Assembly: GCA_945869955.1 (NCBI GenBank) | Contig: CAMBQP010000021.1 | Coordinates: 1 to 42,297, forward strand | DNA length: 42,297 bases | Origin: Schlesneria paludicola DSM 18645 | GTDB taxonomy: Bacteria; Planctomycetota; Planctomycetia; Planctomycetales; Planctomycetaceae | Direction of reading: 5' to 3' | Shown here: positions 1-42,297 of the stretch, piece after piece | How the letters are laid out: each line of letters opens with the position of its first letter | Numbering within the stretch: the first letter of the stretch is position 1 | Made by a program: the position numbers and the translations under genes | Notes under the pieces: generated by a model | The model's input: the letters and a program-made list of their open reading frames with translations, nothing else | The model's database searches: none | Told to the model about the DNA's origin: nothing

Positions 1-308
1 GAGCGGGGGAAGTCATCTCGAAAAATCTCCTGAATGGACATGCAACTTCACGCAAAAAAAAGGAGCGAATGGGATTCTCGGCAAATCGTCTGAAAACAAA
101 CGCTCCACAGCAGTAAAACGGAGGGTATCGACTCCCTCGTGGCTCGGCAACTGAGTCCCAGACCGGATCAGTCCTCGTCGGGAACTCTTCAAAACAAAAC
201 GGGGTATTTCCAAATCGATGTTTCCGGTCGTCTGCTCTCTCACTCCCTGCAAGTGATGCTCCTCAATCTGGGATGAACGGGAGTCGTTCGCGGGGGGCGA
301 ACCTCAAA
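1..308. other. Stretch without a supported gene
   Basis: This is the region downstream of the minus-strand sugar-nucleotide gene group. A 79-codon minus-strand frame (13-252) exists, but it opens with TTG, has no recognisable domain and no clear Shine-Dalgarno, so I do not call it. A weak 5-bp hairpin with a G-rich loop lies at 287-301, too weak to call a terminator. Confidence 0.4.
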
Positions 309-1172
309 TCAAGGCCGGACATCCGTCGCGGATTTTTCGGAACGAAATGTGATTCTCTTGAATTCTCGGATGCGGTTTGTGATGGCGGGTTCTACGGGAA
401 GACGTTCCATCGAACTGGCACCGTAAAAGCCGACGATCCCTTCGGTATGATCCAGAATGTACTGAGCATCATCCGGTTCAGCGATCGGGCCACCATGACA
501 CAGCACGAGAATATCGGGTTTGATCCGCTTGGCGGCATCATGCATCGCCTGACAACGCCGAGCCGATTCTTCCAGCGTGACGGCAGTCGAAGCCCCAATC
601 ATCCCCTTGGTTGTCAGCCCCATGTGAGGAATCAAAATGTCTGCTCCCGCCATTGCCATCGCCGCAGCCTCATCGGGGTTGAAGCAATAGGGGGTCGTCA
701 ACAGTCCGATTTCTCCAGCCATCCGAATCATGTCAACTTCTAATTCGTACCCCATCCCCGTTTCTTCCAAGCCAATCCGAAAGTTCCCATCGAACAAACC
801 GACCGTAGGAAAGTTCTGGACGCCAGAAAAGCCCGCTGCCTGGACTTCTTTCAGAAACAATTGCATCAGGCGAAACGGGTCGGTCCCGCAAACTCCGGCC
901 AGGACCGGTGTGCGGGTGGCAACCGGCAGGACTTCGCGCGCCATCTCCATCACGATGGAATTCGCGTCGCCGTAAGGCATCATCCCTGCGAGGGAACCGC
1001 GGCCACTCATACGGAAGCGACCCGAGTTGTAAATGACAATCAGGTCGATTCCGCCCGCCTCTTCCAGCTTGGCAGAGAGTCCCGTACCAGCGCCCCCTCC
1101 CAGAATCGGTTCCCCTGCAGCCACCTTGGCTCGCAATCGACTCAAAATTTCCTCGCGTTGAAACAGGCTCAT
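309..1172 (-). CDS. Phosphoenolpyruvate hydrolase family TIM-barrel protein
   Basis: This 287-residue protein resembles the PEP-hydrolase/TIM-barrel family (PF09370), whose members occur alone or next to Tm-1-like ATP-binding (UPF0261) proteins. Recognisable features are the Gly-rich N-terminal segment [12 protein letters not shown], the segment [18 protein letters not shown], the central [12 protein letters not shown] and the late LCHGGPI followed by [12 protein letters not shown]. The length fits a single barrel. No UPF0261 partner is visible here, so the substrate cannot be named; isoprimeverase-like or PEP-cleaving activities are only family-level ideas. It lies 40 nt behind the Gfo/Idh/MocA gene on the same strand and is probably the last gene of the operon. 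Family assignment is fairly sure, function is not. Confidence 0.8.
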
Positions 1173-1212
1173 GAAAGTCTTTCAGCAGAGAAATGGAAAA
1201 GTTCAGACCCTG

Positions 1213-2202
1213 TCAAACATCGGTCGGGCAACCGCTGGCCTTGAGCACGGTCTCTTGCACCAATAGATCATGAATCGGGGACCAGTCCAGGATTTTTTCG
1301 CCGCGAATGACTTTTGCCAGGTCCGCGAGATCCCCCACATACCGTTGAAACGGAGGAAGCGCTACTTCCTGGAAGCCTTGCCGATATTTTCCCCACTCTT
1401 TCGCCAGAGTCAGCCGCACGACTTTTGGCGAATCTAACGGTTCCAGGTGAAACGTTCCTTCAGTTCCACAAAGTACCAAGTGCCGTCGCGCCCCACCATC
1501 CACTTCCAGCGCAGAGGATTTGACGGTGGCAATCCCCTTCCCATAACCCAAAACAGCAAGCATGTTATCCTGCAATTTGTCGTTCTGGGAACCGGAATGG
1601 CGAGCGATCGATTCAACAGATTCCGGTGGACCGAGCAAATCGATAATCACATCGATCAGATGGCATCCCAGCTCAAACATCATTCCACCCTGATACGCGG
1701 CGAGTTTACGGCGACTGGTTTGATCAACCCGTTTGCTCATCACGGCGTGCAGTTCAAACGGATCCCCAAGAAATCCTTTTCGCAGGAGATTTCGCAGTAA
1801 GACAACACCGGGGTGGTAGCGATACATGTAGCCCATCTGCACTGTCAGATGCCGCCGTGAGGCCTGATCGAGAATTCGGCGGAACTGAATCAGTGATTCC
1901 CCAGCAGGTTTATCGAGGTGAATATGAATCCCCGCATCAACACACTGCTCAGCATGATCCAATAATTGGCCAGGAGCCGTTTCAATGGCGACCAGTTGCA
2001 GGTCTGCGACCCCCAGTAATTGATCAACGGTCATCCAGGGTAAATCACGATAAACTTCCGAGGACTCGGCTTGCTGTCGCAAAACGGGATCAGGCTCGAC
2101 GATGCCGATCACCTCATAATCAGGCGACTTTCGGAAAACTTCCAGTTTTCCTGCCGCATGACCATGTGCGGTCCCAATTTGACCGATTCGGATCTTTTTC
2201 AT
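1213..2202 (-). CDS. Gfo/Idh/MocA family oxidoreductase
   Basis: This is a 329-residue NAD(P)-dependent sugar oxidoreductase of the Gfo/Idh/MocA type. The N-terminal Rossmann strand reads IRIGQIGTAHGHAAGK; HLDKPAG is the counterpart of the family's EKP lysine motif, and FELGCHLIDVIIDLLG is the usual catalytic Asp/His region. I start at the ATG at 2202. A longer frame to 2280 exists, but its extra 26 residues do not look like a Rossmann N-terminus. The substrate is unknown; the family acts on pyranoses, inositols and UDP-sugars. Its place just after ugd and UDP-xylose synthase suggests sugar or nucleotide-sugar chemistry, which is inference. The gene is 120 nt behind the UDP-xylose synthase gene. 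Confidence 0.85.
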   Translation of the reverse strand: MKKIRIGQIGTAHGHAAGKLEVFRKSPDYEVIGIVEPDPVLRQQAESSEVYRDLPWMTVDQLLGVADLQLVAIETAPGQLLDHAEQCVDAGIHIHLDKPAGESLIQFRRILDQASRRHLTVQMGYMYRYHPGVVLLRNLLRKGFLGDPFELHAVMSKRVDQTSRRKLAAYQGGMMFELGCHLIDVIIDLLGPPESVESIARHSGSQNDKLQDNMLAVLGYGKGIATVKSSALEVDGGARRHLVLCGTEGTFHLEPLDSPKVVRLTLAKEWGKYRQGFQEVALPPFQRYVGDLADLAKVIRGEKILDWSPIHDLLVQETVLKASGCPTDV

Positions 2203-2322
2203 AGTGACTTTGGAGTTGTTAAAGCAGTAAGATCCGCCGGTGGTTTTCATCGGTGACGATGATGAAGCCAATACGATCAACGTGATTCGGGCTCAACGGA
2301 AATGACGTCGCTTTGCCGAAAA

Positions 2323-3264
2323 TCAGGTTCGGGCAAGTTCGGCTCGATAGTATTCCACGGTTTTTTGTAAACCAAACTGCAAGTTCACCGTGGGCCCCCA
2401 ACCGAGTAGCGATTGGGCCTTGGAAATGTCGGGGCAACGCTGCTTCGGATCATCTTGAGGAAGTGGCACGTGAGTGATGGTTGAACGCGTTTCCGGGATG
2501 GCTTTGATGACTTCCTCTGCGAGTTGCAGCATCGTATATTCACCGGGATTTCCTAAGTTGACAGGGCCGACCTCGTGATCCTGGTCCATCATCTGGATCA
2601 TCCCTCGAATCAAATCGTCACAATAACAGAATGATCGCGTCTGTTTGCCGTCTCCATAAATCGTCAGCGGTTCATCTCGCAAGGCCTGCGTGATGAAATT
2701 CGAGATAACTCGACCATCGTTGGGATCCATGCGCGGTCCATACGTATTAAAGATCCGAATGATCCGGACTTGGAGTTTATGTTCGTGGTGGTAGTTGATG
2801 CACAGCGACTCTGCAACCCGTTTTCCTTCGTCGTAACAGCTTCGCGGGCCGATCGGATTGACGTTCCCCCAATAGTCCTCGCGCTGAGGATGAACCGTCG
2901 GATCGCCATAAACTTCCGATGTCGAACAGTGCAGAACCCGTGCTTTGCAGCGTTTGGCCAACCCCAGCACATTCACCACACCGACCGTCGAAGTTTTGAT
3001 CGTTTTGATCGGATTATATTGATAGGCGATCGGTGACGCGGGGCAGGCCAGATTGTAGATCTGGTCCACTTCCAGCACGAACGGCTGGACAATGTCGTGA
3101 CGGAATAACTCGAACCTCGGGTTCCTGATCAGATGCAGGATGTTTTCTTTACGTCCGGTAAAGAAATTGTCCAGACAGATGACGTTATCGCCACGTTCGA
3201 GCAGTCGCTCACAAAGATGGCTTCCGAGGAAACCGGCTCCCCCCGTGACAAGAATCGATCGCAT
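2323..3264 (-). CDS. UDP-glucuronate decarboxylase (UDP-xylose synthase)
   Basis: This 313-residue extended short-chain dehydrogenase/reductase is of the UXS type. It would convert UDP-glucuronate to UDP-xylose through a 4-keto intermediate using bound NAD. Visible motifs are the dinucleotide loop [10 protein letters not shown] at the N-terminus, the substrate segment [16 protein letters not shown], the Ser-Thr-Ser triad part [11 protein letters not shown], the catalytic YDEGKR (Tyr144, Lys148) and [10 protein letters not shown]. These are characteristic of UXS rather than GalE. The gene follows UDP-glucose dehydrogenase by 56 nt on the same strand, so the two enzymes form consecutive steps UDP-Glc to UDP-GlcA to UDP-Xyl. 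It is very likely cytoplasmic and co-transcribed. Confidence 0.92.
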
Positions 3265-3320
3265 GAACGGACTTTCTAAAATAGGCTATTCGTATCCTGG
3301 TGAGGGACTTGATTCGCCAA

Positions 3321-4634
3321 TCAAATCGAATTTGATTCCAGACCGATTCCAGAATAAAGGAAACCGATTTCGTGCATTTTGGCCGGATCAAACAGGTTGC
3401 GTCCGTCAAAAATCACAGGCGATCGCAGCTTTTTCCGAATGACCTGAAAGTCCGGATTTCGGAACTCGTTCCATTCCGTCAGAATGGCGAGCACATCAGA
3501 TTCATCAAGCGTCTCGTACGGGGTGGGGCAATACGTCAATTTTGAGCCGTAGATCTTGCGTACATTTTCCATGGCGACGGGGTCGTGCACCCGAATGATC
3601 GCTCCCGCCTCCAGCAACCGATCAATCAGGACGAGTGCTGGGGCCTCCCGAATATCATCCGTTCGAGGTTTGAATGCCAATCCCCAGATCGCAACCGTTC
3701 GGCCGGCCAAATTGCCTGCGAAATGCTGATTCAATTTTTGAAACAGCACCTCTTTTTGTGCCTCATTGACACGATCGACCGCTTCCAGAATCCGAGGAGC
3801 AATCTGATTCCGTTCGGCGACATTGACCAAGGCTCGGACATCCTTGGGAAAACACGAGCCGCCATAGCCAACACCAGGAAACAGAAAAGCAAATCCGATC
3901 CGCTGGTCGTGGCCAATCCCCTTTCGAACATGGTTAATGTCCGCCCCGACCTTTTCGCAGATATTGGCCATTTCATTGATGAAACTGATCTTTGTCGCCA
4001 AAAGGCAATTGGCGACGTATTTGGTCATTTCCGCACTTTCCAGATTCATCGTCAGAAAAGGATGCTCAGTTCGCAGGAAGGGCTTATACAGTTCCAGCAA
4101 CACCGCTGCGTCTTCCGGGCACGTCACTCCCACCACAACCCGGTCTGGTTTGGTGAAGTCCTCGATCGCACACCCCTCTTTTAAAAATTCGGGGTTTGAT
4201 GCGACATGCACCTCGCGCCCCGTCAGTTCCCTCAGACGACGAGCGGTTTCGGCATTTGTGCCGACTGGGACGGTACTTTTAATGACCACGATCGCATCTT
4301 TCCCCAAATGCGGTGCAATCGATTCCAGCGCCGTCCAAAGAATCCGCAAGTCGGCAGAACCATCATCTCGCTGGGGCGTTCCGACGGCCAGAAAGACACA
4401 GACCGCATCGGGGACCGCTTCTGCCGTATTGTTGGTGAATTTCAAGCGACCCGCCTGCGAATTCCGTACAACAAGCTCGACTAATCCCGGCTCGTAGATC
4501 GGAATGTCACCGCGTTGTAATCGCTCGACTTTGACGGCGTCGATATCCACGCAGGTCACATCGTTACCGCTGTCGGCAAAACAGGTTCCTGTTACCAGGC
4601 CGACATATCCCGTACCGATCATGACGATTTTCAC
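3321..4634 (-). CDS. ugd: UDP-glucose 6-dehydrogenase
   Basis: This protein oxidises UDP-glucose to UDP-glucuronate with two NAD+ and is the committed step feeding the next gene, UDP-xylose synthase. The N-terminus [13 protein letters not shown] is the NAD-binding loop, [16 protein letters not shown] holds the catalytic cysteine (about Cys261), and [19 protein letters not shown] is the typical UDP-binding domain segment. I prefer a GTG start at 4634 (437 residues): GAGGG sits 8 nt upstream and the protein then begins exactly at the Rossmann strand. An ATG at 4661 would add nine residues but lacks a ribosome-binding site. The upstream neighbour is the pyrophosphorylase/isomerase fusion 106 nt away. 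Confidence 0.95.
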
Positions 4635-4740
4635 AGGCGAATCCCTCAATTCTGGAATCATATTTTTCTAAGTGTTGATCAAGAACAAACGCAGCGATAC
4701 GTCCCGGCGACACAAACGGAAATCACTCTGGGTCATGACG

Positions 4741-7212
4741 TTAACCCAATCTCGGCCGGATACAGAGCAATTGTGACGAACCATGCTCATTCTGCGTTTT
4801 CCAAACCGCCCCGTTGACGCTTGCCGGAATCATGACGCTCGAACCTTGATCAAATTGGCGACTATACGAGTGGTTGTCCAGCGATAGGTGGAATTTTCCT
4901 TCAAGAACCATCCAGATCGTCAGTTCACCTGGATGCGGGTTCCTCAATTGGGAATGAACCGTGTATCGCTCTAACTGAAAACCATTCCCCTCGACCAAAG
5001 TTTCCGCATGGGCACCCGTGAAGCTCTGATCAATCACCTCTGCGGGGATGATCGGCGAAACCGGTCCCTGATTCCAGTCAATTGCTTCGAGAGCCCGATC
5101 AATTTGCAATGGCCTGGGTTTTCCGTCAAAACCTAAACGGTTCCAGTCAAACAATCGAAAGGTCGCATCGCTGGATTGTTGGACTTCGGCCAGCACCAAT
5201 CCTCCCCCCGCGGCATGAATTGTTCCCGCCGGAATCGAAATGCAATCCCCCACCTTCGGAACGAAAGAATGCAGGCATTCGTGCAGGGTTCCGGCGTTCA
5301 AATGGAAAACTACATCCTCACGGGTGAATTGGGGTCGCAGGCCGGCATAAATTCGCGCCGTGGGTTCAGCAAAGATCACAACCCATGCTTCGGATTTCCC
5401 GTAAGGTTCCTTCAACACCCGGCGTGCCATTTCATCATCTGGGTGAACCTGGACTGACAATAATTCACGGCACTCCAGCCACTTCAACAGCAGGGGAAAC
5501 GCCCCTTGAGGTTCCCTACCGGTCAATTCTCGTCCGAAATGGATCCACAGATCACCGAGGCTTCGCCCCGTAAAAGGCCCCTCGATCACTCGACTCTCAT
5601 GCAGCGGTTGAGAACTCAGGTCCCATGCTTCGCCGTAGGGCCCCCGAGCGGGTAGGTGATGCCCCAGAACGTCACCCAAATAGCGGCCTCCCCAGACTTG
5701 AGGGCGACAGAACGAGTCAAACACCAGTGGTGCGGTGATTTTTGGAAACGGTGCAACCCGAGCCGAATTGGATTGCCCCTCGGCATTGCCGATTTTTTCG
5801 TGAGAACCGGGACTCAGATACTGGGGCTGATCAAATCGAACGTTCGCCAATTCCGCTCGATGAGCCCGTAGTTCGGTGGCAGACATCGCAAAAAATGGGC
5901 TGATTTCCACTAGGGCGTCAGCGGGAAGCGTGATCCCCGCGCAGGCTAACCAGGAGATGGCACGAGCAATCATCTTCTGACGCACATAATCCGGCGAGAA
6001 TTCACCCTGCTGATTTTTTAACGGTGCAAACTCTTCATCCCGCAGGGTTTCGATAATCAAAGCGACTTTCGCCAGTGGCATGGTATCAAAAATAAATCGT
6101 TCAAATTTGACCCCGTTTTCATGCGAGGCAGTGATTCGATCCCCCTTGCTATCGATGTACGGGAGCTTTTTGATCGCTCGATGCCAGGGGAGCTCACTAT
6201 GGTCCGTGGCGACTCTTTCGAGAAAGGACCGATTAAAAAGGTGGATCGCCGTATTTCCCGCCCAAAAACGGAGGTTACCGTTGCTGTCCCGCGCGTTGGC
6301 AAGATCGCTTGGCAAATCGCTGTACTCGACAATCCGGGTATGCCCGCCCAGGTTGACGGCAATCCCAACCTTTTCCTCCGGGGTCATTTTTGCCACGACT
6401 TTGGTAGAAACTTCCGACTGATGGCGAATGTGCTGTCCAATAAAGTCGGGATCACACACCTTCACGAGCGGGTTGTCGACCTGGTGCGAAAACAAGTAGT
6501 CGACCCCCCGCTTGCGCATCTCTGCGAATAAGCCTGCTTTCCAAAGCGCCGCAAAAATTCCCCCGTGCCCGTCCGGACTTAAACTGAGAGCTCCCTTACT
6601 CGAGAGCAGAACTTTACCAGTCTGCAAATCGAGCGATGGTGCAAAGCCTTGATGAAAGAAAAAGAGGTCCTGAGAATTGAGCCCAAAATAGTGATGCTTG
6701 CGAAAAAAAGACTCGATTTCTGCATGATTCCCCTCGCTGGTCATGATGAAATAGGGGATCGTATGCCCGAATTTCTTTGAGACGGCCAGAATCTGCGATG
6801 CAAAAATTTCGAGCAGAGATTTTTGCGTCACAGGACTGATGGGAAAAAGTCCCTTGGAATGCTTGAATCCCAGTCGAGTTCCATGTCCCCCGGCAAGCAG
6901 CACTGCACCGACTCGCCCGGAGGCAAGGGCCGATTCACCTAACAGCCGTGCCTCATCCCATTCGATCTGCTCCGTGGCCGTGACCGGGATGCGCACGACG
7001 TGAGTGGGAGGAATCGCATCCCGCACGTTGAAATCCCCACCCAATGATTCTTCGCCGGCATCCTGACGATAGCCACTGATCAGATCCCAATCGATATCGG
7101 CGAGTTGTTTTGCAAAGCGACCTTGGGCCTCTACGGATAATTCACTCCAAAACTGCAAGAGGTGACCTTGTCCGGTTCGTTCAATCTGGTCTAACAGTGG
7201 CTGATCAAGCAT
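4741..7212 (-). CDS. Fusion: UAP1-like UDP-N-acetylhexosamine pyrophosphorylase + class I mannose-6-phosphate isomerase
   Basis: This single 823-residue frame encodes two enzymes. Residues about 1-470 match the eukaryote-type UDPGP/UAP family: GGHGTRLGFKHSKGLFPI (from about residue 108), the APDG-like SPDGHGGIFAAL, HQVDNPLVKVCDPDFIG, and KMTPEEKVG with RIVEYSDL. These are more like UAP1 (UDP-GlcNAc pyrophosphorylase) than UGP. Residues about 489-823 are a type I phosphomannose isomerase. Its zinc ligands are visible as Gln588/His590 in VQVHPDDE, Glu608 in GKSEAWVV and His666 in GTIHAAGGG. I start at the ATG at 7212; a TTG 18 nt upstream is possible. No internal stop or start separates the halves. 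The gene sits between a GalE-like epimerase and ugd. UDP-glucose or another hexose-1-phosphate cannot be excluded as substrate. Confidence 0.88.
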   Translation of the reverse strand: MLDQPLLDQIERTGQGHLLQFWSELSVEAQGRFAKQLADIDWDLISGYRQDAGEESLGGDFNVRDAIPPTHVVRIPVTATEQIEWDEARLLGESALASGRVGAVLLAGGHGTRLGFKHSKGLFPISPVTQKSLLEIFASQILAVSKKFGHTIPYFIMTSEGNHAEIESFFRKHHYFGLNSQDLFFFHQGFAPSLDLQTGKVLLSSKGALSLSPDGHGGIFAALWKAGLFAEMRKRGVDYLFSHQVDNPLVKVCDPDFIGQHIRHQSEVSTKVVAKMTPEEKVGIAVNLGGHTRIVEYSDLPSDLANARDSNGNLRFWAGNTAIHLFNRSFLERVATDHSELPWHRAIKKLPYIDSKGDRITASHENGVKFERFIFDTMPLAKVALIIETLRDEEFAPLKNQQGEFSPDYVRQKMIARAISWLACAGITLPADALVEISPFFAMSATELRAHRAELANVRFDQPQYLSPGSHEKIGNAEGQSNSARVAPFPKITAPLVFDSFCRPQVWGGRYLGDVLGHHLPARGPYGEAWDLSSQPLHESRVIEGPFTGRSLGDLWIHFGRELTGREPQGAFPLLLKWLECRELLSVQVHPDDEMARRVLKEPYGKSEAWVVIFAEPTARIYAGLRPQFTREDVVFHLNAGTLHECLHSFVPKVGDCISIPAGTIHAAGGGLVLAEVQQSSDATFRLFDWNRLGFDGKPRPLQIDRALEAIDWNQGPVSPIIPAEVIDQSFTGAHAETLVEGNGFQLERYTVHSQLRNPHPGELTIWMVLEGKFHLSLDNHSYSRQFDQGSSVMIPASVNGAVWKTQNEHGSSQLLCIRPRLG

Positions 7213-7375
7213 TTTTTTTCCGTAATACAAACTGACTCTGTGGACTCGGCTCGATCAATTTCGCTTGCTCAAATCGCAGGGCAACGTTGATCAATCACAA
7301 AATCACACCCGTATCCCCTTCTCCATCGAATGCGGGATGATCCCAAGCACCTCACTCCCCCCTTTAATTTTTCCC

Positions 7376-8353
7376 TCAAACCAACGGACGCGCAGAGATC
7401 CCCGCATCAAACCATCGTATCGTTGTACTCAGTCCCTCGGACAGTGGCACCTGCGGCCTCCACCCCAGAATTTTTTCCGCATACAGGGGCGAAATTTGAT
7501 TGGATCGGAGATCCCCATGCCGCGCCGGGCCATGCTGACTGCCGGGGATGGAAGTCGTTCGACCCCGCGTTTTCAGGTATTGTTTTGTAAGTCGTAAGAT
7601 CTGCGCAGAGATTTCATTGACATCAGTGCCCGTTCCCGTACTGATGTTGATTGCCGTGAAAGAATTTTCCAGCGGTTTTTCCAACGCCAGCACATTCGCC
7701 AGTGCCACGTCTGGACCGTAGACATAGTCGCGGATGTCGCGACCATCCCCATGAATTGTTGTCGTTTCACCTGACAGCATCCGCTGGCAAAAAATCGCAA
7801 TGACACCCGCTTCGCCGTGGGGATTCTGTCGCGGGCCGTAAACGTTCGAGAACCGCAAGGCGACCCCCTTGATTCCCCGCTCACGAGCATAAAACTCCAG
7901 ATACTGTTCTCCGACCCATTTGCTAATGCCGTAGGCCGAGATGGGGCGTTTCGGTGCCTCTTCCGCAACAGGATCGTTGACATCGCCGTAAAGAGCCCCT
8001 CCAGACGATGCAAACACGATTCGCTGAATTTCATAATGGGCGGCAATGTCAAACACATTCAACAATCCCATCACATTCACTTCCGCGTCAAACGCAGGCT
8101 CTCGCATCGATCGGCTCACGGACATTTGAGCGGCAAGATGAACAAGTCCCTCAGGGCGTGTCTCTGCAAAGATTGACGAAAGCTTCTCGCGATCTCGAAT
8201 ATCGACCGCAAACACCGGGACTTCGGATGGAAGATTTTTCCGAGAGCCCGATGAGAAATCGTCAATCACAATCGGGAAATGGCCTCGGGCCAACAAGGTA
8301 TCAACAACGTGGCTACCAATAAAACCGGCACCACCCGTGACGACGACCTTCAT
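7376..8353 (-). CDS. NAD-dependent epimerase, UDP-glucose 4-epimerase type
   Basis: This 325-residue extended SDR enzyme resembles GalE and related UDP-sugar 4-epimerases. It carries the N-terminal TGGAGFIGSHVVDTLL, the HLAAQMSVSRSMREP segment, the FASSGGALYGD serine region and the catalytic YGISK (Tyr141, Lys145), followed by RFSNVYGPRQNPHGEAGV. It could interconvert UDP-Glc/UDP-Gal, UDP-GlcNAc/UDP-GalNAc or UDP-GlcA/UDP-GalA; sequence alone does not decide. It is the first gene of the minus-strand sugar cassette, with a 331-nt gap upstream that probably holds the promoter, and lies 163 nt ahead of the pyrophosphorylase/isomerase fusion. The other cassette enzymes make UDP-GlcNAc and UDP-GlcA, so either is a plausible substrate. 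Confidence 0.88.
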   Translation of the reverse strand: MKVVVTGGAGFIGSHVVDTLLARGHFPIVIDDFSSGSRKNLPSEVPVFAVDIRDREKLSSIFAETRPEGLVHLAAQMSVSRSMREPAFDAEVNVMGLLNVFDIAAHYEIQRIVFASSGGALYGDVNDPVAEEAPKRPISAYGISKWVGEQYLEFYARERGIKGVALRFSNVYGPRQNPHGEAGVIAIFCQRMLSGETTTIHGDGRDIRDYVYGPDVALANVLALEKPLENSFTAINISTGTGTDVNEISAQILRLTKQYLKTRGRTTSIPGSQHGPARHGDLRSNQISPLYAEKILGWRPQVPLSEGLSTTIRWFDAGISARPLV

Positions 8354-8684
8354 GCTATCTAGTTCCTTGAATCATATTTTTCGCGCAAAACCCTGATCGC
8401 TGGATCGAACGGTTTCCCTGAATTCCGGTTTCCAGCCAAAATCGGCAATTGGCTGACAGCATGCTTTTCTGAATTGTCATTGAGAGAGATGCGATGTTTC
8501 ATCCACCGGATCAGAGAACATTGTAACCGTTATCCGGGTTGCGTACCGTGAAAAATATAAGAATTCTTCGAGTGAGAACCGAATTCTTCCCGAATATTTG
8601 GTTCTTCGATCCTCTTCACAAGTGATTTCATCAAAGCAATCTTGTTCACTATGTTTGCGACTGAATCAATTGAATCCATTAAGT
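8354..8684. promoter_or_regulatory. Intergenic region upstream of the sugar-nucleotide cassette
   Basis: This is a 331-nt AT-richer gap between the serine hydrolase stop and the epimerase start. It should carry the terminator of the upstream group and the promoter of the cassette. The palindrome AAGAATTCTT lies at 8559-8568 and its core GAATTCTTC recurs 20 nt later (8581-8589), with GGTTCTTCG following at about 8600. This could be an operator, but I see no consensus promoter boxes I would defend. Confidence 0.35.
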
Positions 8685-9812
8685 TTAAATTAGCCCCAAG
8701 TCCCGATGGATGGAGTCGTTCAATTTTCTGGCACGACGATGATGCTGACCTTCACCCGGACGGCCATTGAAGAAATACGTGACCACTAACCCCCGATCGG
8801 GATCACACCACCCCTGAGACGATTGGGCTCCACCATGCCCAAAAGTGCGCGGTGAACAGAACTGACCATACCCGTAGGGGACCGTTTCGGCTCCGTAACG
8901 GGTGGAATCCACGATCACGCCGAGTCCAAAGTCCACTACATGCGCCAACGTCAGATCAAACTGGCCAACGCGATGGCAAGCCGTCATCGCGGCAATCGCT
9001 TGCGGCGAAAGCAATCGAACGCCACCCAATTCTCCTTCGTTCAATAACATCTCATAGAAGTGTCCCAATTCCCGTATCGGGCCGCGGAGATTCGAGCCGG
9101 GGGACGACTGGGTACACCTGGGCAACTCGTGCCAGTCCAGCAATTTTAACTCCCCTTGCTCTCTCGCATAGATTCGCCCGAGTTCCGCTGCCTGAACCGC
9201 ATATTCGACGGGGTGAATCGCCGCAAATGTTGCTCGCAGCCCCAGAGGTTCCAGCAGTTCCCGATGGATCGCCTTGTCAAACGATAACCCTGTTAATCGT
9301 GACAAGATTTCGCCGAGGATAAACCAACTCGATGACGTGTGGTAACCGGCGGTTCTGCCCACAATCCAATCTGGCTCGACGGTCGCCTGGCAAATCCGAT
9401 GAATGGTTTCTTCCCACGGCACGTCGGGCCAACCCGTTTCGGCATTTCGAAAACCACCCGTATGCGTCAACAAATGGCGGATCGTCACCGCCTCTTTGCC
9501 GGCACAGCCAAATTCGGGGATGAACAGCGAGACACGGTCATCCAGACGCAGTCGACCCTTTTCCCACTGTTGCAAGATCGCCGCAGCGGTTAACGGTTTT
9601 CCCGAGGACAACCAAGGGTTCACCGTGTCCGCAGTCATCGGTTGATCCGCTGCCGAATGACCAATCCCCACGTCTGCGATTACGCTCCCCCGCAGGGAAA
9701 TATACAATTGGCAACCCCAATGGAGTTGTCGGTCAATCCCTTCTCGAATCAGCGTCAGCGTCTGAGGTAGTCGCTGTTCCATGTCGTTTTCGCTGGAAAC
9801 AAAACTCGTCAT
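8685..9812 (-). CDS. Beta-lactamase-fold serine hydrolase (esterase/DD-peptidase-like)
   Basis: This 375-residue protein belongs to the serine hydrolase family PF00144 (class C beta-lactamase/EstB/DD-carboxypeptidase-like). The nucleophile motif SxxK is Ser69-Ser-Gly-Lys72 in NPWLSSGKPLTAAAI. The gate-like HLLTHTGGF, a Tyr motif in GYHTSSSWFILGEIL and the late FGHGGAQSSQG, equivalent to KTG/HxG, are all present. It has no obvious signal peptide, so location is uncertain. Its ATG overlaps the stop of the giant ceramidase-dehydrogenase gene by 4 nt (ATGA), which implies translational coupling and a shared pathway. Substrate is unknown; ester or amide cleavage next to a ceramidase-like protein is a reasonable inference. 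Confidence 0.85.
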   Translation of the reverse strand: MTSFVSSENDMEQRLPQTLTLIREGIDRQLHWGCQLYISLRGSVIADVGIGHSAADQPMTADTVNPWLSSGKPLTAAAILQQWEKGRLRLDDRVSLFIPEFGCAGKEAVTIRHLLTHTGGFRNAETGWPDVPWEETIHRICQATVEPDWIVGRTAGYHTSSSWFILGEILSRLTGLSFDKAIHRELLEPLGLRATFAAIHPVEYAVQAAELGRIYAREQGELKLLDWHELPRCTQSSPGSNLRGPIRELGHFYEMLLNEGELGGVRLLSPQAIAAMTACHRVGQFDLTLAHVVDFGLGVIVDSTRYGAETVPYGYGQFCSPRTFGHGGAQSSQGWCDPDRGLVVTYFFNGRPGEGQHHRRARKLNDSIHRDLGLI

Positions 9813-12800
9813 TCACTCAAAATCCTGATTGCCTGCTCTCGAATTGTGGCGTTTGTGGATTCACGCAGTGACTTTCGCTCTGCGGTATTCAAAAATTTCG
9901 CCGAAACGCGTCCCTCAGCGATCGCATCAAGCAACGCCATACTGCGACCACTGGTCCGCATCAATGCACCAATTGCCAACCCGCGATTCTCGTTGTTGAA
10001 GTGACCAAGTCCGGCGACCAGCAAACGCGGAATTTCCATCGAATCCACGTCACTCAATCCACTAATCGCACCCATCTGCAATTCGTCATGGATCCCCTTG
10101 GCCAGATACTTGACCAGTTGTTCTCTCCGCAGCATCCAGTCATCAAGCGCAATCATCCGGAGCGCGTCGTAACGAGTCCCCACAAAGGTTGGCTCGTTGT
10201 CCGCCATTTTCGCCGCCTGCAAAAGCCCTTTTTTCCAGCGTTCTTGCAGTGCAGGGCGATTGTCCAGAATCTCGTCGATTCGAGTTTTAGGCCACCCCCC
10301 CTTTAATCCGATCCCATTAATCACACCCCCACCGATCACCACCGCTTGCCAATCACGTAAGGGCTCATCCAATTGCGGAAGCGAAACCTCTAGCAGTTGT
10401 TCGAGTTGCTCGGCCTGATCCCGTTTCCCACTTGCAACCGCGACGCGCCAGATCCAGGGAATACGGCGGTATTCTTCGGGTGTCCCCACCGGCATCCCCT
10501 CCGTCATCGCCTTGACCAATGCCGCGGCATGATCCGGGTAATCAGCAATCAATGCTTCGCGCTGATTTTCCTTGAGCTGATCATCCAGGATCCGCGCGAC
10601 GGTGGCCTGAATCTCTGCTGCCGACAGAGGCCGCTTGGCGGCCACCGGCTGCATCGCCGTTCCCACCGGTATCAGGTGCAGACCACGCAAATCGACCAGC
10701 GCCCCCCGGAGGATTCCTCCCTCCGGACGCATCACAACGCGATGAGTTCCGGCGGCGAGTTCAATCGTTCCCAGCCGGGATTGGACATACTGATCCCAGC
10801 CGCCGGTCGACTCGATCGCACCAGCCCACGACACCTTGCCAATTTCCAGCAGATATCGATTTCCCGCAGATCCGGGGTCACAAGCTCCATCGAGGTAAAG
10901 ATCAAACTCCGCAGCGGCCGGTATTTCCATCGTCCAGACAACGTGATCCTGATTTCCATGCCAGAAACCGACGTTACCAAATTGTGGTTCAAAGGTGATT
11001 TGATCTCCAAACAGCGAAGCGACCGAGGCCTGCAGAGCCACTCGACCATTCACCGGCCTGACCACGTCGGGGGTATTTCCTGCCAGTTGCTTGGGAGTCG
11101 CAGGGAGGGTACTTAAAAAGCGAATGAGATCCGCGACCCCCTGCGGAGTCAGATCTTTTTCCAGCCCCTCGGGCATCAGCGATTTTCCGGTCGCTCGCAG
11201 TTCTTCCAGCTCAGCGCGAAGCAACGAGAATTGTTTCCCTTCTGTTGCCAGTAACGAGATGCTGTTCGAGGATTCGCTGGACAACAGCCCGGTGCGAATC
11301 AGCCCCCCTTTGGTAACGGCGACATACGAGACATACCGTGTATCCACATTCCGATTCGGATCAAAAAGTTCCTGCAGGATAAACGATGGGGTCTTGTTCG
11401 CGACCATCGCCAGGTTCGGCCCGACCGCATGGCCGACACCTCCCAATTGATGACATTGCGAACAACTTTTGCCAAACAATGCTTTGCCTCGATCCGCATC
11501 ACCTACAAGATCCAGCACCGAACGATACTGATGGACCACCTGCTGACGATCCGCATTGAACGTTGATGCAAGAAGATTTAAAGCCCGCTCGCGGACCGCA
11601 GGTGTGGGATGCCCGACCAGTTCCTGGCGTTGTGCCGCCGTGATCGCCGTCGCGGGAATCGATCCCTTGGCAATTTCGTCAAACAGTAACGGATACCAGG
11701 GGTCTCGACTCAGTAAGGTGTCCACAATTCGTGGCTGTACCGAGGGAGAGACTTCGAGGAAACGGGCCGCCAGAATTCCGGGAACGTCGTCACTGGCAAT
11801 TCGTTCAAAGGCTTCGACTGCTGCCATTTGCACATTTGGGGGATGGGCCGGGGAGAGCAATTGGCCGAGTCGTACCAAGTCAACCGTCCGCTGTGATGGC
11901 TCACGGCCCAGCAGACGGATTGCGGCCAACCGCACCGCTTCATCGAGTTCCTCGGTCGTCGCGATCGTTCTTGCCTCGTCCCGCATCCGTTCAATCAGTT
12001 GTTGAACACCGGTATCGATCTCTTTTTGTTCTGATCTTTGCCCCAGGGATTCGATGAGGTCTGCGATGGCATTCAATTGCCAGGTCTCAGGGCGTTGATC
12101 CGTCGTTCCGGCAACCCCCCTCAAGGCCAGTTTGATTGCTTCGTCGTCGGCATAACCGACCGCCGTGGCGAGAAAGGGGGCCATCAATGCCGGTGGGGGT
12201 TGTCCTCCAGCGAGCTCGTGGAACAGCGTTTGGGTGAAGGTTCGCAAATGATCACGACTGACACTGCTGAAGACGGCAGCGACCAAATAAGGATCCACCG
12301 CATCTTTCAGAGCCATCTTTGCCAAGGTCGCTCCGATTTTCTCGCCGCTGAATGTTCCCAGCGAGCAGGCCACCTGCAGCCGAACCTGCGGATCCTGATC
12401 CTCTGCTGCTTGAAGAATCGAATCCAACAGCAAATCGCGTGCGACAGATTGCTCGGCGAGTGTGACGCCGAATAAGCGCAGGCGAGAATCCCCGTCAAGC
12501 AAAACATTGCGAATCTGTTCTGAGTCCAATTGCCCCACAGCGGCCAATTTGCGCAGGCTTCGCAGACGGATCACAGGATCACCCTGTTCACTCTCTCGCC
12601 GCCACTCATCAAGCAGACGCTTGGGTGTTGACGCACGCGTGCTGGCAGGCCTGCTTTCCAGTTCCTGTATCTCCAGTTCCTGATAAACCGCTCGCTGCAG
12701 CAGCTGCGGATTCTTTGGCGTCTCACCACGAGCGGTCACTGCAAACCGAGTCGCTGGTGGGATGTGTCCATCCGCTTTTGTCACCCGGTAAATCCGACCG

Positions 12801-15334
12801 AATGTACTGCCAGCCCTCACGTCCAACGGGGCCAGTTCCTGCTCGGGGATCCAGCGCGGATCTTCGATGATGAAACGATACATGTCGACGACCCACAGTC
12901 CCCCATCAGGACCCGTTACGGCCTGCACGGGTCGAAACCAGCCGTCGGTTGACCTTAAAAACTCGGTGGTGGTTTCATTCGCGGGTCGTTCCGCCCGAAA
13001 GGAACTCCCCTGCGCTCCTAATCCCATCCGATGGACCAGCAAGTTCACGGGCTCACAAACAAAAAGCTGATGCTGATAGTCTGGCCCTAGCAGGGAATCG
13101 CGGTAAACACCGATCCCGCACGCGGCAGTGACAGTCCCCGGAGGTCCACTCAACTGAAACCGTTGCGCATCGGTTTTCGCGGGAAACAATCGGCCAGCAT
13201 CATCGGTTTGCACCAGATTCACCCGACTTGCCGGTGCTGTCACATAGGGATTTCTCTTCAAATTGTGTTCGGCGAGGGGGTAATGGTAGGCCAGATTGGT
13301 GTTATCACAGCCAAACCAGCGGCCAAAATCGTCTCGTACTCGTCCCTGCTGAGTTCTCCCCGTGGCCGCTTCAATCTCACCAGTATCTGGTTTGATCCGA
13401 AAATCCCGGTCTCCCAGTTCATATTTTTCCCCCAGCAGATTCGTGATGGTTCCACCAAATAGACCACACGAACCATAGACCCAACCATCCAGACCAGGAA
13501 CAAGACTGTTCAATCGAGCCTGATTATTTGCCGTTCCAAACCCGGAATACAATTTCTTTACCAGATCGGCTTTGTCATCCCCATCCGTGTCTTCGGCATA
13601 CAAAATATCAGGTGCCGAGCAGATCAGAACTCCCTTCCTCCAGACGGTGACCCCTGTCGGCAATGGAATATGGTCCAGGAAGATGGTCGACCGATCAAAC
13701 TGGCCGTCACCATCGGCATCGCGAATCAGCCGGATACGTCCCCCCCCTGCCGAAGCCTCATCCGGATTTTGATCAGACGGGATCCCGTCGGGATAATCGT
13801 GCATCTCGGCAACCCACAAGCCGCCATCCAGTCCGAAATCGATCGCCACGGGGTCCGCAATCAGCGGTTCGGCGACCACCAGATCGACTCGCAAATCAGG
13901 ATTCGTTTGCAACAGCGCCAGCGACTGTTGTGGTGACTTGGGCCGGGTTCCCGAGGTTTTTTTCGAGTCGAATGGCGAGGCGAAGCGAGGGTCAAGTTGT
14001 TCACGCACGGCCAGCACAATCTGGTTTTCCAAACCCGTTTTCAAGGCTCCGGGGCGATCGTAATAATACATCGCATCGTGTGCTTCATATCCCCCTTCCT
14101 TCAGGATCCGTTCTGACGGAATATAACAGGGGGCATCGTTCGCGTAGGCGTTAATCCACAGCCGGCTGCCATCCAGTTCCTGCTTCAAGCGCTGCGAATA
14201 ATCGACAACCACCTCGCCCGGAAGAAAGACCATCGCCAGCGATTCCCCAAAGGTCCAGCTCGTCACGGGATAGTTCAAGGTTGCTTGCAACGACTCACCC
14301 CGATCGAGTCGCTCCAACTGGACCCGCGCATGATAGCCCGATGCATCGTTCCGCTTGGCCCGTTCTTCCCACTGAGCCCGGGTCGGCCCCTCCGCAAAAT
14401 CAAGTGTGATCGGCTTCAGTGCAGACAGGATTTCTCCGGTAACTGGTGCCAGAAAACCGCTCACCAAACGCTTGACTTCCGCGGCAATCTCGGCCCCCTG
14501 CTGCAGCGCCACATCCGATTTGTCCCCTGTGACACCGGATGAGGGATTTTGATCGGCCCCGCAGCCGACCGAGACCATTGCCACCGCCTGGGGAAACTCG
14601 CGTTGTAAAATGTCTTGGGCATAGCCGGCCCAGTCACCACTGATCTTGTTGTTGGAAAGGGTGACACAGTGGCAGGCATAATTCACGTAGACCCCGCGAA
14701 TCTTGCCATCCCCCCGTTTGACCACCAGCACCGGCAGATCATGATCGACCGGCCCCCCCTTCGTCCGACGATTGATCGCAAACTTCACCGTTCCGACACC
14801 CCAGCTTATTCGCGACGGCTGTCGATCTTTCAACGCCGCCAGCGCGACCGATTCGAGCTGATCGGTCAGTTCGCGCGTGTAACGATCAATCTGCTGCCAA
14901 TCCTCGTCCGAAATCGGTCCGGCAAACAGCGTTGGTGCGACCCCGCGTAACATGGGAGCCGTGTGGGTATGCGAAGCGGTGATCGCCAGCCGGGAACGTT
15001 TCAGCCCCACTTTCGTGTCCAATCGCTGGGCGACCTCATCACACATCGCAGCAGGGATTCCCAGATTATCCACCGTGATCAGCACCACCGGTTCGGATTC
15101 GCCAGTCTGCGAAATTGCGAACGCCTTGGCCCAGATCGCTTGCGTAACCCCTTCGGAAGGTCCGCGGCGGAAACCAAATCCCGACAATCGAATGGGATAC
15201 GTCGGGGTGATCTCGACCTGTGCCACGCCGACCGAATACAGATCCGGCGGACTTGGCAAGGTTTCTGCCCGGGACGCAGGCATAAGTCCCAGTAGACTCG
15301 ACATCAACGCAGCAACAACGACAAGACCACGCAT
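9809..15334 (-). CDS. Giant secreted fusion: neutral ceramidase domain + PVC-type dehydrogenase beta-propeller + HEAT repeats + cytochrome c
   Basis: This protein has 1841 residues from the ATG at 15334, which follows GGGAG by 8 nt; a TTG 36 nt upstream is less likely. Residues 1-24 form a signal peptide. Residues about 25-445 resemble neutral ceramidase: zinc histidines in ASHTHTAPMLRGV (His122/His124) and NYACHCVTLSNNKISGDW (His222). Residues about 465-850 are a PVC-type dehydrogenase propeller (PDLRVDLVVAEPLIADPVAI, PDGGLWVVDMYRFIIEDP). HEAT-like repeats follow to about 1260, then a monohaem cytochrome c domain with Cys1291-Ser-Gln-Cys-His1295 and the family tail FDPNRNVDTRYVSY. Residues about 1445-1565 look like a beta-sandwich binding module, and the C-terminus is helical. 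Expected location is periplasm or outside. The dehydrogenase substrate is not known. Confidence 0.88.
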   Translation of the reverse strand: MRGLVVVAALMSSLLGLMPASRAETLPSPPDLYSVGVAQVEITPTYPIRLSGFGFRRGPSEGVTQAIWAKAFAISQTGESEPVVLITVDNLGIPAAMCDEVAQRLDTKVGLKRSRLAITASHTHTAPMLRGVAPTLFAGPISDEDWQQIDRYTRELTDQLESVALAALKDRQPSRISWGVGTVKFAINRRTKGGPVDHDLPVLVVKRGDGKIRGVYVNYACHCVTLSNNKISGDWAGYAQDILQREFPQAVAMVSVGCGADQNPSSGVTGDKSDVALQQGAEIAAEVKRLVSGFLAPVTGEILSALKPITLDFAEGPTRAQWEERAKRNDASGYHARVQLERLDRGESLQATLNYPVTSWTFGESLAMVFLPGEVVVDYSQRLKQELDGSRLWINAYANDAPCYIPSERILKEGGYEAHDAMYYYDRPGALKTGLENQIVLAVREQLDPRFASPFDSKKTSGTRPKSPQQSLALLQTNPDLRVDLVVAEPLIADPVAIDFGLDGGLWVAEMHDYPDGIPSDQNPDEASAGGGRIRLIRDADGDGQFDRSTIFLDHIPLPTGVTVWRKGVLICSAPDILYAEDTDGDDKADLVKKLYSGFGTANNQARLNSLVPGLDGWVYGSCGLFGGTITNLLGEKYELGDRDFRIKPDTGEIEAATGRTQQGRVRDDFGRWFGCDNTNLAYHYPLAEHNLKRNPYVTAPASRVNLVQTDDAGRLFPAKTDAQRFQLSGPPGTVTAACGIGVYRDSLLGPDYQHQLFVCEPVNLLVHRMGLGAQGSSFRAERPANETTTEFLRSTDGWFRPVQAVTGPDGGLWVVDMYRFIIEDPRWIPEQELAPLDVRAGSTFGRIYRVTKADGHIPPATRFAVTARGETPKNPQLLQRAVYQELEIQELESRPASTRASTPKRLLDEWRRESEQGDPVIRLRSLRKLAAVGQLDSEQIRNVLLDGDSRLRLFGVTLAEQSVARDLLLDSILQAAEDQDPQVRLQVACSLGTFSGEKIGATLAKMALKDAVDPYLVAAVFSSVSRDHLRTFTQTLFHELAGGQPPPALMAPFLATAVGYADDEAIKLALRGVAGTTDQRPETWQLNAIADLIESLGQRSEQKEIDTGVQQLIERMRDEARTIATTEELDEAVRLAAIRLLGREPSQRTVDLVRLGQLLSPAHPPNVQMAAVEAFERIASDDVPGILAARFLEVSPSVQPRIVDTLLSRDPWYPLLFDEIAKGSIPATAITAAQRQELVGHPTPAVRERALNLLASTFNADRQQVVHQYRSVLDLVGDADRGKALFGKSCSQCHQLGGVGHAVGPNLAMVANKTPSFILQELFDPNRNVDTRYVSYVAVTKGGLIRTGLLSSESSNSISLLATEGKQFSLLRAELEELRATGKSLMPEGLEKDLTPQGVADLIRFLSTLPATPKQLAGNTPDVVRPVNGRVALQASVASLFGDQITFEPQFGNVGFWHGNQDHVVWTMEIPAAAEFDLYLDGACDPGSAGNRYLLEIGKVSWAGAIESTGGWDQYVQSRLGTIELAAGTHRVVMRPEGGILRGALVDLRGLHLIPVGTAMQPVAAKRPLSAAEIQATVARILDDQLKENQREALIADYPDHAAALVKAMTEGMPVGTPEEYRRIPWIWRVAVASGKRDQAEQLEQLLEVSLPQLDEPLRDWQAVVIGGGVINGIGLKGGWPKTRIDEILDNRPALQERWKKGLLQAAKMADNEPTFVGTRYDALRMIALDDWMLRREQLVKYLAKGIHDELQMGAISGLSDVDSMEIPRLLVAGLGHFNNENRGLAIGALMRTSGRSMALLDAIAEGRVSAKFLNTAERKSLRESTNATIREQAIRILSE

Positions 15335-15379
15335 TCCACCGACTCCCGCTTTTGCCTGATTCCAATCCAAATTCCCGGT

Positions 15380-16408
15380 TTAGGGAATTAAACGACCGAC
15401 AACGACGATGTGCTGGCCCCTGGGAATTGGAGCCACCCACGCTTGTGCCAGTACCACCCCGTCGACTCCCGCTCTGACCGGCCAGGGATCCATGTCAATA
15501 TGATCAAAGTCGTGCAAGTAACCCACAATATCCCCAGAGCGAACCGGCGTTCCGCATTCCAGCACCGCTTCATAGTGCCCGTCGAACGGAGCGACCGTAA
15601 AACAGCTCCGATCGACCATTTCGAGTTTTTGTTGAGTCCCTGCCTTATGGTAGGCAATCGGCTCAATTGTGCCACGTAACTGACCGTTATGGATCGCTGC
15701 GGCCAGCACCCCGTGCCGACCATAGCGGACCCCTTCGGGATTCACTGCACACCCCCAGCCAAGTTCGGTCCCGACAGTGATTTTCCCCAATCGTTCCGCT
15801 TCGCTGGGGAGTAGCCCGGGGGTCACATTCTGGTAAACCATCAGGCTCGGGGTTCCAAACCAGCGGGCCGTCTCTTCAATTTTTTGGGCGAGAACCGGAT
15901 CTTCCACTGGATGATAATTCGCACAGATCGAAAATCGTGCGACGTTTCCGCCTGAGTGCAAATCGATCACAACGTGAACACGTGGCCAGATGTATTCGCG
16001 CACGAATGCGGCAATCCGATGAGTAATCCCTGTCAAGCCAGCTTGCACGCCCGCTCCTTCCACGAATGCCCGATTCAGGTTGACCCGATCGTCGGGGCTG
16101 CTTTCGCGTGTTCCTGCTCGAAAGGCCGACGGATTCAGTACCGGAATGAAGATGATCCGCCCCAGCACATCCTTCAAGTCAATCTCGCGGATCAGATGCT
16201 TCAGAACGACCGGCCCCTCGTATTCGTTGCCATGATTTGACCCGAAAGAAACAAGCCCTTCTCCTGGTTTCGCCTGCGGACCGACCCAGACCGTCAGCGG
16301 GATCAAATGATCACCCCAGATGCTGTCGTGTTCGAGCGCCAGCCAATAATCACGGCGACCGGGAGAATCGAGATCCAACTGATGCGGACGGGCAACAATT
16401 CGCGTCAT
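15380..16408 (-). CDS. M14-family succinylglutamate desuccinylase/aspartoacylase-like deacylase
   Basis: This 342-residue zinc amidohydrolase belongs to the AstE/AspA branch of the M14 fold. It cleaves N-acyl groups from amino acids or related small molecules. Zinc ligands are visible as His59 and Glu62 in GSNHGNEYEGPVV and His151 in VVIDLHSGGN, and RVNLNRAF gives the Asn-Arg substrate motif. TELGWGCAVNPEG is like the conserved Glu region. No signal peptide is seen, so it is probably cytoplasmic. The start has a strong AAGGA six to seven nt upstream. It lies 45 nt before the ceramidase-dehydrogenase gene on the same strand, so it probably acts on a related N-acyl compound; DoeB/AspA-like deacetylation is one option. 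Confidence 0.87.
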   Translation of the reverse strand: MTRIVARPHQLDLDSPGRRDYWLALEHDSIWGDHLIPLTVWVGPQAKPGEGLVSFGSNHGNEYEGPVVLKHLIREIDLKDVLGRIIFIPVLNPSAFRAGTRESSPDDRVNLNRAFVEGAGVQAGLTGITHRIAAFVREYIWPRVHVVIDLHSGGNVARFSICANYHPVEDPVLAQKIEETARWFGTPSLMVYQNVTPGLLPSEAERLGKITVGTELGWGCAVNPEGVRYGRHGVLAAAIHNGQLRGTIEPIAYHKAGTQQKLEMVDRSCFTVAPFDGHYEAVLECGTPVRSGDIVGYLHDFDHIDMDPWPVRAGVDGVVLAQAWVAPIPRGQHIVVVGRLIP

Positions 16409-16461
16409 GCGAGGTCCTTTTTGGTTCAGGGAGAAATTTTCAAGTGTTTTCAGCAGGACTG

Positions 16462-16503
16462 TTTTTCAGTGGGATCATTTTTCAGTGGGATCATTTTTCA
16501 GCG
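16462..16503. repeat. 16-bp tandem repeat, about 2.6 copies
   Basis: The unit TTTTTCAGTGGGATCA occurs perfectly at 16462-16477 and 16478-16493, followed by a partial copy (TTTTTCAG) that runs to just before the DUF1501 stop. It lies in the gap between the DUF1501 and M14 genes. It may be replication slippage only. Read on the minus strand it gives A-runs rather than T-runs, so it is not a rho-independent terminator for the DUF1501 gene. Confidence 0.85.
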
Positions 16504-16525
16504 GCACGAAGTCGAGGTCACCAGC

Positions 16526-17971
16526 TCAAGTCAGGATCTCGCGCAGGACCTGTCCATGAACATCCGTCAGCCGGAAATCACGTCCCGCATAGCGATAAGT
16601 CAGCCGTTCATGATCAAATCCCAGCTGGTGCAAAATGGTGGCATGCAGGTCATGAACACTGGTTGGCTTTTCGACCGCTTTGAATCCAAAGTCATCCGTT
16701 GCGCCATAAGCCATTCCCCCTCGAATCCCACCTCCCGCCATCCAGACGCTGAATCCATAGTGGTTGTGGTCTCGTCCCAGTTGCGACTTTCCGTCGCCCC
16801 CCAGTTCGACCGTCGGCGTCCGCCCAAACTCGCCACCCCAGATGATCAAGGTCTCGTCAAACATCCCCCGTTGTTTCAGATCCGCCATCAGTGCGGCGAT
16901 GGGCTGGTCAATTTGACCCGCCAATTGCCGATGGGTTTTCTCGATCTCCGTATGATTGTCCCAAGGTTGGCCCGCACCGTGCCAAAGTTGGACGTAACGG
17001 ACACCCCGTTCGAGCAGTCGCCGAGCGATCAGGGTTTGGCGTGCATGCACTCCGGCACCGTACATTTCTTGAATATGCTGAGGTTCCCCGGTGACATCAA
17101 AAGCTTCTGAAGCTTCGGTCTGCATGCGGAAGGCGAGTTCAAACGAATGGATGCGGGCTTCCAGCCGAGCATCGACACGGGTTTCCTGATGTTCGCGATT
17201 CAATCCCCTGAGCAATTCCAGTTGACGTTTCTGGATCGCCACTGAAGCATGGGGACTGCGAATATTTTCGATCAGCTTTTCGATCTGTTGATGCTGTGGA
17301 TCGATGTAGGTCCCTTGATAAACGCCTGGCAAAAATCCCGACTGCCAATTTTCGGAATCCTTGATCGGCAGACCGCTGGGACACATCGCCACAAAACCGG
17401 GCAGATTCTGGTTTTCGGCCCCCAGCCCATACATGACCCAGGCACCGACACTGGGCCGCGGCTGAACCGAATCTCCACAATTCATCAGCATCAGCGAAGG
17501 CTCATGGTTGGGAACTTGAGCGTACATCGAGCGAATCACCGCAATATCGTCGGCATGCGCTGCGGTCTTGGCGAAGATCTCGCTGATTTCCAGACCACTT
17601 TCTCCGTACTTTCGGAATGCGAAAGGGGAAGGAAACGCGGCTCCGGTCTTTCGTTCCGTGGTCAAATTCACGGGAGCCGGCTGGCCGGCAAATTGGGTCA
17701 GGGCCGGCTTGGGATCAAAGGTATCGACGTGTGACGGTCCGCCGTTCAGGAAAAACTGAATGACTCGCTTCGCTCGACCAGGAAAATGAGGTGACTTCGC
17801 CCCGATTCCTCCCCCCGTATCTCGCTCTGCAACCGTCGATTCTCCCCGAATGTCCCGCGCGTGCTGATCGGACAACAGCCCCGCCAGGGCCAAGGCCCCC
17901 ATTCCCATTCCCGATCGTTCGAGCAGCGAACGTCGTGTGATCTGCGGGAAACGCATCATTGTTCGGTCCAT
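16526..17971 (-). CDS. DUF1501 domain protein with Tat signal
   Basis: This 481-residue member of the DUF1501 family is abundant in planctomycetes. The N-terminus has the twin-arginine motif TRRSLLERSG and a hydrophobic stretch MGALALAGLL, so it is exported folded. The conserved core includes RVIQFFLNGGPSHVDTFDPK, IRSMYAQVPNHEPS, GARYVQL-like GVRYVQLWHGAG, WDNH, ETLIIWGGEFGRTP and GRDHNHYGF. The fold is alkaline-phosphatase/sulfatase-like, but activity is not established for the family. Family members usually follow a DUF1549/DUF1553 cytochrome gene; none is present here. Two further ATGs lie at codons 5 and 6; I keep the first. It heads the minus-strand group with the M14 deacylase and the ceramidase fusion. 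Confidence 0.93.
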   Translation of the reverse strand: MDRTMMRFPQITRRSLLERSGMGMGALALAGLLSDQHARDIRGESTVAERDTGGGIGAKSPHFPGRAKRVIQFFLNGGPSHVDTFDPKPALTQFAGQPAPVNLTTERKTGAAFPSPFAFRKYGESGLEISEIFAKTAAHADDIAVIRSMYAQVPNHEPSLMLMNCGDSVQPRPSVGAWVMYGLGAENQNLPGFVAMCPSGLPIKDSENWQSGFLPGVYQGTYIDPQHQQIEKLIENIRSPHASVAIQKRQLELLRGLNREHQETRVDARLEARIHSFELAFRMQTEASEAFDVTGEPQHIQEMYGAGVHARQTLIARRLLERGVRYVQLWHGAGQPWDNHTEIEKTHRQLAGQIDQPIAALMADLKQRGMFDETLIIWGGEFGRTPTVELGGDGKSQLGRDHNHYGFSVWMAGGGIRGGMAYGATDDFGFKAVEKPTSVHDLHATILHQLGFDHERLTYRYAGRDFRLTDVHGQVLREILT

Positions 17972-18482
17972 GGTTTACTCGCGTTGGGGGGGGGTGGCCG
18001 GCGATCATCAGCGGCCCGGTTTCATTCAACGGGCATCGACACCAATTTACACGGGTCAGCCCGCTGACGTAAGTCCCTCCGCTTGGAAAATCGATGACTC
18101 GCCAACAGCTCGCGCGGCCAGTCGGTTATTCCGTTTATGCGAAATTGTCACTTCCGCTGTCAATTGTGTGATCCAAAACCAGGCCGGTCACGTTGACCAG
18201 ATTGGATTTGTTTTTGGTCTGATGCACTAAAGCTGGTCGACATTTCCATTTTTATGGATGACAATGAGTGGGGAAACACGGGTCGATCAACGAACCAGGA
18301 ACTTTCGCGTGGTGTTTATCTGTCTCGCTGTACTTTTTGCCGTTTATTCGTCGTGCTTGCCGGGGATGGCTCGGAACATCAGCGTGGTATTTTTCGATTT
18401 CACAGCTCAGAATCATAAAATCCCCTTTTTATCGATTCCCCAAACGACAATCCGCTCCAAACGCAACTGAAAGATCGATTCG
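17972..18482. promoter_or_regulatory. Divergent intergenic region
   Basis: This 511-nt gap lies between the divergent DUF1501 and DUF350 genes, so it should carry two promoters; I cannot assign boxes with confidence. A run of nine G is at 17986-17994, 15 nt upstream of the DUF1501 ATG, where slippage could alter the leader. A 70-codon plus-strand frame at 18258-18470 has a hydrophobic stretch but no family signature or ribosome-binding site, so it is not called. Confidence 0.4.
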
Positions 18483-18746
18483 ATGATTCAAGCTTTTATC
18501 GCTCATCACGCTCTTCTGGCGAACATCCCCTTGGAATCTTCCGGGCTGTGGCATGCCCTGATCGGCACCGCCTCGTTCGGCCTGCTGGGGTTGGTGCTCA
18601 TGCTGGTAGGATTCAAGGCGTTCGAGTTCATTACGCTGCGACTCGATATCGAGAAGCAACTGGAAGAACGAAATATGGCGGTCGGAATCGTGGTGGCAGC
18701 GCTCTTACTGGGCCTGAGTCTGATTGTGGTTGTCTCAATTCTCTGA
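18483..18746 (+). CDS. DUF350 family membrane protein (YjfL-like)
   Basis: This 87-residue inner-membrane protein is of the DUF350 (PF03994) type. It has two hydrophobic helices, about residues 22-50 (FGLLGLVLMLVGFKAFEF) and 65-87 (NMAVGIVVAALLLGLSLIVV), joined by the charged segment RLDIEKQLEERN that is typical of the family. E. coli YjfL is longer, with two such modules; this copy is one module. It opens a plus-strand operon with a Gly-rich lipoprotein and a YjfC/YgiC-type ATP-grasp ligase, the same order as E. coli yjfL-yjfM-yjfC. The molecular role of DUF350 is unknown. The last 72 nt of the gene are duplicated immediately downstream. Confidence 0.9.
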   Translation: MIQAFIAHHALLANIPLESSGLWHALIGTASFGLLGLVLMLVGFKAFEFITLRLDIEKQLEERNMAVGIVVAALLLGLSLIVVVSIL

Positions 18747-18944
18747 GTGAATCCCTTTTTTGATGAAGCCTTCGTCATGAAACTCAGTTCCCAAGTCGCA
18801 TTAACGCTGATGACGGTCGGATTCGTGGTGGTAGCGCTTTTGCTGGCATGGGGTATCATGGTGGTTGCCTCAAATCTCTAAGTGAATCCCTTTTTCGATG
18901 AAGTCTTCGTCATGAAACGTAGTTCCCAAGTCGCATTAACGCTG
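18675..18944 (+). repeat. 135-bp in-frame tandem duplication spanning DUF350 end and lipoprotein start
   Basis: Copy 1 is 18675-18809 and copy 2 is 18810-18944, with an exact 135-nt period and no indels. Each copy contains the last 24 codons of a DUF350-like frame, a 30-nt spacer beginning GTGAATCCCTTTTT, and the first 11 codons of the lipoprotein (MKxSSQVALTL). The spacer plus start segment differs at 4 of 63 positions; the DUF350 part differs at 16 of 72. By my count about 85% of positions match overall. The stops at 18744 and 18879 and the ATGs at 18777 and 18912 keep the period exactly. Confidence 0.95.
18777..18881 (+). CDS. Chimeric 34-residue single-helix membrane ORF
   Basis: This ORF arose by the 135-bp duplication. 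Residues 1-11 (MKLSSQVALTL) copy the start of the downstream lipoprotein, while residues 12-34 (MTVGFVVVALLLAWG and on) copy the second transmembrane helix of the upstream DUF350 protein. The result is a lysine-positive N-terminus followed by one hydrophobic helix, ending SNL and TAA. The frame also stays open upstream to a GTG at 18747. No strong Shine-Dalgarno is visible. It may be a translated microprotein, a neutral duplication by-product, or a leader that affects the next gene. No family assignment is possible. It lies 30 nt after DUF350 and 30 nt before the lipoprotein ATG. Confidence 0.5.
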   Translation: MKLSSQVALTLMTVGFVVVALLLAWGIMVVASNL

Positions 18945-19427
18945 CTGGTCCCTTCCATGGCCGCGTTTGGTTGCTCAGAACAGCGGGCGCCCACTCCCAT
19001 GGGGATCGGTTCTGCTGTCGGTGGTGCCGGTGTTTCTCAGCTCAGTGATTCCGAGTACCTCGTTTCCGAGGATCTCGATGAATCGGGAAATCCGATCCCG
19101 TCGAGTTCCACTGACAGTTCCACGCAAACTGCTGCGACACAAAACACCCCACATTATCGCGGGCGTAGTTCGTTCATCCCGTACATTCCGTATTTCGGCG
19201 GCGGCGGCCGGGGTTGGGGAGGCGGATACCGGCCTTCAGCCCCATCCCCTCCGATGGCGCGTCCAATGGGGTCGAACTCGTCCGCACCTCGTCCGATCGG
19301 CACGCAATCTGGCGGTTCTACGGGAACTGTTCATAGCGGTTCGACCGGCACGGTCCATGGCGGTTCGACCGGAACGGTCCATGGCGGATTCGGCGGGACC
19401 GGATCCCATTTGTCCGGAGGGAGCTGA
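18912..19427 (+). CDS. Gly/Ser-rich lipoprotein, YjfM/YgiB (DUF1190)-like by position and composition
   Basis: This is a 171-residue protein. The signal MKRSSQVALTLLVPSMAAFG ends at a lipobox with the first Cys at residue 21, so it is a lipoprotein. After an acidic Ser/Asp-rich part it has RSSFIPYIPYFGGGGRGWGG (ending about residue 105), a Pro/Ser stretch, and three tandem 8-residue repeats GSTGTVHG/S (residues 135-158), then GGFGGTGSHLSGGS at the C-terminus. Its position between DUF350 and the ATP-grasp gene, and the Gly-rich tail, match YjfM/YgiB of E. coli, but I see no clean alignment, so the DUF1190 link is inference. Its stop overlaps the ligase start by one base (TGATG). It may be the acceptor of the ligase reaction. 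Confidence 0.8.
   Translation: MKRSSQVALTLLVPSMAAFGCSEQRAPTPMGIGSAVGGAGVSQLSDSEYLVSEDLDESGNPIPSSSTDSSTQTAATQNTPHYRGRSSFIPYIPYFGGGGRGWGGGYRPSAPSPPMARPMGSNSSAPRPIGTQSGGSTGTVHSGSTGTVHGGSTGTVHGGFGGTGSHLSGGS
19314..19385 (+). repeat. Three 24-bp coding repeats (GSTGTVHG/S)
   Basis: Three consecutive 24-nt units encode Gly-Ser-Thr-Gly-Thr-Val-His-Ser/Gly near the C-terminus of the lipoprotein. Copies 2 and 3 are nearly identical at DNA level (GGC against GGA at one Gly codon), while copy 1 uses different synonymous codons. This suggests copy 3 arose recently and the peptide is conserved. Each unit has one His and several hydroxyl residues. Confidence 0.9.
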
Positions 19428-20551
19428 TGCGGCGAATCCTTGCGGAACCCCGCCCCCAGTGGCGTCAGGATGTGGAAGAATTGGGATTCACTTACCATAC
19501 CATTGATGGCGAGCCTTATTGGGACGAGGCGGGCTGGTACGAATTCTCAATGTCCGAGATCGAAGAACTCGAATTGGCCACCAACAATCTGCACGAGATG
19601 TGCCTCAAAGCGGTGCAAGTCGTCATCGACGATGACCGGTTCGATGAGTTTCAGATTCCCCCGGCATTTCGGGACTGGATTCGCACCAGCTGGGATCATG
19701 ACGAACCAACCCTCTACGGGCGGTTTGACCTGGCTTGGGATGGTCGATCCGCTCCTAAAATGCTCGAATACAACGCGGACACACCGACCGGATTATTCGA
19801 GGCTGCGGTCGTCCAGTGGAATTGGCTGGAAGCGGTTCATCCCCGTTGCGACCAGTTCAACAGCATTCATGAGCGCTTGATCGCCCGATGGGCGGACTGG
19901 ATGCAGGACGACGAGACGCGTATCAGCTTTGCTGCCACGGACGGTCATGAAGAAGATTTTGGCAACGTAACCTACCTGCGGGACACTGCGACGCAAGCCG
20001 GAATCACGACCGAATACCTCCCCATGTCTGCGATTGGCTTCGACCCGCGCCACAATTCGTTCGTCAATGCAGAAAACATTCCGATCGATTGCTTGTTCAA
20101 ACTCTATCCCTGGGAATGGATGTTGCAGGAATCGTTCGCGCCGCGATTATTAACCGCCAGCACACGCTGGATCGAGCCCCCCTGGAAAATGTTGCTGTCC
20201 AATAAGGCGTTGCTGGTGGTGCTGTGGGAGATGTTCCCACACAGCGATTACCTGTTACCGACATCCTGGCAACCCCTGTCCGGCGACTACGTCCGCAAAC
20301 CGATTCTCGCGCGGGAGGGGAGCAATATTCAGGTGGTCCAGCGCGGGCGCACCGTCCGTGAAACCGATGGCCCCTACGCCAATCAGCCCGCCATTTATCA
20401 GAAATATCATCCCCTGCTGCAATCCGGGGAAAGTTTTGCGGTGCTGGGGAGTTGGATTGTGGGTGACACAGCATGTGGACTCGGGATTCGCGAAGACCTG
20501 AATCCCATCACCCATGACCTGAGTCGGTTTATCCCCCATCTGATCCGCTAG
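19427..20551 (+). CDS. ATP-grasp ligase, glutathionylspermidine-synthase-like (YjfC/YgiC type)
   Basis: This 374-residue protein matches the stand-alone ATP-grasp enzymes related to the synthetase half of GspS (PF03738); E. coli YjfC/YgiC are of similar length. Visible segments are GEPYWDEAGWYEFS, LYGRFDLAWDG, MLEYNADTPTGLFEA (nucleotide/acceptor binding), LFKLYPWEWM, LLSNKALLVVLWEMFPHS, YVRKPILAREGSNIQVV and AVLGSWIVGDTACGLGIRED. The family forms amide bonds using ATP; YjfC-like enzymes lack the GspA amidase domain, and their substrates are unknown. The start overlaps the lipoprotein stop by one base, with GGAGGG just ahead. Its direct partner is therefore most likely the lipoprotein or a polyamine/peptide linked to it. 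Confidence 0.92.
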   Translation: MRRILAEPRPQWRQDVEELGFTYHTIDGEPYWDEAGWYEFSMSEIEELELATNNLHEMCLKAVQVVIDDDRFDEFQIPPAFRDWIRTSWDHDEPTLYGRFDLAWDGRSAPKMLEYNADTPTGLFEAAVVQWNWLEAVHPRCDQFNSIHERLIARWADWMQDDETRISFAATDGHEEDFGNVTYLRDTATQAGITTEYLPMSAIGFDPRHNSFVNAENIPIDCLFKLYPWEWMLQESFAPRLLTASTRWIEPPWKMLLSNKALLVVLWEMFPHSDYLLPTSWQPLSGDYVRKPILAREGSNIQVVQRGRTVRETDGPYANQPAIYQKYHPLLQSGESFAVLGSWIVGDTACGLGIREDLNPITHDLSRFIPHLIR

Positions 20552-20597
20552 TTTGCCCGATGGGTGATGAATCGACGTTAATGCGACAGTCATCGAT

Positions 20598-21563
20598 TTA
20601 GGCGAAACGAGAAATGATGGAATAAGCAATGGCAGCGAGGATTGCCCCACAGGGAACAGTGCTGACCCAGGCGAGCAGGATCTCTGCCACCTTTTGCCAT
20701 TTGGCTTGCTGGGTACTGGCACCCATACCCAGCAGCGAGCCAACACTGACATGGGTTGTACTTACCGGAAGGCTATGAAAACTGGCCGTCGAGACCAGGC
20801 ATGCCGTCACGAGACTGGCAGAAAAACCCTGACCCGGATTCATTCCTGTCACTTTCTTTCCGAGTGTTTCTGCGACGTGACCTGCGTCGACTAATCCTCC
20901 GATTGCCATGGTGGCTGCCACGATGGCAAATCCCCAACGCAGATCGATACTGGGGGCCGCAAGAAACAGGGCGGCCATTTTGGGAGTGTCATTCAGGCCG
21001 CGTGCAAAACTGGCGGCTCCGGTGCTGACGTAATGCAAAGTGTCCAGCAAAGGAGTTCGATGATCCGGAGCCAATCGCATCCCCTTCAGCAGCCAATACA
21101 CGATCGCCCCGAGGATCATTGCCACAATTGGACTGAAAAAGAGTGGATAAAGAAACTGTTTTCCTAACGCAAAAAACTGAACGTCTGAACCACTCCCGGC
21201 GAGTCCGGCTCCCACCAGGGCACCCACCAGGGCGTGGGTTGTTGATACGGGAAAGCCGAATCGCGTCGCGATAAAACTGGTCAGCGCGGCTCCCGTCGCA
21301 ACCGCACTCACAAATACAGGAGATCCGACCAGATCATCGGGAACAATCCCGCGACCACTGAATTTTTTCAACATCCCCGCGGCGAGAAAAAACGCGGCAA
21401 TTGAACCGGCAAAAGTCGTCGCGGTCCCCCAGTAAAGCGCCCCACGTCGTGAGGTCGTTCCACTGCCGTAAAGCGAGGCCACCCCTTTGAAGTTGGCGTT
21501 CGCTCCGTTGGTAAATGCAACACTGCAGACAGCCAGAAACAGAATCGTGGACAGCACGGTCAT
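20598..21563 (-). CDS. PiT-family anion transporter (phosphate, or sulfate/thiosulfate)
   Basis: This 321-residue polytopic membrane protein is of the PiT family (PF01384). The duplicated topology is visible: FPVSTTHALVGALVG in the first half and LPVSTTHVSVGSLLG in the second, with the signature loops FTNGANANFKGVASLYGSGT and ARGLNDTPKMAAL. In the first loop the usual GAND reads GANA (Ala23), losing an acidic residue normally conserved for substrate/cation binding; the second repeat keeps its Asp. The gene starts 4 nt after the stop of a periplasmic rhodanese gene, so they are one operon. PiT members include phosphate carriers and B. subtilis CysP for sulfate. The rhodanese makes a sulfur-oxyanion substrate worth considering. 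Confidence 0.88.
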   Translation of the reverse strand: MTVLSTILFLAVCSVAFTNGANANFKGVASLYGSGTTSRRGALYWGTATTFAGSIAAFFLAAGMLKKFSGRGIVPDDLVGSPVFVSAVATGAALTSFIATRFGFPVSTTHALVGALVGAGLAGSGSDVQFFALGKQFLYPLFFSPIVAMILGAIVYWLLKGMRLAPDHRTPLLDTLHYVSTGAASFARGLNDTPKMAALFLAAPSIDLRWGFAIVAATMAIGGLVDAGHVAETLGKKVTGMNPGQGFSASLVTACLVSTASFHSLPVSTTHVSVGSLLGMGASTQQAKWQKVAEILLAWVSTVPCGAILAAIAYSIISRFA

Positions 21564-21567
21564 TGCC

Positions 21568-22485
21568 TCAGGGAGCCTTATTTGCGGTGGTTTCAGCCGG
21601 GTGCTGCTTTAATGATGCGTATTCTTTCCATGAACCCTCATATAAACGGACATTCGGATACCCTGCAACGTGCCGCAGGTAGAACCGTAACAGGCTCCCC
21701 TCGCGCGACGTGCCACAGTAAACGATGATTTCCTTATCGGCGGTCAACCCGGCCGCTTCCAGTTCCGCCTGAACCTGCTCTTTTCGGAGGAATTGATGGG
21801 TATTTTCCGTCCCCATCAAGCGTGCCCAATGAAAACTAATGGCCCCTGGGATATGCCCTTTCCGCAACCAGACATCGTCGTTCCCCAGATACTCGTTCTG
21901 AGGGCGCGCATCGACCAGAACCACCTTCGGTTGGGTCTTGCGTTCCAGCAGCTCTTCAATCGAAATCCCGATCTTCAGATGAGCCTGCTCGGGAAGCGTT
22001 CCTGGTGGGTTGCCAAAATACTCTTGCGTTACCGGCAAATTCGCCTGCTTCCACCCCGGTAGGCCGCCATCCACGATACGGATGTCGGTGACACCAAATT
22101 TCTCCAGCACGTACGCCACCATGCTTGCACTCAGGATTTCGTCATTTGGCAACTTGTCACCCGTGGCATAGATCAGGTGTGTCCGCTCACGGTCAACGCC
22201 TGCTCTCACCAGCAACGCTCTGGTCAAATCATCTGGGAGATATTGAACCGGAACCCCGTGATCTGTCCCCCGAAGGGTGTCGAAATTGATGTGATGGGCC
22301 GTCGGAATATGAGCTCGAAAATAATCTTTATAGCCACCGCGCGTGTCCAGCACGATTGGTTTTTTTGCGGGGGGCATTGTTTCAATCAGCCGACTGGCTT
22401 CAATGGGTGAAATGACTCCGATCTCTCCTTGCGCACCGGTACTCACCATCAGCAACAGCGTGGCGAAAAACAAGTTTTTTTTCAT
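21568..22485 (-). CDS. Periplasmic two-domain rhodanese (thiosulfate/3-mercaptopyruvate sulfurtransferase)
   Basis: This 305-residue protein has a cleavable signal peptide (MKKNLFFATLLLMVSTGAQG). Two rhodanese domains follow: an inactive N-terminal one (KPIVLDTRGGYKDYFRAHIP) and a C-terminal one with the active-site cysteine in IIVYCGTSREGSLLRFYL (Cys257). The CGTSREG loop differs from the classical CRKGVT of rhodanese and CGSGVTA of SseA, so sulfur-donor preference is uncertain. It would transfer sulfane sulfur in the periplasm. It is co-transcribed with a PiT-family transporter 4 nt downstream, which suggests the two process and move the same or a linked sulfur oxyanion. Confidence 0.92.
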   Translation of the reverse strand: MKKNLFFATLLLMVSTGAQGEIGVISPIEASRLIETMPPAKKPIVLDTRGGYKDYFRAHIPTAHHINFDTLRGTDHGVPVQYLPDDLTRALLVRAGVDRERTHLIYATGDKLPNDEILSASMVAYVLEKFGVTDIRIVDGGLPGWKQANLPVTQEYFGNPPGTLPEQAHLKIGISIEELLERKTQPKVVLVDARPQNEYLGNDDVWLRKGHIPGAISFHWARLMGTENTHQFLRKEQVQAELEAAGLTADKEIIVYCGTSREGSLLRFYLRHVAGYPNVRLYEGSWKEYASLKQHPAETTANKAP

Positions 22486-22754
22486 ACGTCAACTTGACCT
22501 CATCGCAATGAACATGGGACCACCAACAGGCTGACAGAAAAAACGAAACGAACATCAGCCTCATCGAAACAAATCAGATATTAACCCGCCGCACTGGGAT
22601 CAACCAGCGTACAGACTCGATTACCAAAATCTCTCTCGGGCGTCTTTGTGTATTGAGAGATCATTGCAAATTTTCTGACCACGTTTACGATGATGATTGT
22701 ATACGCATGCAGATGTGCACGCTGACTTTTTTCGCAGTTCCTTGCAGGCGGATC

Positions 22755-25211
22755 ATGTTGAAATCAAATGGAAAACCGTTGTGGCGGTTCCCCGCAGCAC
22801 TGACTCTCAGTTTGCTGGTGGTGGGATGTGCCGAGAAGAAACCGATCCCAACGGGGGTGGCTCCTGGCACGTTGGAAACCTCGGCCACAAAGAATGCCAC
22901 AGGCGACGAATTGCGGGTCAGCGAGGCTGCTCCCAAGAAGGGAAAACCCGAAACAGCGAATCCGAGCCAATCCGTTCCGTCCGATTCCTCTGATGGGAAT
23001 TTGCTGACCCAAGCAGGGGCTGCTGACGTTCGTCCTTTCACCGAGAGTGCCTATATCCCCCACCACGCTGTCGGTTTGCTGGCAATTCAACCGCAGCAGT
23101 TTCTCGGGACGCCAGTCGGTCGCATGATCGCCGAGTTGAATCCAGATCACACAGCGGACTCGCCAACAGAAATCCTGAAACCCTTTGGGATCAATCTTCA
23201 AGATGTTGACCGTGCGGTGATCGTGTTTTCTCAGGCGCTGATCAATAAATTGGCTCTTGAGTTTGGGATTCAAAGCGGTGATTTGACACAAATCAATCCT
23301 GAAAAAACCCAAAAACAGGATCCGAAGAATTCACTCAAGCAGATTTATCTTGCTTTCCTGTCTCACCACGAGACCTTCGACCGACTGCCGCGTGCGGATG
23401 GTGACGGTAACGGGACGCAGACCGGATTAAGCTGGCGGGTGCATTTACTTCCGTATCTGGATCAAGACGCGCTTTACCGCGAATTTCACCTCGACGAAGC
23501 CTGGGATAGCGAACACAACAAATCGCTGATTGCTCGCATGCCCGCCGTGTTTCGCTCGCCAGGTGTGACCGAGGAAGGGAAAACCTCGTTTCATGTTTTC
23601 ACCGGCGAAAAAACGCCATTTCATGGCGAACAAGGGACCCGCCAGAATGGGTTCCTCGATGGCATGTCCACCACCATTCTGGCGGTTTCTGCGGGATCGG
23701 ATACCGCCGATTTTTGGACGAAACCCGGTGGGCTGGAAGTCGATTTGGCCTCGCCAAAAAAATCGCTGGGAGCATGGAAAGATGAGCCTCTCTGGGTTTT
23801 GATCGGGGATGGCAAAGTGCGAAAGTTGTCGTCGACCATCGAAGAGTCCCTGCTGGCCAGCATGATCCAACATCAGGATGGTCTGGAAGTGGAATTCCCT
23901 GCCGAGCCAAACGAAGAGGCAAATCGCGCCAAATTCGAAGTCTGGCCCCTCATCATGACACTGAAGACCGAGGTCGACAAAAACCAATTCGTGCAGGGTT
24001 TATTCTCTGCCGCAACTGCAGAGACCTTTGAAGAGGAACTCATTCATACGGATCAAAATCAGGCCGTTTGGTTCCCCAATCCCAATACCGTGGTCGCTGG
24101 TCCTTTGGCGTCGGTCAAAGAAATGATTGCCGGAAAAAAGGGGAAAACCAAAGGGGATTCACCATTGGTGGCGCAACTCCAATTGCAGGCGAACGCATCC
24201 ATGGCCGTTGACCTGGCCTCACAAAGTGCTTTGGTGGGGCAATTGGTTCAACTCAACCCGATGCTCGGCAGCGTCACAAATATCAAAACGCTGGCGATGA
24301 TGTTATCAGCCAGCGGGAAAGCAGGGGATTCGCTGGCCGAGGTCAATTTGACGGCGATTGATGAAGGGATGGCACAGGGACTCGCCGGGATTGTCTCGTT
24401 TGGGCTGGCTCAAGGACAAATGGGTGTCAACCAGTTGCCAAAACCAGAAAACGCCACCAGCAGCGACTTGGAACTGTTTGCGATGGTCAAGAAGTTGGTG
24501 AGCTCGGCTAAGGTGAAGCAGGATCGCGATCAAGTCAAACTGCGTGTACCGGCCCCCGTCGGTTTCGACAGGCTGCCGGTCCTGTTGAAACCAATGCTCG
24601 AGAATGCCCGCGCCGCGGCCAAAAACGCTCAGCAAATGAATGACCTCAAAATGATTGGACTCGCATTCCATAACTTGGAATCGACGATTGGCGCGTTTCC
24701 GGGTGCAGGAAGATTGACCCAGGAAACACCGGCGGGGCTGAGTTGGCGAGTTCACCTGTTGCCTTATCTTGATGAGGCCGATTTGTATAACAAATTTAAT
24801 CTGGATGAGCCTTGGGACAGTGATGATAACAAAGCCTTGATTGCGAAAATGCCAAGTATTTTTAAGACGGAAGGGATGATTGATCCAGGCAAATCCGTGA
24901 TTCACGTTTTTGTCGGGCCTCAATCCCCCTTTGCCAAGGACGCAACTCCGAAAATATTCGATTTTACCGACGGAACCTCGAACACCATTCTGACTGTGGT
25001 GGCCGGGCCAGAGACGGCTGAGATTTGGACGAAACCCGGGGGGCTCGATTTTGATCCCCAGGATCCACTCAAGTCACTCGGTACAATTTCGCGTGAGGGA
25101 TTTTTAGCCTTGTTTGCTGATGCTTCGGTGAGAAAAATGAACCAGAATATCACCGCACAAAACCTGCGACGTTTGATCCAGTTGAACGATGCTGAACCGA
25201 TCGATGAGTAA
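22755..25211 (+). CDS. Lipoprotein with two DUF1559-like modules
   Basis: This 818-residue protein starts at the ATG at 22755, preceded by GCAGGCGG; a longer frame to 22653 has no plausible leader. The signal ends in LSLLVVGC, a lipobox. Residues about 190-378 and 625-815 are two copies of a DUF1559-type module (PF07596). Each has LSWRVHLLPYLDxxxLYxxF, LDExWDSxxNKxLIAxMP, a DGxSxTIL segment, WTKPGGL and a final F/GDxxVRK stretch. The ordinary planctomycete DUF1559 protein begins with a type IV pilin-like methylation motif; here a lipoprotein signal replaces it. The middle, 380-620, is unrecognised. Function of the family is unknown. It may be co-transcribed with the small lipoprotein downstream. 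Confidence 0.88.
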   Translation: MLKSNGKPLWRFPAALTLSLLVVGCAEKKPIPTGVAPGTLETSATKNATGDELRVSEAAPKKGKPETANPSQSVPSDSSDGNLLTQAGAADVRPFTESAYIPHHAVGLLAIQPQQFLGTPVGRMIAELNPDHTADSPTEILKPFGINLQDVDRAVIVFSQALINKLALEFGIQSGDLTQINPEKTQKQDPKNSLKQIYLAFLSHHETFDRLPRADGDGNGTQTGLSWRVHLLPYLDQDALYREFHLDEAWDSEHNKSLIARMPAVFRSPGVTEEGKTSFHVFTGEKTPFHGEQGTRQNGFLDGMSTTILAVSAGSDTADFWTKPGGLEVDLASPKKSLGAWKDEPLWVLIGDGKVRKLSSTIEESLLASMIQHQDGLEVEFPAEPNEEANRAKFEVWPLIMTLKTEVDKNQFVQGLFSAATAETFEEELIHTDQNQAVWFPNPNTVVAGPLASVKEMIAGKKGKTKGDSPLVAQLQLQANASMAVDLASQSALVGQLVQLNPMLGSVTNIKTLAMMLSASGKAGDSLAEVNLTAIDEGMAQGLAGIVSFGLAQGQMGVNQLPKPENATSSDLELFAMVKKLVSSAKVKQDRDQVKLRVPAPVGFDRLPVLLKPMLENARAAAKNAQQMNDLKMIGLAFHNLESTIGAFPGAGRLTQETPAGLSWRVHLLPYLDEADLYNKFNLDEPWDSDDNKALIAKMPSIFKTEGMIDPGKSVIHVFVGPQSPFAKDATPKIFDFTDGTSNTILTVVAGPETAEIWTKPGGLDFDPQDPLKSLGTISREGFLALFADASVRKMNQNITAQNLRRLIQLNDAEPIDE

Positions 25212-25538
25212 CCTTGGTCCGGAGTGGGGGTGCCAAGTTTGCGCAGACAACGCTTCTCGAACAGACTGTGATGACGGCAACCGTTCACAACTCGGGGACT
25301 CGCTCATTTTTTCCGCGAACAAGTAAAGATCCGCCAAATGGCTCAAAGCGTTCACTCAACGTTTTGCCGGGAAAACTCTGCTTGTACCCCTCACTTCGCT
25401 GTGAACGATTACGTGTCCACTTGATCGTACACGGTTTCAATCGAAATGGTTTTCGCCCACACTGTTGACGAAGTATTCCGGCACTTGGTTTAATTAGTGA
25501 GTGGAATCTCTGTTTTTTCTTACGCTGAGGAACATTCT
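25212..25538. other. Intergenic stretch between two lipoprotein genes
   Basis: This 327-nt gap lies on the plus-strand side between the DUF1559 lipoprotein and the small lipoprotein. Frames on either strand here have no family signature. I see no strong hairpin plus T-run, so neither a terminator nor a defined promoter can be named. The only clear element is GAGG at its very end, the ribosome-binding site of the next gene. Confidence 0.4.
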
Positions 25539-25745
25539 GTGTTGAATCAATTTTCCGGGTTGTTGATGGTCTCTCTCGTTGCCTTCGCAATTTCTGGTTG
25601 TGGTGGTGCAAAGCCGGAACTTCCCGCCGCAGGTACCACGCCAGCGATGGATAAAGAAAAGCAGGCAAAAATGCAAGAACAGATGAAGAAAAGCTTTGAA
25701 ATGAGCAAACCAAAAGGTGGCAAGGATCCCACCGCTCCGAAATAA
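25539..25745 (+). CDS. Small lipoprotein, unknown function
   Basis: This 68-residue protein starts at GTG 25539, with GAGG 8 nt upstream; the frame extends to an ATG at 25497, but that start has no ribosome-binding site and would bury the signal. The N-terminus LNQFSGLLMVSLVAFAISGC is a lipoprotein signal with the lipobox AISGC. The short mature part is Ala/Pro-rich then strongly charged with Lys, Gln and Met (KEKQAKMQEQMKKSFEM), ending in a Lys/Pro tail. Small lipoproteins of this pattern are common in planctomycetes and none has an assigned role that I know. A clear terminator follows 38 nt after the stop. Confidence 0.75.
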   Translation: MLNQFSGLLMVSLVAFAISGCGGAKPELPAAGTTPAMDKEKQAKMQEQMKKSFEMSKPKGGKDPTAPK

Positions 25746-25782
25746 TTCGTTGATCGAAATGTTGAAATCGAAACCGATGCAG

Positions 25783-25820
25783 GCCCCGTAATTTTACGAT
25801 TACAGGGGCTTGTTTGTTTT
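25783..25820 (+). terminator. Rho-independent terminator after the small lipoprotein
   Basis: The stem GCCCC-GTAAT pairs with ATTAC-A-GGGGC (one bulged A) around a 6-nt loop, positions 25783-25809, followed by a T-rich run to 25820. It lies 38 nt after the lipoprotein stop and faces the convergent plsY gene. The T-run is only on the plus-strand side, so it acts for plus-strand transcripts. Confidence 0.85.
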
Positions 25821-25915
25821 CACTCGGGTTTTGTGTTGGTTCAGCCTGTGACGGTTGAGCCAGTGCGGATTTCTGTTGATTCGAAGTGTGGACCGAAGTC
25901 TCGATCGAAGCCGTT

Positions 25916-26563
25916 TTATTTGATCGATTCCGATTTTGAGGTGAATTGTAACTCTTCGCCCCGAATGAGTCGACGGATATTGCTGCGATGTTGAATCACA
26001 ATCAATGCCGGGACCATGATGGCAAACAGGCCTCGGGACCAAGTCGCCTCGGTGAACGGTGAAGGACTCAAGCGAACCAGCTCGAACGCTCCAAACCCGA
26101 TGGCCGCAAGCATCGAGCTGAGTGACACATAACGCCAGAGACCGAACGAACTGAAGAAGGTTAGGAAGGCGATCAGCAGTCCCCACGGACTAATCACTCC
26201 CAGTACCCCCAACGAGGTGGCGACACCCTTCCCCCCACGAAACCCCAGCCAGCAGGGGAACATATGTCCGATAATCGTTGAGACACCCGCCAGGACGGTG
26301 GCATGGTCAAAATTCGGGTCATCCGCCAGAAAAAATTGCTGCGGCAGGAATGCCGCGGGGAGCAGTCCCTTCATCGCATCCAGCACCAGGCAGATCAGGC
26401 CCCATTTTTTCCCAAGAACCCGACCTGCATTCGTTGCACCAATATTGCCGCTGCCGAGTTGCCGCAGATCGACACCTTTGACCGCTTTTCCAATCAGGAA
26501 GCCAAATGGGATCGAACCGGACAGGTAACTGGCAAAGGCTAACAACAGAGCGTTCGTGGTCAT
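25916..26563 (-). CDS. plsY: Acyl-phosphate:glycerol-3-phosphate acyltransferase PlsY
   Basis: This 215-residue integral membrane enzyme transfers an acyl group from acyl-phosphate to sn-1 of glycerol-3-phosphate, the first step of phospholipid synthesis. Family motifs are all present: SYLSGSIPFGFLIGK, the substrate loop RQLGSGNIGATNAGRVLG, and CWLGFRGGKGVATSLGVL, with about five transmembrane segments. The length is normal. The mature C-terminus (HRSNIRRLIRGEE) is typical. It starts 150 nt downstream of the aminotransferase on the same strand and may share its transcript. Its partner PlsX is not in the window. Confidence 0.96.
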   Translation of the reverse strand: MTTNALLLAFASYLSGSIPFGFLIGKAVKGVDLRQLGSGNIGATNAGRVLGKKWGLICLVLDAMKGLLPAAFLPQQFFLADDPNFDHATVLAGVSTIIGHMFPCWLGFRGGKGVATSLGVLGVISPWGLLIAFLTFFSSFGLWRYVSLSSMLAAIGFGAFELVRLSPSPFTEATWSRGLFAIMVPALIVIQHRSNIRRLIRGEELQFTSKSESIK

Positions 26564-26713
26564 GCAATCTCAATCCTGCAATCCAATTCCTGACGATCAG
26601 CGAACTCGCTGTTCTGCCCAGTGTGTCTGATGAGGCGGAGTGTGATCGGAACCGGGAAACTTCGCAATGCGGAAATCGGGCTTCCTGCAAGGGGGTGAAG
26701 TTCTCTCGAGGTT

Positions 26714-27823
26714 TTAGCGGCGCGCAAGACGTTTCAGGACTTCGACACCCCGTTCCAGCGTTTGATGTTCTGCCGCAAAGCTGACGCGAAAATGGGTGTC
26801 TCGTTGACTGAAAACATTCCCAGGGATGATCAATAACTGGTTTTCGATCGCTTTGGTGGTGAATTCTGTTGCCGTTCCGTAGGGGCTTTTGATGAACAGA
26901 TAAAACGCCCCACCACTCCCCTGAATATCATAGAGGTTTCCCAATTCCTGTAGCAGAAATTGTCGGTTGCTCGCATAGGCGGCCACGCGATCAGAAATAT
27001 CGCATTCTAATGCTGCCAATCCTGCCCACTGGACCGGTTGTGGTGCACAGACAAACGTAAATTGCTGAAGCTTGATCATCTGCTGAATGATGTGGTCGGG
27101 ACCATGTGCAAAACCGAGTCGTAGGCCGGTCATCGAGTGCGATTTGCTGAATCCGTCAATCACAATCGTCTGGTCGTTCCATCGGGCTGGACTGACGAAA
27201 GGTCGTTCATAACAGAAGCTGCGATAAATTTCGTCGCTGATCAGGCAGACGTTCTTTTCGGCGGCAAGTTCCGCCAAGCCTTGCATTTCCGCTGCGGTTG
27301 CCACATATCCGGTGGGGTTGCAGGGGCTATTGCAAAGGATCGCCTTGGTTTTTGGAGTGATGGCATCTCGAACTTGATCGAGATCGATGCGAAAATCTGG
27401 ATAGGTGTCAATCTGCCGACAAGTTCCCCCCGCCAGTGTGACCAAGTGCTTATACATCACAAACCAGGGATCAAAGGCAATAACCTCGTCTCCTGGATTG
27501 ACGAGCACGGCCAGGGCGAGCATCAGTCCACCGCTGGTTCCGCTGGTGAGAAAGGTTTGGCGATCCGTATGCCCATATTCGGCCTGCACTCGGGACTGTA
27601 ATGCTTCGCGTAAAGGGGCGATCCCTTGCGTCGCCGTATAGACATTCTTTCCCGCTTCGACCGCAGAGACCAAGGCGGCTTTGACGGCTGCAGGAGTGTC
27701 AAAATGAGGTTGCCCAATACTCAGATTGATTGGGTTTTTCATGCTTGCTGCGAGGTCAAACACCTTCCGAATTCCAGAGGCATCAATCTTGTGCATCCGG
27801 TCGGCAATCCAGGATTCTGTCAT
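26714..27823 (-). CDS. PLP-dependent class I/II aminotransferase
   Basis: This 369-residue fold-type I aminotransferase resembles aspartate/aromatic aminotransferases. The N-terminal INLSIGQPHFDTP, the region TSGTSGGLMLALAVLVNPGDE, CNSPCNPTGYVAT and the PLP lysine in IVIDGFSKSHSMTGLRLGFA (about Lys227) are visible. The final FRVSFAAEHQTLERGV holds the carboxylate-binding arginine. The amino donor cannot be told from sequence; aspartate, alanine or aromatic amino acids are possible. It is divergent from uppP, with a 197-nt gap between them, and precedes plsY by 150 nt. Its ATG is preceded by a weak, A-rich leader with a short CTGAAAA repeat. Confidence 0.9.
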   Translation of the reverse strand: MTESWIADRMHKIDASGIRKVFDLAASMKNPINLSIGQPHFDTPAAVKAALVSAVEAGKNVYTATQGIAPLREALQSRVQAEYGHTDRQTFLTSGTSGGLMLALAVLVNPGDEVIAFDPWFVMYKHLVTLAGGTCRQIDTYPDFRIDLDQVRDAITPKTKAILCNSPCNPTGYVATAAEMQGLAELAAEKNVCLISDEIYRSFCYERPFVSPARWNDQTIVIDGFSKSHSMTGLRLGFAHGPDHIIQQMIKLQQFTFVCAPQPVQWAGLAALECDISDRVAAYASNRQFLLQELGNLYDIQGSGGAFYLFIKSPYGTATEFTTKAIENQLLIIPGNVFSQRDTHFRVSFAAEHQTLERGVEVLKRLARR

Positions 27824-28020
27824 TTTCAGTTTTCAGTTTGCAGTAATGGAGATTCGCTTCGGTTCGCCACAATAACATACGCAGTGGGGAGTGTGGAACT
27901 GATCCCAAGAGACACGATAAAATTCCCCTCGTTTTCGGTCACTCGACCAAAACCCCAGTCAGCTGCTAGACTCATGAGCCGTCGAGGGTACTCGCGCAGC
28001 GGTCTAAGGAAACTGATTTG

Positions 28021-28824
28021 ATGAATGATTACGTTCGTGTGGCCATCTTGGCTGTTGTTCAGGGGATCGCCGAGTTCCTGCCGATCAGCTCATCAGGGCA
28101 TCTGGTGATTATCGATGAGCTTCTGCGGCAAGGAAAAGAGCCGATTGAAAATGAAGCGATGACACTCAACATCGTCCTGCATATCGGCACGCTGGGATCG
28201 ATTCTGATTGTCTATTTCAACCGGCTGAAACAAGTCGTTTTGGAGGCGGATTGGCGACTGTGTGCCTCGATCGTCCTGGCATCTGTCCCTGCCGGAGTGA
28301 TTGGGATCTGTTTCAAGAAGAAACTGGAACCGATGTTTGAGTCGGCCTGGGTTGCTGGATGTGGGCTGCTGGTGACCGCGACCTTGTTGATTCTCAGTCA
28401 GTGGGTTCGGCCGGGACAATTTTCCGAACGGAAGCTTCCTTGGGGAATCGCCTTTCTTGTCGGCTGTTTTCAGGCGGTTGCCCTGGTTCCAGGGATCTCG
28501 CGGTCAGGAAGCACGATTTCGGGTGGATTGCTCTCGGGAATGCAGCGGGAATCCGCCGGAACGTTTTCGTTTTTGATTGCGATTCCCGCCGTGGGCGGGG
28601 CCGCCTTTCTCGATGGATTAAAACTGTTAAAACCCGGGGCCGCCCAGGCCGAGTCCATTCCGACTGGGGCATTAGTCCTCGGAATGGTGATCTCGTTCGT
28701 GGTCGGAATCGTTGCTTTACGTCTCTTGTTGCAACTGATTTCCAAACAACGCTTACATTACTTTGGTTACTATTGTTTGCTGGCAGGATCGGTCACATTA
28801 TTGTGGAAAGTGCTGGGGCACTAA
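28021..28824 (+). CDS. uppP: Undecaprenyl-diphosphatase (UppP/BacA)
   Basis: This 267-residue membrane phosphatase recycles undecaprenyl pyrophosphate for cell-wall and polysaccharide carriers. The two catalytic motifs are perfect: QGIAEFLPISSSGHL near the N-terminus and VPGISRSGSTISGGLL in the second half, and the protein has about seven to eight hydrophobic helices. I start at the ATG at 28021, with AGGA ten nt upstream; a TTG immediately before gives one extra residue. A lipid-carrier recycler fits a cell that makes envelope polysaccharide from the nucleotide sugars encoded at the other end of this window, though the genes are not linked in an operon. Confidence 0.96.
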   Translation: MNDYVRVAILAVVQGIAEFLPISSSGHLVIIDELLRQGKEPIENEAMTLNIVLHIGTLGSILIVYFNRLKQVVLEADWRLCASIVLASVPAGVIGICFKKKLEPMFESAWVAGCGLLVTATLLILSQWVRPGQFSERKLPWGIAFLVGCFQAVALVPGISRSGSTISGGLLSGMQRESAGTFSFLIAIPAVGGAAFLDGLKLLKPGAAQAESIPTGALVLGMVISFVVGIVALRLLLQLISKQRLHYFGYYCLLAGSVTLLWKVLGH

Positions 28825-29021
28825 ATCGACCCCGCATTCCAGACACCTCGACGTAGTACACGATGCGGTGCTGGGGTTGCAGCGCAACGATCATCTGCCA
28901 TCAGATTGTTGAATTTGGCTCACAGGTGGGCTGCTTTCGACTGCTTGCCGTGAGATGAACTCGCTTCTGGCCTGCCGAAAATGCTTCGGTCTGCTGACTT
29001 TTGAATATTTGGAAAACGTTC

Positions 29022-30398
29022 ATGCGAATTGCCTATTTAGACTGTGCATCGGGTATCAGTGGCGACATGACTGTCGCCGCATTGATTGATGCAGGGCTCG
29101 ATTTCGAAGTGGTGAAGGCGGGGATCGCATCGCTGAATCTGCCTGGAGTGACGCTGCATCTGACTGAGGTGGATCGCGGAGGTTTTCGTGCGAAACATTT
29201 CCGTGTTGAGCACCCCGAGCAACATGCACATCGACATCTGAGTGACATTCGACAGATTATTAACCGATCCGAAGGATTGAACGATAATCAGCGCGATCTG
29301 GCTTTGCGGATCTTTCACGCGGTGGCGGAGGCCGAAGCCAAGGTTCATGGTTCGACCGTCGATCAAGTTCATTTTCATGAAGTCGGAGCGATTGATTCGA
29401 TTGTGGACATCGTCGCTGCGGCCATTGGATTTGATCTGCTGGATGTCGAGGAACTGTATTGCAGTCGAATTCCGACAGGTCGCGGAAGCGTCAAAATCGC
29501 CCACGGAATCTGTTCCATTCCAACTCCTGGAACCGCAGAGCTGTTAAAAGGGATCCCCCTGGCAAATGTCGCCGTCGACGCCGAACTGACCACCCCCACC
29601 GGGGCGGCCATCGTGAAAACGCTGGTCAGTACCTTTGTGGATTCGCTCCCCGAAATTACCATCGAAAAGATTGGTTACGGAGCCGGAACACGTGAACTGG
29701 ACGGACGCGCGAATATGTTGCGTCTGATTATTGGTGAAACGGCGGGGGTTGAAGCGTCTGAGGATACAGTCATCCTGCTGGAAACAAACCTCGATGATGT
29801 CACCGGCGAAGTGCTGGGGTATACGAAACGGGCGCTATTGGCTGCCGGTGCTCTGGATGTCTATACGACACCGATTCAGATGAAGAAAGATCGTCCCGGT
29901 ATCATCCTGAGCGTGATCAGTTCCCTGGAAGACGTGGGAAAACTGGAATCGATCCTGTTTCGAGAAACGCAAACATTCGGAATTCGCCGGCAGCGGTTGC
30001 AACGCTCGCTGCGTGAACGGATGGAATATTCGGTCGATACCGATTTCGGTCCGGTCAAGGGAAAAGTGGGCTGGCGTGACGAAGAGCCGGCGATTTTTAC
30101 GCCGGAATACGATCACTGTGTCTCCATCGCAAAAGCACACGAAGTCCCGCTACGTGATGTCTACCTCGCCGCGCTCTTTGCGTTCCATGCGGAAGATGAA
30201 GACGACGAAGAAGAAGGTGACCACGATCATGACCACGATCATGACCACGATCATGACCACGACCACGACCACGACCACGACCATGACCACGACCACGACC
30301 ACGACCATGACCACGACCATGACCATGACCACGACCATGACCATGACCATGGGCACGATCATGATCATGACTGTACCCAAGACCACGACCATGGTTAA
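29022..30398 (+). CDS. larC: LarC nickel chelatase with Asp-His tail
   Basis: This 458-residue protein inserts nickel, using CTP, into pyridinium-3,5-bisthiocarboxylate mononucleotide to make the nickel-pincer cofactor of lactate racemase and relatives. The LarC core is clear: RIAYLDCASGISGDMTVAAL, VHGSTVDQVHFHEVGAIDSI, CSRIPTGRGSVKIAHG, TTPTGAAIVKTL, LLETNLDDVTGEVLGY and GIRRQRLQRSLRERM. In some species larC1 and larC2 are separate frames joined by programmed frameshift; here the frame is continuous. Residues 400-443 are 22 consecutive Asp-His pairs, followed by GHDHDHDCTQDHDHG, giving about 27 His in the last 60 residues. The ATG at 29022 follows GGAAAA. No larA, larB or larE is nearby. Confidence 0.94.
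   Translation: MRIAYLDCASGISGDMTVAALIDAGLDFEVVKAGIASLNLPGVTLHLTEVDRGGFRAKHFRVEHPEQHAHRHLSDIRQIINRSEGLNDNQRDLALRIFHAVAEAEAKVHGSTVDQVHFHEVGAIDSIVDIVAAAIGFDLLDVEELYCSRIPTGRGSVKIAHGICSIPTPGTAELLKGIPLANVAVDAELTTPTGAAIVKTLVSTFVDSLPEITIEKIGYGAGTRELDGRANMLRLIIGETAGVEASEDTVILLETNLDDVTGEVLGYTKRALLAAGALDVYTTPIQMKKDRPGIILSVISSLEDVGKLESILFRETQTFGIRRQRLQRSLRERMEYSVDTDFGPVKGKVGWRDEEPAIFTPEYDHCVSIAKAHEVPLRDVYLAALFAFHAEDEDDEEEGDHDHDHDHDHDHDHDHDHDHDHDHDHDHDHDHDHDHDHDHDHDHGHDHDHDCTQDHDHG
30219..30350 (+). repeat. Imperfect hexanucleotide repeat encoding 22 Asp-His pairs
   Basis: This is 132 nt of GAC/GAT alternating with CAC/CAT. The first six pairs alternate GACCAC and GATCAT; the later ones are mostly GACCAC and GACCAT. 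Codon choice shifts along the tract but every unit keeps Asp-His, so peptide sequence is conserved over DNA sequence. Length change by slippage in steps of 6 nt would stay in frame. Confidence 0.95.
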
Positions 30399-30576
30399 TG
30401 ATCAATTTTTACTAGCGGCTTAATGTCCATTCGTCTTGAATCCGTTGTTCGGATCCTGATTTGCAGATAACGTTGCGCTTCAAGCGACACGGAATTTCCC
30501 GCGGCGCCAGTTCGCTCGATTCCGTCAATTCGTTTTCCCGATCATTTGATGATGGGGAAGACGAGTTGTTGCCGGC

Positions 30577-32325
30577 TCAGATGCGACGTTCCTGCTGCAG
30601 TTGCCGTAAAGCCTGAGCCAACGGCGTCAAGCGGGGCGTCGAAGCGGTGTTCTCAACTTCGGTCGTCTCGACCCCGGATATGATGGGGTCAGACACTTGG
30701 ACGGGGGGGACAACAGCGTTCGCAGGCTTCATTGCGGCCAAAAAGTGCGGCGGAACGGTCTGCCGAAAGGGAATCGTGATTGGCTCGTCGGCCATTGTCA
30801 ACGTTTCCTGCGGCTCTGTCTGGTCCGTTTTGAAATCGATGGCGGCTGTCGATTCTTCTGGCTTGGGGATCACGCTTAACGAGGGGCGATCCAACTCCGT
30901 CGACGTCGTGACTTTTCCCTGCAAATCGAACTCGGCGGAAATCTCAATTTGTTCAACGTGAATCGCTGGGGGTTCCGCTGTCAGCTTCTTTAACCATGCG
31001 ATCGTTCCGGCCATCCGTGCAGAATTCGTTACTTTTCCGTATGGATCGCCGCTTAACCGCAATTTTGGTCCCGAGTTGCTGTCCGTTTCCACCCAAGTTG
31101 CTGAAAGTATTGATCGCAATCCGATCGCAGCTCCCACCAGCGTCGAGACCACCATCCAGAGAATCGCCAAGTGAATGAGCGCCGGTTGATCGTCTGCGGT
31201 GGAATGTGACCGGTTCCCAATCGACGTGGCCTCGATTGAACTGGAATCGCTCGCCTCGAACGGGGTCAGATCTGCAGCGACAGGGGAGTTCAATACCACC
31301 AGATCGTCCCCTTCGACTTCTTCGTCGCCCACCCTCTCCGCTTCGACGAACGACGGCTTGATGTCATCGATCCCGATTTGTTGATCTGTATCCGACAGGG
31401 ATTCGTAGTCTCGTCGAACCGGACTTGATTCAAACAACGAGCTTGAGTTGAGGAAAATGGTTTGAGAAGTCGTATCAAAGGGGTTCGTGTTGGACCAAAA
31501 CGGATGCAGACCCGAGCGATCGTCGTCTGCGGCTTGATCCTGATACCGGTGGCTCATTCCTGACCGCGTACTCGCTGACAAATCATGATGAAAGGGGGGT
31601 GGTAATGTGACTGGAAGTCGATCGCGATTCACCCCGCCCGGCTCAAACACGATGACAGATCCATTTTCTAAAATCAGTGCCTGTTTGGCGAGATCTGAAG
31701 TCTTTCTGCCAGGAACATCCGGAGTGATGATTCGCGTCCGAGCCAGCAGGGACATTGGTTGTCCAAGGGATTGAATCAACTGGCTGGCATTGGCTTGATC
31801 GGGGCGCAATCTGAGTACGAGCGGATAGTCAACCACATTGATTAACGCAATTTGAATCCCGACCCGTGGGGTTCCACGTTGGTAATCCGCATGAATGGTC
31901 TGAGCGTCGCGGGAATCGGCAGATCGTGAGGCCCCTGCGACGGCCGATGTTCGATTCGATTCGACAATCAACAGGTCCCCAGGCATCAGATGCGAGTCAT
32001 TTTTTTCCGAAAAAATTTCCGTTTGACGAAACCGTCCTGATCGAATGATGCGGACGGCCATCGACGCATCTGGTGTAAAGCCTCGCGCCGACTCAATAAT
32101 CCGATGTATGGTTAACCCGGTAGAATTTACACAGTAAGTTCCCGGCGTATCAACCTCACCCATGATTGCGACATAAAGTTGATTCACGTCAACCGCTGCG
32201 GGAAATGAGACCACCTTTTCCGCAGCAGGGTTTGCGGGCAGTTCGTCTGCCATCATGGATTGAGTGAAGACGATGAGGGCGTTCCATATCAGCAGCGAAC
32301 CCGCTATGAACGATCGGATGGGCAT
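30577..32325 (-). CDS. SLBB-domain envelope protein with C-terminal transmembrane segment
   Basis: This 582-residue protein starts at the ATG at 32325, with AGGGG seven nt upstream; a frame to 32472 exists, but the extra part is not needed. The N-terminus is a signal peptide (IRSFIAGSLLIWNALIVF). A soluble-ligand-binding beta-grasp (SLBB) domain follows at about residues 40-130 (YVAIMGEVDTPGTYCVNSTG, SARGFTPDASMAV, LMPGDLLIVESN), as in Wza-type polysaccharide export proteins. The middle is low-complexity and acidic. A single transmembrane helix lies at about residues 390-412 (LAILWMVVSTLVGAAIGL), leaving a predicted cytoplasmic tail. No Wza poly-export domain or Wzc partner is seen. Confidence 0.75.
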   Translation of the reverse strand: MPIRSFIAGSLLIWNALIVFTQSMMADELPANPAAEKVVSFPAAVDVNQLYVAIMGEVDTPGTYCVNSTGLTIHRIIESARGFTPDASMAVRIIRSGRFRQTEIFSEKNDSHLMPGDLLIVESNRTSAVAGASRSADSRDAQTIHADYQRGTPRVGIQIALINVVDYPLVLRLRPDQANASQLIQSLGQPMSLLARTRIITPDVPGRKTSDLAKQALILENGSVIVFEPGGVNRDRLPVTLPPPFHHDLSASTRSGMSHRYQDQAADDDRSGLHPFWSNTNPFDTTSQTIFLNSSSLFESSPVRRDYESLSDTDQQIGIDDIKPSFVEAERVGDEEVEGDDLVVLNSPVAADLTPFEASDSSSIEATSIGNRSHSTADDQPALIHLAILWMVVSTLVGAAIGLRSILSATWVETDSNSGPKLRLSGDPYGKVTNSARMAGTIAWLKKLTAEPPAIHVEQIEISAEFDLQGKVTTSTELDRPSLSVIPKPEESTAAIDFKTDQTEPQETLTMADEPITIPFRQTVPPHFLAAMKPANAVVPPVQVSDPIISGVETTEVENTASTPRLTPLAQALRQLQQERRI

Positions 32326-32548
32326 GTTACGTCCCCTGAACGAAGACGGAGAGTTGGAATGAAGACTCGATACAATCGGAATCATCGGCATAGCTCGCCG
32401 AAATTCATCAAGAAATCCCTCACCGTACAAAACAGAATCAAGGAGAGAGGCCCAGCAACGCGCAGCTCGCAATCGCGGTCACGCCATTTTTGCCGAAACG
32501 ATGCATCGTTCGATGAGACCACGCGGCCTCTGCGAGCGTAGGCGTCGT

Positions 32549-33382
32549 TCAGTGGCCGAACCAGTAAGGTTCGCGGGTGTTTTTCCGCCGGATGTTCACG
32601 AGTTCGGTGACGCGAAACCGGTCTAGTTGGTCAATCAGAACATTCATCCGATTCGTTAGTTTGCAGTCCAATTCTTCCGGGAAGAGCGGCAGTACCGCAT
32701 AGAAATGAATTGTCTGCTCTGGCGTCAGTACCAGAGTTCGAAAGGGATCAGGGCAAGTTAAGGGGGGAACGAGGATCGAGCAGCAGAATCGCGTGTTGGC
32801 CGCGTAGGGCCGCGGGAGATCGCCATGGGGGACCGACTGACTTAATCCCAGCCAAGTACAGAATTCAAGGGGTAACCGCGCCAGGATTTTGAGCAGTCGG
32901 ATCGGCCAATAATTTTGTTCATCCCGAAAATCGTGCAAACTTAATGGCCAGTTTGGCGGCAGACAGAGGATAAATTCCGCCAGCCTGAGAGACTCGGCCC
33001 CATCCGGAACGGTCATCTGTCGTTCGGACATTCCGCTGGTGACTGAGGTATAAAATGGTCGCTGTTTCTGTGGAGGGACACGATGCACGTCAACATGAAC
33101 GGATTCCGAAATCTTTTCGTGAAAAACATAATCGATCGGCCCGAGATGCGTTTCAATCTGCTTAAAGATGGCCCGTTCTCGCTCGCGATCGGCAGGGGGT
33201 AAGAGATAAGGGGTTTATCCACGACCCTGCAGCGTGGGAATATCCAGGGACTGATCTCGCGGCAGGGGATCGGGTACGACCAAGCTGATTCCACACGGCC
33301 GACAAGTCGCTGGGGATCCGACCTTATCGAGATTCACGCGATCACGCGCATCACAACGATCGCAGCGGAACACGATCGCCAT
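32549..33382 (-). pseudogene. Zinc-ribbon + suppressor-of-fused (SUFU) domain protein interrupted by an in-frame TAA
   Basis: Reading one frame from ATG 33382 gives an N-terminal zinc ribbon (RCDRCDARD and TCRPCG, cysteines 7, 10, 27, 30), a Pro/Asp linker, then TAA at 33215-33217. The same frame continues with REREAIFKQIETHLGPIDYV, the start of a SUFU domain (PF05076), and runs to the stop at 32549. It includes MTVPDG, LLKILARLPLE, DPFRTLVLTPEQTIHFYAVL and LFPEELDCKL. No ATG, GTG or TTG lies in frame between the TAA and the SUFU core; the first is a GTG at 33088, inside the domain. So the gene appears nonsense-mutated, or the base is a sequencing error, or it is read through. It follows hsp20 by 37 nt. 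Confidence 0.8.
33215..33382 (-). CDS. 55-residue zinc-ribbon product of the interrupted gene
   Basis: This is what would be made if the TAA at 33215 is a true stop. The protein has CxxC pairs at residues 7/10 and 27/30 and a short tail ending LQGRG. Such a ribbon is a common N-terminal module in planctomycete regulators and scaffolds. It could be stable alone but would lack the SUFU domain. Its ribosome-binding site is weak (GAAG about 12 nt upstream). It may be co-transcribed with the Hsp20 gene ahead of it. Confidence 0.5.
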   Translation of the reverse strand: MAIVFRCDRCDARDRVNLDKVGSPATCRPCGISLVVPDPLPRDQSLDIPTLQGRG

Positions 33383-33419
33383 GTGAATGCTTCAGCAACT
33401 TCCGACGTTTCCCGAAAAA

Positions 33420-33902
33420 TCAGTCGATGACGGAATTTCCGCTCGAGACCGGAATCGAACGTCCTGGAAGAGGCGACACCTTACCCAGCGTCACGGTTAA
33501 CAGACCGTTGCGGGTTTCGGCGCGAATGTCATTACCGTTCACGGGAATAGGTAGCGGAATTGAGCGTTGATATCGACCGACCGCACGTTCACGGACATGA
33601 ACCCGGGCTTCGCTCGAAACATTCAGGGAACTGCGATCTGCGGAAATCGTTAACATATTCCCGACCAGACTCAGTTCGACCTGTTCTGCCGAGACACCCG
33701 GAAGTTCAATCTGTACCAGAATCTCGTTGGGAAGTTCGATGATATCAACGGGAGGCATTGCGGGACGATTGCTACCGGTTAATCCGAGCGTTTCCAGGGT
33801 GCGTTCACCCGTGGAACGGACCGCTTCAATCCAGCGATCCACTTCGTGTCGGACTCGTTCAACGGGAGGAACGCCGCTGGGATCCGAATTGGTTTCGCTC
33901 AT
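33420..33902 (-). CDS. Small heat-shock protein, Hsp20/alpha-crystallin family
   Basis: This 160-residue chaperone holds unfolded proteins without ATP. The alpha-crystallin domain spans about residues 45-145: MPPVDIIELPNEILVQIELPG opens it (written here only in part as VDIIELPNEI), followed by LTISADRSSL, VHVRERAVGRYQRSIPLP and the conserved GLLTVTLGK near the end, with the expected hydrophobic IPV tail motif after it. The N-terminal arm is short and charged. The start has only a weak A-rich Shine-Dalgarno. A 12-bp palindrome lies 30 nt upstream of the ATG. The zinc-ribbon/SUFU gene follows 37 nt downstream on the same strand. Confidence 0.94.
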   Translation of the reverse strand: MSETNSDPSGVPPVERVRHEVDRWIEAVRSTGERTLETLGLTGSNRPAMPPVDIIELPNEILVQIELPGVSAEQVELSLVGNMLTISADRSSLNVSSEARVHVRERAVGRYQRSIPLPIPVNGNDIRAETRNGLLTVTLGKVSPLPGRSIPVSSGNSVID

Positions 33903-33931
33903 GAGGTAACTTTCTAATGAATCAATCCAGT

Positions 33932-33943
33932 TTGAGTACTCAA
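33932..33943 (-). promoter_or_regulatory. 12-bp perfect palindrome upstream of hsp20
   Basis: TTGAGTACTCAA is self-complementary and lies 30 nt upstream of the Hsp20 ATG, where a repressor could act. It is not the CIRCE element (TTAGCACTC-N9-GAGTGCTAA). A regulatory role is inference. Confidence 0.35.
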
Positions 33944-34107
33944 TACCCGCGCTTTTGATCGTGCCGTAACTCGCAAAACATCATCCTAGCGGATCATTCG
34001 CATCAAGACAGGGGCCAAGTGGAATTTTTTCCGAGAAGTCACGATGTGTTAAAAAAGAAAAAATTCGTTCGCAAGGCAAATTTGACATGCGCGCAGCGGA
34101 CTGCTGG

Positions 34108-35136
34108 TTATCGCTGATAAATTGGCAGATAGCCGTTGTCCAGTTGCAGGATCGTTGCATTGATGGCGGTGACATAGACCGGACCCACGTGTCCCTCTTT
34201 CCAGGAACCATTCGCAGACTGCTGTGACACGATTTGTTTCGAGACGGTGTTGAAATACTTGGACCACTTTTCGTCACCCATGCGGTATTGTACCTGCGAA
34301 TAGTAATAGTGAGTGTAGTGCCAGTGGCCAAACATCTGGGCCTGGTTGTTGCTCCCTTCAATGTTCTTTTCACAGTATTTCAACAGTTTTTTGGCGGTGT
34401 CGTTTTCGTAGTCGCCGGAATTGAATAAGCAGGCGACCGCCGCCGCAGTAATCGGGGGGCGCGAACCTCCTGCATTTTTCAGGCTATACTGAACGCCGCC
34501 ATCGGGAGCCATACACTTGCGGATGTAATCAACCGCCTTATCGATCACCTCTTTGGGGACCGGAATTCCCGCGTTACGGCAGGCACGAAGACCTTGAACC
34601 TGAGTCACACAAGTCGACCCCTCATCAAAATTATTTCCGTCCTTGGCGGAAACATATCCCCAGCCGCCGTCAGGAGTCTGTGCTTCACCACAAAATTGAA
34701 CCGCCTTCGTCAGGACTTCCTTCAGTTTTTCCCGTCGTTGCGTATTTTCTTCTTCACCGTAAACTTGGGAGAGAAACAGCATCGAAAATCCATGGCCATA
34801 AGTGTAATGATAATCGTGTTTGTATCCGATCAGTCCATTAGGTTGCGCGGTATCGATCAAGTAGTCGACAGCGCGGGAGATGGGCTTGGCGAGTCGCCCG
34901 CGAGTCGTTGTTGAACCCTCACAAAGCATCGCATTCCCCGCCAGGGCGGTCATTGCCACGCGATACTGCCCCTGATTGGCTTCCCAATACCCACTGCGAT
35001 GTTGCTCACCGACTAGCCAGTCGAGACCACGTTGTGCGGAAAGTTTCGCCTTGGGGTCCTTCTTTTCCGCGTGAGCCGAATCGACTCGACAAAAAGACGA
35101 GCACAGAATGACCAGTATGATTGAGTAATGTCGCAT
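34108..35136 (-). CDS. Secreted squalene-cyclase/prenyltransferase-repeat protein
   Basis: This 342-residue protein starts at the ATG at 35136; a frame to 35196 exists, but the signal peptide begins here (RHYSIILVILCSSFCRVDSA). The body is made of alpha/alpha-barrel repeats of the squalene-hopene cyclase/prenyltransferase type: RGLDWLVGEQHRSGYW, QTPDGGWGYVSA, MAPDGGVQYSL and SQQSANGSWKEG, with the QxxxGxW-like pattern. The DxDD acid motif of class II cyclases is not apparent, so it is probably not a cyclase. It is a periplasmic or surface protein of a family that is very common in planctomycetes and has no known function. Confidence 0.85.
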   Translation of the reverse strand: MRHYSIILVILCSSFCRVDSAHAEKKDPKAKLSAQRGLDWLVGEQHRSGYWEANQGQYRVAMTALAGNAMLCEGSTTTRGRLAKPISRAVDYLIDTAQPNGLIGYKHDYHYTYGHGFSMLFLSQVYGEEENTQRREKLKEVLTKAVQFCGEAQTPDGGWGYVSAKDGNNFDEGSTCVTQVQGLRACRNAGIPVPKEVIDKAVDYIRKCMAPDGGVQYSLKNAGGSRPPITAAAVACLFNSGDYENDTAKKLLKYCEKNIEGSNNQAQMFGHWHYTHYYYSQVQYRMGDEKWSKYFNTVSKQIVSQQSANGSWKEGHVGPVYVTAINATILQLDNGYLPIYQR

Positions 35137-35643
35137 CGGCAATCTTTTCCCTGGAGAATCTCGCTTCCGACCGTGTTCACGTTCAGCCCGATCCATGCGT
35201 GCTCAGGTTCCTCAATGGAAACCACCGGAATTCGGTCCCGCCCCTGGCTGGAACTACCACCGGATCATCTTTCGCCCGCATCACACTTCGCCCCGTTCAC
35301 TGTATGCGACACGATCTGGAAAAGAAAGAACTTCTTGGTTTTGTCGATTCGATCAACCCACGGAAAATTTCCGTCCCCGCTTTCTGACTCGCGATGGAAT
35401 GGAATTCGGCCTTCCGTTAGGGTAGATTCAATTGTCGTTGCATTGACCTTGTTCCCTGTTTTGCGGCGCAATGACACTGGTTCGGCTGGGAAGAATTGGC
35501 TGGGGAAGAGATCCTCTACGGCGATTTTTCGTTGCCAAAACGGCGGATTGTGATTCCGACAACTCGTTCTTCTCCGGTCAATTATCACGAAAACTGTCGT
35601 CGAAAACTGTCGTCGAATTCTCACCATCAAGACGCACTCTAAC
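35137..35643. promoter_or_regulatory. Divergent intergenic region
   Basis: This 507-nt gap lies between the divergent squalene-repeat and ComEA-type genes. Open frames on both strands (for example 35265-35645 minus) have no family signature. A 13-bp unit CGAAAACTGTCGT is repeated in tandem at 35588-35600 and 35601-35613, with a partial third copy to about 35618, ending about 26 nt before the ComEA ATG. I see no promoter I would defend. Confidence 0.4.
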
Positions 35644-36120
35644 ATGGCTGCGGATTCCCAGGATTTTTCTCGCGAAACATCGAAACCAACGCCGGCGGTT
35701 CACCAGCCGAACACGTCGGCTCAAAGCGAGGAATCGGTCGCTTCGTTCCCCGCCACGGTTTGGCTCCGCCATGCGGATCAATTCTTGCTGGGATCGCTGT
35801 TGATTGTGCTGCTGGTTCTGCTGATCGCCTGTCGCGGAAAAATGTCGGGATGGGGGCAGGCTGAGATCGAGATCCTCAGCCAGCAACCGCGCGAATATTA
35901 CTACGCGATCGATATCAACCGTGCGTCCTGGGTCGAATGGGCTCAGTTGGACGGAATTGGTGAGGTGATCGCGAGGCGGATTGTCGACGAGCGGCAACGT
36001 CATGGACCGTTTCAATCGATCGAGGATCTGAGGCGGGTCAGGGGGGTGGGAACGAAATTGATCGAGAAGCTCGCACCTTTTTTGACGATCACCGACGAGG
36101 AATTTAAAGAACTTCGCTGA
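35644..36120 (+). CDS. Membrane-anchored ComEA-type helix-hairpin-helix protein
   Basis: This 158-residue protein has a hydrophilic N-terminus, one transmembrane helix at about residues 50-66 (FLLGSLLIVLLVLLIAC) and a ComEA-like pair of helix-hairpin-helix motifs: AIDINRASWVEWAQLDGIGE and VRGVGTKLIEKL. ComEA-type proteins bind double-stranded DNA without sequence preference, and in competent bacteria they sit outside the inner membrane. No comEC/comF is in the window, so a DNA-uptake role is only a possibility. The last 17 nt overlap, tail to tail, the 3' end of fliN. Confidence 0.9.
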   Translation: MAADSQDFSRETSKPTPAVHQPNTSAQSEESVASFPATVWLRHADQFLLGSLLIVLLVLLIACRGKMSGWGQAEIEILSQQPREYYYAIDINRASWVEWAQLDGIGEVIARRIVDERQRHGPFQSIEDLRRVRGVGTKLIEKLAPFLTITDEEFKELR

Positions 36121-36370
36121 GGCGGACGCCAAACTTGCCCTCGATAATCACTAATTCTCCGCGGGCAATCAGTCGGCCATTGTCAACAAGGTCGACCGGA
36201 TCCCCAGCGAATTGATTCAGTGACACCACCGACCCCTTGCCCAGATTCAGGATCTCGTCAATCATCAACTCGGTTCGACCCAGCTCAATCGCGATTTCCC
36301 GCAACGGCTCGATGGGCGTTGTCATTGCAGAATTGATGAGCAAATCCAGAGGATCTTGATGGGGATTCAT
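36104..36370 (-). CDS. fliN: Flagellar motor switch protein FliN
   Basis: This 88-residue protein is essentially one SpoA/FliN domain (IEPLREIAIELGRTELMIDE, LNLGKGSVVSLNQFAGDPVD, GRLIARGELVIIEGKFGVRL). FliN forms the base of the C-ring that reverses the motor. It is shorter than many FliN proteins because the N-terminal extension is small. The ATG has an excellent ribosome-binding site (GAGGGAG, about ten nt upstream). It overlaps the ComEA-type gene by 17 nt in convergent orientation. It lies downstream of the flagellar sigma factor but 319 nt away, so it may have its own promoter. Confidence 0.93.
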   Translation of the reverse strand: MNPHQDPLDLLINSAMTTPIEPLREIAIELGRTELMIDEILNLGKGSVVSLNQFAGDPVDLVDNGRLIARGELVIIEGKFGVRLSEVL

Positions 36371-36689
36371 CCGATTTTGTCTCCCTCAAAAGAATTGACC
36401 AGCACGATCGACGCGACCTCTGGATCACCCAGATCGTCAGTCAAAAAGGTGTCTGCATGCAGGCCAGAATATCGCATCCGTAACAAATTTCTCTGTGAGA
36501 ATTACCGAGATTCACAGGAGTTACGCCTTGGCGGGGATCCGCCCGCTTACAACGTGTGGTCAATGACAGCAAGACTATACCATGAAATGCCGCTCTGAAA
36601 ATGCCTCCCTGGAAATGCAGACACCCCAATCGCCAGAATGCGATTGGGGTGCGTGGAATGAGGGCGACCATGTCGCGCTGACGGATCGC
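36371..36689. other. Gap between fliA-type sigma gene and fliN
   Basis: This 319-nt gap contains the 12-bp stem-loop described separately. The rest shows no recognisable gene. The open minus-strand frame at 36441-36671 lacks a family signature. It could hold the fliN promoter; a flagellar sigma-28-like site is plausible but I cannot mark one. Confidence 0.4.
36622..36651 (-). terminator. Perfect 12-bp stem-loop downstream of the sigma factor gene
   Basis: CACCCCAATCGC (36622-36633) pairs with GCGATTGGGGTG (36640-36651) around a 6-nt loop, ending 38 nt after the sigma-gene stop (36690). Neither side is followed by a run of T, so it may be a non-canonical terminator or a 3'-end mRNA stabiliser rather than a classical terminator. 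Confidence 0.5.
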
Positions 36690-37475
36690 TTACTGAGCGA
36701 ACTCTGGTCGACGTCGATTGAGCTGATCTTTCAGGCGTGCCACGATACTGGAATGCATCTGACTGACGCGAGATTCAGACAGCCCGAGGGTGGTGCCGAT
36801 CTCTTTCATCGTCAATTCCTCATAGTAATAGAGGATGATGATGAGCCGTTCGTTGCGATTCAGCCCTTTAGTCACAAGCTTCATCACATCGCGCTTTTGG
36901 ATACCATCGGTCGGGTCTTCTCCCTTGGTATCTTCGATGATGTCGATCTCACGAACGTCTTTGTAACTGTCCGTTTCGTACCATTTCTTATTCAAGCTAA
37001 CAAGATTGACCGCCGAGGCTTCCGACTTGTGTTTGTCGTATTCCTCCATCGGTAATCCCATCTTTCGGGCAATTTCGGCATCCGAAGGGGGGCGGCCCAG
37101 CTCGGCTTCCGCTTCTTTGCGAGCGGCTTCCAATTTACTCGCCTTGCTTCGAACCAGCCGTGGAACCCAATCCATCGTGCGCAGTTCATCGAGCATGGCA
37201 CCACGGATACGCGGGACGCAATAGGTTTCGAACTTGACGCCTCGTTCGAGGTCGAACGCCTCGATGGCGTCCATCAGACCGAAAACCCCCGCCGAAATCA
37301 GATCGTTGAGATCAACTCCGTCCGGAAGTTTCGCCCAGACGCGTTCGGCGTTGTAGCGAACCAGCGGCAAAAACCGCTCAATCAGAGCGTTGCGTAACTT
37401 TTGATTGGATTGATCTCGCTTGAAGTCCAGCCAGACTTGGGCGATCTCTTCTTCGGTTGCCACTTTCATTACCAT
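36690..37475 (-). CDS. fliA: Flagellar sigma factor, FliA/WhiG type (sigma-28)
   Basis: This 261-residue sigma-70-family factor would direct late flagellar genes. Region 2 is visible as LPLVRYNAERVWAKLPDGVD, LISAGVFGLMDAIEAFDLER and FETYCVPRIRGAMLDELR; the TMDWVPRLVRSKA segment is typical of WhiG/FliA. Region 3 has ELGRPPSDAEIARKMG and region 4 is LTMKEIGTTLGLSESRVSQM. I start at the ATG at 37475, which follows GGAGGG by four to five nt; an ATG at 37487 is also in frame but has no ribosome-binding site. An 11-bp near-perfect inverted repeat lies 27 nt upstream. It follows flhG, with a 303-nt gap. Confidence 0.94.
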   Translation of the reverse strand: MVMKVATEEEIAQVWLDFKRDQSNQKLRNALIERFLPLVRYNAERVWAKLPDGVDLNDLISAGVFGLMDAIEAFDLERGVKFETYCVPRIRGAMLDELRTMDWVPRLVRSKASKLEAARKEAEAELGRPPSDAEIARKMGLPMEEYDKHKSEASAVNLVSLNKKWYETDSYKDVREIDIIEDTKGEDPTDGIQKRDVMKLVTKGLNRNERLIIILYYYEELTMKEIGTTLGLSESRVSQMHSSIVARLKDQLNRRRPEFAQ

Positions 37476-37778
37476 CGCACCCTCCATGGTGAGTCTTCGG
37501 CAATCACAACATCATGCTGTGATTCTGGCTTCGAGGCCCTTGCCGTATTGATTTCGTTTCGTTTCTTTTTTCGATCCGGTCTACTTGCGCTGAGGACCAG
37601 GTCGTTTTCAACAACACGGACTTCGTTTGATCAGACTACGACAAAAATTTGTTAGAAATCTTCACTCCATCATCATCGGTCGTCACAAGCATCAAATATG
37701 AGTCAAATCACTTTATTTCCCCTAAACCTCACAACTGGCTTGTTTTTGACGGAAATCATCAAAAAACGTTGTATTGCT
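37476..37778. promoter_or_regulatory. Gap between flhG and the sigma factor gene
   Basis: This 303-nt gap carries the inverted repeat at 37502-37524 described separately and a 7-bp AT-rich inverted repeat (TTTTTGA/TCAAAAA) at 37743-37765 just after flhG. The latter is too weak to call a terminator. The gap suggests an independent promoter for the sigma gene. Confidence 0.4.
37502..37524 (-). promoter_or_regulatory. Near-perfect 11-bp inverted repeat in the sigma gene leader
   Basis: AATCACAACAT and ATGCTGTGATT flank a single central base, one mismatch in 11. It lies 27 nt upstream of the chosen ATG, next to the ribosome-binding site. It could be a repressor operator or an mRNA hairpin that limits translation of the sigma factor. 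Function is inference. Confidence 0.45.
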
Positions 37779-38717
37779 TCATGTTGTAGAAAAAGATTCC
37801 GCCCGAGCGAGCTCAGAATGAGACCACAGACGAAAGAAGAACTGGTTTCCGGTTACCGACCATCGCGTTTGATTCCAACGTTGGGCTAACTCATCGACAG
37901 CAACCGCAGACTCGCAGGTCGGCGTCTGAATTATCAAGGGAACCCGTGAATGTACGGATTGGACGACATGCGGATCGCGCGCAATCGAGCCGATCCGATG
38001 CAAGTCAAGATGCAAAAATGACTGGGATGCTTGTTGCAATCGGTCAAGAATCTGTTGTGATTGGGAGTGGGAATCGGACTGATTGACGAGGACTCCCAAA
38101 CGTCCCCCGGCAACCCTCGCGAGTGATTTCACGGTTGCATAGGCTTCCACGATCGCCGTCGGTTCGGGGGTCGACAAAATCAGGAGTTCATCGGCCGCCG
38201 CCGCCAAACGTTGTACCATCTCGATCGTTCCCCCACTCCCATCGACGATCAACCAATCCAGGTTTTCCTCGAAGGATTGAAGTGAGGCAAAAAGTGATTG
38301 CTGCTGTGTGCTTGTCACGAGATCCTGTTGGATGAGGCCGCTCCCACCCGCGAGAATATGGACGCCCGCAGGACCCTTCTGCACGACCTGTTCCAGGCGA
38401 CGACCACCTCGGGTGACATGCGACAAATTCCAGTACCTGCTGATGCCGCAGAGCATCTCCACTTGACCCAAATGGGGACTGGCATCGAATAACCCGACCT
38501 GAGACCCTTGTTTTGCCAAGGCAATCGCCAGATTCACCGCGAGCACCGACTTGCCAACCCCACCCTTGCCCCCGGCGATCGCGATCGTATGACATCGCCG
38601 ACCCTTCACGGAACCCTCGGCAGCGGCAGATACTCGCCGTGCGATCAGCGAGCGCAATTCGCAGGCTTGGTCATGCATGACAGCGTGTTTCGGGTTGAAT
38701 GTGGGTAGAGATTGCAT
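37779..38717 (-). CDS. flhG: Flagellar number regulator FlhG (MinD-like ATPase)
   Basis: This 312-residue ParA/MinD-family ATPase has the deviant Walker A loop AGGKGGVGKS (Lys51, Lys56), the Asp-containing LFDASPHLGQVEMLCG and WLIVDGSGGTIEMVQRL (Walker B region), and the PEPTAIVEAYATVKSL stretch. FlhG (YlxH/FleN) works with FlhF to set flagellar number and position. The C-terminal amphipathic membrane helix of MinD is not obvious; the tail FFFRLWSHSELARAES may be its equivalent. It follows flhF by 106 nt and precedes the sigma gene, the classical flhF-flhG-fliA order. The start codon has only a weak ribosome-binding site. Confidence 0.92.
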   Translation of the reverse strand: MQSLPTFNPKHAVMHDQACELRSLIARRVSAAAEGSVKGRRCHTIAIAGGKGGVGKSVLAVNLAIALAKQGSQVGLFDASPHLGQVEMLCGISRYWNLSHVTRGGRRLEQVVQKGPAGVHILAGGSGLIQQDLVTSTQQQSLFASLQSFEENLDWLIVDGSGGTIEMVQRLAAAADELLILSTPEPTAIVEAYATVKSLARVAGGRLGVLVNQSDSHSQSQQILDRLQQASQSFLHLDLHRIGSIARDPHVVQSVHSRVPLIIQTPTCESAVAVDELAQRWNQTRWSVTGNQFFFRLWSHSELARAESFSTT

Positions 38718-38823
38718 GGGGTGAATTGATGTCGTGAGTTGAGGATCAGGATTGCGGTGAAATGAATTTGCTGCGGAACGTATAAGAAGCGGACGTGATT
38801 TGATCAGGAGCGAAGGAGAGTGG

Positions 38824-40191
38824 TCAAAAGATCAGTTGGTCTCGGCCAATAATCAACCGGGCCAGGCGACCTGGATTGGCAGGTTCGATCTGGGCAGGAA
38901 CATCCTGTCCGGTCGTGATGTAACTGATTGGAAGTTTGATTTCTCTCGTGATGGACAATAAGCCGCCACAGCCGATTGCTTCATCCAGCTTGGTAATCAC
39001 CAGCGATGTTGGCTGCGAGGCCGCGAACTGTTGCGCAATCTTTGGCAGGTTTTTCGGACCACCGGAAAGGCTCAGTAGTAGTAAAACGTGGTGCGAGGAT
39101 GTCGCCTGAACAATTTCGTTTAACTCATGCAACTTGGTTCGATCCAGCGGACTACGACCGGCCGTATCAATCAGGATGAGATCCACCTCGCTGAGATCCT
39201 GAACCGCTCGTCGCACTTCGGCGGGGCTGGCCGCCGAATAGAGCGGAATCTGCAGGATGTCCGCGTATTCCTGCAACTGGGGAAATGCACCGACACGATA
39301 ACGATCCGTCGTGATCAAGCCGACTCGACGACCTTCTCGCAACTGAAAATGTCCCGCCAGCTTGGCAATTGTTGTCGTTTTGCCAACGCCAGTGGGGCCC
39401 GTCAAGGTCACGATTTCTCGGCGGCCCGGTTGAAGTTGAATTGGTTGAGCACAGTGAATGTCCTGCTCAACATAGCGAGTTAATGTTGCGAGGAAGTCGG
39501 TCGTGGAATCCCCCTTGCGGTTTGCAAGCTCGAGTGAGTAGCGCTCGATGAGGTCTGCGGCGAGACTCGCGTCAATCCCCGCTTCGATCAGTTGCTCGTA
39601 CTCGTTCGAGAACGGATCCAGCGGGGGAGTGGATATCCTGCCCGGGAACGGCAAAATTCGGGGTGAACTTGACGTCCGTAGAGCCTCGGAGTGTGGCGAG
39701 AACGCGGAATCCAGCCGATTGTCCAGGTTGGTTAACGAGGCCGGCAGCGATTCAAAATCCCCCCGCTGCTGGCGGGGGATTGACCTTTCGAAGGTTGACC
39801 CGGACGTGAGCCATTCGGGTGATGGTCCAAGTTCTTCCGGTACGACAACTGCTTCAACCGCTACCGTGAGTCTCTCGGCAGGATTTGTGGAAGTGGAAAG
39901 CGTATGAGATCCCGCTGTCAGCGACTGTTTTTTTTCGGCAAGCGTTTGAATGGTACGAGGGGCCGGAACGGATCCCTGCACTTTGACTTTTGCGGTTTTG
40001 ACAGAGGATTCGCGACGAATCCGCTCGGCACTGATTTCGACCTCTTGGCGCTTCGATGGCCAGGGAAGCAATCGCCGTGTAATCACCTCTTTGGAATCCA
40101 CCACGATCGCGTCTCGTCCTAGCTCGCGACGAACCAGCTCAAGGGCTTCGTCCATCGTCGCAGCACGAAAAGTATGAATTTTCTGTTTCAT
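38824..40191 (-). CDS. flhF: Flagellar SRP-like GTPase FlhF
   Basis: This 455-residue protein has an N-terminal B domain (KIHTFRAATMDEALELVRRE, the usual FlhF start), a long low-complexity linker to about residue 200, then the N and G domains. The G elements are VTLTGPTGVGKTTTIAKLAG (G1), LIDTAGRSPLDR (G3) and VITKLDEAIGCGG (G4). FlhF recruits the first flagellar parts to the right place in the cell envelope. I start at the ATG at 40191; a GTG nine nt upstream is possible. It follows flhA by 53 nt and leads flhG, so the three are probably one transcript. Confidence 0.94.
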   Translation of the reverse strand: MKQKIHTFRAATMDEALELVRRELGRDAIVVDSKEVITRRLLPWPSKRQEVEISAERIRRESSVKTAKVKVQGSVPAPRTIQTLAEKKQSLTAGSHTLSTSTNPAERLTVAVEAVVVPEELGPSPEWLTSGSTFERSIPRQQRGDFESLPASLTNLDNRLDSAFSPHSEALRTSSSPRILPFPGRISTPPLDPFSNEYEQLIEAGIDASLAADLIERYSLELANRKGDSTTDFLATLTRYVEQDIHCAQPIQLQPGRREIVTLTGPTGVGKTTTIAKLAGHFQLREGRRVGLITTDRYRVGAFPQLQEYADILQIPLYSAASPAEVRRAVQDLSEVDLILIDTAGRSPLDRTKLHELNEIVQATSSHHVLLLLSLSGGPKNLPKIAQQFAASQPTSLVITKLDEAIGCGGLLSITREIKLPISYITTGQDVPAQIEPANPGRLARLIIGRDQLIF

Positions 40192-40244
40192 GTTCGGCAC
40201 TCAAAAACAGGTGGATTCAGTCGGAACAAAGGGACACATTTTCG

Positions 40245-42297
40245 TTACGCCGCAGCGAACGTGGCCGACAGTGGAGAACCGTTGAGCCGATCATCGCTCT
40301 CGGTTTTCGTGGGAAATTTCAGGGAATTTACGGGAATCTGTCCATAGGACTTAATCACCGTATCACGAGTGATTTCGTGAATGCTCATCACCGCTAATCG
40401 TGGCAGACTGGATTCGGTCAGATTTCTCAGGAGCGGTCGGACGCGTGATGCACAAATCAGCACCGGCGGATGACCCGCACGAACCAGGCGTTTGGATTGA
40501 CGCGAGATTTCCTGGGTGACCCCATCAACGGCCTGTGGTGACAGCTTCACCACTAATCCCTGCTCGCCCAGTTCAAATCCGCCCGCTAAAATGTCTTCCA
40601 GAGCAGGATCTAACGTCAGTGTATGAATTGTCCGGGTGGCATCCCGATATTGCTGGCAGAGGGTACGACTGAGTGCATGTCGTGTGTATTCCACGAGTAC
40701 GACAATGTCCTTCGTTCGTTCAGCATAGTCTCCCAGCGTTTCCAGAATCGTTTCCAGATCTTTCACGGGAACTCGTTCACGCAACAGTCGCCCCAGTATC
40801 TGATGCACATGGGAAGGCTTGAGTAAATCGGGAATCAGTTCGTCCACAATTTTCGGCGAGGTTCGCCGCAGATTGTCGAGCAGTTGATGCACCTGCTGCC
40901 GCGTCAGTAATTCGTCGGCATGCGAATGAACGATTTCTGCCAAATGAGCCATCAGGGCGACCACCGGCTCGATCACCTTGAATCCCAATGATTTGGCCTG
41001 TTCGGCCAGTGTTGAATCAATCCACTTCGCCGGACGGCCTGTGGCTGGCTCGCTGTAGTCCTGACCCGCCAGTTCGCCACTGACAAATCCTGGATTGATC
41101 GCCAGTAATGCATCCATGCGAAGTTCGCCCGTCGCAACCGTTACGCCCCGAAACTTGATGCGATAGCCAAAATCTTTGAGACGCAGGCTGTCTCGAATTT
41201 TGACTTTGGGGAGCAGAATTCCCAGATCTTGAGCAATTCGGTTTCGTAGCTGGCTGACACGGTCCATCAGATCACCACCCGCATCGGGATCCGCCAATTT
41301 AATCAGTCGGAAACCCAGCTCCAGTTCGATCGGCTCGACCACCAACTTGTCCTCGGGACGCAATTCCGGGGCCGATCGAGCGGCCACAGCAGGTGTTGAT
41401 TTGGCCGCAAGCGTGGCGGCCGATCCGATGACTGGCGACGTCCGGGTTGTGGTGTTGGGCAAGTCGCTGGCGATTGGGTGAGCAATGTTTGAATGGTCTG
41501 GATTTGTATTGTCTCGATTTTGCTTTTTCAGTGTCATCCCGACGAAGGCACAACCCAAACCCAAACCAAGCAACGGTAACATCGGCAGCCCCGTGAAGGC
41601 CAAGCCACCGACAAAAGCGGCTGCGAGAAACAATGCTGTGGGATCTCGAAAAATCTGCTGGACAACATCCTGCGATAAATCAGAGCTTCGAGACGATCGG
41701 GTCGTTAACAATCCCGCGGCGATCGCAATCAGAAATCCGGGCACTTGCGATACCAACCCATCACCGATGGTCAACGTCGCATAGACTTCAATCGCTCGTG
41801 TCACGGACATCTGATGCTGAATCACTCCGATCCCCAGTCCGCCGACTAAGTTGATCAGGGTAATCAGGATGCCCGCAATCGCATCACCACGAACAAATTT
41901 TCCGGCCCCGTCCATCGCGGCGTAGAAATCCGCGTAATCTGACAGTTCTTCGCGGCGAAGTCTGGCTTGTTCAGGAGTGATGAAACCGGCGGCCAGGTCC
42001 GCATCAATCGCCAATTGTTTGCCGGGCATACCATCAAGGGCAAACCTCGCTGCCACTTCGCTAATTCGCGTGGCACCTTTCGTGACCACGACAAATTGAA
42101 TAATGACGACGATCGCGAACAGGATCAGTCCAACTGCCAGTTGTCCTTGAGCCACAAATTGCCCAAAGGCTTCGATCACATCTCCCGCTGCATCCATTCC
42201 TGCAGTATGAGCCCGAGTCAGAATCAGTCGTGTCGAGGCGACATTCAACACCAGCCGAATCAGTGTCATCATGAGCAGTAGTGAAGGAAAGGAACTG
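40245..42297 (-). CDS. flhA: Flagellar export gate protein FlhA (5'-truncated by the window)
   Basis: This is the main part of FlhA, the export gate that binds chaperone-substrate complexes. The frame continues in phase past the in-frame ATG at 42272 to the window edge, where codons spell SFPSLLL ahead of TLIRLVLNVASTRLIL, an internal FlhA segment, so about 50-60 N-terminal residues lie outside. Visible here are the membrane part (the FHIPEP signature region, with KGATRISEVAARFALDGMPG, ADLAAGFITPEQARLRREEL and GLGIGVIQHQMS), a second transmembrane cluster (LGLGLGCAFVG), and the cytoplasmic domain ending near HEITRDTVIKSYGQIPV. The tail differs from proteobacterial FlhA. It probably heads the flhA-flhF-flhG-fliA transcript. 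Confidence 0.95.
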   Translation of the reverse strand, partial: SSFPSLLLMMTLIRLVLNVASTRLILTRAHTAGMDAAGDVIEAFGQFVAQGQLAVGLILFAIVVIIQFVVVTKGATRISEVAARFALDGMPGKQLAIDADLAAGFITPEQARLRREELSDYADFYAAMDGAGKFVRGDAIAGILITLINLVGGLGIGVIQHQMSVTRAIEVYATLTIGDGLVSQVPGFLIAIAAGLLTTRSSRSSDLSQDVVQQIFRDPTALFLAAAFVGGLAFTGLPMLPLLGLGLGCAFVGMTLKKQNRDNTNPDHSNIAHPIASDLPNTTTRTSPVIGSAATLAAKSTPAVAARSAPELRPEDKLVVEPIELELGFRLIKLADPDAGGDLMDRVSQLRNRIAQDLGILLPKVKIRDSLRLKDFGYRIKFRGVTVATGELRMDALLAINPGFVSGELAGQDYSEPATGRPAKWIDSTLAEQAKSLGFKVIEPVVALMAHLAEIVHSHADELLTRQQVHQLLDNLRRTSPKIVDELIPDLLKPSHVHQILGRLLRERVPVKDLETILETLGDYAERTKDIVVLVEYTRHALSRTLCQQYRDATRTIHTLTLDPALEDILAGGFELGEQGLVVKLSPQAVDGVTQEISRQSKRLVRAGHPPVLICASRVRPLLRNLTESSLPRLAVMSIHEITRDTVIKSYGQIPVNSLKFPTKTESDDRLNGSPLSATFAAA

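Follow-up and report, generated by a model that had tools for sequence, protein, structure and literature searches.

A 135-bp tandem duplication and a chimeric reading frame between DUF350 and lipoprotein-like genes in Schlesneria paludicola

The DUF350, lipoprotein and ATP-grasp locus

The window, by which we mean the whole 42,297-nt stretch that was analysed (contig CAMBQP010000021.1 of Schlesneria paludicola DSM 18645), carries a DUF350 gene, a lipoprotein-like gene and a glutathionylspermidine-synthase-like ATP-grasp ligase gene in succession, and a 135-nt tandem repeat lies across the boundary of the first two (Table 1). Escherichia coli yjfLMC is an example of a neighbourhood of DUF350/YjfL, a lipoprotein and a GspS-like ATP-grasp protein, and the host operon, with its DUF350 (PF03994), lipoprotein and PF03738 genes, resembles it. 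The first-pass annotation had spoken of an operon of unknown function, but the neighbourhood type is a known one: YjfL/DUF350, a lipoprotein and a GspS-like (glutathionylspermidine-synthetase-like) ATP-grasp protein occur together among the PspA-related neighbourhoods described in PMC11237479. Unlike in that known neighbourhood, the lipoprotein here had no DUF1190 or other Pfam match, nor any NCBIfam match, and the chimeric frame described below is no part of it. The named matches of the ATP-grasp protein assign the window to Schlesneria or its vicinity (Planctomycetota).

Table 1. Features at the repeat and in the adjoining genes (positions within the window)
Feature	Positions	Strand	Description
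DUF350 (YjfL-like) membrane protein gene	18483-18746	+	87 aa; PF03994 match over 18483-18743, E 6.7e-12, 46 bits against a cut-off of 26
Repeat copy 1	18675-18809	+	DUF350 3' end (ancestral-like helix), 30-nt spacer, 33 nt of lipoprotein start
Chimeric frame	18777-18881	+	34 codons, ATG at 18777, TAA at 18879-18881; lipoprotein residues 1-11 and 23 codons of DUF350 tail; product MKLSSQVALTLMTVGFVVVALLLAWGIMVVASNL
Repeat copy 2	18810-18944	+	diverged DUF350 3' end (chimera tail), spacer, genuine lipoprotein start
Difference cluster	18847-18860	+	in copy 2; 8 of 16 helix-part differences in 14 nt; clustering P=0.036
Lipoprotein-like gene	18912-19427	+	171 aa; starts MKRSSQVALTLLVPSMAAFGC; conserved C-terminal GGFGGTGSHLSGGS
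Glutathionylspermidine-synthase-like ATP-grasp ligase (YjfC-like) gene	19427-20551	+	374 aa; PF03738, E 1.6e-149

The lipoprotein has the same N- and C-termini in congeners, and across its orthologues (L003-L009 and L028-L033) the strikingly conserved ends (MKRSxxVALTLLVPAMAAFGC and GGFGxxGxxxSGGS) enclose a variable, low-complexity middle. The conserved tail could be a candidate substrate or recognition tag of the adjoining peptide-ligase-like ATP-grasp protein. Further along the same gene, an in-frame 24-nt repeat (GGSTGTVH) was found at 19310-19392 in 3.4 copies. Elsewhere in the window we observed a perfect 16-nt repeat of 2.5 copies (TTTTTCAGTGGGATCA) between two minus-strand genes at 16462-16501, and a long hexamer array (TGACCA/GACCAC) of about 29 units at 30218-30393. 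The congener G009 carries a second GspS-like ATP-grasp match (L015, G009:C63:12057-12866; residues 105-374) that is nearer to the window's protein than is the copy in its own trio (74% versus 56% identity), possibly through contamination or transfer.

The tandem repeat and its junction frame

A repeat finder and TRF independently reported two head-to-tail, ungapped copies with a 135-nt period (TRF score 405). The self-BLAST E-value of the repeat was 5e-38, and it is therefore not a chance similarity; it was present once in the 6.25-Mb genome, with no further copy found. Copies 1 and 2 are 85% identical, and a recount of their 20 differences exactly reproduced the figures of the first-pass annotation, with 16/72 nt differing in the helix part and 4/63 nt in the spacer/start part. 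The same annotation held that there was no indel, which agrees with the ungapped alignment as a whole, but the segment 18847-18860 aligns about equally well with two compensating 1-nt indels, and TRF gave an indel figure of 1%. No Rfam match was found in the repeat, and promoter and terminator scans of it gave only chance-level results.

The DUF350 gene's final 23 codons and stop fall in copy 1, whose last 33 nt form the beginning of the chimera. The copies are thus adjacent, both parent genes remain intact, and the fusion lies at the copy junction. The prior chance of an in-frame outcome was about one third. The stop changed from TGA in DUF350 to TAA in the chimera with its position kept, and the stop-to-start distance is 30 nt on both sides of the chimera. 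By sequence inspection, no obvious Shine-Dalgarno-like motif precedes either the chimera or the lipoprotein start, and local folding at the two starts differs modestly (-12.9 versus -8.0 kcal/mol). A bacterial lipoprotein has a signal peptide ending in a lipobox cysteine, whereas the chimera carries only signal residues 1-11 and lacks the second half of the signal and its cysteine. The PF03994 profile, which matched the intact neighbour, found no match in the chimera (18777-18878). One leader codon is altered: the chimera reads K-L where the genuine lipoprotein start in copy 2 reads K-R, as in all close congeners, so that the arginine conserved there is lost. In the tail, 10/23 residues are altered, including I to N, S to G and L to W; these amino-acid changes sit in copy 2, while copy 1 retains the residues common with congeners. 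A literature search found nothing on such a chimera.

Relatives, age and divergence of the copies

To the proposal that relatives be searched for the same arrangement, whose absence had been named as evidence against a gene under selection, the answer was consistent: neither duplication nor chimera was present in the trios of seven congeners (G001, G002, G004, G005, G006, G009 and G010), all of which have a DUF350 orthologue, and the duplication was likewise absent from the trios of L028-L033 and L115. The conservation across relatives expected of a small-protein gene was accordingly not seen, either in these congeners or in more distant relatives. In congeners, DUF350 is followed by a plain spacer and then the lipoprotein, with no duplicated tail or start; in the closest five this spacer measures from over 60 to about 220 nt, and the spacer sequence of this genome is unlike that of its congeners. 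In a DNA search of 170 genomes of the family, the window alone matched both copies. The possibility that other trios had undergone duplications of their own was also considered: self-BLAST of 93 locus entries (the window and 92 others, including some duplicates in which the same genome appears twice) found a comparable repeat between DUF350 and the lipoprotein or ATP-grasp gene in the window only, at a detection limit beyond which repeats diverged by more than roughly 25-30% would escape. Taken alone, absence from relatives would indicate only that the event is recent. The copies differ from each other by a dS of about 0.22 and a dN of 0.27, while copy 1 differs from congener DUF350 tails by a dS of about 1.5 to saturated and a dN of 0.12-0.17, which places the duplication after the sampled splits and agrees with its absence from relatives. 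By these comparisons, the duplication is real, relatively recent and confined to a single lineage.

The uneven divergence of the two parts had been offered as a hint of selection. The counts hold; their significance does not, since Fisher's p rises from 0.014 to 0.23 once the 14-nt cluster is dropped. The cluster may have arisen in one or two events that each changed several nucleotides, or through a pair of compensating 1-nt indels. A patch copied into the copy-2 tail from elsewhere was rejected, as the tail had no other full-length match in the genome and the clustered segment had no second copy within the window. The copy-1 spacer/start part has at most 4/63 changes, where the rate of the tail would predict about 13. 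The shortfall may stem from gene conversion between the copies, from constraint acting on a start that is in use, or from a tail rate inflated by the cluster.

With the chimera found in no relative, dN/dS was estimated from the two copies and outgroup DUF350 tails instead. The tail carries 11 nonsynonymous and 4 synonymous changes, with 10.0-10.5 nonsynonymous changes expected by chance. In a branch codon model of seven sequences and 23 codons, run on a fixed topology whose deep branches are saturated, omega on the copy-2 branch did not differ from 1 (p=0.76) and differed strongly from the DUF350 background (likelihood-ratio test, 2dlnL 21.8), where omega is 0.03-0.04 (0.03 in the codon model). 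The likelihood profile rejected omega values of 0.2 (2dlnL 7.9) and 0.3 (4.6) and allowed 0.5, 2 and 5. The purifying selection expected of a small-protein gene, with omega well below 1, was thus not seen in the 23-codon tail, where omega is about 1 and values of 0.3 or less are excluded. With a short sequence from one genome, either weak selection (omega about 0.5) or positive selection may have acted; the free estimate of omega ended at the upper limit of its range, which does not demonstrate the latter. The stop-free, hydrophobic helix, which the first-pass annotation read as a sign of selection, turned out to be expected by chance: after 15 random substitutions the tail stayed stop-free in 73-85% of simulations, and 25-36% of these stop-free tails had a GRAVY at least as high as observed. 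Retained hydropathy is expected because the starting codons are strongly hydrophobic. A tail free of charged residues and proline was less common (P 0.08-0.10). Of the earlier picture of a gene born from its two neighbours, then, the in-frame fusion of neighbour ends stands, selection is not supported, and the birth of a gene here is unproven.

Origin and status of the chimeric frame

A bacterial tandem duplication that begins in one gene and ends in the next leaves both intact and fuses the downstream gene's 5' end to the upstream gene's 3' end. The frame described here resembles such junction ORFs in its head-to-tail fusion between intact parents; unlike junction ORFs in general, it arose from a small (135 bp) event, is old enough for 15% divergence, and bears no sign of retention for its product. 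We consider it likely that a recent duplication in a single lineage left a junction frame that may be translated, with a product that shows no sign of selection. One 135-bp tandem duplication, which began within DUF350 and ended within the lipoprotein gene, followed the split from the sampled Schlesneria species, sparing both genes and creating the junction frame between them. Because it inherits the lipoprotein start codon and its 30-nt upstream spacer, the chimera probably undergoes some translation wherever the lipoprotein does. Its predicted product is a short single-helix peptide, with one lysine followed by a hydrophobic stretch and no lipobox, whose tail has changed at a rate close to neutral, as far as 23 codons can show. 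Because the 30-nt stop-to-start distance was kept and DUF350 and the lipoprotein were unchanged, the duplication was probably tolerated.

The data are explained without any selected function of the peptide, and the fused frame is more probably a chance by-product of the duplication than a newly born gene. Against a neutral reading stand the tail's lack of any new charged residue or proline and the little-changed copy-1 start, which could reflect a region either maintained or homogenised by gene conversion. This start is the main reason that readings based on coupling or on a young gene stay alive: the frame may be a young or weakly selected microprotein, or may be kept open because it preserves translational coupling. 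In the latter case, the target of selection would be the open frame and start region, not the peptide: after finishing DUF350, ribosomes would translate the chimera and re-initiate at the lipoprotein 30 nt past its stop, and the lipoprotein would become uncoupled if the frame acquired a premature stop or a frameshift. We think this unlikely. The identical spacing on both sides, the better conservation of the spacer/start part and the held position of a stop that itself changed all fit, as does an omega of about 1 in an open frame, which coupling predicts. However, the much longer spacers of congeners indicate that close coupling is not conserved, chance alone would be expected to leave the frame open, and neither start has a visible Shine-Dalgarno-like motif.

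The first-pass annotation favoured a membrane microprotein that may be under selection; if functional, such a peptide might modulate DUF350 by mimicking its last helix. An open hydrophobic frame with an uncharged tail, a real inherited start region and an omega profile that permits positive selection are consistent with this, but DUF350-like constraint was rejected, the tail and leader changes include the loss of the conserved arginine, and no relative has the frame; we regard the proposal as improbable. It is quite doubtful, too, that this is a very young chimeric gene whose translated product, a single-helix peptide combining the lipoprotein signal start with a DUF350 helix, is on its way to a role at the DUF350 complex, the start region being maintained while the helix evolves fast under neutrality or positive selection. 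An assembly artefact, in which the assembly of this genome from a metagenome placed two strain alleles head to tail, is very improbable. The genome is fragmented (394 contigs, 94.8% complete) and the junction is known from this one genome, yet DUF350 alleles should differ mainly synonymously given the low omega among congeners, unlike the mostly nonsynonymous changes between the copies, and copies that differ by as much as 15% are unlikely to stem from a collapse or expansion error.

Sequence tests do not tell this chimeric frame from neutral DNA. As found, the locus neatly illustrates how a small tandem duplication that stays in frame gives rise to a plausible-looking frame for a membrane microprotein. 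Were this frame translated and selected, it would offer a rare dated case (dS about 0.22) of a bacterial microprotein assembled from two adjacent genes whose ancestral arrangement can still be seen in congeners.

Follow-up and report, generated by a model that had tools for sequence, protein, structure and literature searches.

A conserved RGGFG-type C-terminal tail as the candidate substrate of a YgiC/YjfC-type ATP-grasp ligase in a planctomycete operon

The window analyzed here (the whole stretch of DNA under study, 42,297 nucleotides) is a contig of a 6.25-Mb planctomycete assembly. It contains three plus-strand genes, for a DUF350 protein, a lipoprotein and an ATP-grasp ligase, flanked by minus-strand genes, and the locus raises the question of what this ligase joins and which of its neighbors it acts on. 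The gene order, strand and tight spacing described in the first-pass annotation, with a 1-nt overlap at 19427 between the lipoprotein stop and the ligase start, were confirmed from the coordinates, and the E. coli order yjfL-yjfM-yjfC to which the operon had been compared is as stated there. The features of the locus are as follows:

18483..18746, plus strand: half-size DUF350 membrane protein of 87 aa with one repeat and two predicted TM segments (PF03994)
18675..18944, plus strand: 135-nt tandem duplication from the DUF350 3' end to the lipoprotein 5' end (TRF)
18778..18881, plus strand: 34-aa hybrid ORF arising from the duplication (direct sequence reading)
18912..19427, plus strand: tail lipoprotein of 171 aa with lipobox AAFGC, candidate ligase substrate (homologs, selection)
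19315..19386, plus strand: three 24-nt repeats encoding GSTGTVH[S/G], a linker expansion (repeat seen in the window only)
19380..19424, plus strand: conserved C-terminal tail HGGFGGTGSHLSGGS with an RGGFG-type motif (loci survey, selection)
19427..20551, plus strand: predicted ATP-grasp acid-amine ligase of the YgiC/YjfC subfamily, 374 aa (PF03738, PDB matches, invariant columns)

The ligase (374 aa) matched PF03738 over 371 of the 371 profile positions (498.6 bits) and no amidase domain was found, in agreement with its earlier description as a glutathionylspermidine-synthase-type ATP-grasp enzyme without amidase; the ORF comprises the synthetase only and lacks the N-terminal amidase domain of bifunctional GspSA. 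Its best PDB matches were YgiC (7UK8, E=1e-106) and YjfC (7UK6, E=1e-89), followed by trypanothione synthetase and GspSA, and the same solved structures came first for the predicted model of a ligase homolog. Among 12 diverse members the positions R99, D101, E114, N116, K260, K291, R296, R355, E356 and D357 were invariant, the conserved catalytic set (R-x-D, E-x-N, lid K/R, R-E-D) is complete in the window ligase, and the alignment shows the invariant catalytic positions to be common to this family and GspSA. By sequence the protein is thus assigned to the YgiC/YjfC subfamily of acid-amine (peptide-spermidine) ligases, its activity being predicted. It shares 45% and 42% identity with the two E. 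coli subfamily members, whereas with E. coli GspSA and trypanothione synthetase, both of PF03738, it shares the ATP-grasp synthetase fold and catalytic residues at about 25% identity and without the amidase domain.

Enzymes of the GspS type phosphorylate the C-terminal carboxylate of a peptide and then amidate it; in GspSA and trypanothione synthetase the activated group is a C-terminal Gly carboxylate and the amine is spermidine. We know of no tail protein for either of these two enzymes. The statement in the first-pass annotation that no substrate is known for such ligases is out of date, since a peptide-spermidine ligase activity is reported for YgiC and YjfC (Pederick 2023, as cited in PMC12568646) and crystal structures exist (PDB 7UK6-7UKA). 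No physiological substrate of YgiC or YjfC was named in the literature searched.

The lipoprotein begins with a signal peptide bearing the lipobox AAFGC and had no match in Pfam (E<1), NCBIfam, PHROG or PADLOC. The proposed profile check against DUF1190 gave no PF06693 match, and the protein is for that reason not filed as DUF1190. Purifying selection acts on its tail and its signal peptide, not on its middle: among six congeners, synonymous and nonsynonymous codon differences numbered 157 and 19 in the signal peptide, 287 and 855 in the middle, and 103 and 19 in the last 16 codons. The three GSTGTVH[G/S] repeats, to which an acceptor role had been ascribed, are indeed present but occur in the window only; they were absent in all five congeners compared and, as a window-only linker expansion, were ruled out as the acceptor. 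The conserved part of the protein is its last ~15 residues, HGGFGGTGSHLSGGS, which terminate in ...LSGGS-COOH and thus in a C-terminal Ser. This RGGFG-type end had previously been merged into a "Gly-rich tail"; tail peptides of the type include ...VHGGFGGTGSHLSGGS and ...TRGGFG...RSMGG. Within the genus, the lipoprotein profile matched eight of eight members with the ligase and none of seven members without it, a strict co-occurrence that does not amount to 15 independent observations because the species are related.

For the survey of ligase loci, 160 loci (80 from genomes and 80 from viral contigs) were picked by ligase similarity alone, and a tail was called where an upstream ORF on the same strand carried the motif at most 50 residues from its end. 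Some ten phyla or classes are represented among the genome loci (Planctomycetota, Verrucomicrobiota, Acidobacteriota, Bacteroidota, several proteobacterial classes, Ignavibacteria, Sumerlaeota, Hydrogenedentota, Chloroflexota). A tail ORF lay upstream in 76/80 genome loci and downstream in 1/80, and one of the four genome loci without an upstream motif has RGGLG instead; in viral contigs the tail was found upstream in 58/80 loci and downstream in about seven. Within 1.2 kb upstream the motif was present in 134/160 loci, and the strict form RGG[FYW]G in 112/160 loci as against 4/1881 other ORFs. Chance occurrence of the motif in Gly-rich proteins was considered and rejected, since the background for the relaxed motif is 9/1881 other gene-like ORFs and, among 41 [RHQ]GGFG sites in the window genome (AGR-coded Arg and Lys/Ser variants left out), the only tail-like one is that of this lipoprotein. 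The first-pass annotation had made its case depend on the ligase keeping company with the lipoprotein and DUF350; for the lipoprotein this link stands, because 77/80 genome loci have an adjacent tail protein and co-occurrence in the genus is perfect. The same two results strengthen its idea that the ligase modifies the lipoprotein C-terminus, with the candidate acceptor now being the RGGFG-type tail and not the repeats.

In other planctomycete genomes a small ORF with a GGFG-type tail adjoins the ligase for all full-length relatives taken, with ends such as TRGGFGGTGSHLSGGS, SSHGFGSTGHSVSGGS, TSRGGFGAFGRALSGLS and VTRGGFGSSGHRFSSHS. The signature is also borne by E. coli YgiB and YjfM (the latter ending in ...TVSRGGYGRSSSARGHWGG) and by partners in Ochrobactrum phage OC, Achromobacter phage Motura, Aeromonas phage 25, Sinorhizobium phage Phosso and an Acinetobacter prophage, whereas phage DSS3_VP1 has no tail partner next to its ligase. 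The consensus is [ST][VI][ST]RGGFG[SG][ST]G…, with Phe in 120/121 tails and a terminal G, S, A or E in 119/121. A wider alignment was built without sequences from phage and plasmid records. Only G-F-G of the motif is invariant in an alignment of 55 diverse tail proteins, and since just 12 of these 55 match DUF1190, the tail crosses a Pfam family border. The lipobox cysteine is not universal among partners elsewhere, some of which have a plain membrane anchor. We propose as one kind those proteins that combine an N-terminal membrane anchor or lipobox, a [RHSK]GG[FY]G motif no more than about 45 aa from the C-terminus and an adjacent ligase; the window lipoprotein, with its AAFGC lipobox and its conserved end, is of this kind. 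In six of the genomes a GGFG-ended protein also follows a member of a divergent PF03738 group (about 55-67 bits), the ends mostly reading [SA]AGGFGxxIPEPSQS.

The reading we favor, with a probability of slightly under 60%, is that the operon encodes an enzyme-substrate pair in which the ligase amidates the C-terminal carboxylate of the tail with a polyamine. The cytosolic ATP-grasp ligase would recognize the RGGFG-type tail on the protein that is targeted to the membrane, phosphorylate the C-terminal carboxylate of this partner (here the C-terminal Ser would be the acyl group) and join it as an amide to spermidine or a homologous polyamine. This would yield a tether rich in Gly and Ser that is anchored by its lipid and carries a cationic polyamine at the free terminus. 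Because the tail protein is predicted to be exported, as its lipobox implies, ligation would have to come before translocation, a point against this reading. A C-terminus as the acyl group and a polyamine as the amine make the simplest account, and the composition of the tail is consistent with it: D/E residues make up 1.9% of the tail as against 8.2% elsewhere in the protein, which usually leaves the C-terminus as the only carboxylate in the tail.

Several tails end in Glu and therefore offer a second carboxylate, which counts against amidation of the C-terminus, and the 7 to 42 residues that separate GGFG from the tail end are an unusual spread for a terminus that has to reach a single pocket. 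A fixed RGGFG beside a variable tail length and terminal residue would also be expected if the motif were a docking site that brings the ligase to the membrane, the true acyl substrate being some different protein or peptide, or else a small peptide such as a glutathione analog, and the related GspSA and trypanothione synthetase do use free glutathione. The residues after the motif are nevertheless constrained within the genus, as the codon comparison shows, and are poor in D/E, and the ligase has no recurrent neighbor beyond the tail protein, DUF350 (about 32/160 loci) and a K+ channel (8/160), so that we hold docking to be unlikely. In AlphaFold2 predictions of a ligase-linker-tail construct and of a tail-ligase construct with paired alignment, the ligases were modeled with pLDDT >90 and the tail was disordered and undocked in both read-through constructs (pLDDT 24-29), the method being weak for such peptides and the tail C-terminus not being free in the second construct.

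The tail protein is a small, fast-evolving, precursor-like partner with a conserved core beside an ATP-grasp enzyme, and enzymes of this fold make RiPPs (graspetides, according to the available part of PMC8939145), so the peptide around RGGFG might be released, modified by the ligase and secreted or placed in the envelope. We consider this most improbable: neither a protease nor an exporter gene recurred next to the ligase in the 160-locus survey, the tail protein is present as a single copy per locus and not in arrays, it retains a lipobox or TM as membrane anchor, and the ligase is of the GspS type in fold and sequence.

The window genome has a standalone spermidine synthase homolog (PF01564, 146 bits), and PF01564 matches were found in 12/12 ligase-bearing genomes checked, strong and standalone within the genus and in some cases weak outside it. 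A deoxyhypusine/homospermidine synthase homolog was present in 5/5 ligase-bearing genomes checked outside the genus, and the nspC model (TIGR01047) gave sub-threshold matches only. Because polyamine genes are common, their presence counts as weak evidence for a polyamine as the amine. In phage Motura an annotated homospermidine synthase gene lies two genes upstream of the ligase, next to the tail, and a DUF350 gene is also present.

The DUF350 protein of the window scored 46 bits against PF03994 (cut-off 26), the match covering profile positions 70-132 of 133 and thus half of a two-repeat protein; at 87 aa it does not have the two-repeat, four-TM architecture of E. coli YjfL, and half-size DUF350 proteins also lie beside the ligase in congeners. 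The expectation that DUF350 is the necessary membrane partner did not hold. Its near occurrence in only about a fifth of the surveyed loci and its absence or relocation in several genomes rule it out as an obligate partner, and it is probably an accessory membrane protein that interacts with the tether. In two other planctomycetes (G047, G051) DUF350 is far from the ligase and has an RGGFG-tailed neighbor of its own, in addition to the tail protein at the ligase. That neighbor may be a further substrate that acts in trans; against the enzyme-substrate reading, such tails could have a DUF350-related function. The tail would then be a sorting, assembly or DUF350-binding signal apart from the ligase chemistry, and the lipoprotein and DUF350 would sense a free peptide-polyamine made by the ligase. 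DUF350 is indeed present in both ligase-type and SpeE-type operons, but the tail goes with the ligase (77/80 genome loci) far more often than with DUF350 (about 13/80), and this signal function appears rather improbable to us.

The SpeE-type operons were found in three ligase-less congeners and comprise DUF4178, a small ORF ending in RSSGGFGGGGK, a half-size DUF350, a membrane-fused spermidine-synthase homolog and a flavin amine oxidase. Gly-rich ends closing in Lys occurred in 18/493 sense ORFs around SpeE-type genes as against 2/11,113 in control loci. The combination of SpeE, DUF350 and DUF4178 is already known (PMC11237479), and no description of the lysine-ended tail was found in the available part of that paper. 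This tail hints at another route by which a polyamine-like cap may be made, and it supports DUF350 as a putative reader of such tails. More speculatively, and with considerable doubt on our part, polyamine-capped membrane-tethered tails may be made in bacteria and phages by two chemistries that share DUF350, namely ATP-grasp amidation of RGGFG tails and membrane-fused SpeE-like aminopropylation of a C-terminal Lys (...GGFGGGGK); the capped tail would then have DUF350 or a neighboring K+ channel as its membrane target and could, for instance, serve as a tethered cationic plug.

The E. coli YgiB-YgiC and YjfL-YjfM-YjfC systems share with the window the ligase subfamily, the gene order and a partner that is anchored in the membrane and ends in an RGG[FY]G tail, and the yjf operon also shares the DUF350 neighbor; in contrast, the window partner lacks the DUF1190 core, the window DUF350 is half the size, and yjfI/J/K (DUF2170, PspA, YjfK) are absent from the window operon. 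PspA and CesT/Tir operons with polyamine genes have been described by Ravi et al. (2024; PMC11237479). As far as the available part of that paper goes, it lists a combination of ATP-grasp ligase, DUF350 and DUF1190 lipoprotein like that of the window and a second class with TM-fused spermidine synthase, DUF350, DUF4178 and a novel lipoprotein; it mentions no shared C-terminal tail and does not propose the lipoprotein as a substrate, and the window operon differs from these operons in having no PspA and CesT/Tir genes. Among phage families, the window ligase matches PHROG 6215 ("glutathionylspermidine synthase", E=1e-127), which is phage-borne, and tail proteins are encoded at phage loci as well; the two of these that were tested belong to PHROG 3739 (unknown function), whereas that of the window is in no PHROG. 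An anti-phage defense module was considered and rejected, PADLOC having no match at E<=0.01 and the phage-borne copies also arguing against simple defense.

The ligase family, its structures, its in-vitro activity and the operon context were thus already known. New with respect to the literature searched are the C-terminal signature that nearly all partners share, its presence on both sides of a family border and the reading of the pair as enzyme and substrate; no description of the C-terminal tail was found there, Pederick 2023, Sui 2012 and Iyer 2009, which may already suggest parts of it, lying outside that search. Adjoining the ligase in roughly 95% of genome loci, and present in E. coli and many phages as well, the signature points to YgiB and YjfM as candidates for the long-missing natural substrate of YgiC/YjfC-type ligases, and it names a specific candidate site and mass shift that are testable directly in E. 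coli. If true, polyamine modification of the C-termini of envelope proteins would extend over many bacterial phyla and their phages.

A further observation concerns the 135-nt duplication between the DUF350 and lipoprotein genes, which the first-pass annotation had missed and which was absent in four of four congeners tested. Its hybrid ORF gave nothing over the cut-off in a Pfam search. The two copies (18675-18809 and 18810-18944; TRF: period 135, 2.0 copies) are in-frame and 85% identical, and by sequence reading the hybrid ORF is the signal start of the lipoprotein fused to the last TM of DUF350.

In Achromobacter phage Motura (L064/L237) one cluster contains genes for a homospermidine synthase, a protein with an RGGFG tail, the ligase and a full-length DUF350 protein. 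One divergent group of PF03738 ligases is followed by a downstream protein with a GGFG C-terminal end (L014, L021, L022, L023, L024, and L028), in most cases of the form [SA]AGGFGxxIPEPSQS. In genomes G047 and G051 DUF350 loci remote from the ligase gene encode their own RGGFG-type tailed protein (tail ends at L073 5846 and L075 876), and these proteins are candidates for second substrates acting in trans.

Three congeners without a YgiC/YjfC-type ligase (L069 3523-9014, L070, and L071) have an operon of DUF4178, a small ORF, a half-size DUF350, a membrane-fused homolog of spermidine synthase (SpeE) and an amine oxidase, in which the small ORF encodes one transmembrane helix and the C-terminal end RSSGGFGGGGK. 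Small Gly-rich ORFs with a terminal Lys were also identified at related SpeE loci (L238-L267), where they made up 18 of 493 sense ORFs versus 2 of 11113 ORFs of the control loci.

In three of the genome loci, L082, L131, and L139, the ligase is full-length and no clear RGGFG tail was seen next to it within the locus. The second ligase copy on contig C63 of genome G009 (L016/L057) lacks the first ~95 residues, has no tail ORF at its locus and is probably a pseudogene.

The 3' end of the DUF350 gene in the window is linked to the 5' end of the lipoprotein gene by a duplication that was not found in the four congeners compared:
18675-18944, 135-nt in-register tandem duplication, copies 85% identical
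18778-18881, 34-aa hybrid membrane ORF, product of the duplication

For a proteobacterial tail protein (L099 4674-4997) AlphaFold predicted a small confident two-Cys element (approximately residues 27-69), which the window lipoprotein lacks.

Genes for two-TM K+ channels with a TVGYGD filter adjoin the ligase gene in eight loci, including L162 (5128-5481, PF07885 match), and in phage DSS3_VP1 a K+-channel-like gene immediately precedes it (L065 1502-2488). Since polyamines block K+ channels, it is conceivable that a tail carrying a polyamine serves as a tethered K+ channel blocker.
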